From NCBI GenBank assembly GCA_947258655.1, contig CAMYJD010000004.1:7644-71643 (forward strand): a stretch of DNA of 64,000 nt, in the 5' to 3' direction. Positions within the stretch are counted from its first letter, which is position 1. The number at the start of each line of letters is the position of its first letter. Source of the stretch: an uncultured Gammaproteobacteria bacterium (GTDB taxonomy: Bacteria; Pseudomonadota; Gammaproteobacteria; JAADHQ01). Of this stretch, positions 1 to 64,000 are shown piece after piece. The notes beneath the pieces were generated by a model, which saw only the letters and a list, made by a program, of their open reading frames with translations, did not search any database and was not told the origin of the DNA. The translations under genes and the position numbers were made by a program.

Positions 1-260
1 TATTGTATGCAGACATTCAACGTTTCACGACGTTTTCAGATGGTTTTGTCGCCTTCGATCCATCACAGAAGCATGTGCTAGGTGATATGCGTTACAGCAT
101 GCTGCCTGTTAGCGTCAAGCCACTATGGGGTATCGTGATTAATGCCGAACATCCGCAAGAGCATGCCGATTATCGTTTCTTCCGTGATAGCAGCGCTGAT
201 GCAAGGAAAACGTTTATTAATATGGTGCTGGGCAGGTGTGCGAATGCAGAATGTGCGTAG
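1..260 (+). CDS. Metal-dependent hydrolase (YdjM/YbcI-like membrane protein), C-terminal part
   Basis: Only the last roughly 85 residues are present and the reading frame is open to the window edge, so the gene starts upstream. The tail carries a pattern that I recall from the ends of inner-membrane metal-dependent hydrolases of the YdjM/DUF457 type: a short F-S-D-G-F segment, then L-G-D-M-R-Y, then P-L-W-G-I. The catalytic and membrane parts are not in the window, so the family call rests on the tail alone. The stop at 258-260 is followed by about 180 bases without a gene. Confidence 0.55.
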   Translation, partial: LYADIQRFTTFSDGFVAFDPSQKHVLGDMRYSMLPVSVKPLWGIVINAEHPQEHADYRFFRDSSADARKTFINMVLGRCANAECA

Positions 261-439
261 TGATGTATAACATTAAATATGTGGAGCCAGATTACTGTTG
301 ATATAAAGTCTCAATAATTCATTAGCTTAGAGTCATATATTTATTGTCTGCGAGGACTGCAAAAAGCGTATCGGCTTGAATGAGACGCTTGCCCGGTAGT
401 CTGAATAGCCATATCATCAATGCGAATGGGAGGTTCCTG

Positions 440-1309
440 ATGATGAAATGTGTTCAATTTTTTCTCGGTCTGGGCGCTGCGTTGACATTTCTCACTACGG
501 TCGATCAAGCCCAGGCGTTCGAGCTAAGTTTTGAGGCGCACTCGCCATCCGTATTTGCCCAGCCTCATGACATCACGTTGTCACCCGATCAACGCTATCT
601 GTATGTCGCCGATAACAACAACGACCGTATTGCGGTGTTGGAGCCGATTTCGTTGGCCGTGGTGGGTAGCTTCGCCAATGGTGAAGTCAGTGAGCCGCAC
701 GATGTCGTTTTTCAGGCGGACGGAAAGTTACTGGTCGCGGACACCGGGAATAGTCGCATTGCTATCTATGACGTGACGGGTGCAAAAGGGCGATTGGTTG
801 GTGAAATCAAGGGTGAGTTCACACGCCCTGAAGGTGTGGGGATTCACCCGAATGGGCGTATTTATGTGACGGGTGCCGGTTCCGGTAATATCGTTTCCCT
901 GGCCAACGGCAAGACTGTTTCCAAGGTAGGTGGTTTATCTTCTCCGCATGATGTTGCCATTGCAGCGGACGGATCAGTCTGGATCGCCGATGCGGGTAAC
1001 GATCGTCTAGTGCAGATGAATGAAGCACTGAAGACACTCACAATTATCGAAGGCGCGCCTTATCGCTTCGATGGTCCGCGTTATCTGGATTTTGACAGCC
1101 AGGGCCGTTTGTTTGTCGCCGACAAATATGCGCACAAGATAAAGGTACTGGCACCAGACAACACACTGATGTATACACTGGGTCAGGATCGCGCTGGACT
1201 GGGACCGGGGATGTTTGACAGACCAGAAGGGGTCGTCATCTACAAGCAGCATGTGTGGTTTTCAGATACCTACAATAATCGTATTGTGCGTTATCGCATC
1301 ACTGAATAA
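440..1309 (+). CDS. Secreted NHL-repeat beta-propeller protein
   Basis: I start the gene at the ATG at 440, not at an upstream ATG at 380, because GGGAGG lies at 428-433 and the protein then opens with a normal signal peptide (M-M-K, a hydrophobic run, cleavage near A-Q-A-F). The mature part has six NHL-type blades of the form P-H-D/P-E-G, then L-Y-V-A-D, then N-x-R-I. This predicts a six-bladed propeller in the periplasm or outside the cell. No catalytic residues stand out; NHL propellers usually bind proteins or ligands, and some are lyases. It may be co-transcribed with the histidine phosphatase 65 bases downstream. The substrate is unknown. Confidence 0.75.
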   Translation: MMKCVQFFLGLGAALTFLTTVDQAQAFELSFEAHSPSVFAQPHDITLSPDQRYLYVADNNNDRIAVLEPISLAVVGSFANGEVSEPHDVVFQADGKLLVADTGNSRIAIYDVTGAKGRLVGEIKGEFTRPEGVGIHPNGRIYVTGAGSGNIVSLANGKTVSKVGGLSSPHDVAIAADGSVWIADAGNDRLVQMNEALKTLTIIEGAPYRFDGPRYLDFDSQGRLFVADKYAHKIKVLAPDNTLMYTLGQDRAGLGPGMFDRPEGVVIYKQHVWFSDTYNNRIVRYRITE

Positions 1310-1374
1310 CATTGCATCTTCAAGGGAGCTATTATGATCTTTACCAGCATGATGAAAGCACGGAGAGATTGAAT

Positions 1375-1962
1375 ATGAAGCCAGATAACAGTATTGCATG
1401 GATACTGATACTGTTCGTTTCTCTCGTTCCAGCCAGCACCATCGCGGGTGAAAATGAGCTGATTCAGCAAATGCGCTCCGGTGCAGTAGTGCTGATGATC
1501 CGTCATGCCCTGGCACCGGGTATTGGCGATCCGGAAGAATTTAGACTCGATGATTGTTCTACCCAGCGTAACCTGAATGAACAGGGGCGTGAGCAGGCAC
1601 GGGGCATCGGAGAATGGTTGCGGGTGCGTGGCATTCGGCATGTGCAATTATATTCCAGCCAATGGTGTCGTTGTCTGGACACGGCGCGTCTGATGAATCT
1701 GGGTGTTGTCACGCCATTGCCGGCATTAAATTCATTTTTTGAACGACCTGAGGATCGTGCGCCTAACTTATCCGCTTTAAGAAAGTTCATTCGTGACAAT
1801 GCGAAACCGGGTGAGCTGATCATCATGGTCACGCATCAGGTCACCATCTCGGGTATTACTGATAAATGGACGGACTCGGGGCATGGTAAATTAATCCGGT
1901 TTGACCTGACAAATAGTATAGAATTGCTGGGCGAACTCGATTTTAATGGTAAATCCTGGTAA
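1375..1962 (+). CDS. Exported histidine phosphatase family protein
   Basis: Histidine phosphatase (phosphoglycerate mutase-like) domain. The catalytic R-H-A motif occurs in L-M-I-R-H-A-L-A-P-G near residue 40, and the second histidine of the active site lies in M-V-T-H-Q near the C terminus. The start at 1375 is chosen because GGAGAG sits just upstream (1362-1367) and the N terminus becomes a signal peptide (M-K-P, hydrophobic run, A-S-T-I-A-G). A longer frame from 1312 would bury this signal. Periplasmic proteins of this type are phosphatases of unknown substrate. The C-C-R-C-like cysteines near S-S-Q-W-C-R-C are unusual for the family. Confidence 0.75.
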   Translation: MKPDNSIAWILILFVSLVPASTIAGENELIQQMRSGAVVLMIRHALAPGIGDPEEFRLDDCSTQRNLNEQGREQARGIGEWLRVRGIRHVQLYSSQWCRCLDTARLMNLGVVTPLPALNSFFERPEDRAPNLSALRKFIRDNAKPGELIIMVTHQVTISGITDKWTDSGHGKLIRFDLTNSIELLGELDFNGKSW

Positions 1963-1982
1963 GCAGAGTGAGATCGATATCG

Positions 1983-2192
1983 ATGATTATCCCTTATAAC
2001 GAATTATCGGAAGATGTATTACAAGCCCTGGTTGAAGACTTTGTTACGCGTGAGGGTACTGATTACGGCCAGGAAGAACAGAGTACACAGGAGAAAGCAG
2101 AGCAGCTTTTAGCACTACTGAAAGCAGGAGAATTATTGATTACATATAACGAAGACACAAAGAGCTGTGGGCTTATTACCAAAAATCAATAG
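1983..2192 (+). CDS. yheU: YheU family protein (UPF0270)
   Basis: Small protein of 69 residues that matches the YheU/UPF0270 pattern: M-I-I-P-Y-x-x-L-S at the start, then V-x-R-E-G-T-D-Y-G and a run of Q/E-rich residues. The ATG at 1983 gives the family N terminus; a GTG at 1968 in the same frame would add five residues with no family support. YheU is a conserved gammaproteobacterial protein without a settled function. It lies 20 bases after the phosphatase gene and may share its transcript. Confidence 0.85.
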   Translation: MIIPYNELSEDVLQALVEDFVTREGTDYGQEEQSTQEKAEQLLALLKAGELLITYNEDTKSCGLITKNQ

Positions 2193-2467
2193 CCTCAGTC
2201 TCGTTTGTAAAGATAAAAAACCATAATAATCAATATATTAATGGCCTATGAAAGACAATAGTCAAGCGTTATTAACACCCTAAACGTGATACTGCTCAAT
2301 CTGGGCGAATGGCTTTTTAATACACAACTAGCGTAATCACGGTGGCTATAACAATCATTACTACGGCTTCTATTGCTAGAGACGTCAATGAGAATTTTGA
2401 CCGTGAATACTTAAGTTCTGATTTTGCGTCAATATAGTTCAATGATTTTCACCTTGCAGAAATATAC
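2193..2467. other. Intergenic region without a recognisable gene
   Basis: About 275 AT-rich bases between yheU and the small DNA-binding protein gene. I see no coding pattern on either strand and no clear terminator. The downstream end runs into the palindrome at 2468-2485. Confidence 0.5.
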
Positions 2468-2485
2468 ACATTGTATATACAATGT
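2468..2485. promoter_or_regulatory. Perfect 18-bp palindrome, candidate operator of the RHH protein
   Basis: The sequence ACATTGTATATACAATGT is a perfect inverted repeat with no spacer. It ends 31 bases before the ATG of a ribbon-helix-helix protein gene. Proteins of that fold commonly bind palindromes over their own promoters, so autoregulation is a reasonable inference. The TATATA centre could also be part of a -10 element. Confidence 0.5.
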
Positions 2486-2516
2486 AAACAATATATAAAA
2501 AAAGTCAAGTATACCC

Positions 2517-2660
2517 ATGTCAAAACAGAAAGTTATTAACTTCAGAATTGATGCTGACATCAAACAAAAGGCCAAAAAACTCGCTGAAGCAGATGGTCGT
2601 AGCCTCTCGAACTGGATCACCCGCTTGATCGAGCGCGAGATTCGCCGGAGTAAAAAATAA
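2517..2660 (+). CDS. Small ribbon-helix-helix DNA-binding protein
   Basis: A 47-residue open frame from the ATG at 2517 to the TAA at 2658. It has the RHH layout: a beta strand (K-V-I-N-F-R-I-D), helix A (I-K-Q-K-A-K-K-L-A-E), a turn (D-G-R-S-L-S-N-W), and helix B (I-T-R-L-I-E-R-E-I). This is the shape of Arc/CopG-type repressors and of antitoxins. No toxin gene follows: the next gene is mqo on the same strand after about 340 bases. It may therefore be a stand-alone repressor or an orphan antitoxin. Its ribosome-binding site is weak. The upstream palindrome at 2468-2485 is a natural target. Confidence 0.65.
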   Translation: MSKQKVINFRIDADIKQKAKKLAEADGRSLSNWITRLIEREIRRSKK

Positions 2661-2670
2661 TCAATCGGCC

Positions 2671-2738
2671 ATACTCGAATGACTAAACCATATTATTATT
2701 AGTCATTCCATGACAAATACATCGGCATATTCGAGTAT
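2671..2738. repeat. Nested inverted repeats (possible hairpin)
   Basis: ATACTCGAAT at 2671-2680 is the reverse complement of ATTCGAGTAT at 2729-2738. Inside it, AATGACTAA at 2678-2686 pairs with TTAGTCATT at 2699-2707. The two arm pairs share three bases, so they are alternative or stacked stems. It may terminate the RHH transcript, though there is no U tract. The rest of the gap to mqo (2739-3002) holds no gene that I can see. Confidence 0.5.
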
Positions 2739-3002
2739 TACTTTAGCGAGCGGTAGAAAGGGGGGTAACTAAGCTTAGGCATTTTTATTGGTCATAGACG
2801 CCTCATATGGAATTCTCATTTACCGCATGCCGATATGTTTATCCTCATGACGTTAGAGCTAATCAAATACAAGCCTGTATTTATCTTGCACATGGAAAAA
2901 CCGGGTTAGAGCACATTAAATATTTATAACAGGAACAATTGCTCTCGGGCACTTATTTAATATATTTTATTTAGTATCAGTTTTTGGAGTCTGGATTCGC
3001 GG

Positions 3003-4481
3003 ATGAATGAAGATCGTTTGCAAGTGGTATTGATCGGGGCGGGTATTATGAGTGCCACATTAGGCGTATTGTTAAAACAACTCATGCCCGACGCGCGGAT
3101 CTCGCTGTTTGAATGCCTTGATAAGGCCGCTGCAGAAAGCTCAGATGCTTTAAATAACTCGGGTACAGGGCATGCGGCCTATTGTGAGCTCAATTATACC
3201 CCGCTGCAAGATGGACAAGTAGACATAACAAATGCGCAATATATCGCGGAACGTTTTGAGGTGTCCAAGCAGCTGTGGGCCTTCCTGAAGGAAGCGGGTG
3301 CGATTTCATATCAGGATCCGTTTATCAATGCGGTGCCCCATATGAGTTTTGTATGGGGCGATGAGAATACAGACTTTCTGCGTAAACGCTATGAGGCAAT
3401 GTGTAAGGCTCCTATCTTCCAGGATATGCAGTATTCAGCCGATCCTGCTGTAATCCGGCAATGGGCGCCCTTGATTATGGAAGGGCGCGATAACACTTCG
3501 GTCCTGGCTGCGACAAAAATGGATGCCGGGACCGATGTCGATTTTGGTGCGATCACACGGGATATGGTCCGCTATCTGGAGCATTCTGAAGATGTCGAAG
3601 TTCAACTTGCGCATCGGGTTGTCGATCTTGTAAAACAAAAAAACGGTCGCTGGCGAATACTGGTTGATGATGTCGATAAAAAAACGCAAAAGGAAATCGA
3701 TGCAGATTATGTGTTTATTGGCGCAGGTGGTGGTTCACTCCCGTTGCTGCAAAAAACCGCTATCGATGAGGCAAAAGGCTACGGCGGCTTTCCTATCAGC
3801 GGTCAGTTCCTGATGTGTAGCAATCCGGGTATTGTGCAAAGGCATCTCGCGAAGGTCTATGGCAAGGCCGAAGTAGGAGCACCGCCGATGTCTGTGCCGC
3901 ATCTTGATACTCGCATAATTGGTGGTCAGCGGATCCTTTTTTTCGGGCCCTATGCCGGGTTTACTACCAGATTTCTGAAGAATGGATCGTTCCTGGATTT
4001 ACCCTTATCAATAGGTATGAATAATATTCGGCCCATGCTTGCTGCCGGGATGCGCAACAGGGACCTGACAGCTTACCTGATAAAGCAGGTTATGCTGTCA
4101 TCTGAACAGCGGTTTAAGTCATTGCAGGATTATTATCCCGATGCGAAGCCCGAGGACTGGACGTTGACCGTAGCTGGTCAGCGTGTCCAGGTCATACAGA
4201 GGGATAAAGGTGGTGGTGGTGTGCTTAAATTTGGCACCGAGATCGTCACCTCGGCAGATGGGTCTGTTGCGGCACTGTTGGGAGCATCGCCAGGTGCATC
4301 AACCTCAGTATCCATTGCGTTGGACGTGCTTACACACATGTTCCCAGAGAAAATCACTAGCCAGTCATGGCAGCAGACCTTAAAGAAAATGATTCCGAGC
4401 TATGGCGAGTCCTTGATCGATAATGATGACCTGTGCTTAGCCACAAGAGCACGCACGCATGCGATCCTTGGCTTGAGCTGA
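3003..4481 (+). CDS. mqo: Malate:quinone oxidoreductase
   Basis: FAD-dependent, membrane-associated enzyme that oxidises malate to oxaloacetate and passes electrons to quinone in the TCA cycle. The N terminus has the dinucleotide-binding motif G-A-G-I-M-S-A-T near residue 12, followed by the Mqo signature around N-N-S-G-T-G-H-A-A-Y-C-E-L-N-Y-T-P. The family pattern K-F-G-T-E-I-V-T near residue 410 is also present. The length of 492 residues is normal for Mqo. GGAG lies about 15 bases before the ATG. The gene converges on ampG, with nine bases between the stops. Confidence 0.93.
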   Translation: MNEDRLQVVLIGAGIMSATLGVLLKQLMPDARISLFECLDKAAAESSDALNNSGTGHAAYCELNYTPLQDGQVDITNAQYIAERFEVSKQLWAFLKEAGAISYQDPFINAVPHMSFVWGDENTDFLRKRYEAMCKAPIFQDMQYSADPAVIRQWAPLIMEGRDNTSVLAATKMDAGTDVDFGAITRDMVRYLEHSEDVEVQLAHRVVDLVKQKNGRWRILVDDVDKKTQKEIDADYVFIGAGGGSLPLLQKTAIDEAKGYGGFPISGQFLMCSNPGIVQRHLAKVYGKAEVGAPPMSVPHLDTRIIGGQRILFFGPYAGFTTRFLKNGSFLDLPLSIGMNNIRPMLAAGMRNRDLTAYLIKQVMLSSEQRFKSLQDYYPDAKPEDWTLTVAGQRVQVIQRDKGGGGVLKFGTEIVTSADGSVAALLGASPGASTSVSIALDVLTHMFPEKITSQSWQQTLKKMIPSYGESLIDNDDLCLATRARTHAILGLS

Positions 4482-4490
4482 TACGGCTTA

Positions 4491-5852
4491 TTATGCCCTC
4501 GCTTGTAGCTGTCGCGCTGCCGTACTAAAGGTTAAATAGCTGGCAACGAGTATTGCCGGTACACCGAGTAAAGCGGCATAACTAAAGAACCATGCATAAC
4601 CATAGGCCTCCACAATCACGCCTGAAAAACCGCCGAGAACTTTCGCCGGCAGGGTCATTAGCGAACTGAACAGGGCGTATTGCGTGGCGGTGTAGGCCGC
4701 ATTGGTCAGGCTGGATAGATAGGCAATAAAGGCTGCCCCGGCCAGGCCGCCGGAAAAATTATCTGCACTGATGACAATGGCTAGCCAGACCTTTTCGGGG
4801 CCCAGTGTCGCCATGTAGGTAAACAATAAATTGGTTACTGCAACGAGTACTGCGCCGAGAATCAATGGTCGGTGGATCCCGTAACGCACGACCAGGATGC
4901 CACCCGCAGCCGCACCGCCAATCGACATGAAAAAACCAAAAACCTTGGCGATGTTGGCAATGTCGGGCTTGCTGAAGCCGAGGTCAAGATAGAAAGGATT
5001 AGCCATCACACCCATGGTGATATCCGAAATACGGTAGATACCAATGAAAAACAGAATAATCAGGGCCAATTTTCCATAGCGCGTGAAAAAATCGACAAAC
5101 GGGCTAACCACCGCACTGCTGAACCAGTCCAGAAAGCGCTGCAGGCGTGAGGGCATATGACCGCCATGGCTGATGACGTCGGCAGTGTGTGCCTCACGTT
5201 CACGCGTTGCTGCTGAAACCTTATGTTCAGGTTCACTGATCAGTAATACCGTTACTATGCCAACGCTCATCAGTGCGGCCATGACCATGTAACTCAGTGA
5301 CCAGCTTGAAAATTCGGCAATATAAAACGCGCCAGCCCCGGCGACCAACAAGGCAAGGCGATAACCCAGAATATAGGTGGCGGCCATCGCGCCCTGGTAT
5401 TCCTTATCGATAATTTCAATACGATACGCATCCAATGCAACATCCTGGGTTGCTGAACTGAACGCTACCAGCAAACCGAACACTGCCATCATCGTTAAGT
5501 CGATGCGCGGGTTCGTTATGGCCATGCCTAGCAGGCCGCAAGCGATACCCAGCTGCGCGGCCAGCATCCATCCGCGGCGTTTGCCTAGGAGTCTCGTCAG
5601 CACAGGGAATGGCAAGCGATCGATCACCGGTGACCAGATCACTTTAATAGAATAGGTAATGCCGATCCAGCTAAAGAAGCCAATCGTCGCTCGACTGACA
5701 CTGGCCTCAGTCAGCCAGGCCGACAAAGTTGAAAATACGAGCAGAAACGGCAGGCCAGCGCTGAATCCGAGAAATAACATCGCAATCACGCGCGGTTGTG
5801 TATAGACCAGAAGCGCCTCGCGCCAGCTATGCATGGGGGGCAGTACAGTCAA
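4491..5852 (-). CDS. ampG: AmpG-family muropeptide permease
   Basis: Major facilitator with many hydrophobic helices, 453 residues. The start L-V-Y-T-Q-P-R-V-I-A-M-L-F-L-G-F-S-A-G-L-P and the motif S-A-T-Q-D-V-A-L-D-A-Y-R-I are typical of AmpG, the inner-membrane importer of anhydromuropeptides for cell-wall recycling. The start is a TTG codon at 5852: GGAGG lies five bases upstream, whereas the next ATG, six codons in, has no comparable site. The gene is on the opposite strand to its neighbours and has its own promoter region in 5853-6124, in which I recognise no specific element. Confidence 0.88.
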   Translation of the reverse strand: MTVLPPMHSWREALLVYTQPRVIAMLFLGFSAGLPFLLVFSTLSAWLTEASVSRATIGFFSWIGITYSIKVIWSPVIDRLPFPVLTRLLGKRRGWMLAAQLGIACGLLGMAITNPRIDLTMMAVFGLLVAFSSATQDVALDAYRIEIIDKEYQGAMAATYILGYRLALLVAGAGAFYIAEFSSWSLSYMVMAALMSVGIVTVLLISEPEHKVSAATREREAHTADVISHGGHMPSRLQRFLDWFSSAVVSPFVDFFTRYGKLALIILFFIGIYRISDITMGVMANPFYLDLGFSKPDIANIAKVFGFFMSIGGAAAGGILVVRYGIHRPLILGAVLVAVTNLLFTYMATLGPEKVWLAIVISADNFSGGLAGAAFIAYLSSLTNAAYTATQYALFSSLMTLPAKVLGGFSGVIVEAYGYAWFFSYAALLGVPAILVASYLTFSTAARQLQARA

Positions 5853-6124
5853 ATTGTCCTCCAGTTTTTCTTGTTTTCAGCCCCTACTTTAGCATGTTTA
5901 TGCCATATGAATTAGTCAAACGGGATTTGATCAAGGGATTAAGGTGTCTGGGATTAGGGGGGGCATGGGTGATAGTACTTGGAAGTCTGTTGAACCAGGG
6001 GGTGCGTTAAAACTGGGAAAAATGGTTGATTTCTGTTCTGGTATTTTAAATTTAGAACTCTGACCTCAGTAAAACATTAATAATATGTAAAATGACCTGT
6101 AGTATGTATATATCTGATAAGTAT

Positions 6125-6514
6125 TTACATGAATATAGCTATAATTTTTTCGTAAAGGGTATTTGCTTTATATGGTTTCACGATATATCCATCGATTCCA
6201 AACGCAATGGCCTGCCTTACTTTATCTAGCTCAGCAGTCGCTGTCACCATCATGAATGCGGTAGATTGAAGTGTATCGTCAGATTTTATTGTTTTAAGTA
6301 CTTCAAGGCCGGTCATCCCTGGCATATTCCAATCACATATAATCAGATCAAATTGCGTGCGCTCCATTTTTTTAAGTGCATCTTTTCCACTCATTGCTGT
6401 TGCCAGGCGAAAGAAGCCGACATCTTTTAAAAATGTTTTCATAATACTTATCATCGATGGAACATCATCGACTATAAGAATTTTTTTGTCTTTTATAGGG
6501 TCTGGGATATTCAC
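6125..6514 (-). CDS. CheY-like single-domain response regulator
   Basis: Single receiver domain of 129 residues with no output domain. The acidic pair D-D is at 16-17, the phospho-acceptor Asp is D61 in I-C-D-W-N-M-P-G, a conserved T lies in M-V-T-A-T, and the lysine is in I-V-K-P-Y. It is transcribed away from the che operon, which has its own CheY (7146-7508). It may drive the motor, act as a phosphate sink, or be a second output. AAAGAG lies five bases before the ATG. A GCCGATAC sequence upstream (minus strand, 6589-6596) resembles the -10 of flagellar sigma-28 promoters, but no fitting -35 is seen. Confidence 0.85.
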   Translation of the reverse strand: MNIPDPIKDKKILIVDDVPSMISIMKTFLKDVGFFRLATAMSGKDALKKMERTQFDLIICDWNMPGMTGLEVLKTIKSDDTLQSTAFMMVTATAELDKVRQAIAFGIDGYIVKPYKANTLYEKIIAIFM

Positions 6515-6705
6515 TCTTTCTGTCCTTTACCGTCACCTTAAACATTATTTATTTTGATGATAATGAATTATACGTAGCTTAATCAACTGTATCGGCAGTT
6601 TGGTTAATATCTGATACACCCAGGTGGTGAAAATAATTAACATAAATTTACAATTACCGGGTATGCGGATATTGATCGATTAATGACGTATTTTCAGTAA
6701 ATATC

Positions 6706-6732
6706 TAAAGCTTTACTAGGTAAAGTCGATAG
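6706..6732 (+). promoter_or_regulatory. Candidate sigma-28 (FliA-type) promoter of the che operon
   Basis: TAAA at 6706-6709, a 15-base spacer, and GTCGATAG at 6725-6732. The enterobacterial sigma-28 consensus is TAAA-N15-GCCGATAA, so spacing is exact, the -35 matches fully and the -10 matches at six of eight bases. It is 44 bases before the STAS gene start. This would place the chemotaxis operon under flagellar late-gene control. It is a pattern match only. Confidence 0.5.
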
Positions 6733-6775
6733 GAAGAAAGTGTATATAGAATAAAGCATTATGGAGATTAAACTA

Positions 6776-7093
6776 ATGGCTGCAAATTCACTGGAGATCA
6801 TCGATATGGATAATGGCAAGATGTTTATTTGTCCTGATTATTTCGATATTTCAATAGTGTCTGATGCAAAGAATATATTTAAGGGCCTATTAGATGAAAA
6901 ACCTGAAACTATTAGCCTTGATACTAAAAAAATGGAATCGATTGATACGGCAGCTATGCAATTATTGTTTGTGTTTATTAATGATGCAAAAAAGAAAGGT
7001 ATTAATATTAATTTCCAGATTGATGATGATTCCCTGTGCAGAACAGCATCTGTATTAGGTCTTAGTAAGCATTTAGGGCTTAACTGCGAATAA
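6776..7093 (+). CDS. STAS-domain protein of the chemotaxis cluster
   Basis: A 105-residue STAS (anti-sigma antagonist type) domain, first gene of the che operon. I start at the ATG at 6776 because GGAG at 6763-6766 is nine bases upstream; the in-frame ATG at 6761 overlaps that site. The loop that carries the phosphoserine in SpoIIAA (D-S-S-G) reads I-D-T-A-A-M-Q-L-L here, so alanine appears to replace the phospho-acceptor. STAS proteins in some chemotaxis clusters bind CheA or CheW arrays; a partner-kinase role is not supported by any anti-sigma kinase gene nearby. Confidence 0.75.
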   Translation: MAANSLEIIDMDNGKMFICPDYFDISIVSDAKNIFKGLLDEKPETISLDTKKMESIDTAAMQLLFVFINDAKKKGININFQIDDDSLCRTASVLGLSKHLGLNCE

Positions 7094-7145
7094 TAACTGA
7101 ATTTGAGCATGAGATTTCTAACGGGAAGGACAAGAGGTAAGTCAA

Positions 7146-7508
7146 ATGACGACGATACTCACTGTAGATGATTCAACATCTATGCGACAAATGGTCTCGT
7201 TCACTTTAAAAGAAGCAGGATATGATGTTGTTGAAGCTAAAGATGGTGTTGACGGATTATCAAAAGCGAAAAATTCCAAGTTTAATCTAATAATAACAGA
7301 TGTGAATATGCCAGAAATGGATGGAATTTCTTTGGTCAAAGCACTCAGGGCAATAACAAGATATAAATTTACCCCAATTTTATTACTTACAACTGAAGCA
7401 GGGCCAGATATAAAACAGGAAGGAAAAGCAGCTGGGGCAACAGGATGGTTAGTAAAACCATTTAATCCTGATCAGTTGTTAAACACTATAGTAAAAGTAG
7501 TAGGCTGA
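7146..7508 (+). CDS. cheY: Chemotaxis response regulator CheY
   Basis: Receiver domain of 120 residues, the canonical CheY of this operon. The phospho-acceptor is D52 in I-I-T-D-V-N-M-P-E-M-D-G, the acidic pair is D8-D9, the conserved T is in L-L-T-T-E, and the lysine is in L-V-K-P-F. Phosphorylation by CheA directly downstream is expected. AGAGG lies upstream of the start. No cheZ phosphatase gene occurs in the window, so dephosphorylation may depend on CheD, on the second CheY as a sink, or on genes elsewhere. Confidence 0.9.
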   Translation: MTTILTVDDSTSMRQMVSFTLKEAGYDVVEAKDGVDGLSKAKNSKFNLIITDVNMPEMDGISLVKALRAITRYKFTPILLLTTEAGPDIKQEGKAAGATGWLVKPFNPDQLLNTIVKVVG

Positions 7509-7515
7509 GGAAAAT

Positions 7516-9570
7516 ATGACCATAGACCTCTCCCAATTTCATGCGATCTTTCTTGAAGAAAGCTTCGAAGGGCTTCAGGTAATGGAGTCCAGTTTATTGA
7601 ATATGATTGAAGGCGAAACTGATGTCGATATTATAAATAACATCTTCAGGGCGGCGCATTCTATAAAAGGTGGTAGTGCTACATTCGGCTTTAGTAACGT
7701 TGCAGCTCTTACGCATGTTTTGGAAACCTTGCTGGATGAATTTAGAAGTGATAAACGTATTGTTACTAAAGACCTTATTAGCTTGCTATTGGAGTCAGTG
7801 GATTGCGTGCGTGACATGCTATCTGCGATTCAGGATGGTGGTAAATATAATGAATCCAGTGCTATTGAGGTGCAGAATAAACTGCAGCAGGTGCTAACAG
7901 GAGAAATACTTTCAATTAATAATCCTGATGAAGCAGAGGAAATAGAGTCAGACGTGCAAGGGTGGAGGATTTTATTTTCACCATATCCCAGCATGCTGCA
8001 GAATGGTAATGATCCTTTCCGCATTATCAGGGAAATTCAGTCACTGGGATCGGTCAAGATCGAGGTTGACCTGGAAAAACTCCCAATATTAGCAGAGTTG
8101 GACCCGGAAGATTGCTATCTTTCCTGGGAAATACTATTGCATGCAGCCGTTTCAAAAGATGAAATTAATGAAGTTTTTGAATGGGTAATTGACGACTGCG
8201 ATCTGAAAATAGAGCCCATCGGCTCAGATGTAGTTATTCAAGATACTGATAATGAGATTATAGAAGAAATGCTGTCAACGGCAGCAAACGCACGAGATGA
8301 TGTAGTAAAGGGTGATCAGGAATCAGAATCACTTTCTCGATTAAGTCCTGAAGTTAAACATAAAAGAACCACTAATAGCGGTTCGATCAGGGTTGGTATC
8401 GATAAAGTAGATGAAATGATCAATATGGTTAGTGAGCTGGTTATTACTCAATCCATGTTGGGGCAGCTGGGTGAAGACTTTACTATGGTCGATATTGAAA
8501 AACTGAAAGAAGGATTATGTCAACTTGAGCGGAATACGCGAGAATTACAGGAAAGTGTTATGCGTATTCGCATGTTACCCATTAGTTTCGTGTTCAATCG
8601 CTTCCCTAGAATGATACGTGACTTGAGTAATGAGCTTGGTAAACAAGTTGAATTAAGATTGTCAGGCGAACAGACGGAAGTAGATAAAACTGTCATGGAA
8701 AAAATAGGTGATCCGTTGATTCATCTTGTGCGTAATTCCCTGGATCATGGCCTGGAAAAGCCGGATATCAGGGTTGCTAATGGTAAGCCTGAAATCGGAA
8801 TATTACACTTGAATGCCTATCATAAGGGTGGAAGCATAATTATAGAAATATCAGACGATGGCGCGGGTCTTGATAGGGACAAAATACGTAATAAGGCAAT
8901 CCAGAATGGCTTAATAGCCGATGATGATATCCTGACAGACGAGAAAATATATGACCTGATATTTCAGGCCGGTTTTTCTACTGCCGATCAAGTGAGTGAT
9001 GTGTCTGGACGGGGTGTGGGTATGGATGTCGTCAGAAAAAATATTCGAGAGCTAGGTGGAAGCATTGTTATCAAGTCTACACCAGGAGAAGGATCAAAGA
9101 TAACCATTCACCTGCCATTAACATTAGCAATAATGGATGGACAATTAGTCCGTGTTGGCGATGAGATATATATTATCCCGCTTGTTTCCATAATAGAATC
9201 ACTACAAATCAAGCCGGAAAAAGTCAAGTCCATTACTGGAAAAATGGAACTGTATAAGTTGCGCGAAGAGTATCTTAATATAACTCGTTTGTACCAGTTA
9301 TTTACACTTACGCCGGATAGTGAAGACATCAATGACGGTTTGCTAGTGGTTGTTGAGGGTGATGGTGCCAAGGTTGGATTATATGTTGATGAATTGCTTG
9401 GCCAGCAACAAGTGGTTATCAAGAGTCTTGAGACAAATTACAAACATATTAATGGAGTATCAGGTGCGACTATTCTAGGTGATGGAACTGTGGCGATGAT
9501 ATTAGATGTTCCAGGACTGATCGCTATTTCCAAAGATAGAGCAGAAAACACAGTCGAACGAGTTGCATGA
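7516..9570 (+). CDS. cheA: Chemotaxis histidine kinase CheA
   Basis: Full-length CheA of 684 residues. The Hpt (P1) domain holds the phospho-accepting H48 in A-A-H-S-I-K-G-G. A linker region follows, then dimerisation and ATPase domains with the N box (H-L-V-R-N-S-L-D-H-G), the G1 box (D-D-G-A-G-L) and the G2 box (G-R-G-V-G-M-D-V-V). The C-terminal P5 regulatory domain is CheW-like. It phosphorylates CheY and CheB in response to receptor state. It starts seven bases after cheY and ends nine bases before cheW, so the three are co-translated. Confidence 0.95.
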   Translation: MTIDLSQFHAIFLEESFEGLQVMESSLLNMIEGETDVDIINNIFRAAHSIKGGSATFGFSNVAALTHVLETLLDEFRSDKRIVTKDLISLLLESVDCVRDMLSAIQDGGKYNESSAIEVQNKLQQVLTGEILSINNPDEAEEIESDVQGWRILFSPYPSMLQNGNDPFRIIREIQSLGSVKIEVDLEKLPILAELDPEDCYLSWEILLHAAVSKDEINEVFEWVIDDCDLKIEPIGSDVVIQDTDNEIIEEMLSTAANARDDVVKGDQESESLSRLSPEVKHKRTTNSGSIRVGIDKVDEMINMVSELVITQSMLGQLGEDFTMVDIEKLKEGLCQLERNTRELQESVMRIRMLPISFVFNRFPRMIRDLSNELGKQVELRLSGEQTEVDKTVMEKIGDPLIHLVRNSLDHGLEKPDIRVANGKPEIGILHLNAYHKGGSIIIEISDDGAGLDRDKIRNKAIQNGLIADDDILTDEKIYDLIFQAGFSTADQVSDVSGRGVGMDVVRKNIRELGGSIVIKSTPGEGSKITIHLPLTLAIMDGQLVRVGDEIYIIPLVSIIESLQIKPEKVKSITGKMELYKLREEYLNITRLYQLFTLTPDSEDINDGLLVVVEGDGAKVGLYVDELLGQQQVVIKSLETNYKHINGVSGATILGDGTVAMILDVPGLIAISKDRAENTVERVA

Positions 9571-9579
9571 GGAGGTGAT

Positions 9580-10095
9580 ATGTCAGCATTAGAAACAGTA
9601 GATGTTAACACGAATTATGATGTTGGCGAAGGTGCTGAAAATCAATATCTGACATTTATGTTAATGGGTGAAGAATACGGCGTCGATATCTTGCGTGTTC
9701 AGGAGATCCGCTGTTGGCAAACTGTAACTACATTGCCCAATGCGCCGGTATATGTGAAGGGTGTCGTCAATATCAGGGGTTCCATCGTGCCGGTCGTTGA
9801 TTTAAGAATGCGTTTTGGTATGGAGGAAGTTGAGTATACCCCGGTTACTGTCGTGATAGTTGTAAAAGTACTTAACGAAGAAGGACGTGAACGTGTAATG
9901 GGTGTGGTTGTTGATACCGTATCAGACACTTACATTATTCCAGAAGAAAATATGAAGCCAGCCCCTGAATTCGGTGACAGTATAGATTTAACCTGTGTCA
10001 AAGGTTTGGCTACAGTCAATGACAATATGCTTATATTGCTCGATATTGACCGTCTGTTGAACTCGGATGAGCTAACGGTACTGGAGCGGGGCTAA
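9580..10095 (+). CDS. cheW: Chemotaxis coupling protein CheW
   Basis: CheW of 171 residues linking receptors to CheA. The family pattern is clear: Y-L-T-F-M-L-x-G-E-E-Y-G-V-D-I-L-R-V-Q-E-I, then N-A-P-x-Y-V-K-G-V-V-N-I-R-G-S-I-V-P-V-V-D-L-R. AGGAGGTGAT, an almost perfect Shine-Dalgarno sequence, spans the gap from cheA, which suggests strong translation. A 230-base space follows before the receptor gene; it holds no gene that I can see. Confidence 0.95.
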   Translation: MSALETVDVNTNYDVGEGAENQYLTFMLMGEEYGVDILRVQEIRCWQTVTTLPNAPVYVKGVVNIRGSIVPVVDLRMRFGMEEVEYTPVTVVIVVKVLNEEGRERVMGVVVDTVSDTYIIPEENMKPAPEFGDSIDLTCVKGLATVNDNMLILLDIDRLLNSDELTVLERG

Positions 10096-10325
10096 GTAAC
10101 TTATGACTCGCTTAGCCATCATGGCTCATAATTACCGATAAAAAAACACTGAAAAATATGCACAATACAACAAGTAAAATTTCCTGTGAATTGGTAAGTG
10201 CAAATATTCTCAGAAATGAAAAATATTTGAAAAGATATAAGCAATATCAGTTGAAAATGTTAATTCAAAATGTCCTTGCCGGAATGGCCTGGAACGGTTG
10301 ATTGTAATCTGGAGTGTAGATAGTA

Positions 10326-13028
10326 ATGGCTACCAAGAAAAAAATGAATTTTGACCCATTGGTCTCGATGAGTAAAGAGAACGGTGCTGTGCGCAAAAAA
10401 CGCAGAAAAGGCAAAAAGATGAAAGGTCTTAATGCTGATCTACTTGAAAGTAGTTTTAATGCTTTGGCGCCACAAGGAGAGCTACTTGTAAGTAAATTTT
10501 ATGAAGAACTCTTCAAGAGGTATCCCTCAGTTCAATCTATGTTCAGTCAAACAACGCCCGAGTCACAGCAGGGAAAACTACTGGCTGCATTGAAATTAGT
10601 GGTTAAAAATAGTCGTAACCCTAAGGTGCTTAAGCGGGTGCTGACAGGGTTGGGCGAGAGACACCAGGCTATCGGTGCTTTAGCAGATCATTATCAGGCT
10701 GTTGCTAGTACATTACTTGATGTAATGTCAGAGATGTCAGGTGATCTATGGACGGATGATGTTGATAAAGCATGGCAAGATGCATTAGATAAAGTTTCTA
10801 AAATTATGATGAAGGCTTATTCATCAGAGGATGCTGATATGGTTACTACGGCAGTTATAGAAAATGACGAAGAAAAGGAAGCGAAGAGATTTAATGCTGT
10901 CGTTGATAATGCGATGACGCCGATCATGATGATCGACAGGGATTTGACTATAACTTACGTTAATAAATCGACAGTGGATTTACTATCGGAACATGAACTT
11001 ACATTAAAAGCATTGTATCCAAGTTTTTCAGTAGATACGCTGATTGGGACTTGTATTGATATATTTCATAGTAATCCTCTGCATCAGCGCCAGATGTTGG
11101 CGAACCCGAATAACCTGCCCTATTCTACTGATATTGTGATAGGTCCGTTAACGTTCAGAATCAATGTCACTGCTATGTATGATGAATCGGGGAATTACGT
11201 TGGCAATTCCCTTGAATGGTCCGATGTGACTTCAATGCGTGCAGCAGAAGATGAAGCTATACGTCTGAAGGGTACTGTAGATGCAGCCATGACAGCGATT
11301 ATGATGATCGACCGCGATTTTAATATAACGTATGTAAACGAGTCTACGCGCAGATTGTTTCGCAAGAATGAACAAGAATTAAAGCGGACCTTTCCAGGTT
11401 TTACGGCCAATAATCTGATCGGTGTAAATATTGATGTGTTCCATAAAAACCCGGATCATCAAAGACAACTGTTGTCAGACCCGAAAAATCTTCCCTATCA
11501 AACAGATATACAGGTAGGGGTTTTAAGATTCAACCTCAATGTTACAGCAATATTGGATTCTACTGGTAACTATATCGGTAACGCATTGGAATGGGATGAT
11601 GTTACAGATACCCGCAGACGTTTGGCAGATTCTGAAGGTAAAATCGCAGCAATTAACAAAGCCCAAGCTGTTATCGAGTTTGAGCTGGACGGAACCATTC
11701 AAACGGCTAATGAGAATTTTCTAGAAGCGACGGGTTATACCCTGGATGAAATACAGGGTCAGCACCACAGCATGTTTGTCGTACCGGAACAACGCGATAG
11801 TATCGAGTATCGTACGTTCTGGGAGAAGCTTGGTCGCGGTGAGTTTGACGATGGTCAGTACAAACGGATTGCTAAAGGTGGCAAGGAGGTATGGCTACAA
11901 GCTACATACAATCCGATTATCGATGCCAATGGCAAACCCTTTAAGGTCGTTAAATACGCGTCTGATATTACTGTACAGAAAAATACTGAATTTGAATTGC
12001 AACGTGTACTAGAAGAGTCGTCCAGGGTGATGGGCGCATTGAGTACAGGAGACCTGACAGAGCTGATGACGGGCGAATACTCAGGTGAATTTGCAGTGCT
12101 GCGTAATGCAGTTAATTCATCTATAACCAATTTGAAGAATATGGTCGGTGAGATCCTACAGTCCAGTGTTAATATCAGTACGGCATCAAGCGAAATCGCT
12201 CAAGGAAATGCAGATCTGAGTCAACGAACGGAGGAGCAGGCATCATCTCTGGAAGAAACGGCTTCAAGTATGGAGGAATTGACAGGTATTGTAAAACAGA
12301 ATGCGGAATATGCTGGTCAGGCAAATCAATTAGCTACTGGAGCCAGCTCTGAAGCAGAGAATGGTGGCAAGATAGTGCATAAGACGATTGAAGCCATGGC
12401 TGCCATTAGCAAAAGTAGCAAGGAAATTGCTGATATTATCGGTGTTATTGATGAGATTGCTTTCCAGACCAATCTGTTAGCTCTGAATGCAGCAGTTGAG
12501 GCTGCGAGGGCAGGAGAACAAGGCCGTGGCTTTGCGGTAGTTGCTGCAGAGGTTCGTAATCTGGCACAGCGTAGTGCATCCGCAGCGAAAGAAATTAAAT
12601 CACTGATAAAAAATAGTGTCGAAAAGGTTGATGAAGGCAATCGACTGGTAGATGAGTCTGGAATATCCTTGGAAGAGATAGTGACTTCGGTCAAGAAGGT
12701 CAGTGATATCATTGCCGAAATTGCAGCAGCCAGTCAGGAGCAATCTTCCGGCATTGACCAGATTAGCAGAGCAGTAACACAAATGGATGAGATGACTCAG
12801 CAAAATGCAGCATTAGTGGAAGAAGCAGCGGCCTCCAGTGAATCACTAGACGAACAGGCGAATGGCCTGAGTGAGCTGATGGAATTCTTTAATACAGGGC
12901 AAGAGCAAAAAGCTATCAAGACTCCAAGGAGGCCTGTAAGGGCTGAGAATGTCCGTTCAGAAATCAGGGCAGCGCCGATCAGGAAAAATAAACCTGTTGT
13001 AAATGATAACGAATGGGAAGAATTCTAA
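10326..13028 (+). CDS. Soluble globin-PAS-PAS-PAS methyl-accepting chemoreceptor
   Basis: Receptor of 900 residues with no membrane segment. Residues 23-33 are very basic. A globin domain spans about 36-165, with the pattern [10 protein letters not shown] and a likely proximal haem ligand H113 in G-E-R-H-Q-A-I-G. Two near-identical PAS domains (about 188-303 and 312-425) carry F-H-x-N-P-x-H-Q-R and a closing L-E-W-x-D-V-T, as in the haem PAS domains of Aer2. A third, ordinary PAS covers about 435-555. The signalling domain holds the conserved hairpin tip ([16 protein letters not shown]). The last five residues, E-W-E-E-F, fit the W-x-x-F tether that recruits CheR/CheB; Aer2 of P. aeruginosa ends in a similar peptide. 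The likely stimulus is oxygen or another haem ligand. Confidence 0.88.
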
Positions 13029-13124
13029 CCTTTGAAGTTATTATGATAAATGCAGTATTAGGGAAGAGTCGTTACAGGGTTGGTGTATTTACGCTTGTAT
13101 TGCCAGTACCGTGGAGTATCAGAA

Positions 13125-13961
13125 GTGGTTCGTGGTCGTGAGTTCAATCTAACAGATAGAGACTTTAGTTATATACAGAAGCTAGTCATTGATAAAACTG
13201 GTATAGTTTTAAGTGATGCCAAGTATAATATGGTATATAGTCGTTTGACCAAGCGACTGCGATCATTATCTCTTCCTGATTTTTCATCATATTGTCAATT
13301 GTTAAAAGATTGTAGTGGCAATGAATTTAATAATTTTGTGAATGCTATTACAACTAACCTGACTTTCTTCTACAGGGAGCAGCATCATTTTGATTATGTG
13401 ATAAATCATCTTATTCCATACTGGAAGAAGGTTCGTAGCAAGGAAAGGCGTATCAGAATATGGTCTGCAGGTTGTTCTACGGGAGAAGAGCCCTACTCGA
13501 TTGCTATTACCTTGCTCGAACACTTTGATGATATCAAGCACTGGGATGTTAAAATCCTGGCGACTGACCTGGACAGCAATGTCGTGAGTCAGGCAAAAAA
13601 AGGAATCTATACCCGTGATCGTATAGATGGTCTGCAAGGTAGTTTAGTCAAAAAATGGTTCAAGAGGGGAAGAGGAACACACGATGGAATGGTCAGGGTT
13701 GTCCCGGCCTTGCAGGAGCTGATTACCTTTAAGCAGTTAAACTTGCTTGAAAGTTGGCCTTTCTATGGCAGCTTCGATCTTATATTCTGCAGGAACGTGT
13801 TGATTTACTTCAATAAAGCTACTCAAAAGGAGTTGGCAGAGCGGTATGCAAATATTATGCAGGATGATGCTACGCTTTTTCTCGGTCATGCAGAAAGTTT
13901 GTTTAAAGTCAGCCAACGTTTTAAATCGCTAGGCAATACGATTTATCACAAGGTAATTTAA
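13125..13961 (+). CDS. cheR: Chemotaxis protein methyltransferase CheR
   Basis: Methylates receptor glutamates using S-adenosylmethionine. The N-terminal helical domain is followed by a Rossmann fold with the SAM motif W-S-A-G-C-S-T-G-E-E-P-Y-S, and F-C-R-N-V-L-I-Y-F, both hallmarks of CheR. I prefer the GTG at 13125: GGAG at 13113-13116 is eight bases upstream and the protein then begins in the normal place. An in-frame TTG at 13080 would add 15 residues without support. The stop overlaps the cheD start by one base. The upstream receptor ends with a CheR-binding pentapeptide. Confidence 0.92.
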   Translation: MVRGREFNLTDRDFSYIQKLVIDKTGIVLSDAKYNMVYSRLTKRLRSLSLPDFSSYCQLLKDCSGNEFNNFVNAITTNLTFFYREQHHFDYVINHLIPYWKKVRSKERRIRIWSAGCSTGEEPYSIAITLLEHFDDIKHWDVKILATDLDSNVVSQAKKGIYTRDRIDGLQGSLVKKWFKRGRGTHDGMVRVVPALQELITFKQLNLLESWPFYGSFDLIFCRNVLIYFNKATQKELAERYANIMQDDATLFLGHAESLFKVSQRFKSLGNTIYHKVI

Positions 13962-14605
13962 TGCTAGATTTATTAGAAAGATGCAATAATTTGCCTGCGC
14001 TGTCAGTAAAAGGCTTTTCTCATATCAATCGTTTTTATGATCGTGCGCGTCGCTGTATATCAGCGAAAATATTACCAGGAGAATATTATGTGACGATTGC
14101 AGATGAACATATCGTCACGGTGTTAGGATCGTGTGTATCTGCCTGTATTAGAGATAAAGTTTTCGGGATCGGTGGTATGAATCACTTTATGCTGCCCAGA
14201 GATTATAAGGAATGTGATCCGGAAAAGTTTAATATAAGTGATGCGGCACGTTATGGTAACTATGCCATGGAGCATCTGATCAACACCATACTTAAAAATG
14301 GTGGTCGCAGGGAAAATCTTGAAGTCAAGATAGTCGGTGGGGCTAAGATCATCGCTAATATGAGTGACATAGGGCAGAGGAATGTCCAATTCGTCAAGGA
14401 TTATCTTGAGACCGAAGGTTTGACACTGCTTGGTGAAGATGTCGGTGATGTCTATCCACGCAAGGTTGATTATTATCCCTCGACGGGTAAGGTCAGGGTC
14501 AAGAAGTTGCGATCTGTACATAATGATACTCTTGTGGACCGTGAAACTGTATATGCCAACGCTATTGAACAGAAACCGGTGGTAGGCGATATTGAACTAT
14601 TTTAA
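13961..14605 (+). CDS. cheD: Chemoreceptor glutamine deamidase CheD
   Basis: CheD converts receptor glutamines to glutamates and can stimulate CheC-type phosphatases. The catalytic cysteine is C58 in V-L-G-S-C-V-S-A-C-I and the histidine is H75 in G-G-M-N-H-F-M-L-P. The length of 214 residues is normal. The ATG shares its first base with the TAA of cheR. No cheC or cheX gene is in the window. Confidence 0.93.
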   Translation: MLDLLERCNNLPALSVKGFSHINRFYDRARRCISAKILPGEYYVTIADEHIVTVLGSCVSACIRDKVFGIGGMNHFMLPRDYKECDPEKFNISDAARYGNYAMEHLINTILKNGGRRENLEVKIVGGAKIIANMSDIGQRNVQFVKDYLETEGLTLLGEDVGDVYPRKVDYYPSTGKVRVKKLRSVHNDTLVDRETVYANAIEQKPVVGDIELF

Positions 14606-14618
14606 TAAAGGCTAGGGA

Positions 14619-15695
14619 ATGTCTCGTATACGTGTATTGATAGTTGATGACTCTGCATTAGTTCGGCAACTGCTGACAGAAATACTGTCATCAGACAAAG
14701 AGCTAGAGGTAGTAGGTACTGCCTCCGATCCATATGTGGCCAGAGATAAAATTAAGGAGTTGAGGCCAGATGTGCTAACACTTGATGTTGAAATGCCAAA
14801 AATGGATGGCATTACCTTTCTCGGTAATTTGATGCGTCTTAGACCGATGCCTGTAGTGATGGTTTCTACACTTACCGAAGACGGAGCAGATGTCACCCTA
14901 CGTGCTCTGGAATTGGGTGCAATTGATTTTGTTGCTAAGCCAAAAATAGATCTTGCCAATACATTACATGAATATACCGATGTGATTGTTAGCAAGGTCA
15001 AGACTGCATCATCAGCCAATGTGCATGCATTGGAAGCAATTGTCGAGAAGAAAAAGGTAGTACCAAAGCTTTCTGCAGATGCAGTATTGGTCAAGGAAAA
15101 CTTACCTCATTATACTACCACCGATAAAATTATCGCTTTAGGAGCATCGACCGGAGGAACTGAGGCCATTAAGGATATTTTGCTTAAACTACCTGTCGAT
15201 TCTCCTGGTGTAGTCATAACTCAGCATATTCCAGGTAATTTTAGTGCTACTTTTGCAAAGCGCATGAACTCGATATGTAAAATGGTGGTGTGTGAAGCGA
15301 TTGATGGTCAGCAAATACTAAAAGGTCATGTCTATATTGCACCAGGGGATCAACACCTACTCGTAGATCGTAGAGGTACGAAATATATATGTAGGCTTAA
15401 TGATGGACCTTCTGTTAACCGGCATAAGCCATCCGTTGATGTCCTGTTTCGATCTGTCGCCCAATGTGCTGGACATAATGCTGTCGGTGTTATCCTCACA
15501 GGTATGGGGGACGATGGCGCTTCTGGTTTGCTAGAAATGCATGAGGCAGGTTCACAGACAATAGCGCAGGATGAAAAGTCCAGTGTGATTTGGGGTATGC
15601 CTGGACAGGCAGTAAAAATAGGTGCTGTAGAGCATGTTGTACCATTGAAAAAAATATCGCAGAAAATTATGGCATTAATTCAGAAGGACGAGTGA
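14619..15695 (+). CDS. cheB: Chemotaxis methylesterase/deamidase CheB
   Basis: Receiver domain plus methylesterase domain, 358 residues. The phospho-acceptor is D56 in [12 protein letters not shown]. The esterase domain has the nucleophile serine in L-G-A-S-T-G-G-T-E, the histidine in I-T-Q-H-I-P, and the aspartate near G-M-G-D-D-G-A. It removes methyl groups from the receptor and is activated by CheA. It closes the che operon; I see no clear terminator in the 108 bases before the convergent cyclase gene. Confidence 0.95.
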
Positions 15696-15803
15696 GTATC
15701 CTGAATGTTTCGATTCACCTACATTATTAGTTATAAAGTGAACATTAAGCAGTCAGGGTGCTAATGCCTTTTACGAGGTATTTCTAGTAGATGCAAGCGA
15801 TAG

Positions 15804-17066
15804 TTATTTACATCGTGTAACTTTGTTCCTTCCGCCTTCTTTGGATTCGTATAATGCGGAATCCGCATCATTGATCATATTTTCCAGCGTGTTGCCCGTT
15901 TCCGTACAACATCCAATGCTAATGGTCATCTTAATAACAGTACCCTCTATGATTAATGGCGTATTCATGACCGCTAATCTGATCCGCTCCAATAATGACT
16001 CAACAAATGAATCCGTCACGTTAACAGCTAATATGCAAAATTCCTCTCCACCCATTCGTGCTAAAATATCGGATTTACGCAATTGTGAACCAATAATAGT
16101 AGAAACATGCTTCAAAGCTTGATCGCCTATATAATGGCCATGTTCATCGTTAATACGCTTAAAATGGTCTATATCGATCATAGAAGACATTAACGTAATA
16201 TTGTTACGCACTGCATTTTGATGTAGCTTTTCACCAGTTTCAAAAACATATTTTCTATTATAAAGCCCCGTTAGATAATCTTTGGTGGCTGCATCCCTCA
16301 TTTGGCGATAATTCACATTGGCATCTACGTTTTGATTGATACGGCAATAGAATTCTTCTTCTAGAAATGGCCTGTTAATGAAATCATTTGCACCTGCTTT
16401 TAGTAATTTTACAGATACCATGCCCCCGCCACTTGCAGATATACCAATTATACCTAACTCATCACGTGAATATATTTCTCTCACTTTGGATATGAATTCT
16501 ATGCCATCCATTTTTGGCATATTGTAATCAGTAACGATTAATATAATGCCATCATATTCATCTAGCTTGTCTAGTGCATCGGCTCCATCACACGCCTCTA
16601 CGATGTTATAGAAATGACTCTCTAATAAAGTCCGAATGTGGGCACGTGATGATACTGAGTCATCAACTATGAGTATGCTCCTTTCTGCGTTGTCTCTTAG
16701 GCGGTTTACTGTCGAAATAAGGTACTCAATTTCATTTAAATTTTGTTTCACTACATAATCAATAACACCTTTTTCCATCATTGCATCATGCGTATTGTCG
16801 CTGAGTGAGCCCGTAAGGACGATGATGGGTATTCCCAGACTCTGGATATAGTCAACAATTTCTCCATTGGGCGCATCTGGCAAATTAAGGTCTAGAATAG
16901 CGAGAAACGTGTCATCAGCATGATGAGTCATAATCTCTTCAGCCTGTTTCATAGTAAAGGCAGATATCACATCAATTTTTAATTGCTCGGTTAAGCTATG
17001 CGCCAGCAGTTCATTTATTGCGCGGCTATCTTCAACTATTAATATTGTTTTTGCTTTGATTTCCAT
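15804..17066 (-). CDS. Dual-receiver diguanylate cyclase (REC-REC-GGDEF)
   Basis: Makes cyclic di-GMP from GTP when phosphorylated. Receiver 1 spans about 5-120 (Asp in L-A-I-L-D-L-N-L-P), receiver 2 about 128-245 (Asp in V-T-D-Y-N-M-P-K-M-D-G). The GGDEF domain follows, with the active loop M-G-G-E-E-F and an intact allosteric inhibition site R-K-S-D five residues before it. It converges on cheB and sits next to a broken PilZ (c-di-GMP receptor) gene, so chemotaxis and c-di-GMP signalling meet here. A GTCGATAA sequence upstream (minus strand, 17140-17147) resembles a sigma-28 -10 without a matching -35. Confidence 0.92.
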   Translation of the reverse strand: MEIKAKTILIVEDSRAINELLAHSLTEQLKIDVISAFTMKQAEEIMTHHADDTFLAILDLNLPDAPNGEIVDYIQSLGIPIIVLTGSLSDNTHDAMMEKGVIDYVVKQNLNEIEYLISTVNRLRDNAERSILIVDDSVSSRAHIRTLLESHFYNIVEACDGADALDKLDEYDGIILIVTDYNMPKMDGIEFISKVREIYSRDELGIIGISASGGGMVSVKLLKAGANDFINRPFLEEEFYCRINQNVDANVNYRQMRDAATKDYLTGLYNRKYVFETGEKLHQNAVRNNITLMSSMIDIDHFKRINDEHGHYIGDQALKHVSTIIGSQLRKSDILARMGGEEFCILAVNVTDSFVESLLERIRLAVMNTPLIIEGTVIKMTISIGCCTETGNTLENMINDADSALYESKEGGRNKVTRCK

Positions 17067-18256
17067 AGACCATTGCGCCTCTAGAGTAGAGATCCAAATA
17101 AAATCAGTGAGTGTAAGATGAATTACAGACCTTTTAGTATTATCGACAATTTAGCTATATTATAAATAACTCAGAGGTGTGTTTAACGAATGTTTACATT
17201 ATCGGCGCAATAAATGGAAAAATGACTATCAAAAAACTTGCGGTCAATTTCCAGTAGAATATAAGGAATCGCTTATAGCGCCTAGGCCATAGAAACACAG
17301 AAGACAATAAATAAAATGATGTAGAATAATTGTCATACTCATGCCTAGATGCATCGCTTGACGGAAAAAAAGACAACTTCTAGGATGAAATGGAAAGCAA
17401 CAACCAAGTATTTTTACTTGCAGGTTATTTGCAACATTCAGGGGGCCTTTTGATATATATCCTTGAAGCTGCTTACACCAAAAAACAACCAGAAAATACT
17501 AAGAAATCTAGCTAATGAAATCATACCGATTCAACGGTGCATAGTAATTGAAAGTCTACTTAAAAATATGGAAATACCTTATCAATTCTGTAGCTGAAAC
17601 AAGACAAAAGGAAATGTATTTTAGGGAGAGAGTAAGGAATTGTCTTGCCGGGGTAGACTCTGCATATTTTTCAGCGTGGAAATAATCGTTCAGTAATATT
17701 CTCTATCATTATTACAAATACGTAGATGATATGTAATATCAGATCTTCAACAATAGAAATATTGATACGGTTATGCAAGTTTATAGATAGGGATCTAATC
17801 GAGTTAGATCCGTCGGTAAACCAGGTCTGGGTACGGTGAGAACAAAAAAGTGAGACGTTTAAGACTCGCAGTCTTGATGAGCTTTCAAGTGCTCTGCACC
17901 CTTGAATCCTTAGTAACATGCCAAGAGAAGATCGCTTCTTGCTACCGTAATTCCTGTTTGTCACCCGTTCCTGTCAGGTAATTATAATTAACTGAATGAA
18001 CTGGCTGTGAATTATGCTGCCCATTTTATCGGTGAAAAGGGTGGCTTATGAATTTAAATCGTTTATTATAATGATATAAATAATATCAATAGTCAAGATT
18101 GATCCGACCCGGTTATATCCAATTTGTCAGTATGGATATATGATAATTTATGAAACTGCGCCTATAGTGTAATTTTCAGATAAGATGTTTTTCATCTTGT
18201 TTCTTTGACGAAAAATAATATAAGTGGGATCTAGATGAAAGTTAGGATTAGTTAAT
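17067..18256. other. 1.2-kb AT-rich region without a convincing gene
   Basis: Open frames here are short and do not resemble any family I know. One 41-codon plus-strand frame near 17393 runs beside another frame that reads like a helical protein up to about 17594; together they could be a decayed gene, but the evidence is thin. No RNA gene or repeat was recognised. The right end holds the upstream region of the PilZ gene. Confidence 0.4.
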
Positions 18257-18856
18257 ATGGAAGATTTTAAAATCAGGCCTGGCGGTATTATGCAAATGAA
18301 AGTTCTCAGGAGAGATAATAATAAACGTTACGAGGTCCAGTATATAGGCCATATACCTGGATAAGCTGTGTTTATATCAACGCCTATTGTAAATGGGCTG
18401 CCAGTTAATGCTATCGTTGGTAGCAGTTGTGCTGTACGTTTTGTGTCTGGTAAAGATATCTATGCATTCCATGCCAATGTTCGACAGGTTCATAATGAAG
18501 CGTTACATTATGTTGTTTTGCCATACCCGGAAAAAATTGAGAGTGTGGCAGTCAGGCAATCAGAAAGAGTAAAGGCATTCGTGGAGGCCAGAACCTCGAT
18601 CGTTGGAGGTGATGGGGAAGAGATGGTTAACATGGTGCGAAATATCAGTAGCAGTGGTGTTTTGCTGGTATGCGAAAAAAGCCTTGGTGATGTGGATGTG
18701 GACCTGATTGTGAAGTTCAAGCTACCATTTGCTGGAACTGAGACAGAGGTCTGCATTGAAGGTACTATTCGAAATGTAGCTGAGCAAAAGCAGGGTGAGA
18801 GTGAAGACCACAGTAGCAGGCGCTATGGAATCATGTTTAAGGAACTGAATGATTAA
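18257..18856 (+). pseudogene. YcgR-like flagellar brake / PilZ protein with an in-frame stop
   Basis: From the ATG at 18257 the frame encodes a YcgR N-terminal start (M-E-D-F-K-I-R-P-G-G), reaches Y-I-G-H-I-P-G, then meets TAA at 18362-18364. The same frame continues without a shift as A-V-F-I-S-T-P and on to the stop at 18854, giving about 200 residues in all. This continuity is what a single nonsense change in a YcgR-N plus PilZ gene would leave. The PilZ c-di-GMP motif is intact: R-Q-S-E-R, then N-I-S-S-S-G. A GTG at 18368 could still give a 162-residue PilZ product, but no ribosome-binding site is evident. Confidence 0.7.
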
Positions 18857-19157
18857 ACTCGAATACAGATTCACGGCTACATTTATGAACAACAGGCAAA
18901 AAACCGTCTGTTTGATGTAATAAGCGATAAAGTTTAGGCTGGTGTTGTTAACAATCGCCAGGTCAGGCTCCATTGTGATAGGTATTAAATTGTCAGTTCA
19001 ATCGAGTCTAACCCCGTAAGCATGGTCAAACGTAAGGCGAAAAATAGCGGCAGCCAAATGAAATTCCGTAATCTGGATGTGCGTAATTTACCACTGATGC
19101 TATAGATCGTATCCTCTCAATTACCTGTTCAGAATCTGCATCGAATGGAGATTATCT
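18857..19157. other. Intergenic region without a recognisable gene
   Basis: About 300 bases between the PilZ gene and the lipoprotein gene. I see no coding pattern, RNA gene or clear terminator. GGAG lies near 19147-19150 and serves the next gene. Confidence 0.4.
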
Positions 19158-20285
19158 ATGCATTATAAAATTTGGCTCCGGCCCGTCTTGTTCATGCAGA
19201 CTTTTGTTTTTATCTGCGCCTGTTCGCCATTACCACACCGGCACGATGTTGCCATATTCAAGGACAGTGTGGACGCTTCGGTAGATGCCTTTGAAATTCT
19301 CAGGCTTGATGCTGAGCGAAAGCTTATGAAGGACAATGAAAAGCGCCTGGCCCGCCGTGGCGTCAAAGTCGAGCCGGTCGGTGATTGTACCGCGGTTATT
19401 ACTGACAAATTGCAAAAAGATGCAAGCTGTATGGCGCAATGGTCTATTTATCGCGCAAAACAAGCCAGCAAGCGGTCTGATATAGTAGAACCAGGTTGTA
19501 AAGAACCTGCCTTCGATGTACATACGAAGCGATTTATTTTCTATGACATAGAGAAAGTTTATCGGACCGAAGCTGACGCGTGCCGACTAGGTGTACGTAG
19601 GGGTAATAGCGTATCCCCTGATGCCTTGGCCAGAACTGGTGTTCTCCAGAACACAGCAATTTTAAGTCGACAATTGAAAAGCTACGTCGATGCGCTGAGC
19701 AAGCTGACGGAGGTCTCGGATTTCGATGCGCTGAACTCAGCCGTTGGAGATGCCAAACTGGCGCTCGACGGGCTTGCGGTTCGTGTCGAGGAAATGTCCG
19801 GTAAACAACTGGCAATGCAGCAGGCTATGGATCCGATAACTGACCTTCTTGGGTCTTCTCTAAAGTTGTTATTAGAAAATCGTCGTTACAATGCACTGAA
19901 AAAAATTACTCAACAGGCTGATCCTGTAATTGCACAATCAGCCGGCATCCTGTCCAGGAACTCAATGGTTCTGATGATCCCAAGGCTGCGGGAACTAGGT
20001 GATCAATATCTTGCTAGTACCGAAGTATTCAATGAAGAACTGAAAAATAGTGAATGGTTAATAGCCCTCGCACACGCCCGGCTACATCAGGCAAGCTATT
20101 TAACGCTGTATCGGGGCCATCCGGCTTCTGCTTTTCAGTCTATGGCAGATGCCCATCATGCCCTCGTGGAAGCGCTTGATGATCCAGAAAGCCAGTTTAT
20201 GTCAATGAAAGCTTCGATTAAGGAATTTTCCGCAACCGCCAAGGCTGCCCGTGAAAGCCTGGTCAAGGTAAATGGGGATAAATAA
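19158..20285 (+). CDS. Hypothetical lipoprotein, mostly helical
   Basis: I do not recognise this family. The protein has 375 residues and opens with a signal peptide ending in F-I-C-A-C-S, where C22 fits a lipobox (I-C-A-C), so it is probably anchored to a membrane. Residues 30-70 are charged and helical. Four further cysteines lie between about 75 and 140 and could form disulfides. The C-terminal two thirds is predicted helical with repeated leucines and alanines. Its stop shares a base with the start of the 136-residue gene downstream, so the two form a translationally coupled pair. Confidence 0.7.
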   Translation: MHYKIWLRPVLFMQTFVFICACSPLPHRHDVAIFKDSVDASVDAFEILRLDAERKLMKDNEKRLARRGVKVEPVGDCTAVITDKLQKDASCMAQWSIYRAKQASKRSDIVEPGCKEPAFDVHTKRFIFYDIEKVYRTEADACRLGVRRGNSVSPDALARTGVLQNTAILSRQLKSYVDALSKLTEVSDFDALNSAVGDAKLALDGLAVRVEEMSGKQLAMQQAMDPITDLLGSSLKLLLENRRYNALKKITQQADPVIAQSAGILSRNSMVLMIPRLRELGDQYLASTEVFNEELKNSEWLIALAHARLHQASYLTLYRGHPASAFQSMADAHHALVEALDDPESQFMSMKASIKEFSATAKAARESLVKVNGDK

Positions 20286-20695
20286 TGGTTACCAAAAAGA
20301 AAACAAATAGGAAGAAAAGCAAGAACAAAAGTGCAGCAAAGACCACGATACGTATCAAGCCGTCGGATCTAACCATAGTGATCGAAGACCAGCTGGGTCT
20401 GGCGCTAGCCAATGTGCGTCGGGAGATCCGTAATGCACGAGGAGACGATATTAAAGAGCTGCAAAAAAAACGCGAGCAACTTAACAAGGCTCTGGACGAA
20501 TTTGTTTATCTGCACCTGCAAAGTATTGATTCCGATCCGCTTATCAAGGCTGCAGTGGACGAGCTTGCCTTACTAACGCAACAGATTTTTGTTTCCGTAC
20601 GCGAAATGCAAACGGTTAAAAAGGCGATTAAAAAGGCCACTAATATCATTGGCTACGCCGATAAGTTTCTGGGAATTGTACTCAATCGAGTATGA
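20285..20695 (+). CDS. Hypothetical small coiled-coil protein, partner of the lipoprotein
   Basis: Unrecognised protein of 136 residues. The first 25 residues are strongly basic (K-K-K-T-N-R-K-K-S-K-N-K). A long amphipathic helix follows, rich in E, K and L (about 40-80), then a second helical part. There is no signal peptide or membrane segment, so it should be cytoplasmic. Overlap with the lipoprotein gene by one base suggests a joint function. A bidirectional terminator lies about 110 bases downstream. Confidence 0.65.
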   Translation: MVTKKKTNRKKSKNKSAAKTTIRIKPSDLTIVIEDQLGLALANVRREIRNARGDDIKELQKKREQLNKALDEFVYLHLQSIDSDPLIKAAVDELALLTQQIFVSVREMQTVKKAIKKATNIIGYADKFLGIVLNRV

Positions 20696-20805
20696 CTGAA
20701 AGTCTGTAACAGTTTCTATATAGTCTGTCTTTAAATTGATTTATATTGCCTCTACGAAGCAAGGCAGACGCACGTCCGTATCGTACCGGGCGCTCCATAT
20801 CCTGG

Positions 20806-20831
20806 AAAAAGGCCCGTTTAAAGGCCTTTTT
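20806..20831. terminator. Bidirectional rho-independent terminator
   Basis: AAAAAGGCC at 20806-20814 pairs with GGCCTTTTT at 20823-20831 around an eight-base loop. A U tract follows on both strands. It sits between two convergent transcription units and probably ends both. Confidence 0.8.
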
Positions 20832-20843
20832 ACTGCGATGCAT

Positions 20844-23219
20844 TCAATGACTCACAATATAACGCTGCAAACGATCGAGCCAGCTATCCAGGCCCTGCTG
20901 ATCAACAAAGAAATCAAACTGGCCAGCACTGCGCTGTAGAGTCATCAAATCAATGAGAAAATCGAAGACCGCATTGGTCGCTGCCTCGTCAGCAACCAAC
21001 GCGGCATTCTGGGCATCTAGCAAATCCAGAATAGAGACAGCACCGCGGGAGTAGGCCTCCGTGACCAGATCCAGGTTTTTTTTCGCTGCAGTCGCTGCAG
21101 TTTGTGAAAGCTGGATGGAGGGATAAGAGGCGCCAATGCGATACAACGCGGCCCTGATGCGTTGTTCGATACGTTCTCTGATTGCATCATTCTGGATAAC
21201 CAGCTGGCTTAGCTCCAGGCGACTGCCCGCTAGACGTGAACGTCGGCCACCTCCCTCGAACAGCGGCAATGACACATTAACACTGACCGACAGGTCGGTA
21301 TCGTTCTGTGCTGACGGTCCAGCCAGACGTTGTTCGTCCATCACATGCGTAACTTTACCTTGCAGTGTGACCGTCGGCGACCAATAGGCGCGTCGATTTG
21401 CCTTGATTTCCCTTTTTGTTGCAGCGAGTAATGCTTCGGTTGCTGCAATTTCAGGTGAGGCGGCCAGCCCTTCTTGTATCAGAAAGTCACCCATGAGTTT
21501 AAAGGCACGATCGTTACTGACATATTCAAACAATTCTTTACGGCTTACCATGAGACGGGGATCATCCAGAGTGGCCGGCTCGGCGATAAAGGGCTCGTCC
21601 AATGGGCGATGCAGCAATTGATTGATTGCATCACGGCTTTGTTGCAGTTGTGCCTGGGCATCGAGAAGTTCCTGGCGAGCGGTGGCCAGTTCGCTTTCCC
21701 AGCGATAGACCTCGGCAGGATTGGCGACACCGATCTGTTGCCGGTCCCTGGATGTTTCCAGGTTTGCACGCGTAAGCTTCATATCTTCTCGGCGGATATG
21801 AATAAATGTTTGCGCCTTTAGCAGGTTGAGGTATGCGCTGGTCGCCTCCTGGATGATATCCAGTTGTAGCTGATGCTTGAGTGCTTCGCGGTTATTTTGT
21901 AAATAACGCTGAATCTCCACATTAGCGCGTATCGAGTCGGAGTATAGCAATTGACTCAACGTGACAGCGGCGGTCGAGGCGCGCTCGGCCGCCGCGCCAC
22001 TAGTGACGGTTGTACTGTCATCATTAAGCTGGCTGTAATTGAGGCTGGCATTGAGTTGTGGTAGCAATTGGGCACGAGCCAGATCTATCTCGGTCTTACC
22101 TACTTCGAGCCCTATTGCCGCTGCACGCAGATCCAGATTGGCATCAACGGCCTCCAGTGCGACAGCCGCCAGCGACAAGTGTCGCCCCATTGGTGCAGGT
22201 TCTTCGTGTAACAGTATCGCCTCATTCAAAATGTCAAAGCGGGGTGAAATACCGATAGACCTTGCAGTGGCCATATTGATAGTCAGGCGCCGCTTGCTTT
22301 TAAAACTGACTGCTTGCTTGTCGGCGGGCTCACCATGTAATACCGAGTGCATGTTCAAGGCATTACGACGCGCCAGTCGACGCCAGTCAGATGCCGGGGC
22401 CTCAGCCATCAATATTCCCTGCTCGACCAGGCGAGAGTCGAGCAGGCTGTAGCTGGGCAGTTTTTTCTCAATCAGAGCGGCAATGAGTTGCTCCATAGTT
22501 GCAGGATCAAGACGTGCCAGGTCTGTGACGACGACACAGTCGATATCAGTAGCCAGGCGGGCTGCCAGGTTTTCGTTACGCGTGCGTTGACGGATAAACA
22601 TCAAGTCTACGCCGCCGGCAGCAGTCACTTCCTTGGCACGACGAATGAGTCCCGGTTGGGCAGTATAATTGGCCTCATCAACAAAAACCGCGATTTTTTT
22701 GCAAGCGGCGATGCTTGTGAATACGCGCAGGTCACGTACAAAGTCGGCGCCACCGCTTAAGTAATTGAGGTGTTTAACACCACTGGTATTGTTCTTAGCC
22801 GGCAGGCCTTGTAGTTGCGCATCCATGACAAACGGGGCAAAGGTCGGTTTGTTCAATGGTTTGGTAAATGCGGCGATGGCGCTGGAGACATAACCCAGCG
22901 CCAACACCATATCGACCTGTGGATCCGTCTGCAGTTGTTTGTGTGCAGCCGCAATGCGTTTGACAGACCAGTTACCATCCAGTTGCTTGTTGGCAGGAAA
23001 ACGCACGTCGAAATCGTCGCCAGCCAGCACCAGAAGCTCGTTTTTAAACAACTGCGGTGACCAGCTGCTATGTTCAATCGGCCCGTCCGTGACAATACCT
23101 ATATTGACGATCTTTGCTGCCTGGGCTGCTGGCGTCAATACGAGGATCAGTATAAGCAGATACCTGAATAGTCGATGGGGCTTCATATTATTTTGATTGT
23201 CTATGTGCATGATATTCAT
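20844..23219 (-). CDS. Binding-protein domain fused to TolC-like outer-membrane channel
   Basis: Protein of 791 residues, almost twice the usual TolC length. After a signal peptide (hydrophobic run, then T-P-A-A-Q-A), residues of about 35-300 look like an ABC substrate-binding protein (I-V-N-I-G-I-V-T-D-G-P opening, alternating alpha/beta pattern). The rest (about 340-780) is a TolC/outer-membrane factor with repeated long helices, the strand Q-L-N-A-S-L-N-Y-S-Q, and the family motif R-G-A-V-S-I-L-D-L-L-D-A-Q near residue 735. It is the last gene of the exporter operon and overlaps the permease stop by four bases (ATGA). An internal ATG at 23186 would give a tidier signal peptide. Confidence 0.8.
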   Translation of the reverse strand: MNIMHIDNQNNMKPHRLFRYLLILILVLTPAAQAAKIVNIGIVTDGPIEHSSWSPQLFKNELLVLAGDDFDVRFPANKQLDGNWSVKRIAAAHKQLQTDPQVDMVLALGYVSSAIAAFTKPLNKPTFAPFVMDAQLQGLPAKNNTSGVKHLNYLSGGADFVRDLRVFTSIAACKKIAVFVDEANYTAQPGLIRRAKEVTAAGGVDLMFIRQRTRNENLAARLATDIDCVVVTDLARLDPATMEQLIAALIEKKLPSYSLLDSRLVEQGILMAEAPASDWRRLARRNALNMHSVLHGEPADKQAVSFKSKRRLTINMATARSIGISPRFDILNEAILLHEEPAPMGRHLSLAAVALEAVDANLDLRAAAIGLEVGKTEIDLARAQLLPQLNASLNYSQLNDDSTTVTSGAAAERASTAAVTLSQLLYSDSIRANVEIQRYLQNNREALKHQLQLDIIQEATSAYLNLLKAQTFIHIRREDMKLTRANLETSRDRQQIGVANPAEVYRWESELATARQELLDAQAQLQQSRDAINQLLHRPLDEPFIAEPATLDDPRLMVSRKELFEYVSNDRAFKLMGDFLIQEGLAASPEIAATEALLAATKREIKANRRAYWSPTVTLQGKVTHVMDEQRLAGPSAQNDTDLSVSVNVSLPLFEGGGRRSRLAGSRLELSQLVIQNDAIRERIEQRIRAALYRIGASYPSIQLSQTAATAAKKNLDLVTEAYSRGAVSILDLLDAQNAALVADEAATNAVFDFLIDLMTLQRSAGQFDFFVDQQGLDSWLDRLQRYIVSH

Positions 23220-24340
23220 ACTTGTGTCAGGGTAACGGTTTTACGAAAACGCAACAGAGCGGCAATAAAGAATACTGCGCCAATCACAGCCGTTGCGAAC
23301 AGGTCGGGCCAGATCACATCCAGGCCGGCATCACGAAACAAGATGGCCTTGGCCATGTTGACAAAATGGGTGGAAGGGACCAGTTGCATGATCATTTGCA
23401 GTTCAAATGGCATGCTGTCTAACGGAGTATGTGCGCCTGAAAGCAACATCATGATGACAAACACAATCATGGCGAGCAAGCCAAACTGTGGCATGGAGCG
23501 CGCTAACGTCGCCAGATAAATGCCTAGTGATGTCACGGAGAACAGATAGATCACAGTAACGAACAAGTATAGTGGGGTGGAGCCGATAATGACGGTCCCC
23601 AGGGCACCTTTTACCACGAGGTACAATGACAGGCTGGCAGCCAGCACGACCACCAGGCCATTGGCCCACACCTTGGCCAACATAATCTCGATCGGTCGCA
23701 ACGGCATGACCAGTAAATGTTCTATAGTGCCGTGTTCACGTTCGCGCACCAGGGCCGCACCGGTAAGGAGGATTGCCATCAGGGTGATATTGTTAGTCAG
23801 CGCCATTGCACCTTGAAAGCCCTTCGCCTCCATGTTGGGGTTGAACTTGGCCCGGGTGACAATGCTGACCTCCGCTGGCGCGTGATCGTCTTTTAAAAAT
23901 GTACGCATTTCCTGGGCAATGATATGCTGGATATAACCGGCGCCGGTTGCGGCCATTCCCATGGCCGTGGCATCCACATTGAGCTGGATCCGTGTCGGTC
24001 GTCCGGCCATCAGATCTGCCTGGAATCCCGGTGGAATATCAACAACAAAGGCATAGCGTGCCGCCTCCATACTGGTATCAATGTCGTCAATCATGATCTC
24101 ATCCGGGGCTTGAAAATGTGGTGGCAGCAAGGCATCGCCTATACGTCGCGATAGTTGTGAGCGGTCTTCGTCGACAATGGCCACCGCAGCATTGACGACA
24201 CCGGTAACAGCATTTTCGGCCTCCTCGAAAACAGCGAGGCTGAACATATAGACGATCAGGAACAGCATCACCGGGTCATAGAGCAGGCTAAACAGCTCTT
24301 TGATCCCCAGTTGAAAAATGTTGACCAGATTACGTTTCAT
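23216..24340 (-). CDS. ABC-2 type permease (YhhJ/YbhR-like)
   Basis: Inner-membrane permease of 374 residues. One membrane segment lies near the N terminus (L-F-L-I-V-Y-M-F-S-L-A-V-F), a large periplasmic domain follows, and five helices sit at the C terminus. The conserved E-R-E-H-G-T-I-E-H-L-L-V-M-P-L-R motif of ABC-2 exporters is present near residue 200. The order here (HlyD, RbbA-like, YhhJ-like) equals the E. coli yhiI-rbbA-yhhJ operon. It begins three bases after the end of the ATPase gene. Confidence 0.88.
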   Translation of the reverse strand: MKRNLVNIFQLGIKELFSLLYDPVMLFLIVYMFSLAVFEEAENAVTGVVNAAVAIVDEDRSQLSRRIGDALLPPHFQAPDEIMIDDIDTSMEAARYAFVVDIPPGFQADLMAGRPTRIQLNVDATAMGMAATGAGYIQHIIAQEMRTFLKDDHAPAEVSIVTRAKFNPNMEAKGFQGAMALTNNITLMAILLTGAALVREREHGTIEHLLVMPLRPIEIMLAKVWANGLVVVLAASLSLYLVVKGALGTVIIGSTPLYLFVTVIYLFSVTSLGIYLATLARSMPQFGLLAMIVFVIMMLLSGAHTPLDSMPFELQMIMQLVPSTHFVNMAKAILFRDAGLDVIWPDLFATAVIGAVFFIAALLRFRKTVTLTQV

Positions 24341-24342
24341 GA

Positions 24343-27072
24343 TTAGCGCTCTTGCGTCTTCAGTAATGTTAGTCCCAGTAGCAGATAGACGCCAATTAGC
24401 AGCGTGAGCATGAAAAAGTTGGATATCAGTACTTCAAAGCCAAGCGACTTCGTGAATGTGCCCAAACTGATTTGCTGAAAATAGCTGCTGGGGAATATGC
24501 GTGCGAATACCTGGGCGCCTGGTGTCAGCGAGGCTACAGGTGTGAAGAAACCGGCAAAGTTTACCGCTGGTACAGTGGTAATGATGGCGGTACCGAAGAT
24601 TGCAGCGATCTGGGTCTTCATAAACGACGACATCAGCAAACCCAGGCCTGTGGTGGCGATGACATACAGCAATCCTCCGACCAGCAAGGCTGCCACACTG
24701 CCCTTAATGGGAACCTGGAACAGATACACGGTCAGTAAGACGAGACTGGCAAAGTTGATCAAGCCGATAACGACATAGGGTGTCTGCTTGCCCAGCAGGA
24801 ATTCCAGTCCACTCACAGGGGTGGCATAGAAATTGGTAATAGAACCTAGTTCCTTTTCACGCACCACTCCGGCCGCTGTCATCATTGCGGGTATCCAGAT
24901 CAGTAATAACATGATAGTGCCGGGCACAATGGAATATACGCTCTTGAAATCCTGGTTGTAGCGAAAACGCGTTTCGACATTGGCTGGCACAGTCTGGCCG
25001 GCTTTGTCAGAGGCTGTACGCAGGCGCTGTTCAAGGTAGGACTGATGCACGCCGAGTATATAGCCGCGTGCGGTTTCAGCGCTGAAGGGGACCGTGCCAT
25101 CAAGCCAGATACCGACCTCCGGCTGACGACCACGCTTTATGTCCTTGGCAAACCCGGATGGAATCTCTATGGCGAAGCTCAGTTGCGCCTTGCGTAATTG
25201 AGCGTCCATGTCGGCGTAATTATATAATGGCGCTCGCTGCTCAAAATAGCGTGAACCGGCAAAGTTTTCCAGGTAATTGCGGCTTTCCGGGCTCTGGTCA
25301 CGATCGAGCACCGCATAGGAGATATCTTCAACATCAAAGGTGATACCATAACCGAAGGCGATCATCAGAATGATAGGCCCGAGGATGGCAAAGGCGATTC
25401 GAATCGGATCGCGGGCGATTTCCAGACTCTCCCGACGGGCATAGGCCCAGCCGCGGCGCGGGTCGAATCGCGCACTGCGTGGCCGTGTTTGTGTTGGGGC
25501 GGTTTGTACCGAGCGGTCAGAATCCTTGTCCGTGGCTTCCATGACATCCGTAGCAGTATCCTCCAGATAGGCGATAAAGGCTTCTTCGAGATTGGCGGCT
25601 TCGCGCGTGCGTACCAGCTCGGCGGGCGTATCCTGGGCCAGCACCCGCCCGGCATGCATAAGCGAGATGCGGTCACAGCGCTCGGCCTCATTCATGAAAT
25701 GCGTGGATATAAAAATAGTGACGCCATCTTCCCGGGATAGCTGGAGCAACAATTGCCAGAATTGGTCACGCGCTACTGGATCTACCCCCGAGGTGGGCTC
25801 GTCAAGGATCAGCATTTCCGGGTCATGAATGACTGCGACAGCCAAAGAGAGTCTCTGGCGTACCCCAAGTGGCAGTCTTTCCGTCAGTTCATCGATCACA
25901 TCTTCGAGGCCAAAACGTTCAACCATCTCGATCACCCTTGCCGCGATCTGTGATCCGGGCAACTGGAAAATACGCGCATGCAGTACCAGGTTTTGACGCA
26001 CTGTCAGTTCACTATAGAGCGAAAACGCCTGGGTCATGTAACCAACCCGTCGGCGCAGGTCGATGTCAGTGGCATTGGCCGATTTCCCGAATAATCTTGC
26101 TTCACCCGATGAAATCGGCAGCAGGCCGGTAAGCATCTTCATCGTGGTAGTCTTGCCACAGCCATTGGATCCGAGAAAACCGAAGATTTCACCGCGTTCG
26201 ATGCGGAAGCTGACCTGGTCAACGGCAACGAATTCACCAAAACGACGTGTCAATTCATTGGCTTCAATGGCCACTTCTGCTTCCCGGCTCAGGCGCGGCG
26301 GAATGAGCAGGCTCTGATGGCCATGACGTTTCTCGGGCGGTAACAGTTCAATAAAGGCCGACTCCAGGCTAGGGGTGCCGGTGCTGGATTTCAATTCAGT
26401 CGGGCTGCCGGTAGCCAGTACCTTGCCGTCATCCATCGCGATCAGCCAATCAAAGCGTTCGGCCTCATCCATATAGGCCGTGGCGACGATCACGCTCATG
26501 CCTTCACGACGGGTACGAATGCGCTCGATCAATTCCCAGAACTGCCGTCGAGATAAAGGATCGACACCGGTGGTGGGTTCGTCCAGAATCAGTAAATCGG
26601 GATCGTGGATCAATGCACAACACAAGCCCAGTTTTTGTTTCATACCACCCGAAAGCTTGCCGGCAGGGCGGTTGGCAAAGGCAGCGAGACCAGTGCTATC
26701 AAGTAACTCGCGGATACGCCAGGCACGTTGTTCCTTGTTGTGACCAAACAAACGGCCGAAGAAATCGACATTTTCGAAGACCGACAGGGTCATGTAGAGG
26801 TTACGACCCAGACCCTGGGGCATGTATGCGATGTGGGGACCGACAGCCATGCGATTCAGACTGCGGTTCATGTCACGACCGAACACCTGAACAACACCCT
26901 GCTGAATTTTACGTACTCCCGAGATCAGGGCCAGCAGGCTGGACTTGCCAACGCCGTCAGGGCCGATTAAACCCACCATACACCCGGCCGGTATTTCCAT
27001 ATCGATACCGTCAAGGGCAACACTATTTTTATAATGGTGGCTGAGTGCATTGATGCGGGCGATGGTTTTCAT
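24343..27072 (-). CDS. rbbA: RbbA-like double ABC ATPase fused to a permease
   Basis: Protein of 909 residues, nearly the length of E. coli RbbA. The first ATPase (about 1-240) has Walker [10 protein letters not shown] and signature L-S-G-G-M-K-Q-K. The second (about 260-500) has Walker [10 protein letters not shown] and a degenerate signature L-P-L-G-V-R-Q-R. Walker B is L-I-L-D-E-P-T in both. The C-terminal third (about 540-909) is an ABC-2 permease with [14 protein letters not shown]. RbbA in E. coli is called ribosome-associated ATPase, but the gene context here is that of a tripartite exporter. The substrate is unknown. Confidence 0.85.
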
Positions 27073-27112
27073 CGACTATCCCTTTCTCAATAACTTCCTC
27101 TCAATACATGAG

Positions 27113-28108
27113 TCATGGTTTGTTTTCTTCAGCTTGCAAGTTTTCTGGCCAACTGGCCGTCGGATCGAGACGTATATAGGCAATGCCCGGAATACCCGTC
27201 TTGGCCAGGGCGGCATGTTTGTTGAGAAACCCGGAATCGAGTTGCACCTTGATTCTGAACATCAGCTTTTCACGTTCACTACGTGTTTCCACTTCTTTGG
27301 GTGTAAACTGGGCCCTTGGTGCGACAAAGGAAACACTGGCCAATATTAATGTATCGGCCAGACCGTCAAGCACTATGCGTGAATCGGAGCCGATGGCCAC
27401 CCTGGCCGCCTCTTGTGTGGGCAGAAAAATGGTCATATAGATATCAGTGGGATCGAGCACAGTGAGTACTTTACCGCCAGCGGGGAGAACTTCTCCAGGT
27501 TCCGCCAGGCGGTAAAGCACCCTGCCATTAATCGGGGAGCGTAACACGCTGTCATCAATTTGCGTTGCTATCAACTCGGTGTCGGCGATCGCAGCTTCGA
27601 TCGCTGCATCGGCATTGGAGAGCTGGGCTCTGGCGGCAGCGAGTGTCGCCTTTGCGGTTTCTACTGCGGTCTCATTACGCTGCAAATGTTCCAGGGCAAT
27701 ACTATCGTTCTCATACAGCCCCTTGGAGCGCTCCAGTTCTTTCCTTGCAAGTGAGAGTTCACTCCGGCGCTGGGCGATCACAGCCGTAGCAGAATGCTTT
27801 TCATGTTTAATGCGGCGAACCTCTGCTTCGGCCTTGCGGAGTTGCGCCGCTAGTTCTCGCGTATCAAAGCGAACCAGAATCTGGCTGGTTTCGACCTTGT
27901 CTCCTTCCTTGACCAGCACTTGTTCAATCCGACCGCCATATTTTGTCGTAATATCCACCTCAACGGCTTCGGTACGTCCGTTACCAGACACGAAACCTTC
28001 CGGGAGTTCTGGCTGGCGCAGTAGTGTCAGCACATAAGCCACCGCAATAGTGGCTACTGCTACAACAATCAGGATTATTTTTGATCGTTTTACTCGACTT
28101 CCAGCCAT
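27113..28108 (-). CDS. HlyD-family membrane fusion protein (YhiI-like)
   Basis: Periplasmic adaptor of the exporter. A single membrane anchor (I-I-L-I-V-V-A-V-A-T-I-A-V-A-Y-V-L) is followed by a lipoyl-like half (G-G-R-I-E-Q-V-L-V-K-E-G-D-K-V), a helical hairpin (about 90-180), and a second lipoyl half (L-R-S-P-I-N-G-R-V-L). I use the ATG at 28108 rather than the TTG at 28132; GGGAAG lies just before it, though the spacing is tight. It is the first gene of a four-gene operon that ends with the TolC-like fusion, so a complete tripartite pump is encoded. Confidence 0.88.
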   Translation of the reverse strand: MAGSRVKRSKIILIVVAVATIAVAYVLTLLRQPELPEGFVSGNGRTEAVEVDITTKYGGRIEQVLVKEGDKVETSQILVRFDTRELAAQLRKAEAEVRRIKHEKHSATAVIAQRRSELSLARKELERSKGLYENDSIALEHLQRNETAVETAKATLAAARAQLSNADAAIEAAIADTELIATQIDDSVLRSPINGRVLYRLAEPGEVLPAGGKVLTVLDPTDIYMTIFLPTQEAARVAIGSDSRIVLDGLADTLILASVSFVAPRAQFTPKEVETRSEREKLMFRIKVQLDSGFLNKHAALAKTGIPGIAYIRLDPTASWPENLQAEENKP

Positions 28109-28438
28109 AGACTTCCCATGTTCATTTGGCAACGCGCGATATTAGTTATTGGCCCGACAATCACTCACAACAGCCAAGTTAGGTTCGGGTATTACCTACA
28201 CTATAACAACTAGTATAGGTTAATCCATTAGATTAGTGGATACCGGAAACAGGATTATGCCTGGTAATTGATTATTGGCAACAGGTGTCCCGCTTGTGTC
28301 TTAATATAAACAATAAATTACTGGTTTCTATATTATCTGTTAAGAGTACGTTCGACAAGCATCCGCAGGATGCGCAGTACGCCGGTGCAAAGCATTTACT
28401 TCTGTCCACTCATTACTAAAATCGGGTGTAGAAGTCAG
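28109..28438. other. Intergenic region upstream of the exporter operon
   Basis: About 330 bases holding the promoter region for the exporter on minus. An imperfect repeat (ctataacaactagtatag) lies near 28201-28218 and could be a regulator site, but I cannot assign it. No regulator gene such as a TetR-type repressor is adjacent. No coding pattern is seen. Confidence 0.3.
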
Positions 28439-29146
28439 TCAGGAACTGCTCAGCCGCTTAATCCACTTTTGATAAAGGATGTCGGCCCATTGGTGTAGTG
28501 CAGTAATTCTGTTCTCCAGGCCAGCAAGGATTTCATCGGCATCCTGAATACATCCGGATTCATTCATTAGGTCGCTTTTATACTGGCGTACCCATTCCTC
28601 TACCATATCAATCGTCATTTCAAGGTGAAATTGCATGGCGATACTGTTGTTGAGTGCGAAAGCCTGATGAGGGCGGCATTTGCCGTGGAGCAAATCTGTC
28701 GCTCCTGGGGGTGTGGAGAAGCTGTCCGCATGCCAGTGAAATGGTACGATTTTTTCTGGCAATCCGTGTAACCACTCATGCGTCTCATTACCTCGCACGG
28801 GACTCACTTCATGCCAGCCGATTTCCATGCCGGGTCCATGTGTAATATCACCTCCAAGGGCCGCACTCATCAGTTGGGCACCGAGACAGATCCCCATTAC
28901 CGGAAGATGACTGTCTATAGCATTTCTGATCAGTCGTTTCTCGTCACTGATCCATTGCAGTGGATCGGTGACATTCATGGCGCCACCCATGAAGATCAAC
29001 CCAGATATGTCATCGAGAGATGACGGTACCTTTATGCCTTCATCGATACAAATAATTTCATAGGGTACATTTTCGCGAGTCAGTACCGTGCCCAGGTAAC
29101 CGGGCCCCTCACAAGCTACGTGGCGAAATATACGTACTGGTTTCAT
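28439..29146 (-). CDS. Class I glutamine amidotransferase (GATase1-like)
   Basis: Stand-alone GATase domain of 235 residues. The nucleophile cysteine is in M-G-I-C-L-G-A-Q-L, and the histidine and glutamate are in A-M-Q-F-H-L-E. No synthetase domain is attached. This fits the GMP-synthase-like amidotransferases of unknown acceptor, some of which act as gamma-glutamyl peptidases. It is divergent from egtB. It is not the class II enzyme EgtC of actinobacterial ergothioneine synthesis. Confidence 0.85.
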   Translation of the reverse strand: MKPVRIFRHVACEGPGYLGTVLTRENVPYEIICIDEGIKVPSSLDDISGLIFMGGAMNVTDPLQWISDEKRLIRNAIDSHLPVMGICLGAQLMSAALGGDITHGPGMEIGWHEVSPVRGNETHEWLHGLPEKIVPFHWHADSFSTPPGATDLLHGKCRPHQAFALNNSIAMQFHLEMTIDMVEEWVRQYKSDLMNESGCIQDADEILAGLENRITALHQWADILYQKWIKRLSSS

Positions 29147-29495
29147 GGTACCGTCTGGTCCGGCATAAATGCTGTCAGATTACATTTTCATTCACATCAG
29201 GATTAATTGCTTTGTGCATTCAAATATTAATTCAGTAACCTGATGATCATACCTTGAGTAGATTACGTTATATCTAACTCATTGGTTAAAATAGGTTTTT
29301 ATCATTTTTCATACTTCTATTAATCTTATATTCATGCATTATTCTAATATGTTATTATTTTAGTTAAGCAGTTCTGATGACACATAATACAACAGCAAGG
29401 ATGCAATAAAATTGTTTGTGAAACAAAAATGTAATATTTTGCGGATAGTTTTATTCAATACTTTGCTAGTAAGGTAAGAATAAATAAAGTTCATT
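29147..29495. other. Divergent intergenic region (amidotransferase / egtB)
   Basis: About 350 very AT-rich bases that must hold promoters for both divergent units. I recognise no regulator site, RNA gene or small coding frame. Confidence 0.4.
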
Positions 29496-30758
29496 ATGGA
29501 TAGGGCGACTGTTATCAATCCGTCACGTGATTTGTTAATTACAGACTATCAGCGTGTCAGGAGCTTCACCGAATACCTATGCAAGCCGTTACTGGTCGAT
29601 GATTACCAGATACAGTCTATTGTGCAAACCAGTCCTCCCAAGTGGCACATTGCACATGTGACCTGGTTTTTTGAGACATTTGTTTTGTCACACTTCCTGC
29701 CGCAGTATCAATATTTCAATCCGGACTTCGATTTCCTTTTTAACAGTTATTACTATACGCATGGCGAAATGCATCCGCGCGCCCAACGCGGCATGCTCTC
29801 ACGTCCCGGCGTCGATGAGGTCTACCAATATCGTGCTTACGTTAACGAACAGATGTTGGCGTTGATGCAAGGTGCTGATGAAGGCCAGTTAGAGGATCTG
29901 GTTTTCCGGGTAACCCTGGGTCTGAATCACGAGCAGCAACATCAGGAGCTGTTACTGATGGATATCAAACATAATCTGTCAATCAATCCGCTCAAACCTG
30001 CCTATCGTCCGGATCTTGAAGTGCCTGGAGTTTACACACGTCCAGTACAATGGTTGACCTGCGAGGCAGGCGAATATGAGATTGGCCATAGTGGAAACGG
30101 TTTTGCCTATGACAATGAAACCCCCAGGCATAAATGCCTGATACGTAAACATCGTCTGGCAGATCGTTTTGTCAGCAATGGCGAGTATCTCGAGTTTATA
30201 GAAGCAGGTGGCTACACAAACCCGGCCTTGTGGCTGGCAGATGGCTGGGCGTTGATTCAGCAAGCGCAATGGCAGCATCCACTCTATTGGCAAAAAAATG
30301 ACGATCAGTGGTTTCAATTCACACTGGGGGGTACGCGCGAACTTAATGAACACGAACCGGTCTGTCATATGAGTTATTATGAGGCGGATGCCTATGCCCG
30401 ATGGGCAGGTAAACGTCTGCCCTTGCAAGAGGAGCTGGAACTCATGCTTGAGCGACAAGCTGTAGATGGAAATTTTGTAGATACTGGTTTGTTGCACCCA
30501 GCAGCAGCCGGCGAAAAAGGACAATGGTTCGGCGACCTATGGGCATGGACGGCATCCCCCTATACGGCCTATCCCGGTTATCAGCCTTTGTCGGGTTCTA
30601 TAGGTGAATATAACGGTAAGTTTATGTCGAACCAGATGGTACTGAAGGGCGGTAGTTGCGTCACCTCGGCAGACCATGTACGCGCCAGTTATCGTAACTT
30701 TTTTTATCCAGATGAGCGTTGGGCATTTACAGGTCTGCGCCTGGCGGAGGACGTGTAA
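29496..30758 (+). CDS. egtB: Hercynine oxygenase EgtB (ergothioneine synthesis)
   Basis: Iron-dependent sulfoxide synthase that joins a thiol to hercynine. The N-terminal DinB-like domain carries the three iron ligands I would expect: H54 (H-I-A-H-V-T-W-F-F-E) and H145/H149 (L-N-H-E-Q-Q-H-Q-E). The C-terminal part is a formylglycine-generating-enzyme fold (G-K-R-L-P-L-Q-E-E-L-E, then L-K-G-G-S-C-V-T, then R-A-S-Y-R-N-F-F-Y-P). Length 420 is typical. Its stop overlaps the egtD start. Whether it uses cysteine or gamma-glutamylcysteine cannot be read from the sequence alone. Confidence 0.9.
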   Translation: MDRATVINPSRDLLITDYQRVRSFTEYLCKPLLVDDYQIQSIVQTSPPKWHIAHVTWFFETFVLSHFLPQYQYFNPDFDFLFNSYYYTHGEMHPRAQRGMLSRPGVDEVYQYRAYVNEQMLALMQGADEGQLEDLVFRVTLGLNHEQQHQELLLMDIKHNLSINPLKPAYRPDLEVPGVYTRPVQWLTCEAGEYEIGHSGNGFAYDNETPRHKCLIRKHRLADRFVSNGEYLEFIEAGGYTNPALWLADGWALIQQAQWQHPLYWQKNDDQWFQFTLGGTRELNEHEPVCHMSYYEADAYARWAGKRLPLQEELELMLERQAVDGNFVDTGLLHPAAAGEKGQWFGDLWAWTASPYTAYPGYQPLSGSIGEYNGKFMSNQMVLKGGSCVTSADHVRASYRNFFYPDERWAFTGLRLAEDV

Positions 30759-31717
30759 TGAGTAGTAATGTTACCTTTCATGATTATAAACCCGAGACAT
30801 TAAGCCTGCATGACGCCGTCGTGGATGGCTTGTCTCAGGGGCGTAAGTCAATTCCACCGAAGTTCTTTTATGATGAACGCGGCTCGCGACTGTTCGACAA
30901 GATTTGCGAGCAACCTGAATACTATCCGCCGTTCATAGAGCAGAACATGCTCGATGAGAAGTCTGCTGAGATCGCGGCATTGACCGGCACCAATAGAGTC
31001 CTGATTGAACCTGGAGCAGGCAGCGCGATCAAGGTTCGCCTGCTACTGGATGCGCTCAAACCTTCGGCATTCATTCCTATGGATATATCATTTGAGCATT
31101 TAAGAACAGCTGCAATGGATTTATCTAAGGATTATCCATGGTTGCGCGTGCATGCTACGTGTGTAGATTACACGCATTCGTTGCCGATACCGGACGTTGT
31201 GCCTGACGGACCCAGGCTGATATTTTTTCCCGGCTCCAGTATTGGTAATTTCGAACCACTCGAAGCGGAAAAATTCTTATCGATGATGAGGGATACAGCA
31301 GGGGATGACGGTATGATCCTGATCGGTGTGGATACCAAGAAAAATGAAGCCACGCTGAATGCCGCCTATAATGATGAGGCCGGCATCACGGCGGAATTTA
31401 ATCTTAACCTGTTGCACCGTATGCGCGCAGAACTGGGGCTTAAATGTGAACCGAAGCATTTCGACCATAAGGCATTTTATAATGCAGATGCCGGTCGAAT
31501 AGAAATGCATCTGGTCAGCAAGCAGGAACAGACCCTGCGATTTAATGGCCACAGGTTCGCGATGGACAAAGACGAAACCTTGCATACGGAAAATTCCTAT
31601 AAGTATTCACCCGGGGAATTCCTACAGCTGGCCTCAAAATGCGGACTCGATGAGGTTCGCTATTGGCTCGATGATGAGGGTTACTTCGCAATCTATTTAT
31701 TTGAAGTGCGAAGTTAG
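30758..31717 (+). CDS. egtD: L-histidine N-alpha-methyltransferase EgtD
   Basis: Adds three methyl groups to histidine to make hercynine, the substrate of EgtB. It has the EgtD/DUF2260 pattern: P-P-K-F-F-Y-D-E-R-G-S-R-L-F-D, then the SAM site I-E-P-G-A-G-S, and F-F-P-G-S-S-I-G-N-F. I begin at the ATG at 30758, which shares a base with the egtB TAA; an upstream in-frame ATG lies inside egtB. No egtA, egtC or egtE gene is beside it, as in many proteobacterial egtBD pairs. Confidence 0.92.
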   Translation: MSSNVTFHDYKPETLSLHDAVVDGLSQGRKSIPPKFFYDERGSRLFDKICEQPEYYPPFIEQNMLDEKSAEIAALTGTNRVLIEPGAGSAIKVRLLLDALKPSAFIPMDISFEHLRTAAMDLSKDYPWLRVHATCVDYTHSLPIPDVVPDGPRLIFFPGSSIGNFEPLEAEKFLSMMRDTAGDDGMILIGVDTKKNEATLNAAYNDEAGITAEFNLNLLHRMRAELGLKCEPKHFDHKAFYNADAGRIEMHLVSKQEQTLRFNGHRFAMDKDETLHTENSYKYSPGEFLQLASKCGLDEVRYWLDDEGYFAIYLFEVRS

Positions 31718-31806
31718 CAGGAGACCATTAACAGGGGCATAAATAACGGCCCGAGAAACCTGAGCGCAATATATCAACTTCTGCTTTCATAATTTATACT
31801 ATCGGT

Positions 31807-32952
31807 ATGATCATTCATGTCGATATGGATGCGTTTTTTGCATCGGTTGAATTACGCGAACGGCCGGAGCTGACAGGTTTACCAGTTGTTGTCGGTGGTT
31901 CTGCCAGCGGCCGTGGGGTAGTGGCGGCGGCGAGTTATCAGGCACGCAAGTTTGGCGTTTTCAGTGCAATGCCAATGACCACTGCGTTACGCCTGTGTCC
32001 TGACCTGGTTTGCCTGCCGGTGAATATGGGCCTGTATGTCAGCGTATCGCAACAGATACATCAGATATTTTCTCGCTATACCCCTGTAATTGAATCTTTA
32101 TCATTGGATGAGGCCTTTCTGGATGTGGGCGCAAGTGAAAAGCTGTTTGGTACGGCAGCAGAGATAGCCAGGCAAATAAAATCAGATATTAAAAATGAAT
32201 GCCAGCTGATAGCCTCTGCCGGTGTAGCGCCCAATAAATTTGTTGCGAAAATTGCCTCTGATATCGACAAGCCCGATGGTTATGTCGTCGTAGAGCCAGG
32301 TGGAGTACAGGATTTTCTCGATCCTTTGCCAATTAAACGCATCTGGGGAGTAGGTAAAAAAACGGAGCAGAGACTAAAGCAGGCTGGAATTAATACAATA
32401 CATGATGTGCGTAACAAGCGGGCGGATTGGTTGATTCAACGTTTTGGTAAACTGGGCGAGCATATTTTCCGATTGGCTAATGGGCTGGATGCACGTGACG
32501 TCATTGCTGATGCAAAAGCAAAATCGGTTTCATCTGAAACAACCTTTGCCAGTGATATACAGGACAAAGACATTTTACTGGCAACGCTTGCTCAATTATC
32601 CGAACAGGTTGCGGCACGTCTGCGTGATAAGGATGTAAAAGGTAAAACCATCAGTATAAAAATACGCTTCCATGATTTTAAAACAATAACGCGATCTAGA
32701 ACCCTGGCGGAAAGCACGTTCAGCACCAAACAGATATGGCTAACGGCTAAACAGTTGTTTTTAGACGTCTTGCGTACGGGTGCAACACCGATAAGGCTGG
32801 TAGGTGTGAGTGTTTCCGGGTTTGCGGGCAACGAAGCACAACAGGGCGACTTGTTTGAGCAGGACGTCAAGCAGGACAAGCTTGATGTGCTTAGTGATGA
32901 AATCAACCAGCGCTTTGGTAAATCCAAAATACACCGTGGTAGAAAGATTTAA
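31807..32952 (+). CDS. dinB: DNA polymerase IV (DinB)
   Basis: Y-family translesion polymerase. The catalytic aspartate is in I-I-H-V-D-M-D-A-F-F-A-S-V-E and the second acidic pair in S-L-D-E-A-F-L-D-V. The little-finger domain is intact. Near the C terminus Q-G-D-L-F fits the clamp-binding consensus Q-x-x-L-F, with about 30 further residues after it, which makes the protein (381) longer than E. coli DinB (351). I see no clear SOS box upstream. Confidence 0.93.
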   Translation: MIIHVDMDAFFASVELRERPELTGLPVVVGGSASGRGVVAAASYQARKFGVFSAMPMTTALRLCPDLVCLPVNMGLYVSVSQQIHQIFSRYTPVIESLSLDEAFLDVGASEKLFGTAAEIARQIKSDIKNECQLIASAGVAPNKFVAKIASDIDKPDGYVVVEPGGVQDFLDPLPIKRIWGVGKKTEQRLKQAGINTIHDVRNKRADWLIQRFGKLGEHIFRLANGLDARDVIADAKAKSVSSETTFASDIQDKDILLATLAQLSEQVAARLRDKDVKGKTISIKIRFHDFKTITRSRTLAESTFSTKQIWLTAKQLFLDVLRTGATPIRLVGVSVSGFAGNEAQQGDLFEQDVKQDKLDVLSDEINQRFGKSKIHRGRKI

Positions 32953-33040
32953 AGAATTAATCAGACGCAGAGTGGACATAGACGCATAAATAACGATCTG
33001 TTGATGGCAATTCGCTGTGAGCTTTCGGGATAAATGGAGT

Positions 33041-33319
33041 TTATACTGCCAGCTCGGCTTCAATGAATTTTCGCAGTTTATCGCGGCAATTTGTTACCTT
33101 GCAATCATCGGCATAGCGGCAATCCAGTTGTATATCTAGTACGACCTCATCCTCTATATCCAACATGCATACCAGCGCAATCTCTTCGCGCTCGGTTTCT
33201 GATTGGGCCTGCTGTAGTAGACTTATCGTACTGTAATTATCAACAAAGCGTTTTTTGGCAAACTTGGCGATGTGATCAAAATCATAATGCCCAAAGCAGC
33301 CTGGATTATGATAAACCAT
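33041..33319 (-). CDS. Conserved-looking small hypothetical protein
   Basis: Unrecognised protein of 92 residues with no signal peptide. The centre is acidic (L-D-I-E-D-E-V-V-L-D-I) and three cysteines lie in the C-terminal third (C-R-Y-A-D-D-C-K-V-T-N-C), a spacing that could bind a metal. Codon use looks normal for the neighbourhood. It is convergent with dinB. Confidence 0.55.
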   Translation of the reverse strand: MVYHNPGCFGHYDFDHIAKFAKKRFVDNYSTISLLQQAQSETEREEIALVCMLDIEDEVVLDIQLDCRYADDCKVTNCRDKLRKFIEAELAV

Positions 33320-33587
33320 AACGGTGATACCTTAACTATCCTGCTATTTATTTATAATTAGATTCTAGATCGTATTTTCGAAATAGTAATTGATGCAGGT
33401 CAACAAATCCGGTTCTAGTAAATAGTTTGAGTAGTTTAATATAAACAACTATCGTAACAGGAGTTGTGTAATACGCCAGGAGGCAGGCTACGATAGCGTT
33501 GAATTCAAGCTTCATCCATATGGCTCGGTCCATTGGTCCGGCCATTGCCGGCTGGCTGTGAGTCTGGGCCGGATCTATTTCGATCAC
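33320..33587. other. Intergenic region, no convincing gene
   Basis: A 79-codon minus-strand frame at 33348-33587 has no ribosome-binding site and no family pattern that I know; I treat it as chance. Together with the fragment at 33588-33701 this region may be decayed sequence. Confidence 0.35.
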
Positions 33588-33701
33588 TCATTTTTTATTG
33601 CTATCAATTGCCAAACTCATGTCGACTCGGCCAATCCCACTTGCGAGTGTTTTCATGTGATTAACAACATCATGATCTGCAGATTCCGGCAATAATTGTA
33701 G
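33588..33701 (-). pseudogene. Possible C-terminal remnant of an unknown gene
   Basis: An open frame of 37 codons reads L-Q-L-L-P-E-S-A-D-H-D-V-V-N-H-M and ends D-M-S-L-A-I-D-S-N-K-K before TGA. It looks like the real end of a protein and a different minus frame just upstream (about 33702-33790) also reads protein-like (V-P-G-V-A-E-R-Q-T-L-A). A frameshift between them would explain this. I cannot name the family. Confidence 0.3.
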
Positions 33702-33881
33702 TTATGCACCACTTATGCTGGCAAGCATGCGGCCAATGTTTGCCGCTCAGCGACTCCCGGTACCCGCTGGAAATGCGATTAATCTAATATTTACAATATC
33801 TTATCGTAACATCCTGGTTATGGAATAGTTATTGCTGTGTACTGGTTATAGACAATGGCTATGGAATAACCGGGTGAAGCT

Positions 33882-34706
33882 ATGAAACGAGTAATTGGTA
33901 ATTTAAATCATTCAACGACCATCGGACTTGGCGGTGGCATGCTGCTGATACTGGTCATGATCCTGCTGGCCCCGGAGCATATCGGCGCATTTTTAAATAT
34001 TCCCGGTCTCATTGTCGTGCTGGGCGGTACAGTGGCGGCAACATTGGTCAGCCGGCCGATAGCAGAAGTCGTACGGGTATGGCGGCAGGTGCCGATGCTG
34101 TTGGAAGATTACTGTCCGGATGCCGAGACCGAATTAAAACAGTTGCTCAATTTTGCGGAACTTTACCGCCGTGGTGCCATACGCCCGGCCGAGGAGCACA
34201 TAGCAACTATTAATCACCCGATGCTTGGAGCCGGTCTGCAGCATATCGTCGACGGTGGTCCTCGTAATGGACTGGTCAAATTAATCCGCTACCGTATCAA
34301 TGCCCAGCGCCAACGGGGTGAGGCCGAGGTGCAGATCTTACGTACCATGGCGGTATTTGCGCCTGCCTTTGGTATGCTCGGTACGCTGTTCGGACTCATT
34401 CACATGTTGTATGGACTTGGATCCAGCGGTATCGCAGAGATTGGCGCGGCCATGGGTTTTGCGATGATTACCACGTTGTATGGCATTGTTGCGGCGAATC
34501 TGTTCCTGAAACCATTGGCGATGAAGCTCGAACGCCGCCATCAACAGGAAATCGCCTTGAATAATATGCTCGGCGAGGGCCTGTTGATGGTGCAAGAGCG
34601 TAGTCATCCGTCATTTATTCTGGATTCACTTGCATCATTAGGCGGCATGCAATCAAGCGGTTTGTCGTCCCATGACAACGCTTCTTCGCTGGTCAATGCC
34701 GCGTAG
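33882..34706 (+). CDS. motA: Flagellar motor stator protein MotA
   Basis: MotA/PomA-type stator subunit of 274 residues. It opens with two membrane helices (G-L-G-G-G-M-L-L-I-L-V-M-I-L-L and I-P-G-L-I-V-V-L-G-G-T-V-A-A-T), then a cytoplasmic domain, then two more helices (M-A-V-F-A-P-A-F-G-M-L-G-T-L-F-G-L and F-A-M-I-T-T-L-Y-G-I-V-A-A-N). The motif P-A-F-G-M-L-G-T-x-x-G-L is a family hallmark. It conducts ions with MotB, 12 bases downstream. Whether protons or sodium ions are used cannot be decided from the sequence. Confidence 0.92.
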   Translation: MKRVIGNLNHSTTIGLGGGMLLILVMILLAPEHIGAFLNIPGLIVVLGGTVAATLVSRPIAEVVRVWRQVPMLLEDYCPDAETELKQLLNFAELYRRGAIRPAEEHIATINHPMLGAGLQHIVDGGPRNGLVKLIRYRINAQRQRGEAEVQILRTMAVFAPAFGMLGTLFGLIHMLYGLGSSGIAEIGAAMGFAMITTLYGIVAANLFLKPLAMKLERRHQQEIALNNMLGEGLLMVQERSHPSFILDSLASLGGMQSSGLSSHDNASSLVNAA

Positions 34707-34717
34707 GTACAGGAAAG

Positions 34718-35908
34718 ATGTCGGCCTCCGTTATTGATTTCAATGCAGTGCGCAATGCTAGTTCAACGGTTCATGACTCTGAACCGGAGATAGAGCTGTA
34801 TGCAGATATTGTAGCTGAAGACAGTAGTGATGCTTCCGCAAGTTCATACCAGGAAGGCTGGATCATCAGTTACGTCGATATCCTCACGTTGTTATTGACC
34901 TTGTTCATAATTTTGCTGGCAGTATCGCATTTCCAGCCCGATGCTTTATCGCTACATCAATCTGATATCGAAATGAGCACAGCAGAAAAACAGAATCCGC
35001 AATTAGCGCAAAGAGCCAGCGTTGATATACAGGTATCCAGCATCGCGCCTATAGCAGAAGAGCTGGAAGCAGAGAAGCATGAACAGATGCAAAGCCAGAT
35101 TAATGGACAGAATGGCAGCACCGCAATAATGCACGATGAAGAGCTGGTATCACCTGCGATAGCAGATGTACTAAAAACAGGAGAACATACCCTGAATACC
35201 GCTGAAGCAGGACTGGTACGTATGCATGAGCTAGATCCATTTATAGAATACAAGCATGAATATCTGGATTTAGATACGGCAGGACTGTTCGATAGGCAGA
35301 TTGATATAGCAAAAATATTCCCACTGCACTCGGGCTTCGATGAAATGCCTAACGATCAGGAAGAAGACGCACCAACCCAACAGCAAGGTGTGAGTGCGGA
35401 ACTAGCGTTGGCTAATAATCATGAACAGGACACGGCGACAGTAGCGCATGAACGTGATAGCGCACTACTCAGCAAGATCAAGAATTCTCAACTGGGGGCG
35501 CAGATCGAGATTAGCGAAGTTAAGGATCGTGTTAATCTCGAAATCAGTGATCATGTATTGTTTGCGCAGGGCAGTGCAGACCTGAAAGCGGAAGGCATGC
35601 AATTGCTCGAGCAGTTGGCCGGGATGATTAATGGATCGCTGATGAATATTTCAGTCGAAGGTCATACCGACAACGTGCCAATCAATAATACCCACTTCCC
35701 GTCCAATTGGGAGTTATCCACCACGCGGGCGACGTTGGTGACAAGACATCTGATTGAAAATGACATTACCCCCGATCGTATTCGAGCCATAGGTTATGCT
35801 GATACTCGTCCACGGGCAGATAATGGAACCATACAGGGCCGAGAGCGTAACCGGCGTGTCTCGATCATCCTGCATATGCCCGAGGCAGATACGCGCGAAG
35901 GCGGATAA
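34718..35908 (+). CDS. motB: Flagellar motor stator protein MotB
   Basis: Stator anchor of 396 residues. The single membrane helix near 48-70 carries the ion-binding D54 in S-Y-V-D-I-L-T-L-L-L-T-L. A C-terminal OmpA-like domain (about 270-390) binds peptidoglycan (E-G-H-T-D-N-V-P, then N-W-E-L-S-T-T-R-A, then R-N-R-R-V-S-I). Between them lies a long acidic, low-complexity linker of about 200 residues, clearly longer than in usual MotB (about 300 in all). There are no flagellar structural genes nearby. Confidence 0.9.
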   Translation: MSASVIDFNAVRNASSTVHDSEPEIELYADIVAEDSSDASASSYQEGWIISYVDILTLLLTLFIILLAVSHFQPDALSLHQSDIEMSTAEKQNPQLAQRASVDIQVSSIAPIAEELEAEKHEQMQSQINGQNGSTAIMHDEELVSPAIADVLKTGEHTLNTAEAGLVRMHELDPFIEYKHEYLDLDTAGLFDRQIDIAKIFPLHSGFDEMPNDQEEDAPTQQQGVSAELALANNHEQDTATVAHERDSALLSKIKNSQLGAQIEISEVKDRVNLEISDHVLFAQGSADLKAEGMQLLEQLAGMINGSLMNISVEGHTDNVPINNTHFPSNWELSTTRATLVTRHLIENDITPDRIRAIGYADTRPRADNGTIQGRERNRRVSIILHMPEADTREGG

Positions 35909-35996
35909 AACTAGGCTAAACACCTCAATGCAAACGGGATCGGTGTGAACCCGCCTCAGTTATCAGGGTATGGATTGGGCGTTGACTGCCATGGTT

Positions 35997-36827
35997 CTAT
36001 GCCGGTATATAGGGAAGCAGTAGCAGGGCCACTATGCAGATCGAGGCGACGGTCAGAATATAAACAGTAATTGGTGATAATAATCTCTTTTGTTCTTGCT
36101 TGTGTGTAAACAGTTCGTCACGGCTTGTATGCAGAACAGGTCGTTCAGTATTTTTCGCTGCCTTCGCAACCACCGTGTCTTCTTTATTGTCTTTGCTTTG
36201 CTTGAATTGTTCCTTAACCATATGCAGGGCTTCAAGTTCATCGGCAGCGGGCGTTGGTTGTGGCTTAAGTTGTTGGGAATTGTTTTCTGCTATGTTTTCA
36301 CCTTCAGCATTATGTGCCTTTTTCTGAAGTTTAGCCTCCATCTTGCGCAGAAACTCCAGTTCGTCGATGCTGGGTGTTGGCCGGGTGGTGCCCTGTGTCT
36401 GGCTCGATTCGGCTGTCGCGTTTCCTGGCGGAATGGAAGGCTCGTGTTGATTTGCTGATTCAGATTCCTTCAGTCTCTTCATCAGCTCACTACTGTCGAG
36501 CACCATTGTTTCCTGGTGATCCGATGCGGATTCCTGCTGTGTATCGGATGAAAACATAATGCGATAGTCGCCAAATGTAATGACATCACCACTATGCAGC
36601 GTGTGCTTTGTGATCGGTTTACCATTCACATAAGTGCCATTGGTGCTGCCGAGGTCTTCTATATGAGAGGCATCAAACAATGTGATAATTTTCGCATGGT
36701 GTCCGCTAAGATAAGGGTGGTCAAAATGGAGATCATTATCGTGATTTCGCCCGATGGTTAATTCGCCATGGGTGAGTTCGATATCATCTAGCTTGAATTT
36801 GTCGCGATTAATTTTAATTCTGTTCAT
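35997..36827 (-). CDS. FHA-domain protein with C-terminal membrane anchor
   Basis: The N-terminal FHA domain (about 20-95) is complete: G-R-N-H-D-N-D-L, then S-G-H-H-A-K-I, then G-S-T-N-G-T-Y-V-N-G, the phosphothreonine-binding residues. A charged, low-complexity middle part follows with two copies of a P-x-x-D-E-L-E-x-L motif (about 150 and 195). One membrane helix sits at the very end (V-Y-I-L-T-V-A-S-I-C-I-V-A-L-L-L-L), so it is tail-anchored with the FHA domain in the cytoplasm. It converges on motB. No Ser/Thr kinase gene is in the window. Confidence 0.85.
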   Translation of the reverse strand: MNRIKINRDKFKLDDIELTHGELTIGRNHDNDLHFDHPYLSGHHAKIITLFDASHIEDLGSTNGTYVNGKPITKHTLHSGDVITFGDYRIMFSSDTQQESASDHQETMVLDSSELMKRLKESESANQHEPSIPPGNATAESSQTQGTTRPTPSIDELEFLRKMEAKLQKKAHNAEGENIAENNSQQLKPQPTPAADELEALHMVKEQFKQSKDNKEDTVVAKAAKNTERPVLHTSRDELFTHKQEQKRLLSPITVYILTVASICIVALLLLPYIPA

Positions 36828-37279
36828 ATCTGTATTGGCAAATATGTGATACTGATTAATACTTGTATCGGTAGATTACCCATATGCTTGAATAGACGCC
36901 AGCTTATTGCTTGATAATTAATTGTAAATTATGCACATATACCCGGACGGGAGGGCATGCAAGAGGGTAAGGGAAGTCACAAGTTGTTGTAATTAAAAAA
37001 AAAGGTTTGATACTGGCGTAATATGCTGGTAAACACCAGTGATAATCACGGCCTTCTGATAGGGGGTGCAGGATCTTGTCTGAAAACCGGAGAATTCAAT
37101 CTTTTTTAGAAGGTTTGCCGTGATAATTGCAGGCAACGATACAGGGATGGATCATAGGTTAGTCAATGGAATGGCAAGTCGGTTTCATTCGTGCCAATGT
37201 CGTATTCTGATCGCTGTATAATATATACTAATGGTTTGTATGGCTTTATAGGGTTCAATCCGTTAAGTATCGGCTCAAT
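36828..37279. other. Intergenic region with short hairpins, no gene
   Basis: About 450 bases. CTGGT/ACCAG forms a small stem at 37026-37038, and ATCACGGC near 37045 pairs with GCCGTGAT near 37117. These could be remnants of a structured element; I cannot identify one. No coding pattern was seen. Confidence 0.35.
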
Positions 37280-38177
37280 ATGAATCTCACATTTCAACAA
37301 ATTGTATGTAGTGCCACAGGTGCAGACGAGTTATTCCATATTGAAGACATTCAATCGTTATGGAGTGGCTATGGCAAGGTTATGCGCTATGGTCTGAAGG
37401 GCTGCGCCCGTGACACGGTTGTAGTCAAGCATGTCAGGTTGCCGGAGTGCAGTAATCATCCGCGTGGCTGGAATACCGATATTTCCCATCAACGGAAAAT
37501 TAAATCCTATTACGTGGAAATCGCCTGGTATCGGGACTGGGCACATGCCTGTGGTGATCATTGTCGTATCCCGCAATGTCTTGCTGCCGAGGCGGGTAAT
37601 GATGAATTCCTGATGGTGTTCGAGGACCTGGATGCCAGTGGTTTTTCAGGGCGCAGGGAATCGGCATCGATGGCGGAGATGGAGTGATACCCGACCCGAT
37701 GAATTGATGGCGCTCGACGATGAGGCACTGAAAGGTGCCGCAGCACAAATTGACCATCTATTGCGAACAGCCCACTTTCAAACCTTTGTCCATGGTGATG
37801 CCAAGCTGGCCAATTTCTGTTTTCCCGACAATGGCGAGCAGGTGGCGGCCGTTGATTTCCAATATGTCGGTGGCGGCTGTGGCATGAAGGACGTCGCCTA
37901 TTTCATAGGTAGTTGCCTCTATGAGTCCGATTGTGAGCGCTATGAGGCGGTATTGCTAGATTATTATTTTGCCCGGCTCGGCGAAGCGCTGAAGATGCGC
38001 AATAGCAGCATTGATATCGCTGCTGTCGAGCAGGAGTGGCGCGCGTTATATCCATTGGCCTGGACCGATTTTCATCGCTTCGTGAAGGGCTGGAGTCCGG
38101 GGCACTGGAAGATTCACAGTTATAGCGAGCGCCTTGCCCGTGAAGTAGTGGCGCAACTACATGCATCGGCGAGTTGA
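37280..38177 (+). pseudogene. Aminoglycoside/choline-kinase-like phosphotransferase, disrupted
   Basis: Two frames encode two parts of one kinase. The first (37280-37687) ends with [10 protein letters not shown] and a stop. The second reads from about 37683 as W-S-D-T-R-P-D-E-L and continues to 38177 with the catalytic loop [12 protein letters not shown] and V-D-F-Q-Y-V-G-G-G. The fusion point skips the roughly 40 residues that normally separate E-D-L-D from D-T-R-P-D-E-L in this family, so an out-of-frame deletion of over 100 bases is the simplest reading. The family is known as EcKinase/CHK-type phosphotransferases; the substrate is unknown. Confidence 0.75.
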
Positions 38178-38179
38178 CG

Positions 38180-39076
38180 ATGCAACTCAGCGCAGCTGAT
38201 CTTGCTTACCTGTCTGAGTGTGCGATTGCGGCGGCCAAACAGGCTGGACAGCTGATCGAAAGCTATGCAAACAAGACGGTCAGCGTTCAGCATAAACACG
38301 GGGGTGGAAGTCCTGCCTCGCAGCTTGTCACCGAGGTGGATATGCTCAGTGAGGCGGTGATCCTGAAGCTGCTCCAGCCTGCCTGTGAGCGCTATGGGCT
38401 TGCACTGTTAACCGAGGAGCGTACAGACGATAAAGAGCGATTACAGAAAGATTATTTCTGGTGTATCGATCCACTCGACGGGACCCTGCCGTTCATCGAG
38501 TCAATACCCGGTTATGCGGTTTCTATTGCGTTGGTGTCCCGGTCCGGTATACCAATAATTGGTGTCGTCAATGACCCGTTGACACATACGTTGTATTCTG
38601 CCGTGAAGGATCAAGGTGTGTTGCGTAACGGCAAACCGTGGGCAGTCAGTTCTGTATCGTCGACCGAGGAAAGATCCTTGACGCTCATCTGTGACCGAGG
38701 TTTGCTGCAACAAGCTTACTACTCACGCTTATATCAGGCCCTGGAGTCGATGGCGCAGAAACGTGGTCTGAACGGATTACAAACGCTAGAAAAGGGAGGG
38801 GCGGTCATGAACGCCTGTTGGGCGTTGGAGAATCCACCGGCTTGTTATTTTAAATACCCCAAGCCGGAACAGGGCGGTGGAAGTGTATGGGATTTTGCGG
38901 CGACGGCCGCTATCTTTAATGAGTTGAATCTGATTGTCAGTGATTTTTATGGTCAGCCGCTCGATTTGAATCGAGCAGATTCGACGTTTCTGAACCATCG
39001 TGGTGTTATCTTTGCGACGGATCATGCACTGGCCACTGACATCCAGGGCTTGTTGGTGTTGTGTAACAAAGGGTAG
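38180..39076 (+). CDS. Inositol-monophosphatase family phosphatase (CysQ-like)
   Basis: Magnesium-dependent phosphatase of 298 residues. The metal-binding signature is D-P-L-D-G-T-L-P-F near residue 100, with E-E-R upstream (L-L-T-E-E-R) and W-D-F-A-A-T near residue 240. Family members hydrolyse inositol phosphates, PAP or fructose bisphosphate; the substrate here is not clear. I start at the ATG at 38180; a TTG two codons upstream is less likely. It lies directly behind the broken phosphotransferase gene and was probably its operon partner. Confidence 0.82.
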   Translation: MQLSAADLAYLSECAIAAAKQAGQLIESYANKTVSVQHKHGGGSPASQLVTEVDMLSEAVILKLLQPACERYGLALLTEERTDDKERLQKDYFWCIDPLDGTLPFIESIPGYAVSIALVSRSGIPIIGVVNDPLTHTLYSAVKDQGVLRNGKPWAVSSVSSTEERSLTLICDRGLLQQAYYSRLYQALESMAQKRGLNGLQTLEKGGAVMNACWALENPPACYFKYPKPEQGGGSVWDFAATAAIFNELNLIVSDFYGQPLDLNRADSTFLNHRGVIFATDHALATDIQGLLVLCNKG

Positions 39077-39145
39077 ATGGTTTCTATCTGACGCGACTTG
39101 TTGTTCCGCTGTTGGTCTTTTCAGTTGTAATGGGTGTGGCATTCA

Positions 39146-39544
39146 ATGTTTAGAAGTACAGAACACATAGGGCTTATCCACGAACAGAAAATAGCATATA
39201 TGATGAAGGATCTGGGTGAACGAGGCCTTCAGGAGGGGGGAATTGCGCCAATCATATATAAAGTCTTATGGCGCTTCGGTATAAACGTTGTTCCTCCCTA
39301 TTTTTCAACATTCTGGTATTTGTTCCTGATGCGGGGCGTTATGTATGGAATGTTATTCGCTCTGATATCATTGCCATTGGCCTATATCATTAGTGATGGA
39401 CCTTTTCGGGGCTTCAGCATCATGTCACTGCTGTCTATGTTTGTATTTGCGGGAGTTGTTTTTGGATTGCCTGTTAGCGTTTATTACAGGATAAAAGCCA
39501 ATAAGTTAAATCTGCCCCCTTGGAGTAAATATGGATCTGGGTAA
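39146..39544 (+). CDS. DUF6404-like small membrane protein
   Basis: Protein of 132 residues with two membrane helices (about 65-88 and 98-118). An N-terminal helical part has the pattern G-I-x-x-x-x-x-x-K-V-L-W-R-F-G-I-N-V-V-P-P-Y-F, which I recall from DUF6404 proteins. The ATG at 39146 is preferred to a GTG at 39134, but neither has a good ribosome-binding site. Function unknown. Confidence 0.65.
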   Translation: MFRSTEHIGLIHEQKIAYMMKDLGERGLQEGGIAPIIYKVLWRFGINVVPPYFSTFWYLFLMRGVMYGMLFALISLPLAYIISDGPFRGFSIMSLLSMFVFAGVVFGLPVSVYYRIKANKLNLPPWSKYGSG

Positions 39545-39626
39545 TAGAACTACCGCATTCGAAAATAATATCCAGTGTTATTAGAAACAATTATTCTGCA
39601 CCCGGATTTATCGTTTTTCATGTGTG

Positions 39627-40460
39627 CTATCTGGATCTGTTGATTGATTTGGCGAAAATCGTCACGGCGTTGTCATAGCCAATTTGCCTGGCGACATCGA
39701 CCGGGAGTTGTGCCAACCATTTGCGTATTTTTATTACTGCATCATCCAAGTGACGCCAACGCTTAACGCTGTAAGTATCAACGCCAATCATGAAACGTCC
39801 TGGGAACTTCAGAAATAGTTCATACCAGGAGTCATCTATCTGTCCTAAGGGCGCAATCTGTTCGTCACGTACCGAGAGGTCAATATACAAGGCTGGATAG
39901 CGAGACAAATAGTCGGCGAGAAGATCGGGATAGGGGAAGGTGCCGGCATGCGCCCAGACGACTGTCTGCATCGGAGCGATATCGTATACAGTATCGATGA
40001 CTGCCGGGTCGCCATGGATCATCAATGACAATTGGCGTTCACTGGCGATTTTGACGATTTGTCTGAATACAGGGCTGTGGCGGTCTTTGGCGAAGATGTG
40101 CAGTTCACCAATTCCGTGCCAGTGGCCTGCGTCGAGCGCTTGCTTTACACGGTCCGGCAGGCTTGTATCGTAAATCCATTGAGTCTTGTCTTTATAGCTG
40201 TGATAGACCCCCAGAACGGGCACGACACGTTCGGGTGCGTGCTTGTAGAGAGTTGCCGTGTGGGAAGGGGGGGTACCGGTCACCACAGCGAACCTGATGC
40301 CGTTGCGATCCAGTTTCTCGATTATTTGTTGTGGATTGTATAACGCGGCATCGGTTGCATTATAGTGCAGATGAACATCAAACAATACATCGGCTGCGTG
40401 GCTGAACGGGGGCATCAACGCGGTTATAAAAAGTATCAATATATGATAGTTTGTCTGCAT
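39627..40460 (-). CDS. Exported amidohydrolase-family protein
   Basis: Amidohydrolase-2-type TIM barrel of 277 residues with a signal peptide (hydrophobic run, then F-S-H-A-A-D). The metal-binding D-V-H-L-H motif is at the start of the mature part, with further histidines in I-H-G-D and W-A-H-A-G and an aspartate in G-V-D-T-Y. Most relatives are cytoplasmic decarboxylases or lactonases; an exported one is less common. The substrate is not known. Confidence 0.8.
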   Translation of the reverse strand: MQTNYHILILFITALMPPFSHAADVLFDVHLHYNATDAALYNPQQIIEKLDRNGIRFAVVTGTPPSHTATLYKHAPERVVPVLGVYHSYKDKTQWIYDTSLPDRVKQALDAGHWHGIGELHIFAKDRHSPVFRQIVKIASERQLSLMIHGDPAVIDTVYDIAPMQTVVWAHAGTFPYPDLLADYLSRYPALYIDLSVRDEQIAPLGQIDDSWYELFLKFPGRFMIGVDTYSVKRWRHLDDAVIKIRKWLAQLPVDVARQIGYDNAVTIFAKSINRSR

Positions 40461-40722
40461 CAGGGGATCTCTTTATTCTTATATAAACATCGATAGATCG
40501 CCACATCGCAAATAACACGGCTGTTTATGTCTTGCAATTGAATGCCCATTCGTCATCGTAATGACAGCTGAAATTATTAGCTAGCAGGGAACTGCGCATA
40601 CTTGTTTTCTGATAATATTCGCGTGGCCATAAATAATACCGCAATAGTCTATTGTAATAGTGACCTCTATATACCGGCATAATAATGTTTATACTTTAAT
40701 ATGCTTATTTGAGATATAAAAC

Positions 40723-40914
40723 ATGAATATTGATGTAGAAAAAGACCAAATTCAGACGCATGTTGCTAGTGGAAACTACCATGCGGCAATCAATATCGCA
40801 ATATCAGCCATGAATGCGTGCCGTCGGCATAATGATCAACGTGGTGTCGATATTTTCTTGAATGTGTTAAAAGACATCGTCCAGGTCATGACGAATGAAT
40901 TTGGCAGTCAATAA
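40723..40914 (+). CDS. Small hypothetical protein
   Basis: Open frame of 63 residues, probably two short helices (D-Q-I-Q-T-H-V-A and A-A-I-N-I-A-I-S-A-M-N-A-C-R-R). There is no signal peptide, and the ribosome-binding site is weak. The pattern resembles single TPR-like hairpins (S-G-N-Y-H-A-A-I-N-I-A). It may be a real small gene or chance. Confidence 0.45.
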   Translation: MNIDVEKDQIQTHVASGNYHAAINIAISAMNACRRHNDQRGVDIFLNVLKDIVQVMTNEFGSQ

Positions 40915-41118
40915 CCGCAGCAATGCTGTTATCTGGCTCTATTTGTTGTATTTGTGTCATATCAATCATTTCTGTAACGGTCAATTCTATCGAAATTAGA
41001 TGTACATAATTTTATAAGATAACGATAAAATTCCTGTTATTATTCACGATTGTCTTTCGTCTATTTCCCTGCTACATTCGAGATAGATGGCCAACGTTTG
41101 ATTCCGCAGGAGTTGACT

Positions 41119-41589
41119 ATGGCAACACTAACAATCAATGGTAAACAGGTCGATATTGATGTCGACGCTTCGACACCGCTTTTATGGGCACTGCGTGAGC
41201 AACTGGGCCTGACCGGCACCAAATACAGTTGTGGTATCGGCATTTGTGGCTCGTGCGCAGTACATGTCAATGGTGAGGCGGTACGCTCGTGCGTCATACC
41301 GGTATCGACTCTCAAGGCCACCGACGAAATCACAACCATCGAAGGATTATCGGCGGATGGCAGTCACCCGCTACAGCGGGCCTGGGCTGAGCTTGATGTG
41401 CCCCAGTGCGGTTATTGTCAGCCAGGAATCATCATGACGGCCGCTGCCTTGCTGAAGCGGAATCCCGATCCCAGCGATGCCGATATCGATGCCCACGTGA
41501 CCAACATCTGCCGTTGCGGGACCTATAATCGCGTGCGTCGCGGCATTCATCTTGCCGTTGATCTTAACAAGCGGGAGAAGTCGTCATGA
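41119..41589 (+). CDS. iorA: Molybdenum hydroxylase [2Fe-2S] subunit (isoquinoline oxidoreductase alpha type)
   Basis: Small electron-transfer subunit of a xanthine-oxidase-family enzyme. The plant-type cluster cysteines are in C-G-I-G-I-C-G-S-C and the later C; the second cluster is held by C-G-Y-C-Q-P-G and C-R-C-G. The ATG at 41119 has GGAG six bases upstream; a frame from 41050 would add 23 unrelated residues. It overlaps the catalytic subunit gene by four bases. It is close to IorA; the real substrate may be another aldehyde or N-heterocycle. Confidence 0.88.
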   Translation: MATLTINGKQVDIDVDASTPLLWALREQLGLTGTKYSCGIGICGSCAVHVNGEAVRSCVIPVSTLKATDEITTIEGLSADGSHPLQRAWAELDVPQCGYCQPGIIMTAAALLKRNPDPSDADIDAHVTNICRCGTYNRVRRGIHLAVDLNKREKSS

Positions 41590-43766
41590 CCAGGGAGCGT
41601 GTCAATATTTCCCGCCGCGAGTTTCTGATTCATTGTTCCGCGCTTGGTGCCGGTTTTTCGCTGGGCCTGTATGTTCCGTTCAACAGCCAAGCTGACGAAG
41701 CGGCCTCGTCACAGACAACGGAGGTTAATGCCTGGGTCGTGATCGAACCCGACGATACCGTCATCATTCGTATCGCACGTTCCGAAATGGGTCAGGGGAC
41801 GCTGACTGGACTGGCGCAACTGGTGGCCGAGGAACTCGAATGTGACTGGTCCAGAGTCAGGACCGAATATCCCACCCCTGGGCAAAGCCTGGTTCGCGGG
41901 CGTATCTGGGGCAGCTTTGCAACCGGTGGCAGCCAGGGCATCCGCGGCAGTCATCAGTATGTGCGCAAGGGTGGCGCGGTTGCGCGCGAAATGCTGATCG
42001 AGGCCGCGGCAGAGGTCTGGGGCGTAGCGAAGGACCAGTGCAGTGCAGAGAACAGTATCATTACACACAAGCCGACGGGACGTACGACAAGCTATGGCAA
42101 GGTCGCTGCAGCCGCAGCGGAATTGATTCCGCCATTTGAGGTGGTGCTGAAGGATCCGAAGGACTGGAAGATCATCGGCAAGCCGGTCAAGCGTCTGGAC
42201 ACAGTCGATAAACTGAACGGCAAGCAGGTCTTTGGTGCCGACCTGCAATTACCCGGTATGCTCAATGCCGCAATCGAGGCCTGCCCGACCTTCGGTGGCA
42301 GGCTTAAATCATTCGATAATACCAGCGTGGGCAAGATGCCTGGTGTACGCAAGATTGTTCGTGTTGGGGATAATGCCGTGGCCGTCGTCGCCGACAGCTG
42401 GTGGCAGGCAAAGACAGCGCTGGATGCACTGCCAATCACATGGGACAAGGGCCCGCATGCCAGTGTCAACAGTGCCTCGATAGAGCAAATGCTGGATGAC
42501 GGCCTGACGGCCACACGAGTCTTTGTCGGTAACCGCAATGGCGATATTGACAAGGTGCTGAAGGGCGCAGTAAAAACCGTTGAGGCAACCTATACCTATC
42601 CATACCAGAACCACGCGACGATGGAGCCAATGAATGCGACGGCACTATGGACCAGGGACCGTTGCGAGGTCTGGTGCCCGACGCAGAACGGCGAGAATGC
42701 GCATGAGGCCGCGACCGAAGCGGCTGGTCTGCCGCCAGACAAGTGCGAGGTCTACAAGATACATCTTGGTGGCGGTTTTGGCAGGCGCGGTGCGTTCCAT
42801 GACTACGTCACGCAGGCGGTATTGATTGCAAAACAGATGCCGGGAACGCCGATCAAGCTGTTGTGGTCGCGCGAGGAGGATATGTTGCATGGCCATTATC
42901 ATCCAATCACAAAGGCCAGAATGGTTGGTGGTCTGGACGACAAGGGTAACCTGATGGGTCTGCATATGCGCATTTCGGGCCAGTCGATACGCGCGTCGAT
43001 CAATCCCAGGCGCAAAAACAGGATGGACAAGTTCGTGTTTCAGTGTTTGCTACCCGATGGAGATCACGCCATCAGCTATACAGTGCCGAATTTATTGATC
43101 GACCATGCAATGCGTAATCCGCCTGTGCCGCCGGGTTATTGGCGCGGTGTGAATATCAATCAGAATGCTATCTATATGGAGTCCTTCATTGATGAACTCG
43201 CGCATGCGGCAGGCCAAGATCCGCTCGTATTCCGGCGCAAACTGATGACTCATCATCCGAAAAGCCTGGCGGTACTGAACGCGGTGGCCAAGAACGCGGG
43301 CTGGGGTAAACCCGCACCCAGGGGCGTATATCGTGGTCTTGCGGTATGTAAGGCCTTCGCCAGTTATGTGGCGGCCTGTGCCGAGGTTGCGGTCGATGAT
43401 AAGGGCATATTAAAGATCCATCGTATTGTCGCGGCCACCGATCCCGGTCATGCCGTCAATCCGCAGCAAATCGAGGCCCAGGTCGAAGGCTCGTTTGTGT
43501 ATGGTCTGTCGGCATTACTGTATGGTGAATGCACGATCAAGGACGGTGGTGTCGAGCAGCAGAATTTTAACAGCTATCCGTCGATGCTGATTCGGGACAT
43601 GCCGAAGGTCGATGTCATTATCATGCCATCCGGTGGATTCTGGGGAGGCATCGGTGAACCGACCATTGCGGTCGCTGCCCCTGCCGTGCTGAATGCCATC
43701 TTTGCCGCCACCGGCAAACGCATCCGACGTTTTCCGCTCAAGCACGCCGACCTGCGTCCTAGCTGA
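41586..43766 (+). CDS. iorB: Molybdenum hydroxylase catalytic subunit (isoquinoline oxidoreductase beta type)
   Basis: Large molybdopterin subunit of 726 residues. The N terminus is a twin-arginine signal (I-S-R-R-E-F-L-I-H), so the folded enzyme is exported. The molybdopterin site G-G-G-F-G-R-R-G lies near residue 395, and the base Glu is in G-I-G-E-P-T-I-A near the C terminus. Oxidation of aldehydes or N-heterocycles in the periplasm is expected. Its partner gene overlaps upstream, and maturation genes follow. Confidence 0.9.
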   Translation: MTRERVNISRREFLIHCSALGAGFSLGLYVPFNSQADEAASSQTTEVNAWVVIEPDDTVIIRIARSEMGQGTLTGLAQLVAEELECDWSRVRTEYPTPGQSLVRGRIWGSFATGGSQGIRGSHQYVRKGGAVAREMLIEAAAEVWGVAKDQCSAENSIITHKPTGRTTSYGKVAAAAAELIPPFEVVLKDPKDWKIIGKPVKRLDTVDKLNGKQVFGADLQLPGMLNAAIEACPTFGGRLKSFDNTSVGKMPGVRKIVRVGDNAVAVVADSWWQAKTALDALPITWDKGPHASVNSASIEQMLDDGLTATRVFVGNRNGDIDKVLKGAVKTVEATYTYPYQNHATMEPMNATALWTRDRCEVWCPTQNGENAHEAATEAAGLPPDKCEVYKIHLGGGFGRRGAFHDYVTQAVLIAKQMPGTPIKLLWSREEDMLHGHYHPITKARMVGGLDDKGNLMGLHMRISGQSIRASINPRRKNRMDKFVFQCLLPDGDHAISYTVPNLLIDHAMRNPPVPPGYWRGVNINQNAIYMESFIDELAHAAGQDPLVFRRKLMTHHPKSLAVLNAVAKNAGWGKPAPRGVYRGLAVCKAFASYVAACAEVAVDDKGILKIHRIVAATDPGHAVNPQQIEAQVEGSFVYGLSALLYGECTIKDGGVEQQNFNSYPSMLIRDMPKVDVIIMPSGGFWGGIGEPTIAVAAPAVLNAIFAATGKRIRRFPLKHADLRPS

Positions 43767-43781
43767 GATTTCGCCTCATCG

Positions 43782-44753
43782 ATGATGCCACAAGCAGACG
43801 ATATCGAGGTCCTCGAGCAGAGCCTGGCCTGGTTGCAGCACAAACAATCTGTGGCCTTGGCAACGGTCATCCGTACCTGGGGTTCGTCGCCACGTCCCCC
43901 TGGCTCATTACTGGCCATGAACAATAGCGGGCAATGCGTGGGTTCGGTATCGGGCGGTTGTGTTGAGGATACACTGCTGGCGCGTTATCGTGCAGGCGAG
44001 CTGGCAGGGCCCGCACCGACGATGCTGGATTTTGGTGTTGCAAGGCAGCAGGCAACGCGTATGGGTCTGCCCTGTGGCGGGCGCCTGGAATTGTTGCTGG
44101 AGCACCTGACGGATGTCGATTCGCTCGCGGCCTTGCTGCAAAGACTGGGCAATGGTGAACTGGTTGCTCGCAGTGTGGACCTTGCCAATGGCGACGTCAG
44201 CCTCCATCCGGGTGATGGCGGCCTGGAATTCGAGCTTACCGCAACCGACGTGATCAAGACCTTTGGCCCGGCCTGGCAATTGTTCATCATTGGCGATGGT
44301 CAACTCGCACGTCATCTGGCCAGTATGGCCCGGCAGCTCGATTATCGGGTCATTATTTGCGATCCGCGTGAGACGTTCAAACATCCGCATGCGCTTGTTG
44401 ATGTTCATTACCACCAGCAGATGCCCGATGAAGCCGTGCACGGTCTCACTAATCAGGCGCGCACCGCGATTGTCGCACTGGCACATGATCCACGCCAGGA
44501 CGACCTCGGTCTGGGTGCAGCGCTGGAGTCGCAGGCGTTCTATATTGCTGCGCTGGGTTCAACGCGTTCGGCGCAGGCCCGACGTGAACGCCTCGCGTCA
44601 CTGGGCTATAGTGCCGAGAATATTGCACGTATTTATGGACCGGCCGGCCTGTCCATTGGCAGCAAGCGGCCGGCAGAGATCGCGGTTTCCATTCTCGCGC
44701 AAATGACAGCGATACGAAACGGCATTGACGTGCGCATGCAGGACAGGTCATGA
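43782..44753 (+). CDS. XdhC/CoxI family maturation factor
   Basis: Molybdenum-cofactor insertion or sulfuration chaperone of 323 residues. The N-terminal XdhC_CoxI part has A-T-V-I-R-T-W-G-S-S-P-R-P-P-G and V-S-G-G-C-V-E-D; the C-terminal Rossmann part has I-I-G-D-G-Q-L-A and V-I-I-C-D-P-R. It lies between the hydroxylase and a MocA-like gene and overlaps the latter by four bases, consistent with loading cofactor onto this enzyme. Confidence 0.88.
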   Translation: MMPQADDIEVLEQSLAWLQHKQSVALATVIRTWGSSPRPPGSLLAMNNSGQCVGSVSGGCVEDTLLARYRAGELAGPAPTMLDFGVARQQATRMGLPCGGRLELLLEHLTDVDSLAALLQRLGNGELVARSVDLANGDVSLHPGDGGLEFELTATDVIKTFGPAWQLFIIGDGQLARHLASMARQLDYRVIICDPRETFKHPHALVDVHYHQQMPDEAVHGLTNQARTAIVALAHDPRQDDLGLGAALESQAFYIAALGSTRSAQARRERLASLGYSAENIARIYGPAGLSIGSKRPAEIAVSILAQMTAIRNGIDVRMQDRS

Positions 44754-45325
44754 GCACAATTGTCGGCATCCTGCTTGCCGCCGGCTCGTCAACGCGTTTC
44801 GGCGCATCCAAGTTACTGCATCCACTACCTGACGGAACAGCTGTCGGTGTAGCCGCTGCGCGCGCGTTAGTGCAGGCAGTGCCGGATTCAGTAGCCGTTG
44901 TGCGCGCAGGCGATACTGCATTGATGGATGCATTGTCACGGCTCGGCATGCGCGTGGTGGAAAACCCGCACGCCGAAGAGGGTATCGCTACAAGTCTGGC
45001 CACTGCTATTAATGCTGCTGCAGATGCTGATGGCTGGATCGTTGCTCTGGCCGATATGCCATGGGTGCAGACCAGGACCATTACCATGCTGGTAGAGCGA
45101 CTGCGATTTGATGCGTCGATGGTCGCGCCTGTGTACCAGGGGCAGCGTGGGCACCCGGTCGGTTTTTCAGCACGTTGGCAACAATCGTTACGCAGCTTAT
45201 CGGGCGACATTGGGGCAAGGGACCTGCTTGCCGAACATGCGCATGAACTGGAATTACTCACGACGACTGATGCCGGTGTGCTCAGGGATATTGATTGTCG
45301 GCAAGATATGTTTGAGGAAATATGA
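44750..45325 (+). CDS. MocA-like molybdenum cofactor cytidylyltransferase
   Basis: NTP transferase domain of 191 residues. The nucleotide motif is L-L-A-A-G-S-S-T-R-F-G-A-S-K-L-L near residue 9, and a metal-binding A-L-A-D-M-P-W follows near residue 100. In hydroxylases of this class the cofactor is molybdopterin cytosine dinucleotide, made by MocA. Location in the operon supports MocA over MobA. Confidence 0.82.
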   Translation: MSTIVGILLAAGSSTRFGASKLLHPLPDGTAVGVAAARALVQAVPDSVAVVRAGDTALMDALSRLGMRVVENPHAEEGIATSLATAINAAADADGWIVALADMPWVQTRTITMLVERLRFDASMVAPVYQGQRGHPVGFSARWQQSLRSLSGDIGARDLLAEHAHELELLTTTDAGVLRDIDCRQDMFEEI

Positions 45326-45360
45326 ATACGCACCGTCAGTGACTGTGCAATAAAAATACG

Positions 45361-46080
45361 ATGAAATATATAGGCATAGACGGGTGCAAGGCAGGTTGGT
45401 TTATGGTCGGGTTCAATGCCGATGGCGGTTACGATACGCGGGTATTGGGTAAAATTTCCGAAATGGCTGCTAATCTGTATGCGACCGAGCAGGTATTGGT
45501 GGATATACCCATCGGGCTGAAGGGAATCGATAATGAAAGTCGTTTATGTGACAGAGAAGCGCGGACCTTGCTGAAACCCAGAAGGCATGCAAGTGTATTC
45601 TCTGCGCCATCGAGATGTGCACTGGATTGCACTAGCTACACTGAGGCCAATACCCGTCAGCGTGCCTGTAGCGGCAAAGGCATGAGCAAGCAGACCTTCA
45701 ATATTCTTGCCAAGATACGGGAAATGGACGGGTTTCTGCACAACAACCGCTATCGCGACAAGATCCGTGAAATGCATCCGGAGGTATGTTTCTGGGCTCT
45801 GAATCATGAGCAGGCCATGCAACACAACAAAAAAACGGATGCCGGTTTTCAGGAGCGCATGCATGTTTTGCAGCGCTATCGTCCAGATGCCGATGATATC
45901 GTTACAACAGCCCTGCAGGCATATCCACGTGTGCAAGTGGGCAGGGATGATATTGTCGATGCACTGGTCGGTGCGATGACTGCGACCCAGGTCAAGTCGT
46001 TACATTGTATTCCTGAGCGTCCCGAAATTGATGATCATGGATTGCCGATGGAGATTGTTTACTGGTCGCCGCAAGGATAA
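45361..46080 (+). CDS. DUF429 domain protein
   Basis: Protein of 239 residues with the DUF429 opening G-I-D-G-C-K-A-G-W. The fold is predicted to be RNase H-like (V-D-I-P-I-G-L then P-R-R-H-A-S-V-F). No function is settled for this family. It follows the molybdenum operon by 35 bases on the same strand; the link may be only positional. Confidence 0.8.
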   Translation: MKYIGIDGCKAGWFMVGFNADGGYDTRVLGKISEMAANLYATEQVLVDIPIGLKGIDNESRLCDREARTLLKPRRHASVFSAPSRCALDCTSYTEANTRQRACSGKGMSKQTFNILAKIREMDGFLHNNRYRDKIREMHPEVCFWALNHEQAMQHNKKTDAGFQERMHVLQRYRPDADDIVTTALQAYPRVQVGRDDIVDALVGAMTATQVKSLHCIPERPEIDDHGLPMEIVYWSPQG

Positions 46081-46137
46081 GAGTTGCTAGTAATAAATAT
46101 ATGTCGTTTTATCGACATTGAATGCAGTTCTCATCCT

Positions 46138-46350
46138 TTAATCCCTGTCCAGCCTGTCGAGTATCGCCGCAAAGCGGGGAAAATGTCTGGCATGATGCTT
46201 GATCCACCTGCTCATGCGGGGGGAATTACGCGTTACCAGCGGCAGGCCGATTAATACCATGGGCACACCAAGCGGCAGTGGGGTCCAGAACATGACAAAT
46301 CCGACCAACACAAACAAACCGCCTATACCTGCAATCAGTGGTTTTAGCAT
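46138..46350 (-). CDS. Small two-helix membrane protein
   Basis: Protein of 70 residues with two hydrophobic stretches (about 5-20 and 28-40) separated by P-L-P-L-G-V-P, then a basic tail (R-W-I-K-H-H-A-R-H-F-P-R). I know similar small proteins in proteobacteria, usually described as PGPGW- or DUF-type, without function. Convergent with the DUF429 gene. Confidence 0.6.
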   Translation of the reverse strand: MLKPLIAGIGGLFVLVGFVMFWTPLPLGVPMVLIGLPLVTRNSPRMSRWIKHHARHFPRFAAILDRLDRD

Positions 46351-46407
46351 TAAATATTCCGTCGAATTAAAATAATATTAAATTTGGGTTCAAAGAATTA
46401 AAAAATA
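46351..46407. other. AT-rich spacer before the REP-like repeat
   Basis: Short spacer with no features other than A runs. It precedes the hairpin at 46408-46468; the rest up to the creatininase gene at 46746 also holds no gene that I see. Confidence 0.4.
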
Positions 46408-46468
46408 AAAAGGGGTCGGTGACAAATGAAAATGCGAATGATTTCGTTTTGTCACCGACACCTTTTTT
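46408..46468. repeat. REP-like hairpin (GTCGGTGACAAA palindrome)
   Basis: GTCGGTGACAAA at 46416-46427 pairs perfectly with TTTGTCACCGAC at 46449-46460, extended by GG/CC and A/T runs with one mismatch. The inner loop is 21 bases. The design, a GGGG(T)... palindrome flanked by A and T runs, fits dispersed REP-like elements of gammaproteobacteria associated with RAYT transposases. A T tract follows, so it can also work as a terminator. Confidence 0.6.
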
Positions 46469-46745
46469 AGAGAAGGCTGATTATGGAAAAAAGCAGGCAA
46501 CAGCAGGCCAATGACTGGTTTGATTGAATTTCAGACAGATGTACGCATCAATATCGACCATGCATCTGAGCAGGTTCGAGGTTCGATAGGTATTCATTAG
46601 CATACCTCAGGTGCTTTATAGAGAGCATAAGCCTTAAATATTTCAGTTTATGGACAGAAAAATGATAACTTTTTTACAGTAATTAAATCGGGGCAAAGAA
46701 GATGGTTAATCAATTCACACAGAAAAATGAAAAAGGCATCATCGC

Positions 46746-47486
46746 GTGAACACTGATTCGCCAGGTGCTTTTGTCGCACAATTGAGCTGGCCCGACGTGG
46801 AACGACGCATCAATGCCGGTGCCGTGGCCGTATTACCTGTCGGCGCAGCGTGTAAGGCGCATGGGTCTCATTTGCCATTGAACACGGATCTGTTGCAGGC
46901 TGAATGGTTGGCCGGGGCATTGGTACGGAGTGCAGAGGTGCTGGTGTGGCCCACTGTCAGCTACGGTTACTATCCGGCGTTTTCTGACTATCCCGGTAGC
47001 GTCAGTCTTGCATGCGACACCTTCCAGCGACTCGTGCAGGAGATATTGAGTGATATTCAGAATGTGGGTGTGTGTTCGCTGCTCATAGTGAACACCGGTA
47101 TCAGTACTATCGGGCCGTTGCAAGCTGCTATAAATGATATACCAAAAGAGATGCGTATCGAACTGGCCAACGTCTACGCAGGTCCACATTGCCTCGGCAT
47201 GATAGAGGCGATCGCAGAACAGCCTTATGGCGGGCACGCTGACGAGATAGAGACGTCCATTATGCTTGCCATTGACCGGGAACTCGTGGCGATGAATAAG
47301 GCGGTGACGTGGGCGCCCCATGCGATGAGCGCAAGGGGTCCGTTCAGTCGCAGCGACTCCGGCAACCCCGATTTTTGCCCTGCGGGCGTGTGGGGCGATC
47401 CGACACTCGCCAGCGAGGACAAGGGGCGCCGCATTCTGTCCGCCATTGTCGATGACCTGCTGGCTGCTATTACAACGTTTAGATAA
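46746..47486 (+). CDS. Creatininase family amidohydrolase
   Basis: Creatininase-type protein of 246 residues. The metal-binding pattern is present: A-H-G-S-H-L-P-L-N-T-D near residue 40, H-A-D-E-I-E-T near residue 162. The start is a GTG at 46746 with weak upstream pairing (AAAAAGG). The same fold includes creatininase and MftE, which trims mycofactocin precursors; no mycofactocin genes are nearby. The substrate is unknown. Confidence 0.8.
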   Translation: MNTDSPGAFVAQLSWPDVERRINAGAVAVLPVGAACKAHGSHLPLNTDLLQAEWLAGALVRSAEVLVWPTVSYGYYPAFSDYPGSVSLACDTFQRLVQEILSDIQNVGVCSLLIVNTGISTIGPLQAAINDIPKEMRIELANVYAGPHCLGMIEAIAEQPYGGHADEIETSIMLAIDRELVAMNKAVTWAPHAMSARGPFSRSDSGNPDFCPAGVWGDPTLASEDKGRRILSAIVDDLLAAITTFR

Positions 47487-47550
47487 ATCGACTCAGAGTG
47501 AAACACGATATCATTCAAATCCGGTTGATTTGTATCCGGATCCAGTTTCT

Positions 47551-49476
47551 TCAGGCGCCCATGCCCATATCAATATACCCGGTCGGGCACACTTCAGCGC
47601 AGATATGACAGCCTATACAACGACTGTAATCCGTATAGACATAGCGTCCCGTAGTCGATTGGGCTGCAGGGGTTTTCTTAACCGCATCCTGCGGGCAATA
47701 GATAATACAATTGTCGCATTCGAAGCACATGCCGCAACTCATACAACGTTCTGCCTCGTTACGAACGGAATCTTCACCGAGGCCCTGGAAACGTTCGTCA
47801 AAATGCCCCAGAACCTGTTCTGCTGTGACCACAGTTTCCTTACGTTGATGGCAAGGAACATATTCAAAGTGCCCTAGAAAAAGCTTGTCTGCCGGGATGA
47901 TTTCCTGGAACGAGCGATCTTCATAATTATGCATCGCAAAATTGGCTGTATCGGTACCCCAGTCGGCATGGTGGTCAAATAGATCAGGTTGCAGATCGCC
48001 CTCCTTTAATTTTTGTAACAGGTCGAAATGATGGACGTCAATCTTGGGACGTTGTTCCATGGATTCATCAGCCAGGTAGTGATGAATACTCTCGGCTGCG
48101 ATACTGGCATGTCCTATAGCTGTCGTTAACAGATGAGGTTTAATGATATCACCGACGGCAAAAACGCCCGGCCTGTTTTTCACCTGGAAGAACTTGTCTG
48201 CATCTATCAGGCCGCGACCATTATCAAATGCCTCAAATCCTTGCAGATCGCCGCCTTGTCCGATCGCGCTGACAATCAGGTCGCATTCGAGGTCGATCAT
48301 TTTACCCGAATGCTGCATTTCGCCTTTATCCCACTCGACAACTTCGACTCTTAAAGCCATAGCCCGGCCATCGTCGCTCAGCACGACTTTTACCGGTGCC
48401 AGGCTACCGCGGATAGTAACACCTTCACTGATAGCAGCCTCGACTTCGTGCCTGGCGGCCGGCATGTTTTCAATCGGGCGACGATAGGCCAGCAGGACTT
48501 CCGCACCTTCCTTTTTTGCGATGGTGGCGACATCGTGTGCGGTATGCCCGAGTACAACATATTCAGTGCGGTCTTTTTCATGGCTTGTCTCGATATGGCC
48601 AAGCCGGCGTGCCACCGAAACGACATCCATGGCGGTATCGCCACCACCGACGACAACCACTTTTCTTGCCGTATACTGCAGTCTCCCCTGATTAAATGCA
48701 TCGAGGAAAGACACGCCGCTGATGCAATTGGGGGCGTCACCTCCAGGTACCGGAAGGGCGCGTCCCGATTGTGCACCGATTGCGATAACGACAGCATCAA
48801 ATTCTTTTTCAAGTTGTTCCATTTGCACATCACGACCGACGCGGGTGTTCATTTTCAGGTCCACACCCATGTCGATAATGCGCTGGAACTCGCCATCGAG
48901 AAATGCGCGTGGGGTGCGGTAACTCGGGATGCCGTAGCGGGCCATACCGCCGGGTTGTTCATGTTCATCAAATATCGTACATGCATGTCCGCGGCGGCGT
49001 AATTGGTAGGCGCAGGCGAAGCCGCCAACCCCACCACCAATGATGGCGACTTTTTTGCCGCTTTCCTTGTCTGCAGGTTGGAAAGCCAGATTATGATCCA
49101 GGGCATAGTCACCAATGAATTGCTCAACCGAATTGATACCGACGAAACCGTCTACTTCATTTCTGTTGCAACCATCCTGACATGGAGCGGGACAGACCCT
49201 GCCCATCATCGCAGGGAAGGGATTGGCATCGGTTGAACGCCTGAATGCATATTCCTGCCAGGACAAATCTGCGGGTGGTTTTTCCATACCCCTGGCAATA
49301 TCCAGCCAGCCACGAATATCCTCACCGGATGGACAGCTACCCTGGCAAGGTGGTGTTCGATGCGTATAGGTGGGGCATTTATAGGATGTGTCCTGCTCAA
49401 AGATTTCCTCATTCCAGGGCAGGTGAACATCATCATTATCCTTGTAACGGCGGAAGGTGTGTTTGTGTTCGCTCAT
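47551..49476 (-). CDS. GltD/DsrL-like iron-sulfur flavoprotein (NADPH oxidoreductase)
   Basis: Protein of 641 residues. The N-terminal part resembles GltD (C-Q-G-S-C-P-S-G-E-D, then C-P-A-P-C-Q-D-G-C-N for a 4Fe-4S cluster). The FAD site is G-G-G-V-G-G-F-A near residue 145, and the NAD(P) site G-G-G-D-T-A-M-D near residue 280. The C terminus adds a two-cluster ferredoxin (C-M-S-C-G-M-C-x-x-C-D-N-C and C-I-G-C-H-I-C-x-x-C-P). GltD lacks this tail; DsrL and AegA-type proteins have one. No gltB or dsr gene is in the window. I start at 49476, where the family begins. Confidence 0.85.
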   Translation of the reverse strand: MSEHKHTFRRYKDNDDVHLPWNEEIFEQDTSYKCPTYTHRTPPCQGSCPSGEDIRGWLDIARGMEKPPADLSWQEYAFRRSTDANPFPAMMGRVCPAPCQDGCNRNEVDGFVGINSVEQFIGDYALDHNLAFQPADKESGKKVAIIGGGVGGFACAYQLRRRGHACTIFDEHEQPGGMARYGIPSYRTPRAFLDGEFQRIIDMGVDLKMNTRVGRDVQMEQLEKEFDAVVIAIGAQSGRALPVPGGDAPNCISGVSFLDAFNQGRLQYTARKVVVVGGGDTAMDVVSVARRLGHIETSHEKDRTEYVVLGHTAHDVATIAKKEGAEVLLAYRRPIENMPAARHEVEAAISEGVTIRGSLAPVKVVLSDDGRAMALRVEVVEWDKGEMQHSGKMIDLECDLIVSAIGQGGDLQGFEAFDNGRGLIDADKFFQVKNRPGVFAVGDIIKPHLLTTAIGHASIAAESIHHYLADESMEQRPKIDVHHFDLLQKLKEGDLQPDLFDHHADWGTDTANFAMHNYEDRSFQEIIPADKLFLGHFEYVPCHQRKETVVTAEQVLGHFDERFQGLGEDSVRNEAERCMSCGMCFECDNCIIYCPQDAVKKTPAAQSTTGRYVYTDYSRCIGCHICAEVCPTGYIDMGMGA

Positions 49477-49629
49477 ATCGGGTACCTGTCGGCTTACTGC
49501 GTTATAACGACCATTATGTTTATTATCTATGCTCGATAGTATAGTACGCAGTCGAAGCACATTTGAAATTATCGGGCTATATTGGAGTTTATTCTAATAT
49601 TAGCAACATCTGTTTTGTTGTCCGTATGA

Positions 49630-50121
49630 TTAGTCTTCCTGCAGTTTGCGTACCATAACGACAGCATTCATAGTGCCTGAAGGTATTGCGTAATAGTTCT
49701 TGCGCAGCTGTTTTTTTCGAAATCCCAGACTGTGGTATAAATGGATGGCCGGATAGTTTGTCGAACGTACCTCCAGCCAGCAATAGCGGGCATGTTGACG
49801 GCTGGCCATGCCCAGCATGTGCAGCATCATGCGTCGGCCCAGGCCCTGACGCCGGTAACCCGGGGCTATACCCATGTTCATGATATGCGCCCAGTGTTTG
49901 ACCATGGAGAAAATACCAAAGCCCACGATCATGCCCTGTTGCTCCAATACCCAGCAGGATGCGCTGCGTAACTGTTTGCGAAAGTACCACCCAGGCCAGG
50001 GGCGTGGTTGGCCCAGCTTCTCCAGTTTGTAAACCGCGCGTAGATCTTTGTTTTGCATGGCCCTAAGGTGAATATGTCCCTGGAGCAGTGTATTGGCCTG
50101 TTGTGTCGTTATATTAGCCAT
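49630..50121 (-). CDS. rimI: Ribosomal-protein-alanine acetyltransferase RimI
   Basis: GNAT acetyltransferase of 163 residues. The acetyl-CoA motif R-R-Q-G-L-G-R-R-M lies near residue 90, and the C-terminal L-E-V-R-S-T-N-Y-P-A-I-H-L-Y-H-S-L-G-F is the RimI signature. RimI acetylates the N-terminal alanine of ribosomal protein S18. The gene usually sits near tsaB; it does not here. Confidence 0.85.
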   Translation of the reverse strand: MANITTQQANTLLQGHIHLRAMQNKDLRAVYKLEKLGQPRPWPGWYFRKQLRSASCWVLEQQGMIVGFGIFSMVKHWAHIMNMGIAPGYRRQGLGRRMMLHMLGMASRQHARYCWLEVRSTNYPAIHLYHSLGFRKKQLRKNYYAIPSGTMNAVVMVRKLQED

Positions 50122-50248
50122 TGACGTGTCGATTCAATGAGACCTCGTTAAGTTGTGCGTCTGCATGTTTTTAATATTTTTATACTATATAGTCTATATG
50201 TGTTGGAATTAATTATAAGCTAAATATAGATAACCATGTCTCATTCCG

Positions 50249-50788
50249 ATGAAGGATGCTAACAAACAATCAAACATATTGTTGCTGACAGGCATTCCAG
50301 GCATTGGTAAAACGACTTTGATCCAGCGAGTGGCAGCAGAACTGTCGCGGTATCGCGTGAGTGGCTTTTATACCGAGGAAATCCGCGAAGGCGGACAGCG
50401 TAAGGGCTTTCGTCTCGTCACTTTTAATGGTGAGCAGGGGATTATGGCTCACGTTAATTATGACCAACGTTATCGGGTCGGTAAGTACGGTGTAGATGTC
50501 AGCGTTATCGATCATTTTGCCGCAACCGCGCTTACTATTAGTAATGACATCGATGTTTATTTGATTGATGAGATCGGCAAGATGGAATGTTTTTCATCCG
50601 AATTTGTATCAAGGATAAAGGTATTGCTAAATTCCGATAAGCCTGTCATCGCGACTGTCGGAAAAAAGGGCGCGGGCCTGATCGAGGAAGCCAGGCATTG
50701 GCCAGGCAGCGAGCTATGGGAGCTGACGCAGGCAAACCGGGATACGCTTGTGACCGAGGTGCTTGCATGGCTGCAGACGCGATGTTGA
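50249..50788 (+). CDS. THEP1-type nucleoside triphosphatase
   Basis: P-loop NTPase of 179 residues. Walker A is T-G-I-P-G-I-G-K-T-T near residue 15, Walker B is V-Y-L-I-D-E-I-G-K-M-E near residue 105. The R-V-S-G-F-Y-T-E-E and K-G-F segments are THEP1 hallmarks. It hydrolyses nucleotides in vitro in relatives, with unclear role. It lies 10 bases before the M28 peptidase gene. Confidence 0.85.
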   Translation: MKDANKQSNILLLTGIPGIGKTTLIQRVAAELSRYRVSGFYTEEIREGGQRKGFRLVTFNGEQGIMAHVNYDQRYRVGKYGVDVSVIDHFAATALTISNDIDVYLIDEIGKMECFSSEFVSRIKVLLNSDKPVIATVGKKGAGLIEEARHWPGSELWELTQANRDTLVTEVLAWLQTRC

Positions 50789-50798
50789 GCCAATATCG

Positions 50799-51698
50799 AT
50801 GAATATGCTATCTGCACAGGACGTTGAGGTAATTGCCGATGCCCTGCAACAGCATGTTTACAAACTGGCGGAGGATATCGGCGAACGCAATATTTACCTT
50901 CCACAGGCCTTGCATGCCGCCGAGCGTTATATCAGGGAGACGTGGGAGGCGATGGGTTATGCCGTGCATAGACAGGAATACGAGGTTGGTGGTGTGCGCT
51001 CGGCCAACCTTGAGATAGCAATAGCGGGTAGTAGCAAAGCGAAAGAAATTTTACTTGTGGGTGCCCATTATGATTCGGTTAGAGGAAGCCCTGGTGCCAA
51101 TGACAATGGCAGTGGTATTGCGGCGTTACTGGAATTGGCGCGCTTATTTAGTGTATTGCCGCCACCGCAGCGCACGCTACGCTTTGTTGCGTTTGTTAAT
51201 GAAGAACCGCCGTTCTTTTTAACGGGAAAGATGGGAAGTATGCACTATGCAAAGGCCGCGCGTCTTCATGGTGATGACATTCGTCTGATGGTGTCTCTTG
51301 AAACCATGGGGTATTATCGCGATGAGCCGGGCAGTCAGGCCTATCCACCGTTGTTCCGTTTTTTTTATCCCGATCGCGGCAATTTTATTGCCTTTGTCTC
51401 AAACTTGAGGTCTCGTCCACAAATAAAACGACTCGCTGCGGCTTTTCACGATAATAGTGACTTTCCGGCACAGCGGGTGTCCACGTTTTCGTGGATACCC
51501 GGCGTGGGCTGGAGTGATCATTTTTCTTTCTGGTTACGGCGATACCGTGCGGTTATGGTGACCGATACCGCATTTTATCGTTATCCCTATTATCATAGCC
51601 ACCAGGATACAGCGGAAAAACTGGACTATCAGCGTTTCGCAGCAGTCACTGCCGGCCTTTACGCAGCATTGGTGCAATTGTCAGCGACGGGCGCGTGA
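50799..51698 (+). CDS. M28-family zinc aminopeptidase
   Basis: Zinc peptidase of about 299 residues. Metal ligands: H in G-A-H-Y-D-S, D in G-A-N-D-N-G-S-G, E in N-E-E-P-P-F-F, H in Y-H-S-H-Q-D-T-A. There is no signal peptide, so it is probably cytoplasmic, unlike many M28 enzymes. I use the ATG at 50799 because it lies behind the THEP1 stop; an upstream ATG at 50763 would overlap that gene. The end overlaps the start of the degraded frame at 51694. Confidence 0.82.
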   Translation: MNMLSAQDVEVIADALQQHVYKLAEDIGERNIYLPQALHAAERYIRETWEAMGYAVHRQEYEVGGVRSANLEIAIAGSSKAKEILLVGAHYDSVRGSPGANDNGSGIAALLELARLFSVLPPPQRTLRFVAFVNEEPPFFLTGKMGSMHYAKAARLHGDDIRLMVSLETMGYYRDEPGSQAYPPLFRFFYPDRGNFIAFVSNLRSRPQIKRLAAAFHDNSDFPAQRVSTFSWIPGVGWSDHFSFWLRRYRAVMVTDTAFYRYPYYHSHQDTAEKLDYQRFAAVTAGLYAALVQLSATGA

Positions 51699-51978
51699 CG
51701 GGGATCAGGGTGCCGTTGATGCCGAGCTTGCCGCACTGGAGGTGGTACTTCGTTGTGCTATTGATTACAGGCAATAACGGTTCTGGATTTATACCGACAA
51801 TGTTGGCCTGCCCCAGTTATGGCATGAATACCATGTTGACGAAAGAGTGCAGCGAATTCGCACTCTCGTTGCTGTGTTGGAGCGGTTTGCGTTATACGAT
51901 ATTCTGCCCTTACATAAGCAGCCTGCCAATGTACTGGCGCAACAAGTCGCAACGGGCCAAAGTAAAGCAACACATTGA
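51694..51978 (+). pseudogene. RNase H-like protein remnant with an in-frame stop
   Basis: In one plus-strand frame, codons from about 51697 read D-G-D-Q-G-A-V-D-A-E-L-A-A-L-E-V-V-L-R, meet TAA at 51775-51777, then continue as R-F-W-I-Y-T-D-N-V-G-L and on to L-P-L-H-K-Q-P-A-N-V-L-A-Q-Q before TGA at 51976. The D-N and H-x-Q-P-A-N-x-L-A pattern resembles the C-terminal part of RNase H-type proteins. There is no start codon with a site, so the N terminus is missing. A second frame (51695-51985) is longer but reads as chance. Confidence 0.4.
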
Positions 51979-52192
51979 ACAATAAGAAAAAGGGCATGGA
52001 TTCGATGTCATATCGGCAATGGAAAACTGTATTTTATTGAAAAAAAAGCTGGATAGACATATTAAAGCTATGATTAATGATGGTATAGGACAAACAAGGT
52101 CATAGAGCAACTGTTTCTAATATTATAAAAAATGGTCTATAACACTGTGTTACAGATGGCTATCTGATAACTGCTTAAATCAGGAGTAAAGT
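51979..52192. other. AT-rich spacer, no gene
   Basis: About 210 bases between the RNase H-like remnant and the 90-residue gene. Only very short frames occur. It provides the AGGAG site just before the next start. Confidence 0.4.
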
Positions 52193-52465
52193 ATGGCTAA
52201 TTTGGAAGATTATGGAAAAGAAAAATATTTTGAAGAACAAGGTTATACATGGGATTCCCGAATTGAATCTTATGTGAATAAAGAGGTATGGAAAATATTT
52301 TCCAAGTACTACATTGACGATCATTCCTTCGATCGTCTGATGGTCAATCTTCAGGAAGAGCCTAGTCCCGGTAAATGGAAGTTCTACTTTAATACTGAAT
52401 CACCAGTCGATGTACATAACCTCCATGTACATTATGGTGTGGACAAAGCCGGGATTATTAAGTGA
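52193..52465 (+). CDS. Small hypothetical protein
   Basis: Unrecognised protein of 90 residues with a good AGGAG site seven bases before the ATG, which supports a real gene. It is acidic in the first half and rich in aromatic residues (Y, W, F). No signal peptide or membrane segment. The motif H-N-L-H-V-H-Y near residue 76 could bind metal. Confidence 0.6.
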   Translation: MANLEDYGKEKYFEEQGYTWDSRIESYVNKEVWKIFSKYYIDDHSFDRLMVNLQEEPSPGKWKFYFNTESPVDVHNLHVHYGVDKAGIIK

Positions 52466-52523
52466 TGAATCGGGAAGATTGGGTTTGGACCAAAGTAACA
52501 CATGCCAGGTCCGATCGCATATA

Positions 52524-53705
52524 TCACATATGTAGAAATCCATCGGGTACCAGGCTTGTTGCCAACATCACTTCATTGATGTCGAGATGCTCGGACCAGG
52601 TGCTGGCGCGTTGATGATCAGGATCACGCCAGAATGACTCGATGTCGTCGCGCACAAAGGCATAATGAATCAGTGCCTGGAGTCGTGCGCGAACCGCCGC
52701 ACTTATTGAAAAATGCCTCACCTCACTTTCTTCCGTTTGCCACATGTGTTGAACGGCGTGCAGACCGATCGCCAGACCGAGTTCGCGAAAGCCGAGCCGG
52801 TACTCGGCGGAGCGTTGTAACTCGTCGCTACGTGCATAATACTGCATACCTGCATGCGCCGCAGAAAGCAGGCCCTCGAGAAGATGTTCGTCCAGACCGG
52901 GCTCTCGTTGCAACAGCCTGTACACGCGGTAGGCGTCAATCAACAGGCCACCGATGCCGAGCGGATCGTCGGTAGCCCACTCATTCTGTTCGATCATCAC
53001 TGCAAATTGTCCGATCGCGTAGGCGAGGTCGGGTCCACGGTCTTGTTCAGGCAGTCTGGCCGCGCTTGCGATGAGCTGGATACAGGTAATGTACCCATCC
53101 AATGGATCTTGCTGACCCATCGAGGCTACCTGTGCACGAGTGAGGTCGATACTCATCTTCCAATACATGCGCCGTGAACGCGCGGATGTGGACGAGTAGG
53201 TGAAGGCATTGAATGAACTCTCGGCCAGCTCCCGTGCCCAGCAGTTAAAGCGTGGTTGTCCCGTCGCGAGCGCAACCTGATCGAGGGCGTGCATCCATTT
53301 TGTCAGGTAGTGAAAATACTGCCCGTCACGATCCCACTCCAGGCGTTCATTATACGATTCGTTCGCTCCGCGTTCTGGCAGCTCTTTACCGATACGAAGC
53401 CCACCACGTGTCGGATGGTTTTCCCCTTCATGCGCACTCAAACCGCTAATCCACCCAGAGCGCAGATCATCATCACGATGTTTGCCCAATGTGTGATGTA
53501 CCTGATCGGCCAGCTGCAGTGCAAGTTCTGTATAGTGTTGTTCTCCGGTCGTCTGCGCCAGGCCGAGAAAATTGCAGACCGCGAAAGCATCCGTCCACAG
53601 GTAGCGCCGCACAGGGTGATCGGAGACAAGCCCGGTACGGTCCGCGAAGTGTTGCATGTATGCAATAGCTTCTTCTATTCTTGTTTGCGTGTTGTTACTC
53701 ATCAT
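52524..53705 (-). CDS. Six-hairpin (alpha/alpha barrel) protein of unknown substrate
   Basis: Cytoplasmic-looking protein of 393 residues, all helical. Repeated helical pairs and conserved W, D and E residues (R-Y-L-W-T-D-A-F-A-V-C-N-F-L, then E-W-D-R-D-G-Q-Y-F-H-Y-L-T-K-W) look like the (alpha/alpha)6 fold of glycoside hydrolase-type proteins. I cannot place it in a GH family. It stands alone on minus. Confidence 0.65.
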   Translation of the reverse strand: MMSNNTQTRIEEAIAYMQHFADRTGLVSDHPVRRYLWTDAFAVCNFLGLAQTTGEQHYTELALQLADQVHHTLGKHRDDDLRSGWISGLSAHEGENHPTRGGLRIGKELPERGANESYNERLEWDRDGQYFHYLTKWMHALDQVALATGQPRFNCWARELAESSFNAFTYSSTSARSRRMYWKMSIDLTRAQVASMGQQDPLDGYITCIQLIASAARLPEQDRGPDLAYAIGQFAVMIEQNEWATDDPLGIGGLLIDAYRVYRLLQREPGLDEHLLEGLLSAAHAGMQYYARSDELQRSAEYRLGFRELGLAIGLHAVQHMWQTEESEVRHFSISAAVRARLQALIHYAFVRDDIESFWRDPDHQRASTWSEHLDINEVMLATSLVPDGFLHM

Positions 53706-53908
53706 CTGAGCTTTGTTTGATATGACGCATATTTTGCATATTTCATATTAAACAATAGCCAAACCCTGGAATAAAGGAGCCAAAGAGCCATCTTTCTTTG
53801 GCTCGGATTTCTACCCGCATGACGCCATATATCGCTTGTAGATCGTATTTTATAGCTGAAAATGTGAATTTAAGCGATAAAAACGCTCCATGTGTTTGTT
53901 ATATATCG
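53706..53908. other. Intergenic spacer left of the repeats
   Basis: About 200 bases including the promoter region of the barrel-protein gene. AAGAGCCATCTTTCTTTGGCTC near 53784-53805 can form a stem (GAGCCA/TGGCTC), possibly a terminator or small element. No gene was seen. Confidence 0.4.
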
Positions 53909-53955
53909 GGATCAGAGTAAACACACGGGTTTATCTGGAAAATTTACTCTGATCC
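53909..53955. repeat. REP-like hairpin (GGATCAGAGTAAA palindrome)
   Basis: GGATCAGAGTAAA at 53909-53921 pairs over 13 bases with TTTACTCTGATCC at 53943-53955. The GG(G)ATCAGAGTAAA motif is a known type of dispersed palindrome in gammaproteobacteria, tied to IS200/RAYT transposases. A further copy of the right end (ACTCTGATCC) lies at 54151-54160. Confidence 0.65.
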
Positions 53956-53984
53956 GAATGGCACTTACTTAGCCAAAAAATCCT

Positions 53985-54134
53985 GTCATTGCGAGGTTTG
54001 ACCATGGATGGTCTTATGTCGTGGAGCCCAGGGAAGGGCGGGAACGACGTAGCGAAGCAATCTCCCCAATTCCGTATTGAGATATCGCATTGCCTGATAG
54101 GGAATGGCTGCTGAAGCAGATTGCCGCGCTGCGA
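53985..54134. repeat. RPE-type dispersed repeat, composite
   Basis: GTCATTGCGAG at 53985-53995 and CGACGTAGCGAAGCAATCTCC at 54045-54065 are the two ends of the common GTCATTGCGAG...GAAGCAATCTC repeat found in many bacteria. A middle segment (54000-54040) replaces the usual core. A second partial unit (GCAGATTGCCGCGCTGCGA) follows at 54116-54134. The whole is bracketed by ACTCTGATCC direct repeats. Confidence 0.6.
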
Positions 54135-54177
54135 CCACGAATTTATCATAACTCTGATCCCAATTACACCCCTTGTC

Positions 54178-54468
54178 CTATTTATGCATGTCTATGTTAC
54201 CGACACTGATATAGGCCTTGTTCTGCTGGACAATTTTTCCCCCGATTCCTGGAACTCCGGTGAGATCTTCTGGCTTGGTAAACGGCCCCTTCATCTGGCG
54301 GTATTTAACAATCGCCTTGGCCTTCACTTCCCCGATTCCTTTCAAGCTCATCAAGCCTTTGACATCGGCCTTGTTAACGTCAACTTTGCCCTGGGCGAGC
54401 AAGGGCCCCGTCGAGAACAGGGTAATAACTAGGGCAATCATTGATAATAGTTGTATAGTCCGTTTCAT
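54178..54468 (-). CDS. ComEA-like exported helix-hairpin-helix protein
   Basis: Protein of 96 residues with a signal peptide (hydrophobic run, then P-L-L-A-Q-G) and a helix-hairpin-helix DNA-binding domain (V-D-V-N-K-A-D, then L-K-G-I-G-E-V-K-A-K-A-I, then V-P-G-I-G-G-K-I). Start at 54468: GGAGG is five bases upstream; an in-frame ATG four codons earlier lacks a site. ComEA-type proteins bind incoming DNA in the periplasm during natural transformation; small proteobacterial versions are common even without a full com operon. Confidence 0.85.
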   Translation of the reverse strand: MKRTIQLLSMIALVITLFSTGPLLAQGKVDVNKADVKGLMSLKGIGEVKAKAIVKYRQMKGPFTKPEDLTGVPGIGGKIVQQNKAYISVGNIDMHK

Positions 54469-57509
<3,041 letters not shown>

Positions 57510-57898
57510 TACAATGGGTGTTATTTGGATACCCACTAATCCCGCGTAAAGATACTGGCATTTATATATCGGGCAACACGATTATTGCCACAAGCAAACA
57601 TGTAAGTTGACGGCGTTGCACCAGACTAAGCAAGCGTATGCTTAAAGTCCGGACATCGTCTATTGCCGTGTTTGTATAAGTCATGCTACAAAGCACGTCA
57701 TTAAACAGTCCTTTATTCTGTAAGTTGATCATATTGATCGGCGTCATAATTGTTGTGTTTACATGCTCCACTGGCTACTATATTTGAACAGGTTGGTTTA
57801 TTTTACATAAAAAAACAGGGCAGATATCCGATCAGGTATTCCGGATTACCTGCAATATTGTCATATATAATTTAAATGGATTGTCATAGAAGGCAGAT
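57510..57898. other. Intergenic region, no gene
   Basis: A short imperfect palindrome (ggtattccggattacc) lies near 57834-57849. A 69-codon minus frame at 57562-57771 has no site or family pattern. Otherwise nothing was seen. Confidence 0.35.
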
Positions 57899-58279
57899 AT
57901 GTGGCGCACTTTGATGTTCATTTGTCTTATTGGTCATACAGGCGCGGGATGCTATAACCCTGAACATAATATCGTGAAAAAAGAAACAATGTTAAAGGCG
58001 AGACTTGTGCTGGATGACAGTAATGAGGATGCCGTCGATCTATGTGCAAGTCGCCTTGTGTCAAACGGCTTCTCTGTAACATCGAAAAGCCTGCGTGGAA
58101 TCAACTTTAGCGGTCCTGTGGATCTGTTCGAAAAAGTCTTTCATGCGAAAGTGGAGCTGGCTGAAGAGCCCCGTTTTTCTACAGAGCCGGAACTTCCTGC
58201 AGAAATATGCACCATGGCACGGGCGGTTTATTTTCCAACACAACCGATATTTTTTAAGGAAAACAGTAAGGAGAATTGA
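57899..58279 (+). CDS. Small prodomain-like protein paired with the subtilase
   Basis: Protein of 126 residues. The N terminus is hydrophobic (W-R-T-L-M-F-I-C-L-I-G-H-T-G-A-G-C) and may be a poor lipoprotein signal; a start at M31 (57989) would remove it. Residues of about 33-90 (L-V-L-D-D-S-N-E-D-A-V, then G-F-S-V-T, then F-E-K-V-F-H-A-K-V) resemble the activation prodomain of sedolisin/kumamolisin-type peptidases and also the first 80 residues of the subtilase encoded three bases downstream. Stand-alone prodomain function is an inference. Confidence 0.55.
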   Translation: MWRTLMFICLIGHTGAGCYNPEHNIVKKETMLKARLVLDDSNEDAVDLCASRLVSNGFSVTSKSLRGINFSGPVDLFEKVFHAKVELAEEPRFSTEPELPAEICTMARAVYFPTQPIFFKENSKEN

Positions 58280-58281
58280 AC

Positions 58282-59694
58282 ATGGCAGTTAAAGTGCGTT
58301 TAGTACCCAAGAGTCGAAGTGGTGGGATCCAGGCCTTTGATCTTGCAATGTCCTCCATGTTACCCAGGGAGGAGATTGAAACGGATCCTGATCGTGCCAG
58401 GTTGGCGTTGAATAAATGTATGGAGCATGGTTACAGTGCGCGGATTACGAATAAGGACCGGGTGGAAATGCAGTTATCACCAGAGGAAGTAAAGGAATAC
58501 TTTAAAGCCGATGTCACAGAGGTGTCCTCAGGTATCAAATCGGATGTCAGTCTTGGTGTGGAGCTTTCTGAACAGTTTTACAAGGCAGAAACCGGATTGA
58601 CGATACCTGAGGACATGCAGGACGATATTGCGTTCGCCTATATCCCTACACCACCGACCTTCTTTGCAGTCAATGCGATTCCGCCAAAAATATCACTGCA
58701 TTATCTAAGCCTTGACGATGTGCGTGGTGTCTCCGGGGCGGCAAAATGCCATCGACGTGGATGGACGGGGAGTGACGTCCGCGCTGTTATGGTCGATAGC
58801 GGATTTTCCCAGCATCCGTATTTTCGTGAGCGCGGTTTCAACTACAACCCGATTGTGACACCCCAGCAGCCAGACCCGTTTACGGATCCAAGTGGGCATG
58901 GCACCGGAGAAAGTGCCAATCTGATGATGATTGCACCCAATATCGAATTTCACGGTGTCCGCTTCGGAGGGTCGGCTGCTGAAGATCTGGAATCTGCGCT
59001 TGCGACCGGTGCTACAATCCTGTCGAACTCCTGGGGCTGGGACGCGGACCATCAGTCCTGGGATGATCTGCGCCAGACAGATCCCAATCTGTATTTCGAA
59101 TTCCAGGACCTGTCCGCACTGATTGTCGATGCCACGGCCGATGGCAAGGTCATCATTTTCTCGGCCGGGAACGGTCACCGTGCCTTTCCGGGGAGTCATC
59201 CCGATGTAATCGCAGCCGGCGGTGTCACGGTCAATGAAGATAGTTCTTTGCAGGCATCGTCCTACGCCAGTAGTTTCGAAAGCCTGTTACATCCGGGACG
59301 CCTGGTCCCCGATGTTTGCGGGGTTGTCGGTGAAGCAACACCGGGTGGACCGATGCCCGGACATATCATGTTGCCGGTCCCGAGTGGTGCCGGGCTCGAA
59401 GGTGAAAACATGCCCGCCGACAAGTCCGATTTAGGTTGGGGCATCTTTAGTGGAACTTCGGCCGCCGCACCGCAGATCGCCGGAGTCGTGGCGCTAATGC
59501 AGCATGCACGCGCAACTGTAGGAAAAGCAGCGCTCAGTACTAGCGAGGTGAAGGCGATCTTACAGGCAACGGCCATCGATGTCACCGAGGGTCTGAGTGG
59601 TCTGGGTGATCCGGCAGACATCGGTTTCGATCGCGCCACGGGCGCCGGTTTTATCGATGCTTTCTCGGCCTGTGTCGCGGCAACGAATAACTGA
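58282..59694 (+). CDS. Subtilisin-family (S8) serine peptidase without signal peptide
   Basis: Peptidase of 470 residues from the ATG at 58282 (AAGGAG eight bases upstream). The triad is complete: D172 (V-M-V-D-S-G-F), H206 (G-H-G-T-G), S393 (G-T-S-A-A-A-P), with oxyanion N297 (S-A-G-N-G). Residues 30-80 form a prodomain-like part (A-L-N-K-C-M-E-H-G-Y, then V-K-E-Y-F-K-A-D-V). There is no signal peptide or membrane segment, so it should act in the cytoplasm or be exported by an unknown route. It follows the prodomain-like gene closely. Confidence 0.85.
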   Translation: MAVKVRLVPKSRSGGIQAFDLAMSSMLPREEIETDPDRARLALNKCMEHGYSARITNKDRVEMQLSPEEVKEYFKADVTEVSSGIKSDVSLGVELSEQFYKAETGLTIPEDMQDDIAFAYIPTPPTFFAVNAIPPKISLHYLSLDDVRGVSGAAKCHRRGWTGSDVRAVMVDSGFSQHPYFRERGFNYNPIVTPQQPDPFTDPSGHGTGESANLMMIAPNIEFHGVRFGGSAAEDLESALATGATILSNSWGWDADHQSWDDLRQTDPNLYFEFQDLSALIVDATADGKVIIFSAGNGHRAFPGSHPDVIAAGGVTVNEDSSLQASSYASSFESLLHPGRLVPDVCGVVGEATPGGPMPGHIMLPVPSGAGLEGENMPADKSDLGWGIFSGTSAAAPQIAGVVALMQHARATVGKAALSTSEVKAILQATAIDVTEGLSGLGDPADIGFDRATGAGFIDAFSACVAATNN

Positions 59695-59718
59695 GATGAA
59701 GCATTGGAGCGCAGAAAT

Positions 59719-61410
59719 TTATCGCGATAAAATCAATGTCATACCATGTCCACGTGGATCACTGGCAGCAGAAATCGAACCATCGCGATGCTGGACAACG
59801 ATTTGCATATTCCCGTAACTCCCTTGTCCACCACCATAGGGTGACATCTTTCGTTTGAGACGATGGCCCAGAAGCGAAAGTGCAGCGACTTCCTTGTCTG
59901 TCAATGCGTTATCCTCATACATGACGACATCCGGCAGATATTGATGATGGAAACGTCTATGACTGACTATGTCAGCAGCAGATACACCGTTAGAGAAGTC
60001 TAAAATAGCCAGAAGCACCATCGTAATAATTCTACTCCCGCCTGGGGTGCCGAGTACGGCTGTTGCATTATCTGACGTAATTAATGTTGGTGACATGCTG
60101 GATAATGGGCGTTTCCCAGGTGCGATTGCATTGGCTTCACCTCCAATCAGGCCGTAGGCATTGGGTGTACCGGGTTTTGCTGCGAAGTCGTCCATTTCAT
60201 TATTGAGTAGCACACCCGTGCCGGCAGGGACAAAGCATGCGCCAAACGGAAAATTGATACTGAGTGTTGCAGACACCATATTTCCTTCGTGATCTATAAT
60301 AGAAAAATGTGTGGTGTCGTTACCATTGCCATCGGGTTTTGCATATGTGGATATAAACTCGCTTGGTGTGGCTTCATTGTTACGGATCTCACCTGCCTGC
60401 CTGCTGATATGTTTGTCGCCCATTAGTTGTTTGACAGGTATGCTTGTGAAATCCGGGTCACCCAGAAATTGGGCGCGATCGGCATAGGCCCTTTTCATGG
60501 CCTCAATGATAATATGCTTGCGTCTGATATTGTCCATTTTATCCAGATCAAACTTTTCCAGCATGCCAAGGATCTCGGCCAGGGCAATACCACCTGATGA
60601 TGGGGGCGATGCAGAGCTGATTTTCATGCCACGATATGTGAAGGAGATCGGTTCTCTTTCTACGACTTTATATTGCTCCAGGTCCTTGAGTGTCCAGATG
60701 CCGGCACCCTTGTTAATACCATTAACGAGCAGCTGTGCGGTATTTCCAGAGTAAAATCCCTTTGCGCCCTGAGTTGCCAGCAGTTCAAGCGTGGAGGCCA
60801 GGTCGGGTTGTTTTAATACATGTTTTTCCGGAGGCACATTATTATTATGCAGAAAGATCCTGGCAGTGTCAGGATCTTCCCTTAAAGAGTCCAAGCGTAA
60901 TTTGGCATACAGGCGGTATTTGTCATCTATCTGATAGCCATCTTTTGCAAGTCTGATAGCGGGCGCCAGATTAGCGGATAATGACAGACGACCATATTTT
61001 CTGGTGATATGATCGAGTGCGGCTGGAACACCGGGGATACCACCAGCAAGGGCGCCTTTTATGGCAAGTTTCTTGTTGAAATTACCCTTGTTGTCAAGGT
61101 ACATGTTTCTATGGGCCTTGAGCGGCGCTTTTTCGCGCCCATCGATCATTACTGTAGTGTTATCTTTTTTTCTATGCAGTAACCAGAAGCCTCCACCTCC
61201 TATGCCAGATGCATACGGTTCGACAACGGCGAGGGCTGCGGATACGGCAACTGCTGCGTCAAATGCATTGCCGCCATTTTTTAGTATCTCATTTCCAACT
61301 TCTGAGGCTATAGGGTGAGCAGTAGCTATACCATGGTAAGAACCTTCTTTAGCATTGCTGGAGGTGGCAAATAATACGAATACCGTAAATATTATCGATA
61401 TTAATTTCAT
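59719..61410 (-). CDS. ggt: Exported gamma-glutamyltranspeptidase
   Basis: N-terminal nucleophile hydrolase of 563 residues with a signal peptide (hydrophobic run, then S-S-N-A-K). The nucleophile after autocleavage is T366 in D-T-T-H-F-S, matching T-T-H-Y-S of E. coli Ggt. G-G-S-R-I-I-T lies near residue 480. It breaks down glutathione and other gamma-glutamyl compounds in the periplasm. It is 17 bases from the CHAP gene on the same strand. Confidence 0.92.
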   Translation of the reverse strand: MKLISIIFTVFVLFATSSNAKEGSYHGIATAHPIASEVGNEILKNGGNAFDAAVAVSAALAVVEPYASGIGGGGFWLLHRKKDNTTVMIDGREKAPLKAHRNMYLDNKGNFNKKLAIKGALAGGIPGVPAALDHITRKYGRLSLSANLAPAIRLAKDGYQIDDKYRLYAKLRLDSLREDPDTARIFLHNNNVPPEKHVLKQPDLASTLELLATQGAKGFYSGNTAQLLVNGINKGAGIWTLKDLEQYKVVEREPISFTYRGMKISSASPPSSGGIALAEILGMLEKFDLDKMDNIRRKHIIIEAMKRAYADRAQFLGDPDFTSIPVKQLMGDKHISRQAGEIRNNEATPSEFISTYAKPDGNGNDTTHFSIIDHEGNMVSATLSINFPFGACFVPAGTGVLLNNEMDDFAAKPGTPNAYGLIGGEANAIAPGKRPLSSMSPTLITSDNATAVLGTPGGSRIITMVLLAILDFSNGVSAADIVSHRRFHHQYLPDVVMYEDNALTDKEVAALSLLGHRLKRKMSPYGGGQGSYGNMQIVVQHRDGSISAASDPRGHGMTLILSR

Positions 61411-61427
61411 GTAGTATCATCCATTGA

Positions 61428-62087
61428 CTATTTAAACGCTGCATGTTTCCAGCCGATCAGGTAGGGATCCAGTATCCAGTAACTCCCGTCTTTCTCTAGA
61501 TAATCAATCTGGCGTGCGTATTGACCTGACCATTTGGTATTTTTGTAATTTTGTTCTGTGAGTAAAATTTGCTTTTTATCGGTGTTTATATTTGATATTA
61601 CGGCAACATGGCCTGTTCCCAGCAGTGCTTTGGCATATATTAACAAATCACCGACTACTGGTGGCTGTTTTGATCCGTTGAGATGGGAGGAAACCGGGAT
61701 TTTTTCCTTGCTGCTAACACGGGTGTAAAATTTTATTTTATCCCATATATCAATCGCGTAATCGACATCACCATAGACTACCCCATGATTGGCAAGTAAC
61801 CAGCGTCGTGCAAATTCGACACACTGCCATTTTATACCGGTATAGGTACCCTGGTACTTGTTCGGTTCAAATATTACACAGCTATTACTGCAATTTGAAT
61901 AGGCCTTCAGGCCGGTTTTTGTTGTGCCCAGAATATTGCCGTAGTCAGTCACGCACTTGTCATAACAGGCGGCCTTGTTTTCCTGTGCAAAAGTAGATGT
62001 GCAAATCAATAATAACAGAAACGGGAACAATAATCCTTTACCATGAATTATATGATGTGTAGATTGCATTCGTATTTTCTCTATCAT
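61428..62087 (-). CDS. Exported CHAP amidase, glutathionylspermidine-amidase-like
   Basis: CHAP-domain protein of 219 residues with a signal peptide (long hydrophobic run ending T-F-A-Q). The catalytic C89 is in G-I-K-W-Q-C-V-E-F-A-R-R-W-L and H160 in G-T-G-H-V-A-V-I. The stretch Y-T-G-I-K-W-Q-C-V-E-F-A-R-R-W-L closely matches the amidase part of glutathionylspermidine synthetase/amidase. Four cysteines lie before C89 (41-70) and may form disulfides. Start at 62087 is chosen for GGAGAG just upstream. Confidence 0.8.
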   Translation of the reverse strand: MIEKIRMQSTHHIIHGKGLLFPFLLLLICTSTFAQENKAACYDKCVTDYGNILGTTKTGLKAYSNCSNSCVIFEPNKYQGTYTGIKWQCVEFARRWLLANHGVVYGDVDYAIDIWDKIKFYTRVSSKEKIPVSSHLNGSKQPPVVGDLLIYAKALLGTGHVAVISNINTDKKQILLTEQNYKNTKWSGQYARQIDYLEKDGSYWILDPYLIGWKHAAFK

Positions 62088-62137
62088 TGCTCTCTCCATG
62101 TAAGTAGATGTTGATTTAACATGTTAGTTCCCTGTGT

Positions 62138-62863
62138 TTATTCAATCGTGAATTCAATTGGCGTATTCAAGGAACCATGATTGAAATCACCGAGCAGGGC
62201 GTTTTCATTGACGTCACGAGCATTTATCATCCAATTATATATACCTCCTTTCTGCAGCAGTCCTTTCGGTAATACAAGTTCAGGCCTGCTTAATAACTTG
62301 GATGAATGTATTATTCGCTGTTCCCATACATCCCTGATAAACACCTTATAGTGTTTTGCTCCGGGTACCGGTTTCCAGGTAAGTTTTTCGGGTAGACGTT
62401 TTAGTATTGCATTTTTTCCAGGCGATACTCCCTGTGGAATATCCATACGAGCCAGGATTACATAATCCTTTGCTTCATATCTCCTATTATCTTTCATGGT
62501 AATGATGGCGCGATACCACCCATCCCTTGCCGTATGTGGAATATCCATCTGCGTGATGAACACCCTTTTTTCCGGTTTCCCTTTTTTCTTTACGACTCTG
62601 AATTTGTCTGGATTGATTATACCAAGCATTTTGTTGCCAGGCGTATATATCTCCATTTTTTTAATATTTTTAAAATCATAGCTGGAAAATAAAGACATGA
62701 AAAAAAGTTTTCGCTGTGGCCAGTTACAGACATGTATGTCGAAAAAACCAACTTTTGTGTAGTGTGGATCAGCTTCAGGCGCAGGGGTAATATCGTCTGC
62801 GCGAACAAGGCCTGCATGAACACCAATAAACAGTATCAGTGTGGTCTTGAGAAAATATCGCAT
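62138..62863 (-). CDS. Exported protein with FN3-like C-terminal domain
   Basis: Protein of 241 residues from the ATG at 62863 (GGGGGA upstream) with a signal peptide (F-L-K-T-T-L-I-L-F-I-G-V, then V-R-A-D-D). The C-terminal part (about 155-240) has the beta pattern of a fibronectin type III domain (L-T-W-K-P-V-P-G-A-K-H-Y-K-V-F-I, then Y-N-W-M-I-N-A-R-D). The first half is unrecognised. It precedes the CHAP gene on the same strand with 50 bases between, likely one operon. Confidence 0.65.
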   Translation of the reverse strand: MRYFLKTTLILFIGVHAGLVRADDITPAPEADPHYTKVGFFDIHVCNWPQRKLFFMSLFSSYDFKNIKKMEIYTPGNKMLGIINPDKFRVVKKKGKPEKRVFITQMDIPHTARDGWYRAIITMKDNRRYEAKDYVILARMDIPQGVSPGKNAILKRLPEKLTWKPVPGAKHYKVFIRDVWEQRIIHSSKLLSRPELVLPKGLLQKGGIYNWMINARDVNENALLGDFNHGSLNTPIEFTIE

Positions 62864-62904
62864 ACTATCATCCCCCAATTATTCGTATAATCAATATCGT
62901 CAAT

Positions 62905-63342
62905 TCATTTCGCAAGAAGATTGGCGTTCCTGAGCCTTAGACTCAGACTTTTCAATATGCCAAGGCTCAATTCCGGATAGTGCAGGATAAGCCCGTGTAA
63001 TCGTGTTTTCTCTAATGATAGTAATTGCGCATCCTCCAGGACAATGGCCGTTGCGGATCTTGGCTGATCATCGAGCAGGTTCATTTCGCCAAAACAGTCT
63101 CCCTGCCCTAAAGTTGCAACATATTTATTACTGTTTGCATCTGACTCCAGTGATATGCCAATTTTTCCTTGCTGCAGGATATACATATGGTCGCCATAGT
63201 TATTGATTTCGAAAACCTTGTCTCCCTTAAAATATTGCTCATCTTCCAGTTCCATAGCAACGGAGCGTAGGTCCTCGGTAGAAACTTCAGAAAAAATGGG
63301 AGATTTCTTCAGCAGTAATATTCTTTCAAATAAATCAGACAT
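62905..63342 (-). CDS. Cyclic-nucleotide-binding domain protein
   Basis: Single cNMP-binding domain of 145 residues without DNA-binding helices. The phosphate cassette F-G-E-M-N-L-L-D-D-Q-P-R-S-A-T-A fits the cAMP/cGMP pattern (F-G-E-x-A-L, R-x-A). It lies eight bases downstream of the HEAT-repeat gene, so the two are probably made together and may form a sensor unit. Confidence 0.85.
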   Translation of the reverse strand: MSDLFERILLLKKSPIFSEVSTEDLRSVAMELEDEQYFKGDKVFEINNYGDHMYILQQGKIGISLESDANSNKYVATLGQGDCFGEMNLLDDQPRSATAIVLEDAQLLSLEKTRLHGLILHYPELSLGILKSLSLRLRNANLLAK

Positions 63343-63350
63343 AGTAAATC

Positions 63351-64000
63351 CTAATTAAACACTTTCAACGCATCTTCGGCACAAGCTTTTAGCCATGGGT
63401 CATGTCTTCTGGTGCACCAGTCGAGCGCACTCTTGGATGAGCTGAATGCATCGTTATTGTCTTTTGAAATTAACTTGCCGGGTGTAATGCCTTCAATAAG
63501 ATTAGCCAGAATGACTGCAAGGCCCTGGTTATCTATATTTCTGAGCGCTTCCATGGACTGTGCAGCAACACGTTTGTCATTACTCTTTATACCAGCCTGG
63601 ATAATGTTAATTGTGTGAGGATCCTGAATGGATTTCATGGCCTGAAGTGTCAAGTCTACGATTTGTTCCAATCGTTCCTGTAATGCATACACAATCAGCT
63701 CTACAGCAGGAAACACAAGATACTCCGGGAATTTGTGTAGCGTTTCGAGTACTCTCGATATGAGCTCTGCGTCATGTGCCTTTGAAATGGCAATGTCTTC
63801 CATGATGCTGTTGGGCGTACCGGATTCCACGAGTTTGCTAAGTATGGTCGATTGGGTGCGAGGTGAACCCAGGTTCTCATCCTTGATCCAGTTTATAAAG
63901 GTTTCTCTCTGATTGTCATCCTTGAAAAGATCGATGGCGTTTTTTCTCACCAGCGGGTGTGAATCCTCGAGCGCATTAATGATAAATTTCTGTTCATCAT
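63351..64000 (-). CDS. HEAT-repeat protein, cut by the window end
   Basis: The frame runs to the right edge without a stop and extends beyond the GTG at 63950: codons at 63951-63998 read D-E-Q-K-F-I-I-N-A-L-E-D-S-H-P-L in the same frame and join V-R-K-N-A, a typical HEAT repeat, so the gene starts outside. At least five helical repeats of the L-x-x-x-D-x-x-x-x-V-R/A-x-x-A-x-x-x-L type are present. The unseen N-terminal part may contain a membrane transporter domain, as HEAT plus cNMP proteins sometimes do. Confidence 0.75.
   Translation of the reverse strand, partial: DEQKFIINALEDSHPLVRKNAIDLFKDDNQRETFINWIKDENLGSPRTQSTILSKLVESGTPNSIMEDIAISKAHDAELISRVLETLHKFPEYLVFPAVELIVYALQERLEQIVDLTLQAMKSIQDPHTINIIQAGIKSNDKRVAAQSMEALRNIDNQGLAVILANLIEGITPGKLISKDNNDAFSSSKSALDWCTRRHDPWLKACAEDALKVFN

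Follow-up and report, generated by a model that had tools for sequence, protein, structure and literature searches.

A soluble chemoreceptor of the Aer2 type (F7 system) is encoded in the window, i.e., the whole stretch of 64,000 nucleotides analyzed here. It probably uses up to three b-type haems in line to read a dissolved gas, for which O2 is the likeliest candidate. The receptor is a variant of the Aer2 kind and belongs to a family that occurs in numerous uncultured Gammaproteobacteria. The more striking fact is that its globin has spread to other parts of the chemosensory array, namely to CheA, CheW and STAS proteins, which goes beyond what the initial annotation of this DNA, made from the letters alone, had found.

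Domain layout and haem pockets of the receptor

The receptor is an open reading frame of 900 residues (Table 1), for which Pfam lists a globin (PF00042, E 1.9e-14, 54.6 bits against a cut-off of 22), PAS families over up to three stretches, HAMP_2 (31.1 bits, cut-off 24.3) and MCPsignal (1e-57). Its motifs are GERH at residue 110 (H113), FHSNP at 247 (H248), FHKNP at 372 (H373), EW at 297-298 and 422-423, and EWEEF at 896-900. H113, H248, H373, W298, W423 and the C-terminal tether EWEEF had all been named in the initial annotation and were found in their places. The highest Kyte-Doolittle mean over 19 residues is 1.26 and therefore no membrane segment is predicted in the receptor, in agreement with the same source. 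At its N-terminus (10326-10370) the receptor carries NFDPLVSM, a variant of the motif GFDPLAWM, which with its variants is common to receptors with and without a globin (loci L010, L017, L022, L024 and L050) and is possibly a docking peptide.

Table 1 Features of the receptor and its gene cluster in the window.
Feature	Position	Strand	Remarks
STAS-like protein	6761..7093	+	weak: PF01740 E 0.0005, 20.2 bits against a cut-off of 22.6
cheY	7146..7508	+	
cheA	7516..9570	+	window copy without globin
cheW	9580..10095	+	window copy without globin
Receptor, soluble, Aer2-like	10326..13028	+	900 residues
Globin domain	10425..10829	+	residues 34-168; proximal His H113 (10662-10664)
PAS1, Aer2-type	10887..11240	+	residues 188-305; H248 (11067-11069), W298
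PAS2, Aer2-type	11262..11615	+	residues 313-430; H373 (11442-11444), W423
Third PAS (PAS3)	11655..11996	+	residues 444-557; closest solved relatives are FAD-type PAS domains
Single HAMP (HAMP_2)	12009..12137	+	residues 562-604; Pfam
MCP signalling hairpin	12327..12797	+	MCPsignal residues 668-824; Pfam, MCP alignment
C-terminal pentapeptide EWEEF	13011..13025	+	residues 896-900; CheR tether motif
cheR	13080..13961	+	
cheD	13961..14605	+	
cheB	14619..15695	+	

The globin is a 3/3 globin of the flavohaemoglobin/Vitreoscilla type with H113 as the proximal His, and its best sequence matches in the PDB are a Ralstonia flavohaemoglobin (5.6e-13) and the haemoglobin of Vitreoscilla (7.2e-12). The Hmp family of NCBIfam covers just residues 38-164, and Pfam lists no FAD/NAD reductase domain in the receptor, which thus departs from the flavohaemoglobin layout. 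Neither protoglobin (PF11563), the type found in HemAT, nor Bac_globin (PF01152) is listed for the receptor by Pfam up to E 1; a protoglobin-type globin was rejected, as Pfam gives PF00042.

An AlphaFold model of residues 31-438, computed with 46 family sequences, reached a mean pLDDT of 88.8 and a pTM of 0.48. The predicted domain folds are reliable; their mutual arrangement in the model is not, because of this pTM. As the initial annotation would have it, the stretch is predicted to fold as a globin, which superimposes on O2-bound Hell's Gate globin I (Z 21.8, 131 residues, rmsd 1.5 Å), and as Aer2-like PAS, with a TM of 0.89 to 6CEQ by the length of 6CEQ.

Conservation of the globin pocket was surveyed in 86 domains, taken from the window and from the 62 loci of the scan described below. 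None of the 86 deviates at Tyr B10, Pro C2, Phe CD1, Gln E7 or Leu E11, with B10 preselected through the FY of the scan pattern and the other pocket residues not; His F8 is present in each of the 85 domains that reach the position, one domain being cut by a contig end before it. The residues are invariant alike in the globins of receptors, CheA and CheW. The initial annotation had taken H113 for the proximal His and would have given up its multi-haem idea for a globin lacking that residue in alignment, a case that did not occur.

PAS1 and PAS2, searched jointly against the PDB (E up to 0.01), returned three matches, all of them Aer2 haem PAS domains: 6CEQ (2.6e-27), 3VOL (2.7e-22) and 4HI4 (3.7e-21), the displayed alignments falling on PAS2. 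H373 and W423 of PAS2 align with the His and Trp of 3VOL and 4HI4, while 6CEQ has the His but Leu for the Trp; H248 and W298 of PAS1 occupy the same alignment columns. The Aer2 haem His and Trp are therefore both found in the receptor. A wider survey with a PAS model built from family proteins covered 149 Aer2-type copies in 55 receptors, one from the window and the others from 54 loci (L095 was dropped by the filter). The haem His is kept in 148 of the 149 copies, the exception being Tyr in L059, and the Trp in all 148 copies that reach its position.

The motif F-H-x-N-P-x-H-Q of the initial annotation is present, but to judge from this conservation the haem ligand in it should be the first His, as the second is His in only 112 of the 149 copies. 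The first His also aligns with that of FHKNP in the comparison with the Aer2 structures. Counted from W283 of P. aeruginosa Aer2, H234 of that protein is presumably the first His of the motif. A review names H234 as its haem ligand (PMC13401364).

Searched alone, PAS3 has MmoS (3EWK, 2.1e-11) and E. coli Aer (8DIK, 1.7e-10) as top matches, followed by phototropin and other LOV domains. We take MmoS and Aer to be FAD PAS domains; PAS3 lies nearest to this type and is therefore not to be counted as a haem site. The receptor thus has two haem-type PAS domains and one flavin-leaning PAS domain. A flavin type of PAS1 and PAS2 was rejected, since their PDB matches are all Aer2 haem PAS domains and only PAS3 leans toward flavin, and a chance match of motifs was rejected on the PDB matches of globin and PAS and the family-wide pocket conservation. 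Two Aer2-type PAS domains with E-W motifs and a third PAS are what the initial annotation had described; a better alignment with flavin-binding PAS types, which would have ended its multi-haem idea, did not occur for PAS1 and PAS2. Its count of up to three haems is the natural reading of a globin with a proximal His and of haem-type PAS1 and PAS2; from the pocket residues, we infer that the receptor would bind haem and O2.

Aer2-type features, gene cluster and known relatives

The hairpin of the receptor lacks two 14-residue blocks, one per arm, which are found in six other MCPs of the genome (seven loci were tried, of which the pattern caught six and missed L005). We take a gap of two such blocks to be the expected difference between 36-heptad and 40-heptad hairpins, and on this assumption the receptor has the 36-heptad hairpin of Aer2-like receptors. 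Its EWEEF tail fits the pattern x-[HFYW]-x2-[HFYW], and its gene lies in a cheA/W/R/D/B cluster. As described in PMC7184735, Aer2-like receptors are 36H, the F7 arrays of P. aeruginosa and V. cholerae depend on them, and the pentapeptide ends 96 of 130 of them.

The receptor resembles Aer2/McpB of P. aeruginosa and Vibrio Aer2 in its haem-type PAS with a ligand His, its cytoplasmic location, its 36-heptad-type hairpin and its pentapeptide tail, and it shares the PAS Trp with P. aeruginosa Aer2. Unlike the latter, which has HAMP1-3 before the PAS and two HAMP domains after it, the window receptor has an N-terminal globin in place of HAMP1-3 and a single HAMP region between PAS and hairpin, where V. 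cholerae Aer2 also has two. The additional FAD-type PAS is a further difference from Aer2. Against the Aer2 equivalog NF041847 (Vibrio), the receptor scores 776.8 bits, below the curated cut-off of 1200.

The genes for the STAS-like protein, CheY, CheA and CheW lie upstream of the receptor gene, and cheR, cheD and cheB follow downstream. The order cheA-cheW-receptor-cheR-cheD-cheB recurs in 29 of the 62 loci; contig ends truncate many of the remaining ones. Homologues of the STAS-like protein stand at the same place in other clusters. In P. aeruginosa, the aer2 gene is presumably likewise placed between cheW and cheR. The cluster of the window is of the Aer2 (F7) kind. It is flanked on the opposite strand by genes for a GGDEF protein with two receiver domains (15804-17066) and a single-receiver protein (6125-6514).

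The genome holds further CheA genes and two flagellin genes. One CheA gene and both flagellin genes are located on contig C1 and the window on C4, which fits, without proving it, an output other than direct flagellar control, as we infer. The STAS gene of the window is a candidate for this output by analogy, because in Shewanella crsR and crsA, which form an anti-sigma partner switch acting on RpoS, lie together with Aer2 in the che1 locus (PMC9855816).

We propose that the flavohaemoglobin-type globin at the tip and then the two Aer2-type haem PAS domains would read the gas, and that a redox input may come in addition from the FAD-type third PAS beneath them. In a dimer with occupied haem sites and O2 as the probable ligand, ligand-driven changes would travel in line along helical linkers and through the one HAMP into the 36-heptad-type hairpin, which would then set CheA activity. 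Adaptation of the receptor would be carried out by CheR, tethered by EWEEF, together with CheB and CheD. For Aer2 haem PAS domains, O2 sensing is reported from four species (PMC13401364).

Like HemAT and other globin-coupled sensors, the receptor carries an N-terminal globin on a soluble MCP. The HemAT globin is of the protoglobin type, PF11563 (PMC6194562), unlike the flavohaemoglobin-type PF00042 globin of the window, which is separated from the hairpin by haem PAS domains. The same paper counts seven proteins with PAS, Bac_globin (PF01152) and MCP among 8,075 genomes, one of them a cytosolic, predicted aerotaxis receptor of Corallococcus coralloides. The window receptor is like this protein and the six others in uniting PAS, globin and MCP hairpin, and by description is set apart from them through its globin, PF00042 instead of PF01152; the accessible description of the seven mentions neither an Aer2-type PAS nor an F7 cluster. 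HGbRL of Methylacidiphilum (PDB 3WFW), a putative sensor protein, has a globin from the same broad group and differs in its Roadblock/LC7 output and in having no PAS. The literature search, outside which most subscription papers fell, yielded no account of the globin-PAS receptor family of the window and none of a globin in CheA or CheW. The initial annotation had seen no description of a receptor that unites a globin with haem PAS domains; as far as the search reached, the precedent for globin, PAS and MCP in one protein is the version with a PF01152 globin.

Distribution of the family

Proteins with globin and PAS were found in several families in a search of 94 genomes, the own genome included. 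When genome contigs were scanned with an alignment of 14 globin sequences, 62 loci were confirmed, 55 of which hold an open reading frame with globin and PAS, so that the window receptor is no single case; the initial annotation had suggested a domain search for further proteins of the order globin-PAS-PAS-MCP. Among the other seven, L049 and L053 look like receptors that a contig end truncates among or behind the globins, L083 and L104 show only a globin-CheA, L090 and L091 only a globin-CheW, and L102 is an unrelated long open reading frame of a Myxococcales MAG (4872-8411), in which kinase-like and leucine-rich stretches were seen by eye and such a globin lies near the end.

All 62 loci come from MAGs, nearly all gammaproteobacterial by record title, with Chromatiales, Ectothiorhodospiraceae, Woeseiaceae, Thiohalobacter, Sulfuriflexus and Thiotrichaceae among the groups; three titles say "proteobacterium" only and two Myxococcales. 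L097, in the che cluster of a Myxococcales MAG, encodes a globin-PAS-PAS-MCP receptor, possibly through transfer. The full order of the window, globin-PAS-PAS-PAS3-MCP, was seen once more among the 62 loci, in L066. On the stretches of seven of the 55 receptor loci (L054, a 3.2-kb contig, and L056, L058, L059, L063, L067 and L105), no cheA, cheW, cheR or cheD of the type seen in the window was found.

Within one class the family is common: of 369 genomes drawn across it, the own genome included, 45 have a globin match of at least 119 bits. The 52 matches in total each lie in a frame of at least 240 residues, one with two stops, and the thirty best, checked singly, all read globin-PAS-PAS at least. 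In a phylum-wide draw, the window's own genome was the only one of 398 with such a globin. Presence is patchy within the genus, where two of four genomes have the fusion (G000 and G002) and G001 and G003 show none.

This patchiness, a family copy with two internal stops (G121) and related receptors without a globin (L022 and L024) would suit a receptor in which the globin adds little and PAS1 and PAS2 alone sense, as in globin-less Aer2 receptors. We consider this quite unlikely, given the strict conservation of the globin pocket and the strong retention of amino acids relative to synonymous change between the two globins of L081 described below.

The same globin in CheA, CheW and STAS proteins

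In eight loci (L049, L050, L052, L053, L060, L081, L083 and L104), which amount to seven genomes because L053 and L104 are one isolate, CheA carries a globin between its N-terminal domains and the dimerization domain, a layout for which Pfam was run on four of the eight. The window CheA aligns with globin-CheA over its full length, apart from a gap where the globin sits. Of 44 scan loci with a CheA open reading frame at least 45% identical to that of the window, eight carry the globin, L083 and L104 having been found through it. A model of globin-CheA built with six sequences is of low overall quality, with a mean pLDDT of 56.8, although the globin stretch in it is helical at 72-86 by blocks of ten. 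An origin of globin-CheA as assembly chimera was rejected, since it occurs in seven genomes from at least four sequencing projects by title and the kinase domains are intact in the four scanned with Pfam.

A globin-CheW is present in five genomes. One or more globins follow the CheW domain in L055 (201-1145), L090 (7425-9248, three globins) and L091 (3-1322, two), and a globin is inserted within the domain in L085 (6963-7886) and L143; the CheW globin of L085 is identical to the globin of L144, whose contig is equally long. In receptors, globins also occur in tandem: the open reading frame of L050 (11147-16405) combines six with four Aer2-type PAS domains and MCP, L051 has four or more and L060 three. 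The globin arrays of L050 and of L049/L051, another genome, look collinear on the tree, which argues against an assembly error.

Such numbers, up to six in tandem and further copies on CheA, CheW and STAS, are what a load of binding sites would look like, and the pocket matches the one in flavohaemoglobins and single-domain globins. Instead of sensing, the globin could hence buffer gas locally or scavenge NO/O2 and so protect the haem PAS domains or the array. We judge this unlikely: turnover as NO dioxygenase needs a reductase domain, which the receptor does not have, and the globin of CheA, between N-terminal and dimerization domains, looks better placed for control than for storage.

Proteins with globin and STAS are encoded beside the receptor in two genomes (L141, 9086-10030; L142, 5618-6568). 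Both start with a GFDPLAW motif, as many receptors do. They recall RsbR of the Bacillus subtilis stressosome, a globin fused to STAS that binds no haem (PMC4476040). With this precedent, two STAS fusions at hand and a Phe instead of Leu at E11 in L142 (seen by eye and outside the 86-domain set), the globin might be a haem-less module for structure or dimerization. The globins of L141 and L142, however, retain a proximal His, and across the 86 domains of receptor, CheA and CheW neither the proximal nor the distal haem residues vary, so that we regard a haem-less module as highly improbable.

In a tree of 135 columns, much of which was left unresolved, the fused globins form one supported group (97/88) apart from the six other globins included. 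The globin of L102, which is not a che protein, falls inside this group. The labels CheA and CheW require at least two and at least one changes, respectively, on starred branches. In L081, the globins of CheA and receptor are sisters (100/99) with 90.4% amino-acid identity, and their codons are identical at 90% of first, 96% of second and 54% of third positions. With amino acids kept and third positions diverged, a copy seems to have moved within the lineage and since been held by selection. For most other fused globins, the nearest relative lies elsewhere than in the receptor of their own genome, and thus several moves or one old move are both possible. Tentatively, and at somewhat less than even chances, we suggest that one haem-globin module was copied into receptor, CheA, CheW and STAS and that O2 (or NO) acts simultaneously at several layers of the array, beyond the receptor tips.

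Because a single chain combines haem sites of two unrelated folds, the receptor offers a testbed for range, thresholds and the discrimination of O2 from NO. A globin on two haem PAS domains, together with globins in kinase, adaptor and regulator of related bacteria, suggests an unusually haem-rich sensor of oxygen or gas. Chemosensory arrays are thought to take their input at the receptors. A globin between the N-terminal and dimerization domains of CheA could make a kinase that reads gas itself, and with the spread of the module to CheA, CheW and STAS, gas may in some species be read directly at two or more layers of the array.
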